Below, in pieces: positions 1 through 64,000 of a DNA stretch of 64,000 nt. Origin of the DNA: Branchiostoma floridae (Eukaryota > Chordata > Leptocardii > Amphioxiformes > Branchiostomatidae); contig NC_049992.1 in assembly GCF_000003815.2 (NCBI RefSeq), positions 5,406,481 to 5,470,480 of the forward strand, given 5' to 3'. The position numbers and the translations under genes were made by a program. The notes below the pieces were generated by a model. The model saw only the letters and a program-made list of their open reading frames with translations. It searched no databases and was not told where the DNA came from. The stretch's first letter is position 1, and each line of letters starts with the position of its first letter.

Positions 1-1639
1 TCCCGACTTATGGTTCCCGACAGCGATAACGCCCGGCCCCGCGCAGCACACCACCCCTTTCAGGTGGAACTCTGGCGGCTGAACAGGGATGGAGGTCACG
101 GGGTAGTCAGGGAAAGTCTCCGCTAGGATCTTCCGACCAGCGTTATTGGACTGTGTCGAGTCACCCACGAAGAATTCTTTTCCTGTCCAAAAGAAAAGAA
201 CATACTGTTAATTGCACAACGGATAACCGCACACTTCTTACCTCCGACCTCTTCCACTCCGTTTTTGAGTTAATATTACCAAGTTTTCTGTTAATTCAAT
301 TGACATTCTGTTGTATAAATAAAAACTAAGTTGATTTATTTTATTTTAATTCACGTATGTAAATCACTGATTTTTAGTTTACCATATGTTTGCTTTCTGT
401 TATTTCAAAGTTATAATTTGTATTGTACATTTCTGTTGCTATTATTTCTGTATAGTTTTAATGTGGACTCCAGGACGACTAGTGTATTTCACTAATGAAA
501 ATCTAAATCAACCAAACCAAACCAAACCAAACCAAACCAAACCAAACCCCCAAATCCCGTGATGGTGCAGTAGGTGGATAACTTCGCTTTGTTGCACCGC
601 TTGGATTATTGTACGAAATATATGCTGGAGCGGCAAATGTGGTGTGCATGCAATTAAGCGGCTTCTACTGTACCGATTAATCTATTATAAGTTATCAACA
701 AACAAACAAACAAACAAACAAGCAAGAAGACAAACAAATGTTCCGATTCGTCATAAAAAAAAAACGACCAGTTTATTGGTTGGATTACAAACCTGTAAAT
801 ATGACGTCACCGCCCTCCAGAGTTGCTCCCTTGTCCCGTATCCTGTGTACCTCCAAACCCGAGTCCTTCAGTAACTTCTCTACACAGTCGACCTGCAAAA
901 CAGCAAGATTTCATTTATTTTATTTTATTTTACCGGGGTAAAAATCATAAACAGACCAATGTACAAAAGAGCATCGGATGCCAAGCATTCAGAATGGCGT
1001 TTTGCATGCCGAAGTTTGACTCCGACTGTTTTTCGTGTTTCTAGGATCCATCTTTTTAATGGTGAAGTTTATTTGCAAGTTCGTGCCCGAGGGCTAATTG
1101 CAAGTACATGGTATAAACATAGTAGATATACAAGTGACAATGGATAGTTATAAACAATTTTCTACTCTAATTCAATAGACGTTTCAAGTTGTAGTAGACA
1201 ATTTTTACCGTTTTCTTTATGTCTGTCGGCCGACATAAAGAAGATGGGACAAAATAGAAAGCCTAATAAAAACAACTAAACAAATATCAGTAAAGAGCCT
1301 AACTTCTGCTTGGAGAGTAGATCTTCTTACCTCTTTCCGACGTACTGTATCTACAGGCCTGGTGACCAGCGCCCTGTTGCCGACCACCACACAGGTGTCC
1401 TCCACAAACGGACAGTCCGGAGTGGACTCGTCCGCCGGCAGAACGGTCATCACGTCCAGTCCCAGGTCCCGCAGGGTCTGGGTGTAACGCGCGTGATCCT
1501 CCCGAGCTTTGACCAGGTCTATGATGTCCTTTGATCGTCTTTTCTTCCACTTGAATGCCTCGGAGTGGTCCCGAATGGAGTCAGGAATCTCGCGAACTAT
1601 GGCCCTGGAATACTGCGGTAGGCTGTGGCCTTCCGCCAT
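1..1639 (-). CDS. DDAH: Dimethylarginine dimethylaminohydrolase (DDAH), 5' three exons, partial at window edge
   Basis: DDAH hydrolyses asymmetric dimethylarginine to citrulline and dimethylamine in the cytosol and so relieves inhibition of nitric oxide synthase. Three exons read on the minus strand: 1639-1331, 892-793 and 182-1, with phases 0, 1 and open at the window edge. The start is the ATG at 1639 (MAEGHSLPQYSRAIVREIP), which matches the family N-terminus. The first exon carries ADESTPDCPFVED, the substrate-binding loop (human ADESLPDCVFVED). The second carries RDKGATLEGGDVIFTG. The third carries KEFFVGD and EFHLKG, whose His matches the catalytic His of the family. The catalytic Cys lies near the C-terminus, beyond the window. 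Donors and acceptors are canonical and phases join without a break. The introns hold CAAA/CCAAA simple repeats and a LINE 3' tail. Family assignment is firm; DDAH1 versus DDAH2 is not resolved. Confidence 0.93.
183..792. repeat. DDAH intron 2 with CCAAA and CAAA simple repeats
   Basis: This intron contains a (CCAAA)n run at about 511-548 and a (CAAA)n run at about 699-720. Nothing else coding is visible. Confidence 0.7.
1060..1215 (-). mobile_element. 3' tail of a truncated LINE-like retroposon in DDAH intron 1
   Basis: The segment CCCGAGGGCTAATTGCAAGT at about 1087-1106 recurs near 27919 and 30957 and, in diverged form, near 63085. At three of these sites it lies at the 3' side of minus-strand reverse-transcriptase C-terminal remnants. 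Only the untranslated tail is visible here. Intron insertion is inferred from the flanking DDAH exons. Confidence 0.5.
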
Positions 1640-2107
1640 CGGCTTGGCTATGATTATCTGTTAAAGATTACGAACGAATATATCCAGTCGGTGCTTCAGT
1701 AGTAACTGCTTTTTGGCGAAAACTTGAATTAAATATTCTGCTTATATTTTGGGGAAATTATGCATAATAATTTGTACCAAAGGGACCGTTATTTGAAGTA
1801 CATACTATTATTTATTAGTTATTAACACTCATAAAACAGTGAAAGTATAGATAACTCAGTGAAAAGTCATACAACCTGAGAGAAACATGAACATGTGGCC
1901 TGCTGAAGGTGAAGTTTTAACCCGTCTTTCTGGCGCAACTAGTTTTCCGTATACCGGAAGTGACAATGAGCAGACCTGTAGCGGTGTCATGGGTCACGAC
2001 TGCAATGCAGGTCAAAGTCGGTAGAGTTAATCGTTGGTGAGGTCTTTTCTCCGGATCCGTGCTGTAACTTGGTCACAGCTTTAGAAGACAAAGGAAAAAA
2101 AAGGAAA

Positions 2108-2207
2108 NNNNNNNNNNNNNNNNNNNNNNNNNNNNNNNNNNNNNNNNNNNNNNNNNNNNNNNNNNNNNNNNNNNNNNNNNNNNNNNNNNNNNNNNNNNNN
2201 NNNNNNN
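2108..2207. other. Assembly gap (100 N)
   Basis: There are exactly 100 N, the usual placeholder length for a gap of unknown size. It is an assembly artefact, not biology. Confidence 0.98.
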
Positions 2208-2439
2208 CATGTTTCTGTTTTTGTTGTTGATGTTTCGGTAGCAAAATCTTTGATGAAATTGCGGCAGAATTGCAGGTCACCGTGACACCTGACTCGACCG
2301 TCACCGTCGTCTTCACAACCCCTACCGATTACTAGTATAACTACATTTAACGTTAACAATGCATCGGGAAGTTTGAAAGTTATGCTGTCTTTTTTTGCTG
2401 ACCACAAATATCCGGAAACACAAGCACCTGAGACAGATA

Positions 2440-2509
2440 AACACACACACACACACACATGTAGACGCGCGCGCGCGCACACACACACACGCACACACAC
2501 ACACACACG

Positions 2510-2548
<39 letters not shown>

Positions 2549-2650
2549 GAAGAAGAAGAAGACACACAGACACACACAGACACGCAAGCACCCACACACC
2601 GACACACACACACACGCTCACACAAGACTGTGACACGCGCGCGCGCACAT
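2440..2650. repeat. Compound (CA)n/(CG)n microsatellite
   Basis: A long CA-rich tract is interrupted by GCGCGC and GAAGAAGAAGAA. It is preceded at about 2397-2420 by GCTGACCACAAATATCCGG, which also precedes the CA tract at 29.8 kb. This suggests a retroposon family with a CA tail. Confidence 0.9.
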
Positions 2651-2815
2651 ATCACAAAGCAATACCTCCACTTTTCATGGAGGTAATTCAACCCACGCGG
2701 AATCAAACTAACATTAAAATGATACATGAATCAATCATAAACTACAAGCTCCGCCCCTCTGATGACCCTTTGCCATACATGGTATGTCCTGGAGTATCCT
2801 GTTACACCTGGTCTT

Positions 2816-3024
2816 TGTTATGCAAATGAGGTGACGTCAGAGGTCAGACGACCGGAAGAAGACCCCACTAGTTTGGGAAGCATCAAAACTTTGGCAGGGT
2901 AGCTGTAGGAAGTGACACATAAAATTACCGCGACCAGTCGTTCTTTTAGACTTGTTGGGCTCAGAAATTGTCTGGCTGTAAGTAGGAGAGGACGGATCGT
3001 TCGTCTTGGAGAAAACTTGGCGGT
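2816..3024 (+). promoter_or_regulatory. Candidate promoter and non-coding first exon of the ephexin-type GEF
   Basis: An octamer ATGCAAAT (2820-2827), a palindromic CRE TGACGTCA (2832-2839) and an ETS-like CCGGAAG (2852-2858) are clustered. About 160 bp downstream, TTGGCG|GTAAGA at 3022/3023 is a strong 5' splice site. The coding exon at 4683 begins directly after a good acceptor two bases before its ATG, so an upstream non-coding exon is required. This cluster is the best candidate seen, but the assignment is inference. Confidence 0.4.
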
Positions 3025-3639
3025 AAGAACGTTTTTTGTCGCTTTTTGTGGGGCGAAATTCCGTGAAACTCGTAGCGTGTCCTAGGAAAAGAGCACCTGA
3101 TGCCAAGGAGCTTGATGCTTGGACAACTTTTGTAACAACATTGCGATGCTTTCGACTTTTTATCGTCTTTTGTATATTAGCTCAGGTCTTTGAAGGGTAA
3201 TGTTTAGCCAGAATTGTTAGATTAATGGCGATTCTTCTATAACTGAGGAAAAAACGGAGGCAAAAGGATTTTTCAGACGACAGCTGAGGGAAACTTCAAA
3301 CGATAATTTGGCCTTCTCCCAGTACATTGAGAGTACACACCGTTTCGACGTACTCTCCTAGAAACTCCTCCAGCAACTCTCAAGCACAAGGAACCAAGAG
3401 TTAAATACCAAGAGAGACTATTGACTCAAATGCAAACCATGTGTTACTCAGCACCAAGAGGCCACGTCTAGCGAAATAATAGACGTTAAACGAGGACAAC
3501 AACAACAACATAATTTGGTGGGGGCGGAATCATGAGTTGCAGGAAAAATGGCGGAAATTAATCTCCAAGCAGATGTCTGTTTTGGTTGGAAGACAAGAGA
3601 CGTTCTCACACATCACGACTTAAGGGTATTAATGGGAGA

Positions 3640-4006
3640 GACCTGAGTGTTTGGGTGGCAATTGGCCTTGAAGTTAGGCTTCAGAGAGTTCGAATCCCTG
3701 ACAAGTCCCAAATGTTTGGGATTCTAGGAAATCCAGGAAGTATACACAACTATACAAACACTAGACTCAGGGGAAAATACTCGGCATCTAACAACGGTTA
3801 TTGGTGTCACGTGTGTTAGATTAAGGTGCAGCATGTTAGGAGAGTCACACCTTTAGCACATTCAAGAACCCGCAACAGTCTTTTCGAAAAGAGTAGGGAT
3901 CCTTCCCGATGTGACTGGATCTAATAAATCTGTATTGTAAAGCATGTAATTTTACTCTTCGGTACAAACCTGATCATGTGTTACTCCATTAGGTAATTTA
4001 CCATAA
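3640..4006 (+). mobile_element. tRNA-derived SINE, copy 1
   Basis: A B-box-like GTTCGAATCCC occurs at about 3688-3698. The downstream body (CTCAGGGGAAAATACT, GGAGAGTCACACC, CCTTCCCGATGTGACTGG, GTACAAACCTGATCATGTGTT) matches in order the element at 39949-40312. Two copies sharing a tRNA-like head and a common body indicate a tRNA-type SINE. It lies in the ephexin 5' UTR intron or intergenic region. Confidence 0.65.
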
Positions 4007-4247
4007 CGCAAGACAAAAAACAGAAGTTATGACAATCTTCCGCCCAGACATCTCCAATACGCCAGAACAGTTCTGTCCCTGAAAAACAGATTGGTCTTAT
4101 CTCCAGGTAGTTGAAAACATGCCATGCCGCATATCTGACCCAGAAGTTTACTTAACCGTGACAGGTCTGTTACTAGTCTTAGTCTTTTTTTTTACAGCTG
4201 AGGTCTCTCAAGAAAGATTGCTTAACTTTAAGTAGGGCATTTTTATT

Positions 4248-4331
4248 CTCCAAGCAGATGTTGGGGTAACGGTAAGTGACAATATGATGCTAGGCAGTTG
4301 AAAAATGTTCCACTCAACATCTGCTTGGAGG
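4248..4331. mobile_element. Short inverted-repeat element (MITE-like)
   Basis: CTCCAAGCAGATGTTG at the left pairs with CAACATCTGCTTGGAG at the right, giving an 84-bp foldback. A related single arm lies near 3561, and a related arm starts the hairpin near 54.33 kb. Confidence 0.5.
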
Positions 4332-4684
4332 TTTCTTTACAGAGAGTTGTGCAACTAAATGTTTATATAATGGACTGTTACTGTAGTATGAGACTGTGCA
4401 CATGTACACAATCATATGTCTATGGGTACCAGGGTAAACATACTCTTTATTGTAGTTGTAATGTAAGTTCATTATCAAATCCTTTACTAGTACTTTGCAA
4501 TGCCTACAACTTGTACAAGATAATGTTAACGTTGAATATTAATTTTGTATTTTTTTCAACATTTACATTCTTTTTTACATTCATATTACTTAGCTGGATG
4601 TTCTAAAACAGTGATTTTCAGTAGTTTAATTTTGTCCACTGACTTTGTCACTAATTAATTTCCTCCCCTCTTTTATCCCCAGCA

Positions 4685-7600
4685 ATGGCAGAAGGCACTA
4701 ACGAAGGACTTTCCATCTTGGATCGAATAAAGCAATTTGACAGCAGCCCGCAATCGACCCAGCCTGTCAATCAAGTAAAACCCAAGAAACCGTCGCTCAA
4801 GAAAAGAACCGGACAAAAAGCACACATCATTTCTTCTCATGGCCACATCACCAAGTCCAAGCCACCCCCACTGACCAGGAAAATCTCTTCCCACAGGCTA
4901 GCATTGGTGGAGAACTGTGTTACATCACCAAAGTCGAAGAATGCTGACTTTTCCTCGCGGTTACCTACCAGCCCCTCGAAACCCACACAACAGAATAAAC
5001 CCGCTCTCAAACCACCTGTTGCCAATAGAAACAAACCGTTGCGGCCCATGCGGTCGCTTGACGATAACTCTAAACCTTCTCCACCTAAGGTAAAACCAAT
5101 TGTTGCAGCCAGGGCCAAAGTGAACAATGGAACAAAACAAAATACAAACAAGAACAACAATGCAGAAAATTCTGAAGTAGAAGCTCGTGAATCTACCAGC
5201 AGTATTTCAGCTCTTGCCAAAAAGTTTGAAGACGGAGTTTCCACAAAAGGACAGAGTGCACGCACAAATGGATTAGGGCAAAAGAAGCCAAAGATAGTTC
5301 AGAGAAAAATCAGCAAAGAGCCGGACAATGTTGAATTGAGGAGTCAACCCCTAAATCCGTGGCCCAGAGATGGAAGCAATTGGAACAGTCGACTAGCAGT
5401 AAAGAAGTATCGAAAACTCCTGAAAAAGTTCAAGTAAAAAAGTTACCATCTGTAGTCAACTCTACATCAGGTATGTACACTTTGTTTATCTGATGATACA
5501 AGTATACCACAACGTAGACATATAAATATAGCAGTATAAGTGAATAACTCCAGAAAGATTAATTGTTAATTGGATTTTAGTCATAGAAGGATGTATGTTC
5601 TCATTAAATGGAAAGATTTAGCCAAGGTGATTGTTCCTTAGATTTAAAACTTTAACTATCCAACCCTTATGCTATCCAACCCAACTGTTTCAAACAATAT
5701 ACAAAGCGAATGTTGTTACAATGCCCTCAACTGAAACAAAGGGCATTGTGTCAACATTGGCTTTGTATCCTGCAGCAAAAATAGACAATGATGTCATTCC
5801 CAGCATGTTTCAGCTATTTCCTGATTTGTCGTGATCTTGACCATGGCTAATCCATCATAGACAGTTATCAGGAGTCACTTATCACAGTCTGGTAGATATT
5901 TAAATGTATCCAGGCATTTTCATTTTGGCATAGACTCATTCGATAGAGTTGAATGCATTTGTCTATCAGTGAATATATGCATATATTATGATTAATAACA
6001 GGTTTAGTAAAAAACAGCTGTTGATGAACTTGATCAGATATTCTGACAACTATCTAAAAGAGCATTTATATTATTACTAGTACTACTACTACTACTAGTA
6101 CTAGTAGTAGTGAATACCTGGCAGTGGCAGTGACTTGCCAATGTCAGCTAAAACTAAAACGTTGGCTTATTTCCTGTTGCCACACAAGAAGGCACCTGCT
6201 TATCTTCAACATCTTAATGAGGGTGTGTTGATCAATGCTTATCCTGTGTCTTAGGGCTGACCAGGATACAGAACACCTTTGTTCTTAGAACTACAGGAAG
6301 TGCAGTATCCTCATCAGCTCTAAGACAAACGTCTTGACCAACAACTTTTTTAATGAAATTGTAATTTGTATCTTCAAATTTTCAGATTTTATGTTTGCAG
6401 TTTTCATAGTGAATTCTCCATTGTGAACTGTTCTGCCTGTCTCTCACCTCATTTGCGGCGCGAATGTAAATTGCAAACATTCCATTTTTTCCTACCACAA
6501 AATCAAATCCCATTGAATTTAAGGCTTTAGGAAAATATAAACTGGTTGTAGAGAAGCAAAAAATTGAATTGGACAGGTGTAGCCTTTAAGGTCTAATGCA
6601 TTGGACTTAATTTATTTCAAACTGCAAAGGCGTTACTTGTAATCCACCAAAACAAGCAAGGAATGCGTGAGCTGTCCAATACTTGAGTGAATTACTACTA
6701 CACTGTTTGGTTTAAGCACTATTGTGACGTGTACTTGCATATAGGGTAATACTGAAAAGGCACGCAGGATAAACCATGATTGTTAACATAACAATTGTGT
6801 CTATTATGTTGTCCCAGCTGAAGTGGTTCAACCAGATATCCAGGCACCCAAGAGTTTTCTTCACCAGAATAGGTAAATTACCGTAATTATGGAGTGGAGA
6901 AGTTAATTTTATCAAATAGATCATGATGTACCTTGCCCTGTCAAACAGTACATTGTGTTTGTATTGTTGTAGACTGAGCTAACAATGATTGTACAAGGTA
7001 CAGTGTACTGGGGCACAAATTACAATGGTTTTGTAATGTTTCCTGTGTTTTTTTTGTTTTTTATTCGGGGCCATCATAATCACATCAAATGTAAAACTAT
7101 GAGAAACTTAAGTTTTTGTTATCCTGGTCTATTTGATCCATCACGAAGAAGTTTGACAAATCAAATGCTTGTAAATCATTTTTGCTCTTAGCCTGGATAT
7201 CAGACCCCAGCCCGACCTCAGAAATAATACACAATAAGTATCTTTAAGGTTGGGCGGTGTCTGATATCCAAGCTAATTTGGTCTTTTCACGATCACAATG
7301 AAGTAAAATTCATTCACTTATAGTTATACTGTAACAGTTATACAAGTAGTAGAATACAATTATAATTGTGTAGCTTGACGTTGTAGATATCTTTTTATAT
7401 GTACCTGTAAACTATTCATCAACATCAACATAGACAATATTTAAAGACAAAGAAATTGCAGACAACAGCGTGCAAAATACCCACTTGCACACTTGCACAT
7501 TGCAACCACTTTTTGCTTGGTGCAACCAACTTCTAAACTCAGGTTGCACAGGGTGCAACTTAGATTTTGAGCCTCAGAACTGGATTTGTTGTCAATGTAC

Positions 7601-10600
7601 TTGAATTTTAGTTTGAAACAAACATGTTTATAAGTAAAATGATTCTGTAGTAAAGGGAATATTTATTGTACCTTTTTTTCTGAAATTTTAGTGAATTGTG
7701 CAACTTGAAATTCAGTTGTGCAACCTAGATTTCGCCCCAGGTTGCACGCTGTGCAACCTGGCTCAGAAAAGTATTTTGTACACTGGACAATCATTCCTTC
7801 CTTTCAGTTTTGATTTTTCTGAACTGAACTGAACTTGATTTGTCAAATTCTCCCAGACCCAGCAGAAAGAGTAGGTCTGGTAGTAGGAAATCTCCAACAG
7901 TGAAGCCACGACCACTGCTGCCCTCAGACGGGAGAGACAAGATCACAGCTGTGACTGTCCAGGAGGAAGACTGGGATGAGGAGGAGTATGAGGATGTGCT
8001 GTTACCTCCCAGAAAGGTACAAAAAAGTATTAAATGTGTGTATAACGTCATGTTTAATAGTATGTAGATTTGGCTTCCCTGGGTACCTGCAACTTTAAAA
8101 TTGGAAATGTTTGTATTTTGTAGTGGTTTTATTTAAATCATGACCTGGAGAATATGCGCTATCACCCAAACCAAACCATGGCAGAAACTCTACTGTCTTC
8201 CAAGACAGAAGGATGCCAACAACAACTGTCACAGTGTTTGTTGCTCATGGCTCACTTTATCGGATTTTGTTAGGGACAGTTTTTATATCTAATGTAGAAC
8301 GACAACATTATTCAATTGCCCTTGTAAGGCATACATAATGTATGTGGGCATGTATGTGCGTGTGTATGTTTGTATTAGAATTTTAGTTTCAATAGTTGAA
8401 CAATGGATGCATTTCTTTATTTTCCAGGTGCAATCAGAAGAAAAAGCCAATGATTCTGACTCCTGGGAGACTGATGACGATGACGATTACCTACACGAAT
8501 ATCACGACATCTACGAGCCAATCGCATTCTCACCCCCAAAAAGTACCGTCGTACCAAAACCCACCTTGCCACCCCCACCAGTTCCTTCCAAGCCAGTCCG
8601 GAACAGGTTGGCTAGAAACTCGGCAGCCTCAGAAGACACGCCATCAGGAGAGGTGAATACAGTTCCCAAACCACCGAGAACAACTGGAAAAAACATCGCC
8701 CGCTCTCCCAATCCTCCCGACAGGATAGCCAGCTTGGTTGACACGGAAGAGGCCACAAGTCGACCAAAAACAGTCCCCAGAAATGTGCCGCAAATCAAAC
8801 TAGATGCGAAAAACAAGAAGATTCCTCCTGTCCTTCAAGTAGAAGGAAGCTCACCACAGACGAAGGGGAAGCACAAGGGTGTTAAGTTGTTTTTACACAA
8901 CATGTTGGCAAAATCCAAGTCAGGAGGCGACCTAACAGTACCACAACCCTCTCTAAATCCTTCGTCTTGCCCGGACACGCTCTCACCACTTGCATCTGCT
9001 GCCTTGGAAGGAAGGAATTGGAAGTCCTTAGAAAAACTTGGTGACAAGAGGGAGGAATATGAAGACATGGCGTCTACAAAGAACGGCTCTACGGGTGTAC
9101 CGAGGTTACCCCACCGCGATGACAGACCACCGGCCACCTTGCCTAGAAGAGATTTGACAGGTACATTGTTGGGTATACAAGGGTTAACACTAGTGTAGAC
9201 ATTTACAGAGTAATCATAACATGTTCTTTCCACAGGAAATGCTACTCAAGTCAAATAGCTGTGTAGATGGAATCCATGGTGTGTGGTACAGATTCTTGAC
9301 CACAGGAATGTTATTTTGGCTGGAAAAATTGTCCGCCAAGCTTTTAACTAAAATCTTGTCAAGTCATGGTCTATTGTCTTTGTTGTCAGTAAGATTGAAT
9401 GTCAGTGTTGAAGATTCCTTTGTGTTGAGCCAAAACAGTAATTTGTTAAGCAATGTTGATATCAGCTTGAAGGCATTTCTCTAGGAGTAAGTAAGTTTTG
9501 TAGATTTAGTTAGAGTGCCCAGATACCAGATATTTTTTACTTAACCTTGTAGAAAATCCCAGCAGTTTTCCTATGTTTTGAATTGAACATTTACAGTTTA
9601 AGAGAGAATAGTCCAGTGTTTGTTGTGGCTTAAGTGTATCATTTAACAATGCTCCGGCCAAGTAGAAACAATTGGCATTGGTATAATTACAAGATCCTTA
9701 CAATCTAGGGTTTTAGTGTCCTCGGCCATAAAACCACAGACTTATATTCCTACAAGAATACTTTAGTGATAGCATGACATAGTTACTGTTACAGTATAAG
9801 GATGTGATGTATATTTATTGGCTCATAAATGCTGTATTTTCCCTCCAGAGCACCAGTGGCCTTCCATGGAAGACAGCACCTACATGATCAGTGATGAGTA
9901 TCTGGATATTGTAGAGTTCCCAGCCAACCCAAACGGTGGCGATGATGAAGACCTGTATGTCTTGCCAGACGACGGAGATGATGAAGTCTATGAGGATGTT
10001 CTTGTATCGAAAGGTACGGTCAGAAAATGTCTTGAATTTACTGACGTAGATACTATTAGACAGTAATCTATTCCTTTGAACTACTTAATAGTTATACTAG
10101 GTCTAGTAATATCTCTTATATCTATAGTCTCCAGAAGCACATGTTAGATGTCTATCTATCATTGGCTATACACAAATGTACCTGTGCATGGTAATCATTG
10201 CATGTAGATTTTGAAACATTCCTGGAGTTTGTATTTTTTTGCAGTCACTTCAAATTTCTCCACTTTGAACTCCATCGTATTTTACTACTTTCAACCATTA
10301 ACTCCAAGATGCCACAAACTCTTGATTTTTTTACCTTATAGATTTTAAAAGATATGAGAATCTAAGAAATCAAATTGTAACTTCAGTTTCCTTTCACTGA
10401 ACCCCATTCATATTCTTCCAACCGTAAAGATACCATACACTCCAGGATGCTTTAACTTAAATGATATCAATGGTTTTTGTCATCTCATACAATGTATGTA
10501 TTTGTGTTTTTTCAGGAGTTCAAGACAGAAAGTTGTCGGAGCCAGCCTCAGATGTGTACATGGACTTTGACGAGGTCCCCACCCTCCAACAGCCGAACCT

Positions 10601-13600
10601 GCAGGAACCCTCTGGGTATGACTATGAGACTCCCATGTTCCCTGGGGGAGAGATGCCAGCCTTCCTCACACCCATCAATCAAAGGTTGGTATTGCTTTAA
10701 CTTGAACTTGAACTTTAAGGGCTTGAATTAGATTAACCATATTGTCAAGAAAAATGCAGTAACTTTTTTTTTAAATTTGCCAGCTGAGTGTAATGTTCTT
10801 TTAAAGCTATTTTATATAGCTAATCAGGTCAGTTCAGATCATCCTCTTTTGGGAGATGACACCAGTGTCTCCACTCGTTTCTGTCCAGCATTACTGATCG
10901 GAGTTCGTTGGCCTCCAGACCTGTTTCCTCGAGCATCAGCTTCCTGAGTGTGACCGAAGGGCTAATATAGCTAATATGAAGAGATAAATGGCACTGAAAT
11001 TTCAGTAAAGCCGCAGGAAGTCGAGCTGAAGATGTTTAGTTCTTTTTCATCTTAGAATCATTGATAGAACCTCAGTTAGATCTGTTCCTACAAAAGTACA
11101 ACAGTTTACTACAAGAGCAAGTAAAGAAAACAAATGAATATAAGCATCGAAATGGTACTTGCTTAAAGTATAGAATGCACATTCTCGCAACCCAACTTTG
11201 ACATCTACGTGACTGTATAGCTGATTTTACTCAGCCAAGTGTGGCGCAGGGTGCCATTAGTGATTTGTTTATCTCAGTTTGTCTACCTCTGCTTGGTGAG
11301 AGGTGACATTAAACATGACCTTTAGTTAACCCCAACAAATTCCTGCTCTACAATATCAGCAGAATGTAGCCTTAGTCTGTTAAGAAGTGCAGTACTTTCC
11401 AGTTACATTTCTGAAAGCTTTTTTTCTCTCTCAGACAGGAAGTTTTGTAATGGCAACACGTTTATAGAAAGCAGACCATTGGCTCACAATGCTTTATTTT
11501 TAGATCCATGCTTCGCTATCCCCTAAGAGGGATACCTAAACTGTTATTGGTTTTTGCTTTGCCGTTTATTTTTAGTGGGCTAATCGGCAATGTAGTGTTA
11601 AACTTTTTACTCCCTTTTTTCGTACAGTACAAGATTTTGGGTTCAGCTTGTCCTATTTTGTGACAGAGGTTGGTGTTTGCATTGCAGGGTTGAGCCAGCT
11701 CACACTGAAAGTTCAGGTGCAGACCTGAGTGTGGACTATGTCAGTAGAAGCAAAAACAGACAGAGCAGATTTTTCCATGGTGAGTACATTATATTACACT
11801 GTACAGTTGCCATATTGCTTCTGTGTAAATGCATTGAATGTTACTGTAAAGCGATCACAAGAATAAAAAAAAAGTTGTACTACATTGATTTAGCTTATTT
11901 GTGCTGAGATTTATTTTAGAGTTTAGACAACAAATGTGAGTTTGAAAGACTATTTCTTTTTATAAAACTTTTTGCGTGTAAGCCACAATACATGTATGTT
12001 TCTAGGTAACATCACCTCCATATACATGTCGAGTATGGGAGTTTCAGACTCTTAGCACATCCAAAAACAAAATTTTTGATTTGTACTTTGCAGTGCCTTT
12101 ACTTTATGTCCTAAACCAACACACAGCAACAATTATTATTTCACACTATATATATATCTCTGTTATACTTAACAATATCTGAAAAAATTGGTATATGATT
12201 TTCACTATTATGATAATTTCCCTTACTTGCAGAACCCCTGTATCAGGTCTACAGAGCACAGAACTCAGCCAGAAGTATCAGGAGTAACCGTTCAGATGCT
12301 ATCACAGAGGAGGACATAGAGGAGGAGGATGGTGACGATTATGAGGATGTCGTATCCATGTCTGCTAGTGAAGCTTCTCTCAAGAGAACCATGTGGAAAG
12401 ACCTACCTGAGGTTACTGTACATGCAGTTATTTCTCTACTAGTAGACATTTATGTTCTTGGTAGGAGGGAGGACAAGAGGCTTTCATAATGTTTTGTCGA
12501 AAATGGAGTTTGCCATTTAAACAATAATCTGTAGTGAAAGAAGCAGTTAAATATTCTTTCAGACCCATGCAATACCTGTTGCCATAATGCCACTTAGGCT
12601 TTGGATTTTTCTTACTGTGTCTATAGCAGGGTATACTTGTTCATATTGCCAATCCCATGATGGCACAGTCTGCAAGGACACCATACTTTACAAGGAAGGT
12701 GTTGCTAGCCCCTAAAGTTCCTCTTTATAGTCACATCTTTTTATATCATTTTAAAGACAGGTACAACCCCATTCGAGATGTCCTGACCCAAGATTGAACC
12801 TGTACTTTCTACACTTCTTACTCCAAATTCAGTCTTGAAATTTTACAAAACACACCACCATCCTTGTACTTCTAAGGTGCGGACGAGTGGATTCCTGAAT
12901 TCGCTGAGCTCTGCTGAGTTGAAGCTCCAGGAAGCCCTGTTTGAGGTCGTGACCTCCGAGGCGTCGTACCTCCGTAGTCTGAACATACTGGTGGACCATT
13001 TCATGCCTGGGCTCATCCGACCACTCAGTAGGACAGAGAGAACACATCTTTTCTCTAACTGTAAGGAAGTCAGGGACCAGAGTGAGAGGTAAGTTTGTCA
13101 TAGTCAGGACTGTTGTACAGTTTTAATGTTACCTGAGTGTAAGTACCATACAGGATTGGTTCCATACAAAACTGCTATACAGTGTCTCTCTATTTGTTTG
13201 TTTTGCGCAGCTAATAAGTGACCTCTCAGTGTAACACAACAGTTTTGTACAGTTACAAGCTGTGTGAGACTTACCGGTACTACCACTCTTTCGAGCTTGA
13301 ATCTCAAAGTCTGTACAAACAAGACATTTGCACATGACATTGATTGTACAACAAAAGTTTTTTTCTTGGGCTCTTAAATAACAAGAACACAATGTTAGAA
13401 GTTGGGCCAAATGTGTGTAATTTCATGTTACACTTACAGTGCTAGATATGGTTTGCATTTAGAAATTGCATGTAAAATGTTTGCCATTACATCAGGGTTG
13501 TAGCGAGAACCCGTCCTTCCGTCCTTTGACAGAATTTTGTAGCTGGGGATGGAAAAAAAATTGACCATTTCTGTCCTCTGTTACGGACAAAAATCGATAT

Positions 13601-16600
13601 GAAAAGATATGATAAAACTGTCTCCCTTGTGTAATTTTTCACCAAAACAGATGCATTGAACAGCTTAGTCTACCAACAAAATGCACACCACAAAATGCAG
13701 GAAATATTGTTTTAGAGGGTCTAGATTTCAATTTGAAATTCAAAATTTTCCGGGGGTACATGCACCCGAACCACCCTAGAAATGTCGCGACGTTTCGCGC
13801 CTTGGGCACTCAATGCCATAGGATTCAACATCGAGGGGACGGAAAATGATTTCAGGCTGGCTACATCCCTGCATTACATGCAAGTTTGCTTGTAACCAAC
13901 GCAAAGTATTACAAGCACTAAATCTTGTGTCTTGATGATGCTTTTTTTTTAATCATTGCGATCTTCCTGTACCTTTTGTTATCTCCAGACTGTTACTTGC
14001 AATGGAAGGGCAGCTCCAGAAAGACATCCGCCTGTCCAAGGTGCCTGACCTGGTGCTGAACCATGCCAGGAGCTATTTTGAGGAGTACATCAAGTACTGT
14101 AGGAACCTGGTGTACCAAGAGAGAGTTCTACGCAGGCTCACGTACGCTTACTTCTCTTAATCTAACTTGGATGTAGATAAGCATGTTCTTTTGGTCCAAC
14201 GAAACTTAGAGTCAGTAAGACACAGAGAAGTTTGTTTTTGATATCTCATTGCTAGACTTGTTTTTCTTGTAAAATTCACAGTGATAAGGTGCTTTTTCGA
14301 CTTCACTGTAGAAGGACCATCCAGAAATTTGATGTAATAACAGTCATAATTACAATTTGTACACAACATCAATGAACACTTCTTATCCACTCTTTTTGTA
14401 AAGCATGTTTGGAACCTCTGTGTTGATTTAATCATCAAGATTTAGACTCTCCTGATACATGTAATGTGTAAAAGAACCCAAAATGCTTACCAGTATAAAA
14501 GAAGAGTACTCTCATGTCCCTAATAAACATACCCCCCGGAATAAACATACCCCCCGGACAAATCTTCAATATCTAATAAACATACCCCCCGGAATAAACA
14601 TACCCCCCGGAAAATTACCAAATTGACAAGTATTTAACTGTGACCATGCTACTTCTGTTCAAAGAAAAGAAGATGATAAGCAGGTAGGTTCTTTTTATTT
14701 ATTTATGCCTAAGAACCACATCAGTTGTATAAATAATGAATTGAAGAACTATGGATAGAAAAATTATCTTGTTCGAATTATGATATTTTCTCCATTTTGT
14801 AATATAAGGTACAGTGAAACCTGCCTTATGGGTCACCTGAGTATAGGGGCTACCTGTTTTCTTCGGTTCCTTGGATTTTTCCCATTGACCTAAACATTAA
14901 GAAATAGTCTATAGCGGTCACCTGTCGAATGCGGTCACGGCCAGACGATTTTCAGTCCGGCCGCTATGCCAACACTGCCGATAGCGGTCACCGGCGCGAC
15001 TGGCCGGGTTCACTTTTTTTTTCAATTTCTGCACTACATCAACAAAATGTAGGCTCAACTTGGACGATTTACGAAGGAAACGTTGAATAAAGAAACATTA
15101 TACAAAATTATGTGATTTTATGCGAAGTTTTTCCACCAAATTATGTTGGCGTTTTTTCTCATCTCAGACTCTTTGCACTTCTACCTTTCTCTACATCGTC
15201 ATTTCTGTGCAGACTGGAAGACTATATGGACAGATTTTACAAATAGACCGTCCGTTCATGTATCTGATGTTTTAGGTTCTTGAAATGCATGTACGCTGTC
15301 CCAATTTTCGTATTCCGCGGGCCAAAAATGGAAAATTATCTCCGTCTTTGCGTAATTTGCCAAGATGGCGTCGCTGCAGCAAAACAAGGTCACTAGGGGT
15401 CAATGGACGACTCCATTTTTACCAAGGTAAAATGTCGCAACAAGAATTCTGATGTTTAGCATAAAATACATCGATTACGGTATAAAAACAATTAAAATCT
15501 ATTACATGAACGTTAGTTATGTGAAAACTAGACTAAGGCTGATTTTTGTCAAAGAAATAAGCATACGTAGAGAAAGTTTATTTCGACGTGACCATCTCGG
15601 CATAATGGCACATGCATCTACAGAGGAAAGTTTTAGTCGCGGTTCGAAGCTTAGAAAAAATATGATTATCAACTTGCTGTTTTTACCAACGAATTCCTGC
15701 CGTTTTGGACAATTTGCGACGTCAAAACTCTTATCACAAGGGAAACGAAGTTATAGTTATTTTTACGTCCAGCATTTATTATGTCAACGTATCACTCTTC
15801 CGCCTCGCGGCCGAAAGCGCATGGAACCACAAGACCGGAATTTCCTCATGCAAGGTGCTGGTTTACGATGTAAACAGAGACTGTAAACTACTACTAAATT
15901 AAAACTAAAAGTTATTTATGTAAAAATTGTATTTCAAAACGTCAGTGTGGTGTCTTATTTTCCCCCAAGAACAACATTTACTTCGTAGCGTCATAGCGAG
16001 ATGGACCGAAATCACCGAAAGAGTAACGTTACCGCGTACGCTACTCATGTTTGGGTCAAAGCCGCGGGGAAATCCTCGCTGTTTCGCCTGAAAAATAGTG
16101 AATTTTGAGCAAAAATACCGCGGAAATATGGGCAGAAACCCCCAAAACTTCAATTCTTCGAGGGTCCTGGCTTAGCAAAGCCCCAATTTTCAGAAAAAAA
16201 TAAACGTACCGTCCAAAATAAGAACGTACCGGGTGGATTGTGAGGCTGAAAAAAATAAACGTCCCGGTACGTTTATTAGGGACATGAGAGTAAGGATGGC
16301 CACAAAAGGCATGTGATGAGGCTAAATGATATGAACTGTGTGCCATAGCAAAGCTGCATTGCACACCTTGTTCTGGAAAAGCATTAGGCTTCATGATAAA
16401 CATTCAGCTTTACATTTTTCACTTGATTCATACTTGTAAACTTTACAGGACAGTAGTTTTTGTTTTTGCACAGTTGGTGTTTCATAGTCTGTATAGACTG
16501 ACTGGCAGTTATATTAACTTTGCAGGACCGAGAACACGGGGTTCCACAGCATGCTGCAGAAGCTGGAGGTAGACCGGATGTGTGCAGGGCTGGACCTGCA

Positions 16601-19600
16601 GTCCTTCCTCATACTCCCCATGCAGAGGATCGCTCGGATGCCCCTCCTCTTCGATGTGAGCACTTTTAATAAGGAACATCAGCCATTTTAATTGTGATCT
16701 AAATCTTCAGTTTGATTTGGATTGTATTTTTCTTAGTGATATGTCAATTACTGATCAGATGCATCTCTCTTGTTTAAGAAAATTTTTTTACCCACGTATT
16801 GTGTTTAGCAGGATAAAACTGATACTGTGTATTTTTATCAACAGGCAATCATCCAGAGAGCTGAAGTTGGGACATCCCTTTATAACTCTGCATACAGAGC
16901 ATACAAGTTTCTGAGCAAGGTCAGCAAATTAATTTTAGTGCCAGTTATAAGACTTATAAACTTTGTTTTCATTTGTACATTGTGTAAATGCATATACAGT
17001 GTTATTATGGACTGTATATGATATTGTGTGGAGTCAGTATTTGATCATAGCAGATTTTAAGAGTATTCCACATTCAAAACTTGAACAATTGTGCATTCAA
17101 TCATCGTGTAGCTCTTAAAGAAAAGACTGAGATGTTTTGGGTCTGTTGTAAAGAATATTACATGTATGTTGTTGAAGACAGCAACATAATGTCATAGTAC
17201 ACACTAAGCTGTACTTGCAAAATTGTATAATCATGGTATATCAGGAATTAGTGAAAGATATGTCTAATCCTATTAATTGTTTATCAATTGTCCATGACTG
17301 TATGTTTATGAATTAAAGCCCATCAAGAATATGACTAATCTTCATAATGTAAGTCTTTTTTCATTTTGCCATCAGTTTAAGTATGAGTATTTTTCTCCTC
17401 AGACACTTAAAGCCTGTAATGAAGAAGCCAGGATAATGGCTAAGACAGAGGAGATGGTTCTGCTGCAGAAACAGTTGACTTTCAAGCCAGGAGTAAAGGT
17501 ATGCTAAACAAATACATTATTGTTAAGCTTGATATGATTCCAGGTATATTTAGAACTGGACTTTGTCAGAACCAAGCCTTTCATGGATCCTGAATAGATT
17601 TTTTGAAACAATGACTACTTGATAATCATAGTATTCATACAATTTGATGCAAAGGACCAGAGAGTAGGTTGTTCACCTTGCACATTTAGTAGGTAGTTGA
17701 GATTTATTCCCAGCAGACTTTTGAAATGGTATATACATGTACTGCTTTCTCTGCTTAGCCCTTGGGCAAGAGTGAAACACACACCACTTCCAGTGTACCA
17801 ACCCGCTACTGTTAATAATTCTGCAAAGCCCTTTTGACACGAAGATGGGCACCATCCTTTGCACCAAGAAGAACTTTCACTAAATGATTGTTATTATACA
17901 TAGCATAAAGTAAATTGAAACCTGAATGAATTCTGTCATTTCAACTTCATACTATGTTTTAATACCATGTCGTCATGCCATATCTTTCACTAACCAAGCG
18001 ACTTGTACATTTTGTGCTTGTCCCAGGAAATCGCAGTGGTTTCTGGTAAGAGGTACCTGGTGAAGAAAGGAGAGCTGACTCAGATCACTCAGGAGAAGAA
18101 AAAGTACCTGAGACAACCGCTACACATGTTCCTCTTCACCGATCTTCTACTCGTCACAAAGAAGAAAAGGTAGGGTGACTTCCTTCCAAAGAAATTTTCA
18201 TAACAGAAAAAAAGCAATGAGAATTGTCAGATGTCACCCCCCAACATAAACTGCTTTGCAGCCTACCAGCATAATGATTGAAGAATAAAAAAAGAAGCCC
18301 AGCGCTGAGCATGTTTAAAAATACTGTACAATGTAATACACCTTTGTACAACTCAGTCATACAGTAAACACCTACTGGAACACTTTTCTATTGCAATTCC
18401 TATACTCAACTGTGGCCTATCTTTATTGCTCAGTGATTTGCAGTATACCATCATCGATTATGCCGAAAGAAGTTTTGTGGAAGCCAAAGAAAAGGAGGAT
18501 CCAGACTTTGCCCTGTCAGCCACCAAACTCACGGCCACTCAGAAGCTCCGCCGGTTCACAGGCACACTGACCATCCCTCCTATAGAGTCTCTCTTCACCA
18601 TGGAGCTGTTTGAAAACCACGAGGGGAAGCATGTCATGATAGACCTTGCCTCAACTTTGTAAGTAGTGTCAATTCTTATTGAAGTAAGGATTGTTGCAGT
18701 GTTGTTGTTGTTTGTTTGTACTTATTTTTGTTTGTTTATTCCGTGTTTTCAGGAGTGAGAGGACTCGGTGGGTGGAAGCCATTATGCCACCAAAGTCGGA
18801 CGTGTCGGGAGAAACTATTTATGAGGAATGGGGTATGTCAGATGTTTCTATTTTTCTAGCAGATTTGTTTCTTTTTTTAAACCTTTGTTTATTCATGAAA
18901 GCTCAATTTGGCCCGCAGGCCGCTTTTCATTGAGGCAATGAGGGAAGATGTAAGGGTAATACAAAATGTATATTAAACAGAGGTTAAGTATAGCAGTTTA
19001 AAAAGAAACTGGACATCGAAATCTTGCTCACAAACAAATATTATCAAATATCGAGGACCTTTAGTCTTAGACTAAGAGTAGATTCGAGTAGATGACTCGG
19101 TTAACTGTCCTATAAAATGTTGACAATCCTGTGTTTTTGCCCTTGTAGACTGTCCACAAGTCCAGGTGATCCACCCGTACCAGGCCCAGCAGCCAGACGA
19201 GCTGGAACTGGAGCGCTCCGACATTATCAATGTCAGCAGGAAGATGGCAGATGGTAGGATGATCATTCATCTGTTCTTTCGTACACTTACATTCCTTCCT
19301 TCCTTCCTTCCTTCATTAATTCATACATTCATTTGTTAATTCATCCGTACATGAATTCATTCTTCCATTCATTTTTTTTCATTCATTCATTTATTCATTG
19401 ATTTAATCTGTCCATTATTTTTAATTCCACATATTCATACCAATAGATTCTGACTTAAATATATGAAGCTATTTTGTCTATTTGGTCCAATATGTATACA
19501 AATTTGGATACAAATTGCATCAAGTCTTACAATTTTTGTTTTACTCCCTTTAGGTTGGTATGAAGGAGAGAGGATCAGAGATGGTGAGAAGGGCTGGTTC

Positions 19601-19696
19601 CCTTCCAGCTACACTGAAGAGATTGAGAATTCTCACGCTCGCGCCCGCAATCTCAAGTACAGGCACAGGAGACAACTATCCCTCGGAGAGGCCTAG
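4685..19696 (+). CDS. Ephexin-type RhoGEF (acidic N-terminus, DH, PH, SH3), 17 exons
   Basis: Predicted Dbl-family exchange factor that loads GTP on Rho GTPases. Exons: 4685-5470, 7857-8016, 8428-9160, 9849-10013, 10516-10684, 11688-11779, 12233-12411, 12877-13088, 13989-14141, 16526-16655, 16845-16919, 17403-17498, 18027-18169, 18434-18658, 18753-18832, 19149-19253 and 19554-19696; about 1,200 residues. The order DH, PH, SH3 is typical of ephexins (NGEF, ARHGEF5/16/19/26). DH: exons 8-12 ([33 protein letters not shown]). PH: exons 13-15 ([28 protein letters not shown]). SH3: exons 16-17 ([31 protein letters not shown]). EPLYQVY in exon 7 resembles the autoinhibitory helix of the group. The N-terminus is basic/Pro-rich, then acidic with repeated YED motifs. 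From exon 3 on all phases join. Exon 1 changes frame near its end and does not match exon 2 (see findings). Confidence 0.88.
5471..7856 (+). other. Ephexin intron between coding exons 1 and 2
   Basis: No exon is recognised here, although the phase mismatch between exons 1 and 2 leaves room for a small missed one. A TACTAG-type simple repeat lies at about 6073-6112. A TGCAAC/GTTGCA-rich dispersed repeat lies at about 7480-7765 and resembles the GGTGCAC-rich element at 58 kb. Confidence 0.5.
13493..13871. mobile_element. hAT-type MITE (379 bp) with 8-bp target duplication
   Basis: The terminal inverted repeats are CAGGGTTGTAGC and, on the other strand, CAGGGATGTAGC. The element is flanked on both sides by the 8-bp direct repeat CATTACAT (13485-13492 and 13872-13879). 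An 8-bp duplication with CAGGG ends is diagnostic of the hAT superfamily. It lies in ephexin intron 8. Its interior shares AAAATGCAGGAAAT-like segments with the element at 32.6-33.9 kb. Confidence 0.85.
14509..16290. mobile_element. Non-autonomous DNA transposon (1.78 kb) with TA duplication and a nested element
   Basis: The left end CTCTCATGTCCCTAATAAAC at 14509 is inverted at the right end (GTTTATTAGGGACATGAGAG, ending 16290). TA flanks both ends. AATAAACATACCCCCCGG is repeated four times just inside the left end, with related AATAAACGT(A/C)CCGG motifs inside the right end. A second element seems nested: GTACAGTGAAACCTGCC at 14810 onward and TAGCGGTCACC motifs resemble the 37-kb element. 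No transposase frame is seen. It lies in ephexin intron 9. Confidence 0.75.
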
Positions 19697-20357
19697 GCAG
19701 AAAGTTACGGATCACAGCTACACTGAAGAGATTGAAAATTCTCACGCTCGCGCCCGCAATCTCAAGTACAGGCACAGGAGACAACTATCCCTCGGAGAGG
19801 CCTAGGCAGAAAGTTACGGATCACAGCTACACTGAAGAGATTGAAAATTCTCACGCTCGCGCCCGCAATCTCAAGTACAGGCACAGGAGACAACTATCCC
19901 TCGGAGAGGCCTAGGCAGAAAGTTACGGATCACAGCTACATTGAAGAGATTGAGAATTCTCACGCTCGCGCCTGCAATCTCAAGTACAGGCACAGGAGAC
20001 AACTATCCCTCAGAGAGACATAGGCAGAAATTTACTGATCACAGCTACACCGAAGAGATCGAGAATTCTCACGCTCGCGCCCGCAATCTCAAGTACAGGC
20101 ACAGGAGACAACTATCCCTCGGAGAGACATAGGCAGAAATTTACTGATCACAGCTACACCGAAGAGATCGAGAATTCTCACGCTCGCGCCTGCAACCTCA
20201 AGTACAGGCACAGGAGACAACTATCCCTCGGAGAGACATAGGCAGAAATTTACTGATCACAGCTACACCGAAGAGATCGAGAATTCTCACGCTCGCACCC
20301 GCAACCTCAAGTACTGGCACAGAAGACAACTATCCCTCGGAGAGACATAGGCAGAAA
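19607..20357 (+). repeat. 109-bp x 7 tandem repeat derived from the ephexin terminal coding exon
   Basis: AGCTACAC(T/C)GAAGAGAT starts at 19607, 19716, 19825, 19934, 20043, 20152 and 20261, an exact 109-bp spacing. Each unit encodes the end of the SH3 domain and the C-terminal tail ([17 protein letters not shown], then [11 protein letters not shown] or ...GET) and ends with its own TAG. The first unit is the genuine coding end (stop 19694-19696) and the rest lie in the 3' UTR. Because 109 is not a multiple of three, successive copies fall in different frames. Copies 4-7 share GAGACATAGGCAGAAATTTACTGATC-type differences, so the array grew in stages. Confidence 0.97.
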
Positions 20358-23300
20358 ACATGTTTTTAACAATGGGGAATCCTGTTGTCCTAAAGTTTTG
20401 TAATCAAGAACAGACTTTGGTCGTGACACTATTTCTCGACAGATAACAGAAGACAAGATACAAGTTTGTCACTCTACAAGGTACTGTCGGGTTGTGCGGT
20501 TATTTTGCTTCCTAAACGCTTTTTGCTGGTTGGCAAAAGTTACTGATCAAGGAACATCCATGTACCTTCTCAAGTTGTACAGTTTTTTTTGAGGGGGGTG
20601 CGGCTAAAAGATAAAGAAATCATGCAAGATAAATTTAGTGGTGTATTACAAATTATCAAATTGGTGAGGTGTATAGAGGGTGTTGGTCATCGCAAAGGGA
20701 TGGATTGTGCGNNNNNNNNNNNNNNNNNNNNNNNNNNNNNNNNNNNNNNNNNNNNNNNNNNNNNNNNNNNNNNNNNNNNNNNNNNNNNNNNNNNNNNNNN
20801 NNNNNNNNNNNCTTTTAACACTGGGCCCATATATAGTCAGATTTTAGATATTGTATATAAAGAAGAAGGGAAGTTCTTTTTTATTTACAATGCACATTTA
20901 CACATTGTAAGTATATATTCAATCAACCTGGTAGCAATGGACACATTTTTCATGGAAGAAAACATAGACCATGCTCATGTAATATATGTAAATTTTGTAT
21001 AACTTAAAAATTCACCATTTTATCAAAATTGGGCTTGACTATGTTTGCTTAAACTTTTAAGAGTGTGTTGACCCTTATCAAATTCACTGCCTTACTGTTT
21101 CTACTCTTCTCATTTCCAGTCATTTAGTTATCTGTTACTGGAGTTTGTAGTACATGTACATTTGTCCCCCCCCCCCCCCCAACAACCTGGAGGTCAAGGG
21201 ACTAGGTAGGTAGGTAGGTACACTTGGGGGAGATGTCAGAGCTGTCTTGAAGGTAGTGTTCCAAAAGTAATATCTCGACCCCAAAAAATTAAAGGAATAT
21301 TCCTTAAGAATGAAGCAATAAAGACTCAGTGAGGCAAAATTTCAGTTTCTGTCAAAAGCGATGTATTATGCAGATAAGATATGTGACTCAGCATTTAATG
21401 GATCACAATATGCAGAAAGAACAAATGTTTGTATTAGATTCATTCCTATGTTGCATTTCCCATTGCACATTTGACCGATTGCTGGCATTTCTTAGCCTTT
21501 TGCAGGGGAATTATACAGTCACACAAAAATTAATTGACAAGAGGTTCAGCTCATATACAAAGTAGCTTTCAGTTGCACCTGTTTCAATAAGTAATGCCTT
21601 TTGAAATTCACAGTTACTGTATTATTGAGTGACTTCTCTCCTTTTTAAACTGTGCAATGTTAATTGCTTGACAATGGCTTCACAAAAGTACAAGTTAGAC
21701 TATCCAAAGTCTATGAATGTCATTTTATTTTTATTCTACACCAGCTGATGATGGTATAATTGATTTTATTACTGTACTATTGCCTTCTGTTGCAGTCCAT
21801 ATTATTTTAAACATGATTTGTCGTTTTGCTTTTGGAACAATACACATTAATCAGACAATGTTAGTTTGATTATGTATGGTTTATTCCCTATTGATGGAAT
21901 GATGCTATGATATTTTATAGCAGGATGTTGTAATTAAGTCTATTTTTAGTTTATACACTGTAAAACGTTTTAAACTTCTTTTGTTTCTAATCACCAGTTG
22001 TGTAGATAGACTTTAATTTAACATCTAATTTTTGGGGTGTTTAATCAAAACTTTGATTTATGGGGGGGAAGGCGTAAGGGAATTAAAAAACACAGACTGG
22101 AAACAACAACATATACAGCTGTATTCTGTTTATCTTTGCGCACTGTACATAATTGTATATGAATCAAGTTTCTGCAGTTCTTACAAGTTAAAACAGAATA
22201 CTGTAAAACATACTGAAGATGAACAATTGCTTGACTCTGCTCGAGCTGTTTTCGAAAGTATTTGCATTACGATATGTAATTATAATGTTATCAGATTGAA
22301 TGTGATTCCCATTTTATTACTGACGTGTGTCATTCTGTAAGTTTGATTTTTTTTAAATATCCAACATAAATTTTTTTCATACAAAAAGGAACATTTGTGG
22401 GTCCTTGCTATGACATACAATACTCCCCCCCCCCCCTGTGTAAAATGATAATAATTCAGAAGGGGCAATACTGTTTTGTTTGGGACAGGGGCTTAGGCCA
22501 TTATTTACGGTCATCATGATCAAATAGATATTTTTCTGGTCTGACTTAAATGTTTGTTTAATGCTGCACATATTTTGTCCTTTTTCTGCTGCACATGCAC
22601 TTGGAGTACTCCTTATCATGTTTTTGTGATTGGAGTATAACCATTCATGTTATCTTATAGTACATGTACACTCAATGAAGCAAAAGATCTATTAAACTAT
22701 GACATCGACAAAAGGAACACAAGTATACATCAAAATTTGGAACAAAGTAATGAAGAGATTTTATTTCAGATTGGCACGGTACACATTCAGAGTACTATTG
22801 TCTGCTATTTCACATGACCATTGTTCCATTTTTAAATGATCAACTACTGTGACGATTGGCGCTCAGGAATATATGCATTGTAATACGTTTTCATTGTTTT
22901 AATCAATTTTTTTACTAAAACCGGTCTTTTTGTTTCTTTTTGGCTAAGAATTCTCGTGCAATATGATGCTAAAGTTTATGATGATTTTAAGGATTATGAC
23001 TGAGTCGGCAACTTCAACAAGTTGATATATTAAATTACTAGTACTACAAACTGGAATTATTTAGTTGCTTTAACATTTTTTACTTCATTGAATACTGCAA
23101 TGGATCTGTGATTATACGATCGATGTAATGATGAATAACTAGAGGGAACTCTGTATATGTCTAGAGAATATAGTACATCGAAGAAACTGTTATATTTTGA
23201 AAGAACATAATGCCTGAGTTTTAAACGGAAAGTTGGATAATCTGTTCGCGGCCCGTCATATTCTCTACATCAAACTATTCTACGTGACGTCACTTCCTCC

Positions 23301-23874
23301 TCTCTGTGAATATATTTTCTGAAGATGACGCCATCAAGTGCTCCTTGCACTCCAACAGGCTGTAGGCAGATAAAAAAGAAATGAATCTTCTATGTCATCA
23401 CAAATATTACTATCAAATCATCTGGGTTAAAAAGAAAATCCGACACAATTCCACCTATATATGGTTTGATACACCCCGCACCAAGTCTGCAAAATGTATG
23501 CAAGTATGTATTATGGTACATAGCAATTCATTGTATAAAGAATTCTGAAAAATCGCAAGTGTATCTCCTCAGCAGTTTTGAAATAACATTTAAGATGGTT
23601 TCAAACTACGAGTAGTTATATGTGCATTAACGTGACAGCATCTAAACAATAATTGCTGACTTCATTTGACATTCATTATATCCTAATAACTATATCATCA
23701 CTGCAAGCTTTCTCTCACAGGTTAAATTACTGCAAATGGGAAAATAAGATTGTAACAGACTGTTAAGCGCAATTACAGTATGAATTCTTGATAAAACTCG
23801 TGTCCTCTATAACCAAAATAACCCCCAGCTATTTCTAACTTGAAGATAAAAAAATGATGCTGAAAGTTAGTTAC
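20358..23874. other. Ephexin 3' UTR and convergent intergenic region
   Basis: This AT-rich sequence has no recognised plus-strand gene. A candidate AATAAA lies at 21317-21322. Poly-C runs occur at 21167-21180 and about 22424-22435. On the minus strand a good acceptor (TCTGCCTACAG) at about 23361 could begin a 3' UTR or alternative terminal exon of the small gene to the right. Confidence 0.5.
20712..20811. other. Assembly gap (100 N)
   Basis: There are exactly 100 N, a placeholder for unsequenced DNA. It lies just past the tandem array, where assembly is likely to be difficult. Confidence 0.98.
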
Positions 23875-24668
23875 CTATGAAATCACGCACCCTATCTTAG
23901 CGTTGATGCTGAAACCAGGGAAGAAGAATCAATTAACAATTTGAGTTTGCAGAATGATATTTGAGGCCATGAATTAAGGTAGAGTGCGTAGATGGGTAAC
24001 ATGTCTGTGCAATTTTTTTTATCACAAGACATTGAACACTTTACATTCAACACAGTTTACAAGCATTCGACTAGACGAGGACTACAACAACAAATGTTTA
24101 ACAGACTCAAATACACACAAACACACTCAAAAGCACACACTTAAACTCACACACACAGTCAAATGCACTCACAAACACACACACACACATGTACATGCAC
24201 ACACTGAAAAACACACTTAAACACACACACACCTGTTGTCATCATCTGCGGGGTCGGAAAAGGTCTTGGGTCCTCCTTGAGCCGCTGTTTCCTTGCGGAG
24301 ACCCTCCATGTCCACTGCAGCAACAACAGCAGTATCCTCCACATCTTTGTCAGTCACAACCTGTTTGTTTAACACGGGGAAGAAAATAGGACATGATTTG
24401 CTTGTATCGTTTGCTGGAATAGAAATCTATTTATTGTAACTCTGGTCGACTCTTTGCCAACAAGGTATATGCAAAGGCACTAGTAAAGAAATATGAAATT
24501 TGGATACTGTAACAGTGCATTCAATAGCTCATATCTAGACATGTTGCTTTACTTGGCTTACAATCAACAAGAATATGATGTTAAGCTATCAAAGTGCAGT
24601 ACTCCAGTTCGTACACAAGGTGAAAAGGTTCTTACAAATCTTACCTCAATTGAATTCTCGTTGCCCAT
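23875..24668 (-). CDS. Small protein (61 aa) with N-myristoylation consensus and C-terminal CaaX box
   Basis: I do not recognise this gene. Three minus-strand exons join in phase: 24668-24645 (donor GAG|GTAAGA), 24360-24233 (donor AACAG|GTGTGT) and 23908-23875 (acceptor CCCTGGTTTCAG, stop TAG). The product starts MGNENSIE: Gly2 and Ser6 fit the N-myristoyltransferase consensus MGxxxS/T. It ends KIGCVIS, and CVIS is the CaaX sequence that is farnesylated in rod transducin gamma. The middle is acidic and polar (VVTDKDVEDTAVVAAVDMEG, TFSDPADDDN) with no domain, so a disordered membrane-tethered peptide is inferred. The ATG has a strong context (GCAATGG). An in-frame ATG 12 codons upstream has a weak one and would hide Gly2. 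It is not a G-gamma subunit, because the NPF segment is absent. A CRE/CCAAT promoter lies about 140-160 bp upstream. Confidence 0.55.
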
Positions 24669-24785
24669 TGCTTTTTGTCGCTCTGGCAGACGGATCTCAA
24701 ACATTCGCCAAGTTGTCTCAGTCCGATAACGGTTGTCTCTGCTCGCAGAATGATCTTCCAGCGGTGGACACACGGTGATCAGTGG

Positions 24786-25110
24786 CCTGACACGCAGGTA
24801 GATAGATGACGTGGCAAACACTGATTGGTCGTTTGAGAATAGTTTGAACGTTTTTCACGTCTAGTGCGTGATATGTGCGTGATAGACGCATGTGGGAAGG
24901 GTAGGTAGGGCGAGGATCTCTGGCGCCGACGTGGGAAAATTGTGCCTCTTTCGTTCTATAAGCTAAAAAGCCCATTGAGAATATTTGTATAGATGAATTA
25001 TAACTCCTAAAGGTAAAATATATCTATTTTTCCTCAGTGACAATGCAGATTTTGCTTTCTGGTAAGAAGTACAGTAAGATTAACAGTACATAATTCTAGG
25101 ACTTATTATA
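24786..25110 (-). promoter_or_regulatory. Candidate promoter of the small lipidated-protein gene (repeat copy 1)
   Basis: Read on the minus strand, a CCAAT box (24824-24828) and a CRE-like CCACGTCA (24808-24815) sit about 140-160 bp from the ATG. A GGCGCC motif lies further upstream. The whole block recurs at 25819-26135 in the same orientation. Promoter function is inferred from motif type and position. Confidence 0.45.
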
Positions 25111-25818
25111 GGGTTAAGAACACACAAACACACCGATTCTACATTATTATGTTTTACCCCAGTATTGAGTTTTCAGGATAAGGCCACAGCAAGTAAATTA
25201 TATGGATCCGGATGACGTCCTATGCAAATTGCAAAAATAAGAAGATAGGGCGTAAAACAAGATGGCTAAATTGCTTAGAATAGAAGGGACAAACCATGGT
25301 AGCACAGCCACAACCCATTCATTCCTGCATTGCAATAAGTGCACTAGTGTAGTAAAGACGTCTCAAGTAACAGTATGGTAGACTGGTATCACTTCCCAAG
25401 TTGGTAACTACAATGATGACTTCCATACTGGTACCATTTTTATAACTATCCAGCTAGTTTCACTTCAACAACAACAGTCAAGGCTACCTCACTAATGTGA
25501 CTTCTTCAAGTACAATCATTAGGCCACAGTACATTTTCTTATTTTCGTACTTTCTAGTCATGTTGACCATCCCCGAATGAGAAAAATGTTGTTGTTTTAA
25601 TCAGGCGAAAATTAATGAGCGCGCTGATGCCATTCATAAAATTGACATGCTGTGGCCTTAGCGTGGAAACAAAGTAGCAGTTATGTTAGCCTTGAAATCA
25701 GGAATCGGGGGAGTTAATGGAGGTAGCGACTGTCAAATGTCGAAATAAAATCAGCAATTTTCAGGAATTTTATGGTGGGGATAGCTGGCAGAAAAAAGAC
25801 AGCATATAGTGATAGTGA

Positions 25819-26135
25819 CCTGACACGCAGGTAGATAGATGACGTGGCAAACACTGATTGGTCGTTTGAGAATAGTTTGAACGTTTTTCTCGTCTAGTGC
25901 GTGATATGTGCGTGACACACGCATGTCGGAAGGGTAGGAGAGCGAGCATCTTTGGTGCCAACGTGGGAAAATTTGTCGTGTTTCTTTCAAAGCCGAAAAT
26001 CCCGGTGAGAATATTTGTATGGATGGATTATAACTCCTGAAGTAAAACGTGTGTATATTTTCCTCAAGAATGGGGTAAAACTTTGCAGAAGTTTATTGCT
26101 ACAATCGATATAGTACATAATTCTGACATAGTATA
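25819..26135 (-). repeat. Second copy of the promoter block, without a following exon
   Basis: The sequence from CCTGACACGCAGGTAGATAG onward matches copy 1 at an offset of 1033 bp, with the CRE and CCAAT motifs intact. The similarity stops at the gene-proximal edge, and no MGNENS-type exon follows within the next several hundred bases. It could be an upstream alternative promoter or a dead duplicate. Confidence 0.7.
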
Positions 26136-26460
26136 GGCAATATCGTTTTTAGGAACATGAGGCTCTTTTAGTCAAGTATATATGTAAGATGATAATTCTA
26201 CAATAAAATGCATAGAGAGAGCAGGCAACTCCCACCTTATACTGTCTACTTGACACCACATTTAATTGAAATATGCTCTGAAACAAACTCAAACGCAGCA
26301 AGACTGAGCCAGTCAAAATACACCTTGGCCGCAAAGTAGAAAATGGCGAACAGACTACGTTTACAGTGCTATAAGATTCTCAATGTAATCATACCTTTGC
26401 CACAAGAAACTGCTTACAAACAGCAGTCGCAAAGTCAAAGAAATAATGTTACTGAGGCAA
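26130..26460 (-). mobile_element. Dispersed repeat with copies near 30.4 and 48.5 kb
   Basis: The reverse complement of 26270-26460 matches 30410-30600 (CATTATTTCTTTG, GCTGTTTGTAAGC, TATAGCACTGTAAACGTAGT, GGCTCAGTCTTGCTGCGTT). The reverse complement of 26130-26250 matches about 48507-48620 (GGGAGTTGCCTGCTCTCT, AAAACGATATTGCCTAT). It is a multi-copy element of unknown class. Confidence 0.65.
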
Positions 26461-26927
26461 TAATGATTCACATCATTTCATTTCTACTTGATGTATGATT
26501 ATTTATATCTTTCTCAATTTTGTATTTCGCTTAGTTCAGTTATGTATATGTCTTTGTATAGTGGTGGCGTGAATGTAAGTTCCCAACTTGAGTGCGCCAC
26601 CACTATGTCTTTTGTATCTTATTTGTCTAAAACACTACAATGAAGTCATTGTAACGGTTTTCAGACAAATCAGTTTCAGAAACAGGCGATGATTGCAATG
26701 CGTTACAATTCTAACGCGATACATGTCTAGAAACTAGGTTAAAAAACAACAAATGTATGGTATTTCAACAAACAAGGTGACTTAATCAGCAATAACAACA
26801 ATCAAATCAAAATCGTCTAGTAGAGATAGAAATGAAGCAACACGGTCATGAAATTACTCACTTGGCAAAAATAGGATAAATACATATTAAAAACGTTTCA
26901 TGTTGTTGTTTTCTGCAAACAAGTCTG

Positions 26928-26997
26928 TCAAGAATCATTCACCTCCAAGAATCATTGACTTCCAAGAATCGTTGACCTCCAAAAATCATTGACCTCC
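26928..26997. repeat. 17-bp minisatellite, about four copies
   Basis: The unit is CCAAGAATCATTGACCT with a few substitutions (ATTCACC, ATTGACT, CGTTGACC, AAAATCATT). Confidence 0.8.
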
Positions 26998-27114
26998 ATT
27001 GTAATTACTGCAGTCTGCATACCCACTTCCTTAACTTGACCTGCAGCTGGTGGGTGAATGGTAGGTTTAGACGCATGTATATGTATATATTATCCTCGCT
27101 ATTTTTGGTAGCGT

Positions 27115-27387
27115 TAACCTGGAATCCAGTCTACCGTGGATTGGCTAGGCTACCTTAGGGACAGGTGAGTCTTTCCGCCGCCGGGGTAATCTTTCACACC
27201 CAGTAAGAGTTTTGCACGATGGCCATCCGCGTGGCCTACTAATTAACTCGCACTGGGCAATTCCTACCGCGTAAAAATGCTTCCAAGTGTGAACAATTAC
27301 CCCGGCGGCTGAGAGCTGCACTTGCCCCGTAGAGAGCCTACACTAACTACGGTAGGCCGTGCCACAAGGAGACTGGAGTCCAGGTTA
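27115..27387. mobile_element. MITE (273 bp) with 9-bp target duplication, Mutator-like
   Basis: The ends TAACCTGGAATCCAGTCT and, inverted, TAACCTGGACTCCAGTCT bound the element. The 9-bp direct repeat TGGTAGCGT flanks it at 27106-27114 and 27388-27396. A 9-bp duplication with long inverted ends fits Mutator-like elements. There is no coding capacity. Confidence 0.85.
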
Positions 27388-27894
27388 TGGTAGCGTTTGT
27401 GTGTGTCTGTACGGTTGTATGGCTGTCGGTGGAGAGCATAGCTCTCGAAAGCCAGTAAATGGATAGTATTGATATTTGGTATGTGGGTAGATCTTGTGGT
27501 AGAACTTGAAATAATTAGATTTCAGACCCCCTGGCGGCTTATTGCTGTACTGCAGAGGAACTATCGGGTTTGATACCTCGTGTTACGGACATGCTATGGT
27601 GGTGATATTTGAGCAGTAGATAGCTAGGTTAGGGTAGACTGGCAAATGGCGTCCGTTAGGGCCCCTAGCGGCATTTTGGGGAACTGTATAGGATCAGGTT
27701 TAGTTTCATACTCTGAATGAGAATTACTCATTAAAATTAAGGGATTAAATCACAATGATTTTGAACCAACTTTTCACTTGCCCGAAATTGGAATGACCCT
27801 TTTCTATGTATTTTCACTTCCAATAATGGAATTCTTTTATTTTGGGGGATATATGGGATATAGGTTGTTTACAAGTACTTTAATTCAATAATAA

Positions 27895-28262
27895 TAAGTT
27901 TTATTGCAAATTCTTTCCCGAGGGCTAATTGCAAGTGACAAAAATGACATACAATTAATAGTGATATACAAATACAAGTAACAGTATAGTAAGCGACTAT
28001 TCTAGTCTATCTTAAACTAGTTAAAGATGTAACTTATTGGGTTTGACTTCTTTTTCTGAGACAGTGGAAGACGAAAGATCCCACTTTTTCTGTAATGTGT
28101 GGGTTTTGTGACGTTAAAAGGAGAGTAGTTTTCTTTTTGTCTGTAAATGTGGAGATATTAGGATAGAATTTTTTGGATTCTTTTAAGAGCTCTTTTCTCT
28201 CTTGATCATAGAAGGGGCAGTTTGAAATAAAATGTGTTTCGTATTTCATGTTTACAAACATG
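27895..28262 (-). mobile_element. 5'-truncated non-LTR retrotransposon, C-terminal RT remnant and 3' tail
   Basis: The minus-strand frame 28261-28034 has ETHFISNCPFYDQERKELL, the HF-x3-C-x2-Y-x3-R signature at the C-terminal end of LINE ORF2 proteins, then HITEKVGSFVFHCLRKR. The 3' tail reads to the shared CCCGAGGGCTAATTGCAAGT motif. Confidence 0.75.
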
Positions 28263-28865
28263 ATTACAGAAAGCCTGATAACTATAGGAGTATTTCAGAG
28301 CATGTCATAGTTAGTTTCCTCATTGGTGGCAGTTAGGGCTGTCCATTGGAAAGCATGTTAAAATACACTGAATGAAGGCTTAAAAAAGTACTAACCCATA
28401 TTTCAATCTTAAAAATTCTTCTCCACCAGAAAGTCACTTGGGTCTAGTTTATAACCATTCAAAGAAAACAGAGGGTTGTTCGGCTCATTCTCCGAGAAAA
28501 ACTCGCTCTATGAAAGAAACCTCACCTTTGACCCCAGTTCCCTCCTGATACAACCGAAAACCTGTCCTCACACCAACTAAACTGCTGAACTGAACAGAAT
28601 TTTGACCCAAACAGGAAAGCTTAGACCCTACCAGGCACTTCTAACTCAAAAAGTCTCCAGATTGGGCAAAAATTTTCAAGGAAAAGAAAGATTTTCAAGG
28701 ATTTTAAGTCACACCCAAATCCATTTTTGCCCTCTACTGCGAAACGCAGCTCTGACGTCAGTCCTAATTGGTGGTGAACAGGGGGAAAATAACAACAAAA
28801 GCATCAGCACATGCAACGGGTAAATACTGTAGTGAGGCGGATACCCCACTCATGAAAATATATTA

Positions 28866-29564
28866 GACCCCGTTCACACTCAAAAAAATGAAGCGGCTTC
28901 AACGTGGAAGCCGCTTGATCCGGATCGTTTTCTTGAGTCTGAACGCTCCAAGTGGCTTGGATTTTCACCGATCCGGCTCGTTTGCAATCCATCCCTGGGA
29001 GGTAGTTTGAGACACTTGTGAACAAGCCGCTTGGCTGAAATCGCGAGTGTGAACGCAATGTGGCTAGATTCTATGTAAATTTCCGATTTGCCCCCTGTTG
29101 GAGGTTATATATCCATGTATCAGCGGGAGCAGGAACACACGCCACATTGAAAGGTTTGCTCACGTTACTAATTTTTGTGCCCAATGATAATGTGGATAGA
29201 AAGAAAAAAAACGCTGTAGGGTCAAGGCAAGTGGAATGGGAAGCAAACATAGCTTTTTTTTTATCACGCGAAGAGAGGGGAACCACAGCAAGCTAAAAAA
29301 AACACAAAAAACAAGCATATCTTTGAACAGATCTCTCTCTGGATCATGATATAAGACTATTAAGAGTGGGTTTGAGAAAACCTACAAACAATGTTGTACA
29401 AAAAGTACCTGAAGTCCAGGTACGGAATAACAATCAGCTTGGATTGTGTGCGATTAATCTGATTGTCTGTAATGAGTGTGAACGTAATTTTTTTTGAAGC
29501 GGATTGCACGTTCAAGCGGCTTCCACGTTGAAGCCGCTTCATTTTTTTGAGTGTGAACGGGGTC
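28866..29564. mobile_element. PIF/Harbinger-type MITE (699 bp) with TTA duplication
   Basis: Inverted ends of about 50 bp begin GACCCCGTTCACACTC and run through CGGCTTC(C)AACGTGGAAGCCGCTT. TTA flanks both sides (28863-28865 and 29565-29567). A three-base TWA duplication is typical of PIF/Harbinger. Confidence 0.75.
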
Positions 29565-29715
29565 TTACTTGCCTAATTGGATATGCACAAGACAAGTGTA
29601 CTTGTCCAACTCTGAACAAAAATATTTCTCACGTCACAAGCTATCTGCCACCAAAAAATCAAGACCATAGCACATCCAGATCAAAAGATACAAAAAACAT
29701 AATTCCTGCTGCAGT

Positions 29716-29842
29716 ACCAAGATCACGTACCAGGGGGTCGAAAATTAACCTTGACCTTCGTCTTTCCAACATCTACCCACATACTAAACATCATGGCAAT
29801 TCGTCCAGAGGTTCCTGAGTTATGCTGACCACAAATGTCCGG

Positions 29843-29929
<87 letters not shown>

Positions 29930-29937
29930 AAAAAAAA
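29716..29937 (-). mobile_element. Dispersed repeat ending in (CA)n and poly-A
   Basis: The segment around ACATCTACCCACATACTAAACATCATGGCAATTCGTCCAGAGGTT recurs in inverted orientation near 61440-61500, and part recurs near 27470-27490. It ends in an 80-bp CA tract (29844-29925) followed by poly-A. Confidence 0.6.
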
Positions 29938-30409
29938 CTATATCTCCATTTTTCATAGAGATAATAACCTAAGTTTCATTTGTGTTGATACCCAGCATTA
30001 TAGTACAGTTTAAATAGGATCCTGAAAATATCCTGATGCTTTTCACTTTTGCATTGTTAAGCTGTATATGTGGGTTCTTTTATACTGAATTCTGAAACAA
30101 AAATCATAAATTTGTATATGTTATATGCTGTTGTTTTTTAACATAGTTTCTCAGAAACTGTTCAAGATTTGTCTGAAAATCGTTTCTAGTGCTGTGCATC
30201 TATATTGCGTGGGTTTGCACATATTGACGTGCTGTCAATATTGATTTGGTTTATTCAAGAGGTTATGTAATCATGGAATATAAAACTTCGATGGGAGCCG
30301 CTCTATGACGCAAGAGGGTGAATAAATATCCAACATTGCAGCCATACTGTTATACTATTTTGTTGATATTGCTGCTGTCAACATAGGAGCAAAGTATCTA
30401 AATCCTGTA

Positions 30410-30600
30410 TCATTCTTGTCTCGGTAGCATTATTTCTTTGCGATCGCTGTTTGTAAGCTGTGCCTTGTGGCGAAGGTAAATCAAGTTATGATTACATTTG
30501 AGAATCCTATAGCACTGTAAACGTAGTCTGTTACTTTTCACTTGGCGGCCAAGGGGTGTTTTGACGGGCTCAGTCTTGCTGCGTTGTTTTCTTGCAGTGG
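30410..30600 (+). mobile_element. Inverted copy of the 26.27-26.46 kb repeat
   Basis: It matches the reverse complement of 26270-26460 over about 190 bp with scattered substitutions and small indels. No exon is seen. Confidence 0.65.
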
Positions 30601-30934
30601 TCTGCTTTTCAGGTATAATCGTTTGCTTTTTTCCTTGTTTCTAAAAATGACATGCAGTATGTTATATTGAAACGTAACTGATAAGTTTGCACAATTCGTA
30701 AAACCATGTATCGCCGGCCAATTGCTGATGTTTTTGGTGTCAATTGTTGTTTTCTTTGTTGTTATATAATGATTACAGAACGTGTGTAAGGTGTCCATTT
30801 TTTTCAGCTTGTGGACAAAATATTGATTTTCGTACTCGAGTAGTCTCTTATAATTTAAAAACTTATACGTTATGGCTTAGTTGTCAATAAGATGTTTAAT
30901 TAAAAGGAATTTTAAGCCTAATATACTAGTAATA

Positions 30935-31440
30935 GTATGTTTATTGCAAATTCTTGCCCGAGGGCTAATTGCAGGTACAAACAACATGTAAAATAAGGGA
31001 AATACAAAGGTGCTAGGAACTACATTCTATGACTATGTTATTAATTGTGCTACTGAAGTGTACATTATACTGGTTTGGTTGGGTTTGACTTCTTCTTTTT
31101 AGGAAGTGGAAGACGAATTTACCCACTTCTTTTATAATGTGTGGGTTCTTTGATTTTAATAGTAGGATTGCTTTATCATTGTCAGGAATAGTTAGAAAGT
31201 AAGCGTGTATTTTGGATACACTCATCACAAATAGTTGGTTTCTTATATCATCATAAAAAGAACAATTCGAGATAAAATGACTGTCGTCTTCCACCGCATT
31301 AACAATAATAATAAGGTAGTAGACTTGAAGTAATAAACAAGTGATTTGTCGGGTATGCTCCACAGAAATGCATTGTGTTTTTTCTTCTTGGAATTTTGTA
31401 ACAGGGAGCCTTGTACGCCTCCAACAGGCTAGGCTGGGTA
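30935..31440 (-). mobile_element. 5'-truncated non-LTR retrotransposon, same family as 27.9 kb
   Basis: The minus-strand frame contains DDSHFISNCSFYDDIRNQL and HIIKEVGKFVFHFLKRRSQT, parallel to the 28-kb copy. The shared 3' tail CCCGAGGGCTAATTGCAGGT lies near 30957-30976. The upstream end runs into a GC-rich repeat. Confidence 0.75.
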
Positions 31441-31800
31441 CCATACCATCGAGGTGCTCGAGATACTCTTCGGCGCTTTGGGCGTAGCGGGCCCGTGCAG
31501 TTAATTGGCGCAGGCCGGGGGAGTTCTTACGGGGTTGGTTAGATTTCGTCGCTGGCGGCGTAATTAATAAACTCCAAAGGCCGGCTACAAGCTCTGTCAG
31601 CCAAATCTGAAAGGGCAGCTAATCAGACAGGCTGCTGACAGAAGCAGGTCGGTTTCTTAGAACCGGGCAGGGTAAAGCACTCCAAAGCCGACCAGCGGAG
31701 AATGGTACCCAGGCTACCAATTGCAACAGGCCGACCTACATGGGTACGGTGATCGTAGAATTCGGCAAAAATTGGGGGATTGACCAGGGGAGTCAGGAAA
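31430..31800. repeat. GC-rich non-coding segment, probably a mobile element fragment
   Basis: The composition is clearly more GC-rich than the surroundings (GGGCGTAGCGGGCCCGTGCA, CGTCGCTGGCGGCG). It begins and ends with related GGTACCAT/ATGGTACCC motifs near 31438 and 31713. No reading frame of note is present and the class is unknown. Confidence 0.4.
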
Positions 31801-31837
31801 TGCTGCGATGCCGGCCAAACTATCTCGTAGCAAATCT

Positions 31838-32212
31838 CTAGCTTCCTTCACCGGCGTCTCTAGGGCTTTGGCGAAGTTTTTTTTCTGTGAGGTGGGGAGG
31901 GGGGGTGGACGTCGATTCGCGATTTTTATCCGAGAATACGACGGGAAAGGAAAATATGCGGGGGAAGGAAAAATGCCCGGGAGAGGAATATATCCCGGGG
32001 GGCTTGTACCGGCCCTAGCACGCCTGCAAGCCTTCGGGAGATCTGAAGCAAGATATATATTCCTCTACCGGCATTTTTCCTTTCCCAGCATATTTTTCTT
32101 TCCCGTCGTAATAGTATTCCCGGGTAAAAATCGCGAATCGACGTCCACCCCCACCCCCACCCCTCAAAAAAACTTTCGCCAAGGCCCTAAAGACGCCGGT
32201 GAAGGAAGCTAG
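31838..32212. mobile_element. Foldback element: arms of about 165 bp around a short loop
   Basis: CTAGCTTCCTTCACCGGCGT at 31838 returns inverted at the right end (32193-32212). Inside, GGACGTCGATTCGCGATTTT, ACGACGGGAAAG, AATATGC and GGAAAAATGCC follow in the same order on both arms. The loop is about 50 bp (GGCTTGTACCGGCCCTAGC and following). The arms differ by small indels. It is a foldback or MITE-type element. Confidence 0.85.
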
Positions 32213-32342
32213 CAAAACTCGATCCCCTACCAACTTATTGTCCCTATAATAGCCAGCGTAGTCAGTCTGGTAGAGACTAGAGACTTTTGTGTCAATTATG
32301 TTTTTTGTTGTTGAAATAACAGAAATATCAGCAAAAAACAAA

Positions 32343-35300
32343 ATGTTAGAACAGGAGAATCAACAAGAGAAGTCTGGTGATAACGGCACCAACCCGCAGC
32401 CTGGTCCATCCGCACCCCGATATCTCCAGATGGAAGACCACTTGTGGGAGTATCCGAGGGACGAGGGTGAAGCGTGCTACGATCAGCACTACGAACAAGG
32501 GGAGACTTACGATTACAAAGATCCCGAGGATGTGAACTTTCCAGACACGGCCGAAGGTATTTTTAGATGCAGCATAACGTACAGATAAAATACAAGCAGG
32601 AATACTCTCCAAACAGAGGTTGAGTCGCGTAGATATATGGGGGCCCCAAAGCCCTTTTCCGTAGAGCGTAATCGGCGGTTTTAATTCTACGTACTACGTA
32701 GCGGGACCGCTTGAATTCAACGTAGAGCGTAATCGGGGCATTTTGCGTCGAGCGATATTGGCTTCCTTAATTTAACATATTACGTAGAAGCTAACCGGAT
32801 TTTACCGTAAAACGTAATTCATATCAATTTTTCGTAAAGCGTAATCAAAGTTGCATTAAACTTAACTTGTCTACCGGCAAATTTTACTCGCGAAAATGCA
32901 GGAAATTGCGTTTCAAAGGGTCCAGATTTCAAAATTTCGCCGGACCTTCCTTGCGATGGCTTACCCCTTCGGCATTGGACATTTTGAAAATATGTTGCGG
33001 GAGCGTCGCCCCCCAACTAGTAGAAATTTTTTTACCGAACTTAGTTAACAAGCAAAATGTGCCCCTTAATAAATGCAGGGAATGGCATTTCAAAGGGTAC
33101 GGGTCAAGATTTCAATTTTTCTCCGGGCGCCGGGTGGCCCTTGGGCTGGCGACGGCTTGGGCCTCTGGTGCTCACGACTCGTCGCCCTCAAAAACGTTTC
33201 TCTGACAGAAATGTCATTACATTGAGCATATGGTCTGCCAGCAAAATTTATCCCTCAAAATGCAGGAAATGGTGTTTCAGAAGGTACAAGTTTCCAAATT
33301 TTCCCGTACTTACCTTGCGACAGTTCGTCCTTTCGGCACTCGAAATCTGAAAATGATGTTTTGGGGCGTTGCCCTCAATAACTTAAAACCATGTGAATTT
33401 CTAATTGGAATGCTATTTAACTTAGCTCAGTATAGTCTGTGAGCAAAATGTGCCCTTTAAAATGGCGTTTCAGAGGGTCAAGATTTCACAATATTCCCGG
33501 GGGAGCATGCCCCCGGACGCCCTAGGATTGTCGCGCCTCCACTTTCGGTGATACAAGTGCTGAAAATTACGTCACATAATAAATTTGCTGTCACCGCCTC
33601 TGGCCAGCAAGACGTCTAAGTTAAGTTTGAATCTTGTTCATGGAATTATCAGTTTTGTTTAGATCTCCTCTTCACGTGTTCTGCCGTCGGCGGATTTCAG
33701 CCAAAGACGATAATTTAATGATTTGCATAATGCATTATGAAATTTCTTAATTTAGCGTAGAGCGTAATAAAGTGTCTATAATTTAGCGTATTACGTAGCC
33801 GGCCCTCCCGAATTTAGCGTACAGCGTTGTCGGTACCCCCCCCCCCCTTGGGGGCCCTCATATATTGTAGTAGTCGGAAAATTAACAGGCGCGCTCCTCT
33901 TACCTCTGCCTCAAACACTGCATGATCGGATTTACCCAATTGGTAAATGCAATGTATAGCCGGGTAAAGTTTAGATTTACCAAGGATTTATCGACATTTA
34001 CTCGCCGATTAAGGTGCCATTTACCTGCATGGTATAGCGGGGTATGTTTGCCTGGTTTACCCGTATTTACCAGGTTCGTGTAAATATACGTTTACCGAGA
34101 TTTAGCGTACGAGGTATTTCTCATGTATTTTGATGCTTTTTGATTACTGTACTGTTTTTCTATTACTATACTGTTTCTCGATTACTGTTTTATTTCTTGA
34201 TTACTGTACTTTTTCTTGATTACTGCACTGTTTCTTGATTACTGAACTGTTCTTGATTACTGTACTCAGTATGATTCTTGATTACTGTACTTTTTCTTGA
34301 TTACTGCACTGTTTCTTGATTACTGAACTGTTCTTGATTACTGTACTCAGTATCATTCTTGATTACTGTACTTTTTCTTGATTACTGTAGTGTTCCTTGA
34401 TTACTATAGTGTTTCTTGATTACTGTACTGTTTCTCGATTACTGTAGTGTTTCTTGATTACTGTACTGTTTCTCGATTACTGTAGTGTTTCTTGATTACT
34501 GTACTGTTTCTTGATTACTTTACTCTTCTTGATTACTGTACTAAGTCTGATTCTTGATTATTGTAATGTTTCTTGATTACTGTACTGTTTCTCGATTACT
34601 GTACTGTTTCTTGATTACTGTACTGTTTCTTGATTACTGTACATGTTTCTTGATTACTGTACATGTAGTGTTTCTTGATTACTGTAGTGTTTCTTGATTA
34701 CTGTACTTTTTCTTCATTACTGTACTCAGTCTCTGATTCTTGATTACTGTGCTGTTTCTTGATTACTGTACTGTTTCTTGATTACTGTACATGTAGTGTT
34801 TCTTGATTACTGTACATGTAGTGTTTCTTGATTACTGTACATGTACTGTTTCTTGATTACTGTACATGTAGTGTTTCTTGATTACTGTACTGTTTCTTGA
34901 TTACTGTACTGTTTCTTGATTACTGTACATGTACTGTTTCTTGATTACTGTACATGTAGTGTTTCTTGATTACTGTACATGTAGTGTTTCTTGATTACTG
35001 TACATGTAGTGTTTCTTGATCACTGCAGGGTTTCTTGATTACTGTACTGTTTCTTGATTACTGTACTGTTTCTTGGTTACTGTACATGTAGTGTTTCTTG
35101 ATTACTGTACTGTTTCTTGGTTACTGTACATGTAGTGTTTCTTGATTACTGTACTGTTTCTTGATTACTGTACTGGTTCTTGATTACTGTACTGGTTCTT
35201 GATTACTGTACTGGTTCTTGATTACTGTACTGTTCCTTGATTACTGTACTGTTTCTTGATTACTGTACTGTTTCTTGATTACTGTACTGTTTCTTGATTA

Positions 35301-38300
35301 CTGTACTGTTTCTTGATTACTGTACTGTTTCTTGATTACTGTACTGTTTCTCGATTACTGTTCTATTTCTTGATTACTGTACTTTGTCTTGATTACTGTA
35401 CTGTTTCTTGATAACTGTACTGTTTCTTGATTACTGTACTGTTTCTTGATTACTGTACTGTTTCTTGATTACTGTACTGTTTCTTGATTACTGTACTGTT
35501 TCTTGATTACTGTACTGTTTCTCGATTACTGTTCTATTTCTTGATTACTGTACTTTGTCTTGATTACTGTACTGTTTCTTGATAACTGTACTGTTTCTTG
35601 ATTACTGTACTGTTTCTTGATTACTGTACTGTTTCTTTATTACTGTAGTGTTTCTTGATTACTGTAGTGTTTCTTGATTACTGTACTGTTTCTTGATTAC
35701 TGTACTGTTTCTTGATTACTGTAGTGTTTCTTGATTACTGTAGTGTTTCTTGATTACTGTAGTGTTTCTAGATTACTGTAGTGTTTCTCGATTACTGCTC
35801 TATTTCTTGATTACTGTACTTTTTCTTGATTACTGCACTGTTTCTTGATTACTGAACTGTTCTTGATTACTGAACTGTTCTTGATTACTGAACTGTTCTT
35901 GATTACTGTACTGTTTCTTGATTTCTGTACTGTTTCTTGATTACTGAACTGTTCTTGATTACTGTACTGTTTTTGATTACTGTACTGTTTCTTGATTACT
36001 GTAGTGTTTCTTGATTACTGTAGTGTTTCTTGATTACTGTAGTGTTTCTTGATTACTGTAGTGATTCTTGATTACTGCACTGTTTCTTGATTACTGTACT
36101 GTTTCTTGATTACTGTACTGTTGCTTGATTACTGTAGTTTTTCTTGATTACTGTGTTGTTTCTTGATTACTGTACTGTTTTTTTTATTACTGTACTGTTT
36201 TTTTTATTACTGTACTGTTTCTTGATTACTGTACTGGTTCTTGATTACTGTAGTGTTTCTTGATTACTGTACTGTTTCTTGATTACTGTAGTGTTTCTTG
36301 ATTACTGTAGTGTTTCTTGATTACTGTACTGGTTCTTGATTACTGTACTGTTTCTTGATTACTGTACTGTTTCTGGATTACTGAACTGTTTCTGGATTAC
36401 TTCACTGTTTCTGGATTACTGTACTGTTTCTTGATCAACAGCAGAAATGGCAGGAGACAGCATAATGTTGAAACAGGAGGATCAACGTGACATAGGTGAT
36501 GCCAGTTCCGGTAACAGTACCGACCCGCACCCTGGTTCACCTAAACCCAGATACCTTCAGGTGGGAGATCACATGCTGGAGTACCCGACAGACGAGGGAG
36601 AGACGTGCTACGATCAGCATTACGAGCAGAGGGAGCCGCACGTGTATGAAAAACCCGAGGATGCTAGCTCTGCGGGCATGGACGGTGGTAAGTTGAGATA
36701 CAACATAAAATGCATAGATATAAAAACAATAGGTGGTGTAATAGAGAAAGTACTAATAATATACAATGATTCAATTATCGAAGATATAAATGACAGAAAA
36801 AATGTTGCATTCATGATCATGTGAACAAGAATCTTGGGTACCCCGCTGCAAATGGTATTGAATACTGATATGGCCAAAAGACGTAAGGATTGATGTATTT
36901 ATGGTAAAATAGGTCTTGGGTTCAAATCTTACCTTCGAACTTTATGTATTTATTTTTTTAGTTTTACCACATTACATTGCATCATGTAGCAGAATAAGTT
37001 AGATCATAGTGAATATTTGGCTTTACTGCAAGTACAGTCAAACCTGCCCGAGCGACCACCTCTTCTCAGCGACCACCTGGCTATTTCGACCGCTTTTTCT
37101 CGGTTCCGATTTTTTTTCATTGACGTAAGCGTTAAGCGACCTTTTCTCAACGACCACTTGGCCAACTCGACCTGTCGACCGCGACCGGCCCAAATTGGGA
37201 CCCATAACGACCGCATCATTTTTAAAATTGAGGTTTTCATCGATTTTTGATGATAACTAGCGCGATTTTGTGGCGGAATCGGCCGGTTTACGTCGGATTT
37301 TGACTGCCATTACAATGTTATGTTTAGAATAAAGATGGCGGCGGTCAACGTAGTTTTTTTTTAAAATCTATATTAACATAAAGTGAACGAATGCTGAAAC
37401 GTATATAGCCTCATACTTTTTAAAGAAAAATCTGTGTAGCTCATACCTTTCTCAGTAAGATCTGTTTGAGTGCTTTTGCAACTGTACTGTACATTCACCC
37501 GTGGGTAAGTACGCTATCGGGACGTACCGGCATCGAATTCGAAAGGTGCACCGTAGTTATTTCAGATACGGCGATCAAGAACACAGCGACGCATAAAGGC
37601 TTGTATGGTAACTGACAGCATCAAAGTTCCCTAACTGTCTAAAACGTTAGTGTGCAAATATTGAGCTTTAAAACACTGTATCGAATAAAAGCTCGGGGTT
37701 AAATCTACAGTTTACAGTGTGCGTGTTGTATTTGACATTAAAGACCTCGCTTCTTTGCGTGCGTGCAGTGTTCTTGCTATTTGCCTTTAAACACAACGGA
37801 AACCATTTATACCTTGTATCGGGCATGTTTTGAGTCGATACTCTTCTCAGCGACCACCTGTCCAAATCGACCGACTTTACCGGTCCCACTGGTGGTCGTC
37901 TTGTGCAGGTTTGACTGTAACTGAATACTGTAAATGTATTAAAGTTCGCGGGGATTTAATTTCGCGGTAGCGGGAAAAAGGACTTTTCGCGGTTGATTTA
38001 AGTTCGCGGTAACACCATAGACTGCAATCTAATATCATGATAGAATAATATTCGCGGTGGTTTTAAATTCGCGGTGAAGTGGTCACCGCGAAAACCGCGA
38101 ACATTAATCCACCGCGAACATTTCTGCATTTACAGTATGCCATTATGTATCTGACAACGTATTTTAAAGTAGAGCCGGAGAAAAACACATTTGAAATAAA
38201 CGACTGAAAGTTGATATGCAATTTACTTTTGTCTGATACAGTACTGTTATGCTGTACCACAAAACTTTTCATAATTGCAAAATGGCCTGAATACCATTTT

Positions 38301-41300
38301 AATAATTAATCATTTATGATGTCTAGGCGATTCTCTGGGTCACGTCAAATACAAGTAATTTTGGAATTTTTCCTTTTCCCTTTGATACGTAGAGTTAATT
38401 TTTTGCACATAGATTTGTACCATTCATGTTTTGGTTATTGAAGAAAGATTGCAGTATGTTCAGACAGGTACATGTATGGCCCAGTCAAGCCTGCATTCTA
38501 ATCTTTACTTGCGATATCTAGGAGTAGCTGTCGGAAATCATGCTCTTGGTGTTTATTTTGGCAGCAGAGAAAATAGCCGAAAAGAACGCAAATAAAATGA
38601 CAGAAGAGGGAGATCGCCACGCGACAGGAGATGACCCGGATGCTGCCGCTTCTGGTAATAGCGACACCGACCCGCACCCTGGTCCATCCGTAGTCCGATG
38701 TCCCCAGGGGGAAGATCACAAACCGGAGGATCCGAGAGACAAGGACGAGACTGGTTCTCATCAGAACTTCAAAGAAGAGGATCCCGGCGAGAACAAAGAA
38801 CCCGAGGACGTGAGCTTCGCAAAGAAGACCAGAGGTATGTCGATGAAGAACATGGCATAGAGAATCCTTGCATTACGTACACCTATGATTTCAATTTCTG
38901 GCAGGTAAAGCTGTTTTCGTCTTTTTAGAAAATGTTCTTTCGTAACCTTTATGAAATGGTTGTCTGTTGGTATGGTGGTGGTTTGACCTGGTATCCAATC
39001 AGTTTTGCATGGGAGGTCGTTTGGAAGCGTTCGTTTTTTATAACTCGAAAATGTCCCTCTGATCGGGATGACTTCAAATTTGGAACCACCAATATATTTA
39101 GATACCAGTTGTTTTTATTAGTTGATCTAGGAACAGCCAGAAAAATATTCATATTTGTTTCTCTAAATAGTTAAATCATTTTTACTGAGAGTGTGTGTTT
39201 TTTAGTTGATTACAGTTAGCTATACGTCTTGTGCTTTGACAATTATATCATCATGATTTGATATGATCAGATGGCAACAGTTTCATCCTGATCGTTTTTT
39301 TTTTTTCAGCCCGTGTCATGGCGATGTGGGGTAGAGCAAAAGCTAGTAAAGTTCTGTGGTTTATCCTGGGTCGTGGACTCTTGGTGATAGCATTAATTGT
39401 CAGCACTGCAACCCTGGCACATATCATTGGATCTAGAATAAAAGAGAGAGTAAGTTTTTTTTACATCATCTATAAGTAGTACTGTAAATGTATTTAAGTT
39501 CGCGGGGAGTTAATTTCCCGGTAGCGGGAAAAAGGACTTTTCGCAGTGGTTTCAAACTCGCGGTAACACCATGCTCTGTAGCCTCTTACTGCCATGGAAA
39601 AATGTTCGCGGTGGTTTTAAGTTCGCGGTGAAACGGCCACCGCGAAAACCGCGAACATTAAACCACCGAGAAATTTTCTGCATCTACAGTATTATCGACT
39701 CTATCTTATTTCCATGTATTCATCGACAATTGCACAAAAAGTAAAATGCTGAATACAATTCCTATACTTAGAATATGAAAAGATGAAAGAATTTTATTAA
39801 TAAAGGACACAGCATACATAGCACAAGAGGGATATTGAAACAAAATAAGGGAATACAAGATGGTTCTGTGTACAATCACGAAAACGAAACTGTACAATCT
39901 ACATCAAGAGACGATCAACAGAAAATTACTTTTGTAAGTAAAGATATGTTTCGCGGGATCGTGTGGTGCAATCGGCTGGGAGTTCGATTCATAACTCAGA
40001 GGTTTACGGTTCGAATCCATTGATGTTCCACCGATCATTTTTTTCACCGGCACTTTACACAGATTTCTCACTTCACTCAGGGGAAATTTAGTACCTAGCT
40101 TCGTCCCTTGGATAGGGTGTTAAATAGGGGTCCGTGTTGTAGGCGAGCCACACCTCGAGCACGTTGAAGAACCCAGGGCACTTATAAAAAAGAGTCTATT
40201 AGGTGTCCTTCCCGGTGTGAGTGGTTTAAATTAATCTGACTGTGCATGCAGCTTGTACTGTTCAGTACAAACCTGGTGTGTTACACCATGAGGCGAATTA
40301 CTAATAAGTAACAATTACTACGCTATAACTATTATTAAAATATGTTGTCGCTATTGATCTTCAATTTTTTTCTCCACGTCTGGTGCTGTTTCCCCAAAAT
40401 GAAATTGAAGATCATTATCGCATATTTGTAGGAGCCACACCATGGCAATGATCATGAAAAGGCCGGGGACCCTGGCACTCCATTGCTGATGACAACCTTT
40501 GGGATCATGGAGAACAGCTCGCAGGTTGGTCATTCGACCTCACCCTTCTCACCATCGGACGCAGAAACAAGAGAATCACCTACAAGGTTTGGTCTAAACG
40601 TCGACACCTTACCGGTGACCGTCACATCTCTGCCAACCACAGGTATCACATCTCTGTCAACCACAGGTAAGAAATGATTACACAAACATGCATGTTTACG
40701 CAGTACTTTGAGGATAGGCTGTGTATCTTTCCCTTTCTATGTGGAACTATGCTCATGTCTGTATCTATAATCGTTATGTCACACGCGTAGTTGCACATGT
40801 GGGCTAGTTCAACTCAGGAGGTGCTGTGTATATATATATATATATATATATATGCAGCTGTTATACCTGTTCTCTTCACTGCTGTGTGCTAATCAGAGAA
40901 CGCAGTATATATGCCAAGTAGGTGTGGGCACCGGTACAAAATCTGTTTTCCTTGTTGGACCGGTCCGGAAGAACCGGACCTGATACAAACAAATGAACCG
41001 GACTTTGGACCGATTAGAAAATTAACACATTATATCAGCAGGAATTCGCACGTTTGTGGTTTTCCCGGTCTAATAGAATAACAAGATAAAAGTAGAGTAG
41101 AGTTTATAGTAATTTCTACCGAATTTACAGTCACACTCGGCCTAAAAACGATCACTTACAGTTCGCCCCAAAATGTTAAGTCCTCATTTGACCAGTAACT
41201 GGCGTCACGTATACGCAAGATCACGCGTTTGTAAGGTTATTTTTCGCGACATCTCAGGGGCGGAGGCATTCTTTACAGTATTATAATCGCTTTGAAAATA

Positions 41301-43693
41301 ACGTCTATATAAAGAGGGGAATTCAGGCTATGATATCTTTACTTGTGATTTATGAGTTAGCACGTTACGGGGCTTAATAAGCCATGGAGATAAAGAGAAC
41401 AGAGAGTTTTCATTCCCGACAGCAAGTTACGGGCTAGCCGTTGGGACAAAGAACAAAGAGTTTTCATTCCCAGCAGTCTGTTTCGGGGCTAGCCATGATT
41501 TTTCCGCTCTTTGTGTTTGAACTTGACACTGTAGGTTACATTTGTGCGGGCACGGCACGTGCGCTGTATCTCTAGAACGTAGATAAGTTTTCTGATGGAC
41601 CATGTCTTTCAAGGGTACCCACCCTAACGTTAGCATCTGCAGTAAAGAGTCTCTATGGTGCTGTCATATTTGATTTATTACACTATCAATGGAAAAGGCA
41701 AAGGTACATCATGCATATGCCATTTCGAATCAAATAATCAATGTATTGAATATAGTTTTCATGAAAGTTCTAAATCTGCTGAGATAATAGACATACTATT
41801 AATAGCATTCATGTGCCATTTAATGAGCCCTCTTTAACTGCTAATAAGAAAATTGTCGCTGTAGTAGCCGTCTTGAAAAGCTGTATTTTTAGTTTGTTTC
41901 AGATTACCTTTTCTCTGTTTTCCATGTAGTTGATGGCGGCTGGTCTGACTGGAGCGCATGGTCTGACTGCAGCGTGACGTGTGGAGTCGGTACGCAGACT
42001 CGGGACCGAAGCTGCACCAATCCGGCACCAACTGACGGCGGGGCGGAGTGTGATGGAGATACTGAGGAGACACAAGAGTGCGACTCGGGAGTTTTCTGTC
42101 CAGGTAACTTTAAGTTCCATTGTTGTTCATGTGTTTGGATTTCTAAGCTGTTATCTTTGATTTATTACATTATCAATGGAAAAGGCAAAGATACATCATG
42201 CATATGCCATATCGAATCAAATAATCAATGTATTGAATATAGTTTTCATAAAAGTTTTAAATCTGATGAAAACATTGAGATGATAGACATACTATCAATA
42301 GCATTCATGTGCCATTCAATGAGCCCTCTTTAACTGCTAATAAGAAAAATCAGAATTGTCGCTGTAGTAGCCGTATTGAAAAGCTGTATTTTTAGTTTGT
42401 TTCAGACTACCTTTTCTCTGTTTTCCATGTAGTTGATGGCGGCTGGTCTGACTGGAGCGCATGGTCTGACTGCAGCGTGACGTGTGGAGTCGGTACGCAG
42501 ACTCGGGACCGAAGCTGCACCAATCCGGCACCAACTGACGGCGGGGCGGACTGTGATGGAGATACTGAGGAGACACAAGAGTGCGACTCGGGAGTTTTCT
42601 GTCCAGGTAACTCTAAGTTCTATTGCTGTTATAGTACTTGTATTTTTGGCGACGCCTCAGGGGCGGAAGCATTCTTTACAGTATTACGATCGCTTTGAAA
42701 ATATTTCAAAAATTGCACGAATGCATTCCATAGGGAATTTTTTTTGAGGTAGCCTTTGCTTGTTTGGTCTTTTGTCGGAACAGAAACGGCCTTTGTTTGT
42801 TGGTATCTTGGAGCCACGTGTAATGTCTTATTTTGCTTCTTTCAGCACAAAAAAATTGTCACAATGTTTTAGTGCGTCTTCTGTTCCTGGAAAATGAGTT
42901 ATTTGTTAATATTACAGCTCTAAATCCCTATTTTGGTGTTCTTTGAGAGAAATAGGATCACTATATTAAAGCTTTTATGCTTCAAATATGTTTTTTGTTT
43001 CAGCCGTGAACACAATCGTATTTTGAATTTGCTGAATATGATTTCAAACAATGCTTATTTTTAAGATGTTTGTAGAAAGCGGAAAAGGCTATGACTGTCC
43101 ACATTGAAAGAAACTAAGACAAACGATCCACACAATTGTCTATGCCTTTATTCCATCATCATTCACATCAAACACACGTTTGTCACATCTCAAGACACAA
43201 ACATCGAGAATATGAAGACCTTGCAGACTGCACATGGCAAAGACGTGGTGTTCTTACAACTTTATAACTGGATTTACTTCAGAATCTATAACAATGACCC
43301 TTGAAAATACATTCAAGCAAAACACTTTTTTTGTAATTCTGTTGACATTGTAACAAATTGTTTGCAAACATATTAGTACCACAAAATTACTGGAACTATA
43401 GAGTGATTGACTTCCGTTTCGTTGAGGCGATAGATTTTGTGCATATTATAGCTACTGTTACCGCAGTCCAAGTTTAACTCTTAATTTCTTGGGACTGTTG
43501 TTGTTGTCACGTAGAGCTGAAAGAAATAATATAGAGCAGATTAGGAATACTTAACACATGTTGTCAGACCCGAACATCCTACACAGTGTGGTAACAGTAT
43601 TCTTAGCCTTGGATGGTAGGAATTTATGCACATTACCAAACACCAAGTTTAAGTCCATACCAAAGTACATTACCTGGATATCCTTAATTTAAT

Positions 43694-43777
<84 letters not shown>

Positions 43778-46700
43778 ATGGAAAGAGAGAGAAAGAGAAG
43801 GACAGGAAGACAGAGATAATGTTGTATATTCAATACAATAACAGAAGTTAACTTATTATGCCTAGATTTTTTACGCATATGTTTCAAGAAACAAACTACT
43901 GGTTGTAATTAGTATTATACATTAACAAAACAAAGTAATACATACAGAATGGAAATAACGTCTATATAAAGGGGGGAATTTAGGCAATGATATCTTTACT
44001 TGTGATTTATGAGTTAGCACGTTACGGGACTAGTCATGGAAACAAAAGAGAACAGAAAGTTTTCGTTCCCGACAGCATGTTAGGGGCTAGCCATGGGGAC
44101 AAAGAGAACAAAGAGTTTTCATTCCCGACAGCACGTTACGGGCTAGCCATGGGGACAAAGAGAACAAAGAGTTTTCATTCCCGACAGCACGTTACGGGCT
44201 AGCCATGGGGACAAAGAGTACAAAGAGTTTTCATTCCCGACAGCACGTTACGGGCTAGCCATGGGGACAAAGAGAACAAAGAGTTTTCATTCCCGACAGC
44301 ACGTTACGGGCTGGCCATATGGGGACAAAGAGTTTTCATTCCCGACAATATGTTTCGGGGCTGTGACACTGTGAATATGAACGTGACAGTGGGTACCTGT
44401 TTTAAACACTGTCCCTTGAGCGCAGCGTTCAGTTGTACAGGCGGTGGTGCGAGTGAAACGTTTTCACAGATGTCCCCATGAACTCCCAGTTCTAAGCTTG
44501 ACAGCACCTATCAAACACTTTCATCTGAGTTCGGGTTTCAGCTATACAGGTGGTGCGAGTGTTTTGATTTCACAGATGTTCCCACCAGCACGGTATACTG
44601 AAATAGTAATTCCCCGCCAGATGTCCTGGTCTAGCAGTCTGTGCTTTGAGACTTTCAATCAGCTACTTCGGGCCACCATTGTGACATTGTCAATCGACCA
44701 TGAAGCGATCAATCCCCTGATAAATCTAAAAATCTCCACTTCGTCATGGATTGTTCTAGATATGATACGTTACGTCGTAAGTTATTCACATTTCTCGAAT
44801 CAAGTAGATCAGATTTCACGAGACTTGATGCTACAGACAGATTTGAATATGAATATCTTCAATGGCAACTCCCACAACGCAAAAATAGACAAATATATAA
44901 AAGACAGTTTGTTATTGGAAAATATACCGACAATCATGATTAGCCCCAATCGATTGATACATGATATCAAAACTTATGCTAGCATTTATTGTTATAGTAA
45001 TTAAGATGTTTAGTTTTATCCTATATCTTTATTTCATAGCCTGTGTAATAGTTGCTGCCATACATTGTACCGTATACAATTGTTTTGCAAAAAAGTTCAT
45101 TCATTCATCCATATACTGTCAAGGCACAGACAGTCCACATCAGAGACAAAGGGTGTCTATGACAGCAGAGGTCCTTATAAAACAAACAAACAAGCAAACA
45201 AACAATTATTCCATTGTAACCTTTCGTCGCCTGTGCTTTTGTAAACGCCATGCTTGTTTATAACACTCACGTGTTTACGCTTGGAAGTTACTGGTCATTA
45301 TTGAACCTAAAGAAGATGACAGACAGTGGTCGTTGAACATTTGATTCGTATATACCTTTGTGTTGGAAGAAAATACAATATTATAATGTTTAGTTCTGAT
45401 TCATTAACCCTGCTAAAACATTTCGAATGAAACCACTTTGACCCCAGATTTGGTCCCCTTAAACGCCTTGCAGCTCGATGCCAAGGTGACTGGAGTGAAT
45501 ACAATGGTCACTGCTACAAGCTGATGACGGACAAAGTCAACTGGTTTAAGGCAAATGAGCAATGCAAACAACATGATGGAAACCTTGCTTCCATCATGGA
45601 CGAAGCCGAGACCCGCTTTATCAAAGATATCATCAAAAGTGGTGAGTAAAATCCAACTCATTTTTTGGCAGTGGTAATCACACGTTAGCCAACAAAATGA
45701 ACTTTACAAAATTCCCTCATGCAAGAATGGACTCTTCCAGTGCATCCCATGTGAATTCGTACAATAGACCAGTCCAGAAATACTCCCACTGAAAATATGA
45801 TCTTTTGAATAAAAAATCCAGTCCAATATTGAATTTTGAAAAAAAAGTCCCCGTGCATGAAAAGATAAAATAGACCAGTCCAAAACCTCTAAAAATGTAA
45901 CTTTGAATCATCACCCGTCCAAAACTGAATTTGAAAAAAATTCCCCCTCTGTGCAAGAATTGACTCTTCCTATCATAGCCCTATGTTAAGTTCAAAAATT
46001 AATCCAATAAGACAAGACTTTTGACATATTAGCCTTTCACCATAAAAAGAATTCTCTTAAAGAAGATCAGATGTCCTTGCAATAAGATACACAAAGTAAT
46101 ACTTGTCTACTAGTTAACTAGTTACTCGAGGAACTGTATGAAATTTCTACTTGAAGTTTCATCAGACCGTTTCAAAATCTTACCCTGTTGCTTATAAAGT
46201 AGTTATTCCTTTGTGTATGATTTTTTCTGTTGCATCCTATACAGAAACGGACTATTCCAATCTTTTCTCGTTTAATCTTGATTGTTTGAGACCTATGAGA
46301 TTTAAGATAAATTCTAATCCTAATTAATCTATGGAAGTATGGGGTCTTCAAACATGTTTTTAATAGATAAGCGCCTTATATAGAGTTCCTATTGACATTG
46401 GAATATTTGTAGTAAGTTGTCTCTCACTAACCGACGAGTTACATGAATTCCAGCCCCTAGCGGCTTCAACCCATCCGTTTGGCTGGGACTACACAAAGAC
46501 AGGAATTGGAAATGGTCGGACGGATCTCCTGTTACCTACACCAACTGGGGTCCGGGGGAACCCAACAATTTTTTCCTGTTCCGTGGGATAGAGGGAGAGA
46601 AATGTGCCGGCGTGTACTTCAAGGTGGGTTTTCTACGTTGTTCTTTTTGAGAAGGTAACCCCAAATGTTGTAAGAATGTATGTTTCGGTTTGTTTTCCTT

Positions 46701-47357
46701 TTCTTGCTTTAATCAGTTAGAGAGCATGTGTGGGATTGAAAAAAAATGTCGAATTAGTATTGCTTACTATTAGTCTTGAACAAAGTTATACGGGCTGAAC
46801 AAAGTTTAATATAGATATCGTTTTATAGACGAAGAGATCTTGTTTTTTTGTAAATCATGGTCACATTTTCTCATTTAATAAGTTGATAAAAAAAGTTGAA
46901 TATTCTTTCCATGGAAATTATCACAACAAGATTTTCATTTATTTTCTTAATAAATCATTTCTCAAAATGATGTTTACTCTCATGGATTTCTTTTCAGAAA
47001 TGCAAGTCAAAATTCTTTTTTTGTCATTTCCAACAAAATATCTTTTTCTTGTCATATTTAAGAAAATGAGAATTTTAGGAAGGATACTCTCACTTGAGGA
47101 AAAATGCTCTTAGAAAAAATAGTTATTCGAAAAGCTGTGGAAGAAATGTTTTAATAAACACAGAAAGTTTTCTTCTTTAAAGAAAGTCTTGCTGTGAATC
47201 AGAAGAAATAAATTATTAGAATAACGTTTTATAGTATTTTCTCTGTTAATAACAGACGGGAAGAGATTTCTTCATCGGTCCACATCGGAAAATGGGACAA
47301 TGGAACGACTTAAACTGCAACAAGGAGTTCTCATTTCTTTGCAAGACTCTTAATTAG
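32343..47357 (+). CDS. Predicted type II membrane C-type lectin with two TSP1 repeats
   Basis: Ten exons join in phase to 628 residues: 32343-32556 (acceptor at 32322), 36445-36687, 38568-38834, 39310-39449, 40432-40666, 41930-42103, 42433-42606, 45474-45641, 46454-46623 and 47256-47357. Exons 1-3 are paralogous cytoplasmic segments. Exon 4 holds one membrane span ([20 protein letters not shown]) after basic residues and no signal peptide precedes it, so a type II topology is inferred. Exon 5 is a Ser/Thr/Pro stalk. Exons 6-7 are TSP1 repeats with [10 protein letters not shown] and CSVTCG, sites for C-mannosylation and O-fucosylation. Exons 8-10 form a long-form C-type lectin domain with EPN (GEPNNFF) and WND (QWNDLNC), which predict Ca2+-dependent mannose-type binding. 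Exons 1-3 each hold an in-frame ATG near the 5' end, so they may instead be alternative first exons. No close named homologue is recognised. Confidence 0.8.
32633..33866. mobile_element. Non-autonomous DNA transposon (about 1.23 kb) with subterminal repeats, in lectin intron 1
   Basis: TATATGGGGGCCCCAAAG at the left returns inverted as CTTGGGGGCCCTCATATA at the right. GTAGAGCGTAATCGG-like motifs repeat inside both ends. The interior holds four diverged copies of a GCAAAAT...AAAATGCAGGAAATGG...TTTCAAAGGGT segment that also occurs in the 13.5-kb hAT element. There is no transposase frame. Confidence 0.65.
34134..36435 (+). repeat. 19-bp minisatellite, 2.3 kb, abutting lectin exon 2
   Basis: The unit is TTTCTTGATTACTGTACTG, with variants TGTAGTG, CTCGATT and an ACATGTA insertion. 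It repeats on the order of 110-120 times. The last partial unit TTTCTTGATCAACAGCAG provides the pyrimidine stretch and acceptor of exon 36445-36687. It has none of the spacer diversity of a CRISPR array. Confidence 0.97.
37035..37917. mobile_element. DNA transposon (883 bp) with TA-flanked CAGTCAAACCTG ends
   Basis: The inverted ends CAGTCAAACCTGC and GCAGGTTTGACTG are flanked by TA on both sides. GCGACCACCT motifs repeat near each end. A related element is nested at 14.81 kb. No transposase frame is visible, so this copy is non-autonomous. It lies in lectin intron 2. Confidence 0.8.
37926..38137. mobile_element. MITE (212 bp) with TACTGTAAATG ends, copy 1
   Basis: The inverted ends TACTGTAAATG and CATTTACAGTA bound a TTCGCGGTGG/CCACCGCGAA-rich foldback interior. 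It sits 7 bp beyond the preceding TA-flanked element. Confidence 0.8.
39480..39691. mobile_element. MITE (212 bp) with TACTGTAAATG ends, copy 2
   Basis: It has the same length and layout as copy 1 (ends TACTGTAAATG and CATCTACAGTA, with GTTCGCGGTGGTTTTAA inside). It lies in the intron directly after the transmembrane exon. Confidence 0.8.
39949..40312 (+). mobile_element. tRNA-derived SINE, copy 2
   Basis: A-box-like TGGTGCAATCGG is followed by B-box GGTTCGAATCC (about 40008-40018). The body is shared with 3640-4006 (CACTCAGGGGAAA, GCGAGCCACACC, GTCCTTCCCGGTGTGA, CAGTACAAACCTGGTGTGTT). It is closer to the tRNA consensus than copy 1. Confidence 0.7.
40828..40853. repeat. (TA)n microsatellite
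   Basis: A pure TA run of about 26 bp in lectin intron 5. It is followed near 40920-41035 by an ACCGGTCCGGAAGAACCGGACC-type palindromic repeat fragment. Confidence 0.9.
41240..41490. repeat. Local repeat unit, intact copy; a split copy lies at 42645-42703 plus 43950-44345
   Basis: CGCGACATCTCAGGGGCGGAGGCATTCTTTACAGTATTATAATCGCTTTGAAAATAACGTCTATATAAAG is continuous here. The first half recurs at 42645-42703 and the second half at 43950 onward, separated by about 1.24 kb. The second half leads into the 56-bp array. Confidence 0.75.
41659..42613 (+). repeat. Tandem duplication of intron plus TSP1 exon
   Basis: Copy 1 (about 41659-42110) and copy 2 (about 42146-42613) share intron and exon sequence with few differences. 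The two 174-bp TSP1 exons start 503 bp apart and differ by one residue (GGAEC versus GGADC). The high identity extends into non-coding sequence, so the duplication is recent or maintained by conversion. Confidence 0.93.
43692..43780. repeat. (CA)n(TA)n(TG)n compound microsatellite
   Basis: A CA run, a long TA run and a TG run form a near-perfect palindrome of about 85 bp. Confidence 0.93.
44027..44345. repeat. 56-bp minisatellite, about 5.5 copies
   Basis: GGCTAGCCATGGGGACAAAG begins at 44085, 44141, 44197 and 44253 and as GGCTGGCC at 44309, an exact 56-bp step. Degenerate units lie at 44027 and 41370-41490. NheI-type GCTAGC and NcoI-type CCATGG sites recur in each unit. Confidence 0.93.
44730..44946 (+). 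mobile_element. LINE ORF2 C-terminal remnant
   Basis: A plus-strand frame reads [20 protein letters not shown] followed by [16 protein letters not shown]. The HF-x3-C-x2-Y-x3-R pattern is that of the C-terminal end of non-LTR reverse transcriptases. It ends at TGA after about 65 residues and lies in lectin intron 7. Confidence 0.5.
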
Positions 47358-47435
47358 CAATGTCTTATTGTTTTCGATTTTTATTTCTTTCTGGCATTGT
47401 TCCTCAACAGCTAATTTAATTGTTTGAATACATAA

Positions 47436-47441
47436 AATAAA
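47436..47441 (+). terminator. Polyadenylation signal AATAAA of the lectin gene
   Basis: The first canonical AATAAA after the stop at 47357, 79 bp downstream. Confidence 0.5.
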
Positions 47442-47614
47442 CTACTAAATCCAATTTTTGTTGATTTTGCTGATGACCCGCGAAGAGGTAAACATACAGT
47501 TAACATGCTAAACGTTATATAAACACAAAACCTTTCAAACTCGCAAGAGTCACTCTAAGTCAATGACGAAATAAGATGGATTGTATCTCCAATGTGCAAC
47601 CAACTTAATACATA

Positions 47615-48001
47615 TTATAAGAATGAAAATGTTGTCTTTTGTATTTTAAGGCTGTATTTTTGGCTCTGAGCAGAGATTTGTATCAGAAAACATTTCAAGA
47701 ATTCTACTAAAGGATGTTTACGTAGGCTTGCATTGTAATGAGAATATTGCTCGACGTACGTTTCTCGATCTACTTCATCCAGTTCGAATTTGAATGCCGG
47801 GAAGTTATAGCTTATGACCTTTTCATCTAGAAGACCGGTTGTTACAGATGTGTGCAGCAGCTCAGTAGTAGAACCATCAAAGGTCCAGTGTGGCCGATTT
47901 CTGAGCATAAGAATAAAAACGCAGAAAAAAATGTAGAAATTTGCACCGGCCAAGGGATATAGTAATGAAAATGGCACCATCCCTACCCATCTGATTGACA
48001 C
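47615..48001 (-). CDS. Unrecognised 128-aa reading frame with an N-terminal hydrophobic segment
   Basis: I do not recognise it. The frame begins MSIRWVGMVPFSLLYPLAGA, has a strongly hydrophobic stretch (NFYIFFCVFILML) that could be a membrane anchor or signal sequence, then a polar segment (NRPHWTFDGSTTELLHTS, FELDEVDRETYVEQYSHYNA) with one N-glycosylation sequon (NAS). It lies antisense about 260 bp past the lectin stop. No splice partner or promoter was identified. It could be a single exon of a larger gene, a decayed exon or chance. Confidence 0.25.
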   Translation of the reverse strand: MSIRWVGMVPFSLLYPLAGANFYIFFCVFILMLRNRPHWTFDGSTTELLHTSVTTGLLDEKVISYNFPAFKFELDEVDRETYVEQYSHYNASLRKHPLVEFLKCFLIQISAQSQKYSLKIQKTTFSFL

Positions 48002-49200
48002 GCCAAGGCGTCTTCAACTGTAACCTACATGCATGTGTCCATAGACAATTCTTATTACATCATAGTATTGGAGAATAATGGTGTTTTTTAACGATTTGTA
48101 AAAAAGATAGTTCATTGTAGCAACAGAAATGCGATCTTGATAATCTTACCTAATATTAATTGATGTTCGGCTCTTGTCGTCTCGGCAGACGGTCGACAGC
48201 TTCAGTCAGGGCCTAATTGATAATATTTATACCAATGCTAATAATGAATAATAAAGATGAAAATTAAGAAGGACATTTTCAGTCGGAAGTTCTAATTATA
48301 TCACTCATAAGCAATATACTGCATGGTCCATCATTTAAAACAAATGAACAAACATTTGAAGTAAAAAAAAATCACAAGTCTGATATAATGTACCTTGATC
48401 AAATATATTGCAGCAGTAGAATATACTGAAGTACATAAAAAACTAGACATTATGTATGTATTTCAATACATAGAGCATATTAAATGTGGCGTCAACTAGG
48501 CAGTAAAAGCTGGGAGTTGCCTGCTCTCTTGATTCGTTGGTATTCTATTGTAGAATTATTATCTGTGTGTATACTTACTTAAAAATAGCCTCGTGCCCCT
48601 AAAAACGATATTGCCTATTTGTCTTAATGTAGTTTTTTTTGCTACACATCTTTGGGAACTTCGGCAGGAGAAACCGCTCAAAAACTGGCATAGGAACACA
48701 ACAAAGGTCCTGCTGCCATTTGTGAACAACAACAACATTGAATGACACAGGTTATTCCAATCCATTATAAACGCAAAAAGAAATGAGAAGAAAAAAAACA
48801 AGCATCTCTACGTTTTTTTTCTATCTACACCTGTGAAAGTTGGCATTGAAATTTTGGATGCTTTTTTCCTTATCTTTGTGAATATCGTGTGATTGTGTTT
48901 GTAAATTTCAAACGTTTCAAGTCTATGGAAACGTCAAGAACGAATGATACAGATTATATCAATGCGTTAGAAATACAAAAATGAAATGAGACGAAAAAAA
49001 TGGGACAGACATTTCTGTTTTCCAGCCTTACGTTGTTACTCCCTACATCCGGGAGCCTAAGAAGACATAAACCGGTACTATTGTAACGAATCGATAACAC
49101 ACGCGGCAAACCCCCAAAACGGTTTATATTTCCAAGAGGTTGTGGTGACCTTTGATGGAAGTCCGTCGTTTCTTGTCGGTATAAAATTACCTTCCACCTC
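48002..49200. other. Gene-free stretch with a dispersed-repeat copy
   Basis: About 48507-48620 matches the reverse complement of 26130-26250. CTCGGCAGACGGTCGACAGCTTCAG near 48180 resembles the hairpin family seen at 62.47 kb. No exon is supported. Confidence 0.4.
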
Positions 49201-49455
49201 GTGCCATCCAGAGACACTTGGATTACGATCGGGGTCCCTTTTTCAGCGTGGCGTAAATGTTTAATAGATTTTCCTATACCAATCCCGGGTGCTGGTGGTA
49301 TAACACACGCGCTGGCGCTGCGGACGGAAGGGGTTCGGTGTGACGCGGAGGTGGTAGTGCCTGTGATTGTGTGATAATCACTTATTCTGCCTCATTCCGC
49401 GAGCTGCTGGAGCTTCACCTGACAAATTTCACCATTCAAGCACGGCAAAACACAG
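49200..49455 (+). promoter_or_regulatory. Candidate 5' UTR exon with strong donor
   Basis: A locally GC-rich segment (GCGCTGGCGCTGCGGACGGA, GACGCGGAGGTGG) ends in AACACAG|GTAAGC at 49455/49456. It has no long frame, so a transcription start plus non-coding first exon is possible. The next plus-strand gene is the glutamate receptor 7 kb away, whose first coding exon also needs an upstream exon. The link is inference. Confidence 0.3.
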
Positions 49456-50384
49456 GTAAGCAATTATAACTATTTCTACCATTGAGTTTTGTTACATGTG
49501 ATCTAGTTATTCCTCTGACATGTGAAATATGTCTAGAATTGGTGTTTCACAGGGGCTCCTTTTAGGGGCAAGTACATGCATGTTGAACGCTACGTGAAGC
49601 ATTGCCGGTGCACAGCCAACAGTTAAACCGTTATTCTGGTAGAAATTCTTGCTCTTAAATGTCGTTTCTTTGATTATTTTAAGGAAGATATAATTTTGCA
49701 AATTATGTGCATCGTAATCTATAACCCTGTTTGCAAGGACATAATTTAATGGCGATGGTATCTTTGGTGGGCAAATCCTTAAACCCCTTTGGGATCATGT
49801 AGGTTTTACCCTGTATTAGTCATTGAGATGGCGTATGATTTCATACAAATTGCAACGTCAAATAAGTGCATACTGTCATAGATTAGGATGTCACCAATGT
49901 GTCAAGATACAATCTTGCCTAGCGAAACGTTACCTCAAGAGGCAGTAAATCCAGTTTCAATTCAAATATAGCAGCATGGCAAAAAGAATTCACCAGGAAT
50001 GTTGGCTAGCTTTATCTACAATACTTACTACTTAAAGTAAGAAGAATATTCGTACTTGTTTTCTAACATCTCAAAAGGCTGCTCTGGTATGTTAGAGTAT
50101 GTTTTTGTCAATGGTCATCGTCGATAGCTAATCTGTATGCTTTATCTGCGTTACGGCCGTCGCCGTTAGGCCACAATATAACATTCATGCCGTGATTGTG
50201 CATGTATGTTGAACCGTCTAGGCTAGACAAGGCCAAGGTTAAGACGGGATATGTCTATTAGCTTTAGCTTAAAGCCGACTCGCTGGGTAGATGATCTCAC
50301 ATGAATGGAGGTAAGTAATAACAGGCCATGAACCGTGAGACATAAGTATACTACACGGAATACCATCTTTCAGTACACTACAAA

Positions 50385-51420
50385 ACATGGGCTACTGTAA
50401 GCATAGAGGTTACGGTTTTTACTTTTATATGCTAAATATATATGCTTTAAGTATATGCTTAATGTATGCTTTACAAATGAGGTTTCAACTCAGATATAGC
50501 AGCACGGTCAAGAGAATTGGCCAGGGATCTTGGCTTAAGTTATTTTTCTACTTACTACTGAAAGTAAGAGCAAAAGAGGTTGCTGTTTTTATTAGTGAAG
50601 TTTATGCTTAACATATATACTTAAAGACTATGTTTAACACTTGAATCAAATGACCATAAGCCATGGGTTACGGTAAGGATAGAGGCTACGGTTTTATTTT
50701 CAGTATATGCAAAATATATATGCTTAAAGTATATGCTTAATTTATGCTTTAAAAATAGGTTTCTATTCAAATTTAGCAGCACGGTCAAGAGAATTGGCCA
50801 GGGATCTTGGCTAAAGCGATTTTTACTAAGTACTGCTAAACGTAAGAAGAAAAGAAGTTTTTAAGTATATGTTTAACACATATGCTTAAAGTATATGCTT
50901 AACGTGTGGTTTATGAATTTCTACGTGTGATAAAAAGATCATAATTCTTATAATGGGACTGGTCTCCTATTAGGAATGCACAATGTTACAACAGACACTT
51001 AAATCAAATGACTGTACACCATAAACCATGGGTTACGGTAAGCATAGAGGCTACGGTTTTTATCTATTTTCAGTAAATGCTAAATATATATGCTTAAAGT
51101 ATATGCTAAACGTATGTTTTACAAATGGCATAAGTTACGGTTTTTATCTTTTAAGGCTATGCTTAACATATATGCTTAAACTATATGCTTAACTTATGCT
51201 TTACGTATGTTTGCGCATGCTTGAAAGATCATATTTCTTATAGTTATAATCCTATTGGGAATACACAATGTTACAACAGACACTTGAATCATGGGTTACG
51301 GTAATCAAATAGGTTACGGTTTTATTTTCAGTATATGCTTGACTAAATGCCTAAAGTATGCTTTACGCATGCTTAAAAGATCATATTTCTTATAATGGTA
51401 CCAGTCTCTCATCGGGAATG
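50385..51420 (+). repeat. Degenerate tandem array, period near 300 bp
   Basis: GGGTTACGGTAAGCATAGAGGCTACGG followed by TATATATGCTTAAAGTATATGCTTAA and CTTATAATGG...CCTATTGGGAATGCACAATGTTACAACAGA recurs about four times with deletions. Units start near 50385, 50663, 51027 and 51291. Confidence 0.75.
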
Positions 51421-51514
51421 CACCAGGTGCGTGTGCACCAGTAATGTTACAACAGAGACCTGAATCAGATGACCGTACAACAGCCGCGTAATTACATAGT
51501 CTCCTCTGGTATCG

Positions 51515-51955
51515 ATGGCTACTTGATATGCCTCGTCACAACCTGAATCACCTGTGACGTCATGGCGTTCTCCAATAATCTTGTAACCATCAATGATTAA
51601 GAGACTGACCGTATATAAGAATTGGCTCTTTTACTAAGTTAAAGACTCGTACTTTAGGTTTGTTTTCTATACTAGAAAGCAAGATTTTATCCAGTTTGAT
51701 GCATACATTCAGGTTATGCATGGCTTTTCTAATTCTAAAATCCTTTCAGACTTAATAATGTAGGATCCAAGATATTTGAAGTCCTCTACTTGTTTTATGC
51801 AAGTTCCAAAGAGAGATTTCAGTTTTATCGATGGCTACGTATACTTGATATGCTTTACCACAACCTGACTCAACTGTAGACAGGCCTCGCCATGAATTTG
51901 GTGACGCCATGGCGTTCTCCAATAATCTTGTAAACGTCAACGATTTAAAAAATCG
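51515..51955. repeat. Direct repeat pair around 51.5 and 51.83 kb
   Basis: ATCGATGGCTAC...CTTGATATGC...CACAACCTGA...CATGGCGTTCTCCAATAATCTTGTAA occurs at about 51513-51595 and 51826-51940. Confidence 0.7.
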
Positions 51956-54900
51956 AAGAAAAAAAATCACAATCATACAAGCTATTAGGGTGAGTTTCTG
52001 TAAGTTGGGTTTCTTTAGCAAAGCTAGTCAGGGGATGGTGTACAAGGTATTTGTTTACCTTTGCTACCCGCTAAGTTTTCCTTACCTTTACGATGGACTC
52101 AAAACAAGGTGTACGCGAATTGATGGAAGCTCTTCTTGCATGTATGTTCTTAAAAGCTAAGACTTTAGTGAAAACGAAAAATTACAATCACAGCAATAGA
52201 CGGCTGTTCTTTTACTTCAGTTTTAGTACATATACGAAGTGTAATGTATAGTATTATGTAAATATTCTTTTCGCTTGTCATGTATATGTAAAGACAGATT
52301 GAGCTTGCGAATCTAATTGTACAAGAAACATGGATACAAAACTAATGAACTATATGATTGAAATCAAATTTTCAAATTAAAGAATATGTTGATTGTTTTC
52401 AACCAGGTACTGTAATGGTAATTGCAAACTTGTCGGTCCCCTAATTAAAATGTAACATTTCTGAATGTATCTTGAAAACATACATGTACGACCATAAATG
52501 GATGAATTAAGTAGTTTGGTCACGATTAAGCTGGTAATTACCGACCCCAGGGTTACGGGTAACTATAGCTACCAGCATAGGGCTGAGAGTGATTTAGCAA
52601 CAACAAAAAATCATTTCGACCTAAAGCAGCATTTTGACCTAGATCCGTTAGAGCTCATTCACGGTAGAGCAATCCGTTAGAATTCGAACACACACGTGCG
52701 CATGGATTTATACGTTGCTACAATCAAATATTTCAGTGTCAAAACGAATTACACACCACCTGAGAAAGAAATGCCAACAAAACATTGAACGGAAATAACA
52801 TGATCAGCCCAATTATTCACCAATCTTGAATGGCAGATAGGCAATAGAAAGATTTAGGTATGATTAAAAAATAAGGAAATTTTGTTACATTGACATACAT
52901 AAAGGTCGAGGCTGCCTGGAGTACCTGTGGCAAGCTGAGCTTTTAGAGAATCGGATATTATATTTCTTTTATCGACCAAATGGCTAAGGTTCCGACCCTT
53001 GTCGTCCATTCGAATCTGTAAAATATTGCATGGAATGGATCTTGCAACTCCAATGTCATAACGTGCAGTCCATCTTCGAGGTTTTGATGTAGTATGACAC
53101 AAATCAGATGGAGGACAGTCGAGCAATCGTTTTACGGCACATACTATGTAACTAGCTGCTGACTGACAGCTGGCTAGCTGATTCACACACTCTGACACTT
53201 ACTCGCTCACTTGCTCACTCACATTTACACACACACTCACCCACTCACTCACTTTGTGACTTTCTACGTGGATGTTTTTATTTTCACAACTTTTTAGTAT
53301 TTTTATCAAATTGATCTACTGGTAATTCTCGACAGTTTGAATATTGTTCTGAAAATTCTCCTGAATGCTAAGATGCAGGAACCCACAGAGAGAAGCAGGT
53401 GGTCGATAACTTACCTAAGAATTTATGCAGGAAGGCTAGCAGGACATATGATAATTTTTGTTAATTTTACACGGGTTCCACCTGGAACTGTTAATAAATC
53501 TCAGCCTGAATTCTTGACAGTCTGTTGCTTTTTACAGCTCTGTTTAATTGGTTCTTTGCTAGAAACACTATCTTCATAAATATTCCATAAATATTCGATC
53601 ATAAGATCGTATAAGGTTGAGGAAGAATATGGGCATGTTCTCTCTTGTATCTTTTGATAGAACCTGTATGAAATGAAAGTGTTATAACTGTCACACAAAT
53701 TAAAAAACGACATGCATTGTCTGAAGTTTTTTACCTGGCACGACTTCCTTCTTTTAGTATGTTGTATGAATGACAAAGGAGAACAAAGTACTTGATGTGC
53801 TTACGGAAGGAGAGCATGCATTCTTCGTCTAATGATAACCACAAAGACTTAAATGGCAGATTACCGACCTAAGAACAAATATTTAACACGTTGTATATAG
53901 AATTCAATTAACTACATACATATTTTCATTCGAACTTAGTTGTGACTTAATGTGACATGTAGCTTTGGCTTCAATCCGTATAGAAACTTAATTTCCCCTC
54001 CTTACTTTTTGTATTCCACCCCTGCATGATTGGATCTGATAAAGAGAAAATTAGGCTGATGATACAGGAAGATTGGGTCTAATTTGGTCCATTTTCCTCC
54101 TTAAACCCACCGCCCCACGAGGAACGGCCCAGTTTTACCGTCGCACCGTAGCGTATTCCCACCTCACTGATTATTACAGGCATTTCAAACAACTGGGTCG
54201 TTTCTGCACAACAGCGTGATTTGTCTCACTGGACTGGCTGGGACGATCTCTGTCTTATCAATCCGGCCTACATTGGTCCACCCTACAGCAGCACTGTGCG
54301 TGATTTGTGGGAATTACTTAGTCTCCAAGCAGTCTCTACGGTTCCTTAGAGATAGTATCAAAGCTAGCTTGCCAAGGCGTATAGCGGGTGCCCGTTTTTC
54401 TTCCTTTTGCCGGCTATACTCATTGGCCAGCTTAGATACTATCTCTAAGGCACCGTAGACTCTGCTAGGAATTGCTGCCATTTGTCTAAGTGTGTTACAG
54501 TAACTGAGTGGCCAACATTTCTGTAACGTTGATTTGTTCGTCCGTTTGTTTGTATTGCATATTCAGTAAACCAGCTGAAGCTATAACACTCCAGGTTTGC
54601 ATTGAAGAGTACAAACATTGTATCCGGACAGATTCATTTCAACCACTCTCACCGGGAAGGACCACTAGTCTTATCTGTAAGTTTGCTGGCCGGGGCTGCT
54701 CGATATGTTGCTCTTCTCTTCTCAATTTAAGGTCCTATCCGAGGAACGGCGCTAACCAATCCTTCCTTCCGTAACAGACGCGCACTTAAGGACTGTAGAA
54801 TTGTGATATATCCCTGATATCGGAAAGCCTAGCTTCGGGAAGTTACCTTAGTCAATAATCAATGTACCATACTCATGGGAGATGTACATCCGGTGTCAAG

Positions 54901-56340
54901 CCGATTTTTTTGCCCTTGCCAAATATATGCCCCAATATTGCTTGCATTGCCGGTGCATCATAATCATTCGGCGAGATAATATTCAGGCAAAATATTGTTT
55001 GGATTTTGGTCAGTCTCTACCAGACTGTGGCCTGTCCGAATTGTAATAGGGGACTTTGGCCAAGTTAAGAATAAAAGCCTAGTAGGAGTTCATTGGCCTG
55101 AGTGATGATGGACAGCCACTCATAGCCTCATACTCGAGTATGGCGAGTCTACTGGTACTGGCCGGTCTGTGTATATAGTAGCTGCAAAAGACTGACTAAA
55201 AGCCCAGCTGACACGTCTGCCTAGAGACTAGGAATTTGGGAGGAGAGGCTAACTCTATCCCAAACTCTAATCCAACACTAACTCTAGTAACACTAACCAT
55301 TAGGCCGCAGTTCTACCTCTAACCCCCGTGGCAAACCCACACTGCCTCCAGGAGCAAAATCTGGCGGAGCAGAAATTTGGCTCGACACGAGGCAGCCCGA
55401 ACACATCAGAATTATGTTTGCACATAAAGATTAAAGCCACATCATTGCCCTTCATACGACCAATTTTGAACAAAGCGCATCTTCAATCACTCTTATGAAG
55501 GGATTTACAGCGTGCTGCATGCTCTAGTTGCACTTTAGGCTAGTGTTTCTCAAATAGCGGTCTACAGGCGACATTGACAAATTAAGCACAAGCGCGCCGG
55601 TTATCTACATCTATAGTCGAACGTTAATTGACCCCTGACCCTGCTGCGCGGTCATTTTTCCTTTATAGATTTTATCCAACCGTGACCTTAATTCCGTCAC
55701 GTCCTACAACCAATAAAAACCGATTCTGCCTCTTCTAAAATCAATCATGCTTCCCTTAGATGGAATCGGATGAGAATACGTGATCCAGTAAATATATCAA
55801 ATACTAGCGGCATTGGCAACACTATCGATGTAGTTATGTATAGAAGATCAACTGTTATTTCCTATTTGATAAGTGTAGTTATTTACCGATCTATACTAAA
55901 TTTGATCAACTTTCATTGTAAGACAATCTGATTTATATTTACATTCTTTACGAAGTGCAAGTCAATATACAGTGTGACATATAGCGTTGTCAGTTGCAAC
56001 AGTAAGCATATAATATCTAAAATAAAGATAAATGGGTAGTATCAGTACAAAATTTTTCTCAGCCAATGTAATTCTAAAGTATTTCTGTTTCTTAATCGAC
56101 AGTAACATTCTTCAGGGATTTTTTTTCTTCAAGGGCTTTACAAAACGTACGTTAATGACATCTTCAAATAGGACGTATTTGTCTCAAAGGTACATAAATA
56201 TTGATCTTGTGGACGAGCGTTTAGCCATAAGGGAGCAACGCGCAGGTGAAGGTAATGCGATGTTACCGCTTCATTTATTACCTTACAGTTTCCGTTTAGA
56301 ATCACAATATAGTATACGTGCTCCTTTTTTTCTATTTCAG
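51956..56340. other. Mostly gene-free region before the glutamate receptor
   Basis: It holds a CACT/CACA simple repeat (about 53206-53256), a hairpin element (about 54320-54470) and several frames without recognisable content, among them a 114-aa minus-strand frame at 53198-52854. No exon with supporting homology was seen. Confidence 0.4.
54320..54470. mobile_element. Hairpin element with arms of about 60-70 bp
   Basis: CTACGGTTCCTTAGAGATAG...AGCTAGC...GTATAGC on the left pairs with GCTATAC...GGCCAGCTTAGATACTATCT...GGCACCGTAG on the right, around a loop near 54390-54410. The left edge CTCCAAGCAG resembles the 4.25-kb foldback. It is a MITE or a folded transcript. Confidence 0.65.
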
Positions 56341-56407
56341 AAAGAAGACTTAACAATTTTTAAAGGGGATATTGTGCCTCTGGCAAAAGAGATTGTTCCA
56401 CAAAGCC

Positions 56408-59400
56408 ATGGAGGAATCTGGTAACATCCTACGCGTGGCTGTTTTCGAGGTAAGACATTTATTGATGAACCATTTAAGAATAAGTAATATTGATTCGAAG
56501 ATGATATTTGATATACCGTGAAGATACCAGTCTTTTGTTGAAGAAGCCCCTGGCTGTGAGTTTATGTGGAGGCACTTGATGGGTGGTTTCGTCTTCTGCC
56601 TCACTCCCCGATTGGAGCTATCGGTTTTATGGCTCAACTGATTATAGTGACTCGAATTGCCATGTTATCTTTGGTATGAAGACTGCAAATAAGTAGAATT
56701 CCTCCCATGAAGGGCTGTAGGACACTTACTGTGTTGAAATTTTGACTCTGAGGCTTTACAATATTTTTCAGTTATGAACTTAAAGCTCTGTAAAAAGCCT
56801 ATTGAAAGCCTCTGTAAAAGGCCCATAACTAGTTTTGTGAAGAACAGAGGATTGCTTGTAACAATATTAATTAATTATTATTTTTTGCTAAATTTGTTAC
56901 AATCTTTGAAAATCTATTGTAGCTTAATTTTCACAATAAAAATTTACACATAAACTATTGCTTTGTCGCAAATATTATCTTTTATAATAAAACTTATCAT
57001 AGTTACTTTATTACATGTTCTACGTTGAACCTTGACGTAATATCGCATAGTCCTCTATTTGTATAGCAGCTTCTGGGAATTCATCGGAATGAGATTTACT
57101 TGTTATCATATTACTTGTTTGTACTTTAATTATGTACATAATATCTATTTCTTCAATACAGAGACATCCATTTGTGGTAAAAGCATCTAGCCCTATAGGA
57201 AATGAGTGGGTTGGATTCTGCATCAGTCTTTTGGAAGAGTTGTCCAAGATTATGAACTTCAACTACGAACTGTACGAAACTCCGGATGGGATTTCCGGAA
57301 ACGAATTGCCTGACGGGACCTGGTCAGGGGTCATTGGTGAACTAACTTCCGGGGTGAGTTTATTTGTCTTCAAATATATGACATATTGAGTGGTGGAAAA
57401 AATAAACAAAATCTCTAATCTATAATAGTGTTGCAATCGATCCGCTGTATGCAACCATACTACAAAATGTTGATGCTCCTAAACTGTAGGGTAATATGGG
57501 ATAAGACATTTGACTTTGTTTCTCGTATTTGTTTGCCTTTATGTGTCAAATGTAAATGATTGAAAACGAAATATGTTGGTAAACAAGCCTTAACAAGTTT
57601 TACATTTAAAAGTTGGTCATCTAATAGCTCCAGGAAAACATCGAACAAAAATGACCTAAATTGACCTTCTGTATGCAAAACACCTATCTTCATTACATTA
57701 TTACCAACGAAAATTAGAGCTTCATTTTGTAATGAACCTTTACTTGTAGAAGGCTGACCTGGCCGTCTCGGCATTGTCCATTACGTCACTGCGGGAGAAA
57801 GCAGTGGACTTCACCAAACCGTTCATGGAGTACGGCAATGTACTGGTAATGCGCAAACCATCGGAACAGGATAGGGACTTGCTCGCCTTTGTGCACCCTT
57901 TCCAGTGGAAGGTATGTAACCATCGACACACCCTGAATGTGGGTTATCGTTAGGTTAGGGTTAGGCTAGGGTTAGGGTTAGGGTTAGGGTTAGGGTTATT
58001 TTAGGGTTTGGGTAAGCAGGGCTCGAAATTCATTTTTGGGATTAGGTGCACTGGTGCACCCAGCTTGAAAGATTGGGTGCACCAAAATGTTTTGGGTGCA
58101 CCACTTAAATTCAAGTTATAACCTAAAAATAACACTTAGTTACAATCTGTCAAATTCTTAAACAAGTACCATGACAGACATTTTTATTATCTTTCTAACA
58201 CTTAGATGTCAAGAATATGATGTATAATTGTATACTTTGATATGATATCTTTACATACATAAACCTAACAAAATATAAACTACAGAAAATCATTGGATGC
58301 ACAGCTCCAATTTTGGTTGCACCTGGGTGCACATGCACCAAGTATTTCGAGCCCTGGTAAGGGTTTCCGTTTGGGTTATCTTAGGGTTATGGTTATGGTT
58401 ATGATAGGGTAAGGTAAGTTAGGTTGGGGTAAGGGTTGGGTTAGGGTTATGGTTAGGTTAGGGTCATTTAAGGGTTAGGGTTATCGTAGGGTTATCGTAG
58501 GGTTATGGTAATGATTATGGTTATGGTAGGGTTAGGTTAGGTTAGTTTCGGTTAGGGTTAGGACTGGGTTGGGGTTAGGGTTGGGTTAGGGTTAGGGTTA
58601 GAGATGGAGGCAGTACTGTGATCGTTGGGATTTTACAGGTTGCTCAACGAGATGCATATAACTTTGTTACCATTTTTCAATAAGGTGTTTTCTTGCGTTT
58701 TAAATCATACTTTGACAACTGAAATCACATTCCAATCATGACATCAAGTCACACAAATACAACTTCGGTCATTGTACGGTTGCTTAGCGAAAAAGTGTTA
58801 TAGGAAAATGTCTATCTAAATTCCAAGCTGTTCAGATTGTTGGAATATACTTTTAATTTGGTGCACTTAGACTCAATGACTTCACCAAGCTTTTTGAGAT
58901 CCCGTTATTAGTTTGATTACCTAAAGAGCGTCAATGAGAATCTGTTCATGTCCGGCAGGTGTGGCTGTGTATCGCAGTCAGCATGTTCACGGTGGGGATC
59001 CTGCTGTTCCTGACCAGCAGACTCAGGCTGAAGATGAACGCCGGGGACAGACATGCCGACAACGACAGGGCCTTCAACCTCAGGAACAGCCTCTGGTTCG
59101 TCTACTGGTCCATGATGCGGAAAGGTGAGCTCTCATTTTTTGTTGACAGCAAATTTGAGCTTCTGGTGCTTTATAGGACACTCTTCTTCAAATAACTCAT
59201 TGATAACAAGAGGCGATCATCTCCAATGTCATTGCATTTTGTCTGTATGGCTGGTTTAAATACTTTCTTTCCAGGGCGATATCTTAAATTAGAAAGCAAA
59301 TGTCAGGAAATGTCTGGTAATATAGAATGTAGTTACCATGGCGTATATTCTAGTATAAAGGCACAAAAAGTCATGAAGCTTTTACATTTATTTGTTTACG

Positions 59401-62400
59401 ATTACATCTATAAGTTAATTACATGCATTGGCGGTTTAGGTACAAACAACGGTACCTCTACCTAGTCAAACTCGAAACTGGCTCCACGCCTACATCTGGT
59501 GTTGATGCAAAAAGTCAGTCCGTTGATAAATAGCTATACAGTAGTGTCTAATTACTGCCTTCTATCATCATTGCTTAACGCCTTTTTTGCATGGCCACTG
59601 TGATACGCAAAATGTTTCCCTAAAAAAAAAGAAGAAGAAAACTTCATCTATTTGTAGGAGGGGAGCCACCACCAAGATCTCTCTCCACAAGGATCATGGC
59701 AGGGTTCTGGTGGCTGTTCGTGCTGATTGTCGTGTCCACTTACACCGCCAACCTCACGGCTTTCCTCACCGTCAAACGCCTCAAGCACCCCGTCACGTCT
59801 CTGGACGACCTCGCCTCGCAAACCAAGGTCAAGTACGGCATTGTCAACCACGGGTCGCTGTACGATTTCTTCAAGAGCCAGATAGGTATGTGTCTGATTG
59901 TAGTGTAATCTGAAGATGATGGAATAGGTAACATTTTTGTGTGGATGAATGAAACGCGTTGACAAAATTGAATTGTACTCTTAAGCACAATGAAAAAGTC
60001 AAACAAATTTTAACACACATTCTCGTGAAAGAAAATCCCTTGTGTGATGTACATCACCTACATTAGGTTTGCAGATTGGGCATAAGACTCTGCATTTTAA
60101 CCTGCAGAACGCCTATAGCGTCCCCCGTCTCCCATCTAAGAGGCGTTTGCAAAGCCCTGATGTAGATTGATTGTTGGTGAAGGTTAAAGTATGAGGGTCA
60201 AGTCACATAATTGAAAAAGTGTTACACTATCTAGATCTTTTACTCAGTAATATATATATATATATATATATATAAGTGTTTACTGACAACAGGGTATTCA
60301 ACTGTCATGGCATGGTGCATTAAACAGCCAAATGCTGCTATTACTAGTACGTGATATAACTTGATATCCTGTAAAATATCAAGTATTTTATTCGAATCTT
60401 TGTCGAAGTTTATAACTGTCATTTAACACGAGTGCTTACCTCGAATTTTCTATAAATCTTATTCTGTAAGGGACGAGTTCAACCTACGAGAGACTGTGGC
60501 ATGGCATGACAGCTAAACCAGACGACAGCTTCGTCAGCACATTAGAGGAGGGGATGAAGCGAGCCAAGAAAGGCGGATATGCCTTCATCGTGGATGGGAC
60601 GTATTTCGTTTATGAGGTGAGGATATCAATCTACTTATGATATGACTGAAGCAATAAATATATTCTAGAATAAATAAAAACAAATAAGAGATGAATGGTA
60701 AAGTTGCACAGATGACGGTTGCTAGCATGGACGTCTGTTAATAGATATCTAAGGTTAAGAAGAAAAATGTGTACAAAGATAGGGATTGCTAATTGCTGCA
60801 ATCGATTTCAAAATGTCGGACTTCGTTAAAAAGGACTAATTCTCATCGGAAGCTTAGTAAAAAATACAATTTACAATACTACATATTTGTCTGCAAAGTT
60901 ATTACGCATATGTTACATTTCATACGGTGTGTGTTAATGGGCGTAAATGTAATCATTGTGCAAAAATATCTTATGGATTTATTATGTGCATTGATTCTAC
61001 ATTTGTGCATTTTGCATAAAATGTTTGTCTTTTCCCCTCACCAGGCCATGAAAGATCCTGATTGTGCGCTGACAATGGTTGGTGCACCGTTTTTATTTGG
61101 GGGCTACGGAATAGCGACAAGAAATGGCAGCCATTGGGCAAAGAAACTATCAGTAGGGTAAGCCAAAATGTGTTATATACCATTCACATTGTCCTTTAAT
61201 ACATAGAGACACCTCTACAGACATTTGGTTTGGTTGATTAGCTGAATTTAGTCATTAAACATTTGTATACCTTATACATCGATTTATGTATTTGCTGAAA
61301 CTGTTAACTGATTTATGGAAACTAGCTATAGTAGCATGTTGGTATGATGCCACGGTCAATACCTTTAATTATATATATGAAAATGGAGATATGGTTTTGG
61401 GTGTGTCTGTCTGTTTGTGTTTTTCGGATTTTTGTAGTCAGAATAACTCAAGAACCTCTGGATGGATTACGATGATATTTGGTATGTGGGTAGGTGTTGG
61501 AAAGAAAAAGGTAAAAGCCCCCCCCCTAGTATGTGACCTTGGTACTGCAGCAGAACTTTGTTATATTGTATCTTTTGAACTGGATGTACCGTGGTCTTCT
61601 TCCTGTCGTTTTGGGAGCAGAATTCTACAATTACGGGAGATGGGGAGGATTAACGCACTGAAAGACCGCTGGTGGCCGGCTGCTGGGTGCTCGCTGGACG
61701 GTTCCGAGAGCAGCATGGAAGCCAGTGGGCTAACCCTGCAGGACTTTCAGGTCTGTGTTCTGTAACTTGAAACCTACATTTCCTCCACACAACGGGTCTT
61801 CCAGATAAACCACTCAGATCAATCTACTGTTGATTCCAATCTTTAACTTAATAGTTAAAGATTGGAATAGTACAGAGACTAGACCTCTGACTCCAATTTT
61901 AAAACCTATACATATGTATATATATATATATAAAGTTTAACTTTCTACTCAAGAAGGCTGTCTTAATGCTTAATCTTGTTGTTTTACTTGAAGTATACGT
62001 TAACCATTTGAATCGATTATGTGTATTCCATGAGAAGTGTAAATACTATGTAACTATATGTTGGCACCCAATATCAGCGCTACGCTGCCTGGGTTTGCCA
62101 TTTAATGCATTGTCTGCAATTTCAATAAATCTAAATCTAAATTGTTGCAACGTTTATTGTTGTAAATCAGGATGTATCCTCGATTTGGTTTATCGATAAC
62201 AAGGTCCTTCATTCACAATCAGCTACTAACTACGTACAATCAACAGCTAACGTTCCTCATAGCAATTCTGACTCGTTCTATTCCACACTGCAGCTGTCCT
62301 GTCGCATGTAATGATGCGATCGCAAAACGTCAATAATTTACGTCTAAGTACGGTCCTACGAGTAGTGACAATAGTCATTCGTGAATAGTTTCATCAAGTT

Positions 62401-63730
62401 GGTACGTCACTAAATGAAGAGAGTCTTTTCACATAGCCATTGCTTTATTCTAACCGACGTTTCGCTGACCGTCTGTCACCTTCAGGGCAATTCTGACAGG
62501 TCAACATTGTACTGATCAGAATTGCCCTGAAGAAGGTGACAGACATTCTTGTACTTATTACAAAACATTACGTTTTGGACCGCACTTATGCTAATCATTT
62601 ACATTTGCAGTCCGCTGAGAGGAATTCAGGAATGAATTAGGATCTTTTAGTCAAATAGAATATAGCCCTCATTGGCTAAACATAAATGCAAGCAAATTTA
62701 ATGACGTTTGAAAAAAATTGACTAGTTTTCAATTACTCAAAAGCGTTTAGTTAATATGATACTTACAGACAGACATGAAATACATACAGGTAATTTAAAT
62801 CTGTAAGCAAAGACTGAATGCATCTACAGGACTCTTCAAAGACTGTAGAGACAGAACACAGTGGACGATGATGATGATGATGATGAATTTTCATCTCCCC
62901 ACAGGGTGTTTTCTACCTTCTGTTCTCTGGCTTGGTGATTGGACTGATGGTAGCCGTTGCTGAAATCTCCTGGCACAGAAACCATCGCATCAAAAAGGTT
63001 AGCAGCGACCCTGAAAGCCTTAAGGTACGCGTACAGTGTGTTCATAACTTAATTTAAGGAGAGGTTTGTTGCAAACACAAGTTTGAGAGCTAATTGCAAG
63101 TACAAGAAGACATGTACATTTAAGAATAATGAAAATGATATAAAGACCTAAAATTGATGTTAAAATACACTCTGAAATATTTTTGTTGTGCTTGACCTAA
63201 CTTTTTTGACCGAGTGGAAGACGAATTTTCCAAAGTCCTCTATAATGCATGGTTTCTTCAAGTTGATTTAGTAATGATAATAATGGTAGTATATGACAGA
63301 GCAAGTGAGAATTTTGCGCTCGCTGCAAAACACTAGTGACCCGTTTCCTGTAAAATTGAGAGGTGAAATAACGCTTGCCTTCTGCTGATTTTAAAGTTAT
63401 AGTATTTATCAATCCTCTATCACAAATATACAAAACGTAATACTTATTACTGGTGTTTTTTTATATCATGTACTGTCTACGTAAAATGCTGACAACCGTT
63501 TGAAAGATACTCTACATGATGGCATGCCGGCACTTAGAAAACTTAGGTGAACAATTAAATTATTATGTTAACGTTCTACATTTTGCTAATTTATATCTCT
63601 GTGATTTTTACAGAGCCCAGACGTGAATGATCACAACAAACGGCCTCAACAGCCCAAGGATCACGCTATTCTCAGGGAGTGTCTTCAACTGGCGGAACAA
63701 GGAGAAATTCGTATCACTATTCAGAGATAA
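56408..63730 (+). CDS. Delta-like ionotropic glutamate receptor without amino-terminal domain, 10 exons
   Basis: Exons: 56408-56449, 57162-57353, 57750-57911, 58959-59124, 59658-59885, 60471-60616, 61045-61157, 61621-61750, 62905-63024 and 63614-63730. They join in phase to 471 residues. S1 lobe: LRVAVFE to FVHPFQWK, with [20 protein letters not shown], whose Arg contacts the ligand carboxylate in the family. M1: [18 protein letters not shown]. Pore and M3: [16 protein letters not shown], then [14 protein letters not shown]2: to RWWPAAGC, with Asp in YAFIVDGT where AMPA/kainate receptors have Glu, and DPDC as in delta subunits. M4: [20 protein letters not shown]. An in-frame TAA (56351-56353) lies upstream of the ATG within the same apparent exon, so no signal peptide or ATD is encoded unless another acceptor is used. 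Length is like kainate-binding proteins. The C-tail is open in two frames. Confidence 0.9.
57941..58602. repeat. Interstitial telomere-type (TTAGGG)n array
   Basis: Degenerate GGGTTA/TTAGGG repeats run from about 57941 to 58016 and again from about 58357 to 58602, split by a MITE. They lie inside an intron of the glutamate receptor, flanked by exons on both sides. Confidence 0.92.
58017..58356. mobile_element. MITE (340 bp) inserted in the TTAGGG array, hAT-like ends
   Basis: The ends CAGGGCTCGAAAT and ATTTCGAGCCCTG are perfect inverted repeats. GTAAG flanks both sides, although the array sequence makes the true duplication length unclear. The interior is rich in GGTGCACC. Confidence 0.8.
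61376..61545 (+). mobile_element. Dispersed repeat related to 29.7 kb
   Basis: AACCTCTGGATGGATTACGATGATATTTGGTATGTGGGTAGGTGTTGGAAAGA-type sequence matches the reverse complement of about 29750-29815. It lies in the intron before the WWPAAGC exon. Confidence 0.6.
62471..62544. repeat. Perfect-armed hairpin (arms of about 26-29 bp)
   Basis: GTCTGTCACCTTCAGGGCAA and TTCTGA pair with TCAGAATTGCCCTGAAGAAGG and TGACAGAC around a 19-bp loop; the right arm has a three-base insertion. It is preceded by CCGACGTTTCGCTGACC. It lies in the last large intron of the receptor. Confidence 0.85.
63058..63440 (-). mobile_element. Truncated LINE tail in the last receptor intron
   Basis: GGTTTGTTGCAAACACAAGTTTGAGAGCTAATTGCAAGTAC is a diverged form of the shared 3' tail. 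GAGTGGAAGACGAATTTTCC matches the corresponding part of the 31-kb copy (AGTGGAAGACGAATTTACCC). The coding part is too decayed to read. Confidence 0.55.
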
Positions 63731-64000
63731 AGCCATCAGAAAACGGACAACTGATGCACAAATGCACAATGTAAAAAGTACACGTCCCAACGACGTACAG
63801 ATACCTAGAATGAAATCCTTCAGGAATTCGTGCCTTCACTGCACGGCGACAGAGATGGTTAGGTCTATTTGCAGCATGTGGCACAGCGCCAAACTACAGT
63901 GAAGACCACAGTGAGCATGGACTTGTTTTAATTTTATTCGGTGCCTGGTAACATAAACAGGACTACAGCTTGTAAAGTATTGCCTACAGCGAAATAACAG
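63731..64000 (+). other. 3' side of the glutamate receptor
   Basis: A second frame stays open to 63902 and may be the real C-terminal tail (see findings). No AATAAA is seen before the window ends. Confidence 0.5.

Follow-up and report, generated by a model that had tools for sequence, protein, structure and literature searches.

A small amphioxus gene with an N-myristoylation-type start and its probable place in a family of cut-down cytochrome c1 derivatives

According to a report on holocytochrome c synthase (HCCS; PMC8112865), this enzyme needs helix 1 together with the CXXCH motif; it attaches haem to peptides of this kind without releasing them, and is inhibited by them. Synthetic helix-1/CXXCH peptides stay attached to the human enzyme and block the maturation of cytochrome c in vitro, and positive charge in helix 1 is described there as important (PMC8112865). 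N-myristoylation has been described for the human mitochondrial proteins HCCS and NDUFB7 (PMC10752898) and likewise for MIC19 and MIC25 (PMC6235283), and in yeast the myristoyl group aids the import of Mic19 to the intermembrane space (PMC6362269).

A locus of Branchiostoma floridae may be compared with these systems. It lies in what we call the window, that is, the whole stretch of 64,000 nucleotides analysed here, for which an earlier note, made from the sequence alone, had described a spliced peptide with a lipid signal at either end. The observation is in part confirmed and its interpretation in part supported: the N-terminal signal stands, whereas the C-terminal one probably does not. We favour, with some confidence, the view that the window gene represents one diverged member of a family derived from cytochrome c1 (CYC1) and equipped with an N-myristoylation signal. 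The original finding is itself of less interest than the family to which it leads.

Exons and alternative frames of the window gene

Three minus-strand exons (24668–24645, 24360–24233 and 23908–23875) join in phase into a frame of 61 amino acids beginning MGNENS and ending CVIS-stop, as had been stated for it. Exon 1 (24645–24668) encodes MGNENSIE, has the donor GTAAGA and has paralogous first exons at other loci. Exon 2 (24233–24360, 128 nt) is the probable counterpart, by DNA profile, of exon 3 of the paralogues, and exon 3 (23875–23908; INAKIGCVIS-stop) would be that of their CXXCH exon; it contains an alternative donor after 23891. A donor follows directly upon the CVIS stop codon (TAG/GTAACT), and a further exon begins at 23359. 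This fourth exon (22716–23359, minus strand) is homologous to locus L017, would be 3' UTR in the CVIS reading and carries AATAAA at 22765; 22716 is the limit of detected homology and not a mapped 3' end. Of the gene as originally drawn, the 61-residue frame is exact; the 3'-UTR exon and its poly(A) signal had been overlooked.

The start codon at 24668 is preceded by a probable 5' UTR (24669–24780, minus strand), homologous sequence being present, in a search, at four of the five other places that bear the upstream block described below. It contains an in-frame ATG at 24704, 36 nt upstream and in weak context, which is absent from the other aligned copies. Were this ATG used, it would bury Gly2 of MGNENS and prevent acylation.

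Other splice forms are possible from this locus. Joining the alternative donor, 18 nt into exon 3, to 23359 gives a frame of 79 amino acids without a CaaX box, and an exon-skipping form has 73. We rank both below the CVIS form because the donor aligned with that of L017 is TAG/GTAACT and because the exon at 23359 corresponds to one which is largely 3' UTR in L017 and L013. The 61-residue peptide and the 73-residue form gave no Pfam match, and the window peptide none in NCBIfam. The 79-residue form gave one glycosyltransferase match below the Pfam cut-off (E=0.077) and one PDB match (E=0.68), both of which we take as chance.

A dispersed family and its likeness to cytochrome c1

Parts of the window gene recur at at least eight other loci in the same 513-Mb assembly, at least nine with the window, both counts being lower bounds. 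Five loci carry paired names (L007/L013, L008/L017, L006/L016, L004/L014 and L005/L015; the second name is used below), and L026, L027 and L028 were found through their third exon. It is on this paralogy that the claim of a real spliced gene, which we consider likely, now rests, and membership of the window gene in a dispersed MGxxxS/CXXCH family is highly probable.

An N-myristoylation consensus consists of an MG start with a small residue at position 6, and proline at position 3 is disfavoured. The first exons read MGGTTSHFSTQ in L013, MGAKKSVFATQ in L017, MGPCKSTMKFGTQ in L016, with proline at position 3, and MGSGEST in L014; that of L015 begins with CTG instead of ATG. MGxxxS, proposed originally for the window gene as an N-myristoylation signal, is accordingly retained in five of the six readable first exons (the window and four paralogues). 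The Gly2 codon shows silent changes among the copies, Ser6 is encoded by AGC in four of them and by TCA in the window, and the triplet of residues after MG is different in every copy. By inspection, the pattern is of the kind that would be expected if an N-myristoylation signal were under selection. Searches upstream of L026, L027 and L028 yielded no first exon; the stretch searched is partly N in the first two and all N in the third.

Exons of the paralogues were read by eye. The L017 protein is MGAKKSVFATQ/SNAQDMTGKKK/LFTAASAAAVGMVTVKAAPMGAMVCAYSSPDEA(G)/IDAGYKTYKQVCAACH, closing with S-M-stop when splicing joins it to the following exon, so that it could end CHSM, or with R-stop if unspliced; that of L013 is MGGTTSHFSTQ/QNAQGPNPDYTEE/LFSTAAAAAVGKVTVKAAPVGAGLCAYSSPDET(D)/INKGFKLYVQKCSQCH-stop. 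L026 ends in SIDKGYKVYLGNCAACH-stop and L027 in SIDKGYKVYLGNCAACHDGGGN-stop, and L028 has SIDKGFKVYLQKCANCH followed by a donor. CXXCH thus stands at or shortly before the end of the protein in all five other copies for which the last coding exon was found. No such exon was found for L014, L015 or L016, in the last case over 19 kb searched; the sequences of L014 and L015 show decay or gaps. Among six copies, identity is 89% in family exon 3 and 79% and 61% in its flanks, and point estimates of dN/dS lie between 0.24 and 0.89 in all ten pairs of five copies.

Two peculiarities of the copies may be recorded. In L028 (about 1872–3531) intron 1 and the small second exon of the family occur as several tandem copies, mostly spaced by about 295 bp. 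The 3' exon of the window (about 23285–23305, minus strand), L013 (about 2379–2394), L026 and L027 holds GGAAGTGACGTCA, an ETS-CRE-like composite, and L017 has GGAAATGACGTCA; a promoter-like site is unexpected in such a location.

The end of these proteins resembles the haem-attachment exon of CYC1. L017 matches Pfam cytochrome c1 (PF02167) at E=1e-4 (22.5 bits, gathering cut-off 22.8, hence below it) and L013 at E=0.077 (13.1 bits); other sub-cut-off Pfam matches of L017 are Cytochrome_CBB3, Cytochrom_C_2 and RT_RNaseH. L017 also has matches among the PDB cytochrome c1 chains, beginning at E=0.0022, and in NCBIfam there are sub-cut-off cytochrome matches (best E=0.007 for L017 and 0.014 for L013). 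When four paralogues were combined into a profile, it recovered the CYC1 segment at E=8.6e-7, the best of 1,000 shuffles (full sequence) reaching E=2. CYC1 of the same genome (L029) reads ...MSTGKKV/LFGTLGAV...LDHA(S)/..., with a phase 0 intron ahead of LF and a phase 2 intron ahead of IRRGY, and the introns of the family have the same phases at the matching places. Family exon 3 by itself is not significantly like the CYC1 exon (454 of 2,000 shuffles were as good), and for this reason its origin from CYC1 rests on the intron position and the LF start.

From these likenesses the last coding (haem) exon is very probably derived from CYC1. The paralogues share with the haem-attachment exon of CYC1 the segment S-IxxGYxxYxxxCAACH(SM) and the surrounding intron phases. 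Unlike CYC1 they have no CYC1-like first exon, starting with MGxxxS instead, and their reading frames close with CXXCH or shortly beyond it, without the full haem domain or the C-terminal membrane anchor; the window copy is without CXXCH as well. The earlier statement that no family can be assigned no longer holds. As judged from sequence, the members of the family would be shortened derivatives of cytochrome c1 whose first exon, encoding MGxxxS, is new; a first exon with its own promoter block and 5' UTR would have been joined to a last coding exon from cytochrome c1. It was not among the matches listed in a search of the literature on amphioxus lipid signals, cytochrome c1 truncation or duplication, and dual lipidation, whose coverage excludes most subscription journals.

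Divergence of the window copy, its CVIS ending and possible roles

Aligned with L017, the window exon from 23359 scores 120 (shuffle mean 22.2, best shuffle 38); its score against L013 is 55 (best shuffle 34), and AATAAA at 22765 falls in the shared stretch, aligned with both. Exon 2 matches a DNA profile of the six paralogue exons (family exon 3) with E=1.2e-4, in an alignment that takes in the donor and has a 9-nt insertion; none of its pairwise DNA scores (25, 29 and 20) exceeds the best of 500 shuffles. Its identity to the paralogues is 56–59%, and the changes by codon position (9/16/16, 10/14/14 and 12/14/15) show no third-position excess, that is, no sign of constraint at the protein level. 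The window protein gives no significant match to the family protein profile (E=42), and a protein search of the 513-Mb assembly with that protein returned only the window locus at E<=0.001.

Exon 3 shares the start TTTCAG/CATC with L017, after which there are a 15-nt deletion and two 1-nt gaps; TGC GCC GCT TGT CAC of L017 is then aligned with TGC GTG ATT TCA TAG of the window. Because this alignment alone is weak (score 28 against a best shuffle of 31, with different gaps against L013), the assignment of CVIS-stop to the place of CXXCH rests on order, splice sites and flanks. Most likely, then, CVIS-stop would stand where CXXCH stood, following deletion and frameshift, and would not be a feature of the family.

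Could the window copy simply be dead? As an unprocessed pseudogene it would retain a recognisable promoter and 3' exon while its coding exons drift, the open frame and CVIS being accidental. The loss of CXXCH and of the helix through deletion and frameshift would agree with this, as would the lack of a third-position excess and the state of the sister loci L014 and L015. It is nevertheless a rather unlikely reading: the ATG, Gly2 and Ser6 are kept, the 61-codon frame is open, splice sites are kept where they can be aligned, the exon 2 indels are multiples of three in the profile alignment, and AATAAA is kept.

We return to the window gene as a diverged member of the family. If transcribed, it would be translated from 24668, the Met would be removed and N-myristoyltransferase would acylate Gly2, giving a small, acidic, membrane-attached peptide. 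We regard a myristoylated product as evenly balanced, judging from the sequence; the estimate was set at this level and not slightly higher because there is no sign of protein-level constraint. With helix and CXXCH lost and a CVIS end gained by frameshift, the product might be a lipid-anchored acidic peptide serving in another role without haem function, or the copy may be decaying.

A doubly lipidated membrane tether, myristoylated and farnesylated, was the idea behind the earlier note, which considered that both terminal signals would seldom coincide by chance; CVIS would then be a gain of function in the window copy. Both sequences are indeed present, MGxxxS recurs in the paralogues, and the window copy shares a C-terminal CVIS with farnesylated CaaX proteins. 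The coincidence is nonetheless not improbable. When third-order-Markov windows of 64 kb were simulated under permissive splice rules, 100 of 300 (both strands) held a three-exon model running from MGxxx[S/T] to CaaX, 577 of 173,045 simulated models being of this kind. The real window has 36 among 1,654 models on the minus strand, all starting at 24668 (24 ending in CVIS and 12 in CKLC or CSIQ), and none among 479 on the plus strand. A smaller earlier null of six one-strand simulations, with slightly different intron, acceptor and CaaX rules, had given none in 2,012 models; it was too small and is superseded by that of 300 windows.

Nor do the relatives favour a CaaX function. None of the five paralogues with a readable last coding exon has a canonical CaaX end, and the alternative donor removes CVIS. 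Since CVIS-stop most likely replaces CXXCH after deletion and frameshift, the CaaX box is private to the window copy among the copies read, which distinguishes it from farnesylated CaaX proteins, and the second lipid signal is probably an accidental product of the decay of a haem-attachment site. Functional farnesylation of the window product seems unlikely to us, and the doubly lipidated tether as a whole decidedly improbable. The window copy would serve as an example of a lipid-signal ending created by frameshift, and of why two short motifs need a check against paralogues or other species before they are read as function.

The intact copies invite comparison with the HCCS peptides. A myristoyl group on L013 and L017 could aid entry to the mitochondrial intermembrane space, as with yeast Mic19, and the C-terminal helix and CXXCH might there be presented to HCCS. 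With Mic19, HCCS and NDUFB7 these proteins share an N-terminal glycine signal on a small protein, the likeness drawn here being one of signal. L013 ends in NKGFKLYVQKCSQCH-stop, which resembles the 16-mer KGKKIFIMKCSQCHTV of PMC8112865. The 16-mers, however, are synthetic peptides and continue for two residues beyond the His with which L013 and L026 terminate, and the paralogue helices have fewer lysines.

By analogy, natural haem-attachment mini-proteins from cytochrome c1, N-myristoylated, ending in CXXCH and located in the intermembrane space, might tune cytochrome c and c1 maturation by occupying HCCS or as haem-carrying, microperoxidase-like peptides, the window copy being a derivative in which a frameshift from CXXCH to CaaX swapped haem for a second lipid anchor. 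We consider this improbable. The decoy part is weakened because L013 and L026 end at the His and because positive charge in helix 1 matters (PMC8112865), and the window copy could not itself act as an HCCS peptide, helix and CXXCH being lost. An animal gene family which apparently encodes a helix-1/CXXCH module behind an N-myristoylation signal would still be a natural counterpart of the synthetic peptides.

Upstream module and other features of the window

The start at 24668 has G at -3 and G at +4, and ACGTCA and CCAAT occur upstream, as had been pointed out in support of a gene; the CRE/CCAAT block containing them is, on closer view, a repeated module. Sequences related to this promoter-like block (24781–25047, minus strand, 267 bp) occur with 74–78% identity at five places elsewhere, on contigs C1, C10 and C18, and a tandem copy has 87%. 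The latter, at 25814–26047 (minus strand), about 1,033 bp further upstream, is partial and without the 5' UTR part. Within the block, 125 bp recur with 96% identity at a distance of 1,033 bp upstream, and direct repeats were recorded as D2 (96%), D4 (83%) and D5 (78%).

Between the two copies of the block lies a segment of about 500 bp flanked by inverted repeats of 39 nt (25169–25207 and 25632–25670, 82% complementary). With its terminal inverted repeats this segment, 25169–25670, is MITE-like; similar segments in opposite orientation adjoin L005 and L006. A chimaeric origin of the window gene, in which a cassette of promoter and exon, mobile or duplicated, had landed before unrelated exons with no derivation from CYC1, would suit the dispersed block, its tandem partial copy and this segment with its relatives, but it is very improbable indeed, the 3' exon being homologous too and in the same order and exon 2 matching the family profile.

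Elsewhere in the window there are a tandem array of 6.9 units of 109 bp (19606–20357, 96% matches), one of 116 units of 19 bp (34140–36435) and interstitial telomere-like GGGTTA/TTAGGG arrays (57941–58601). An exon-like frame at 1217–1660 (minus strand) matches eukaryotic DDAH (PF19420, E=2.6e-5), and another at 41893–42333 (plus strand) matches thrombospondin type 1 (PF00090, E=6e-15).
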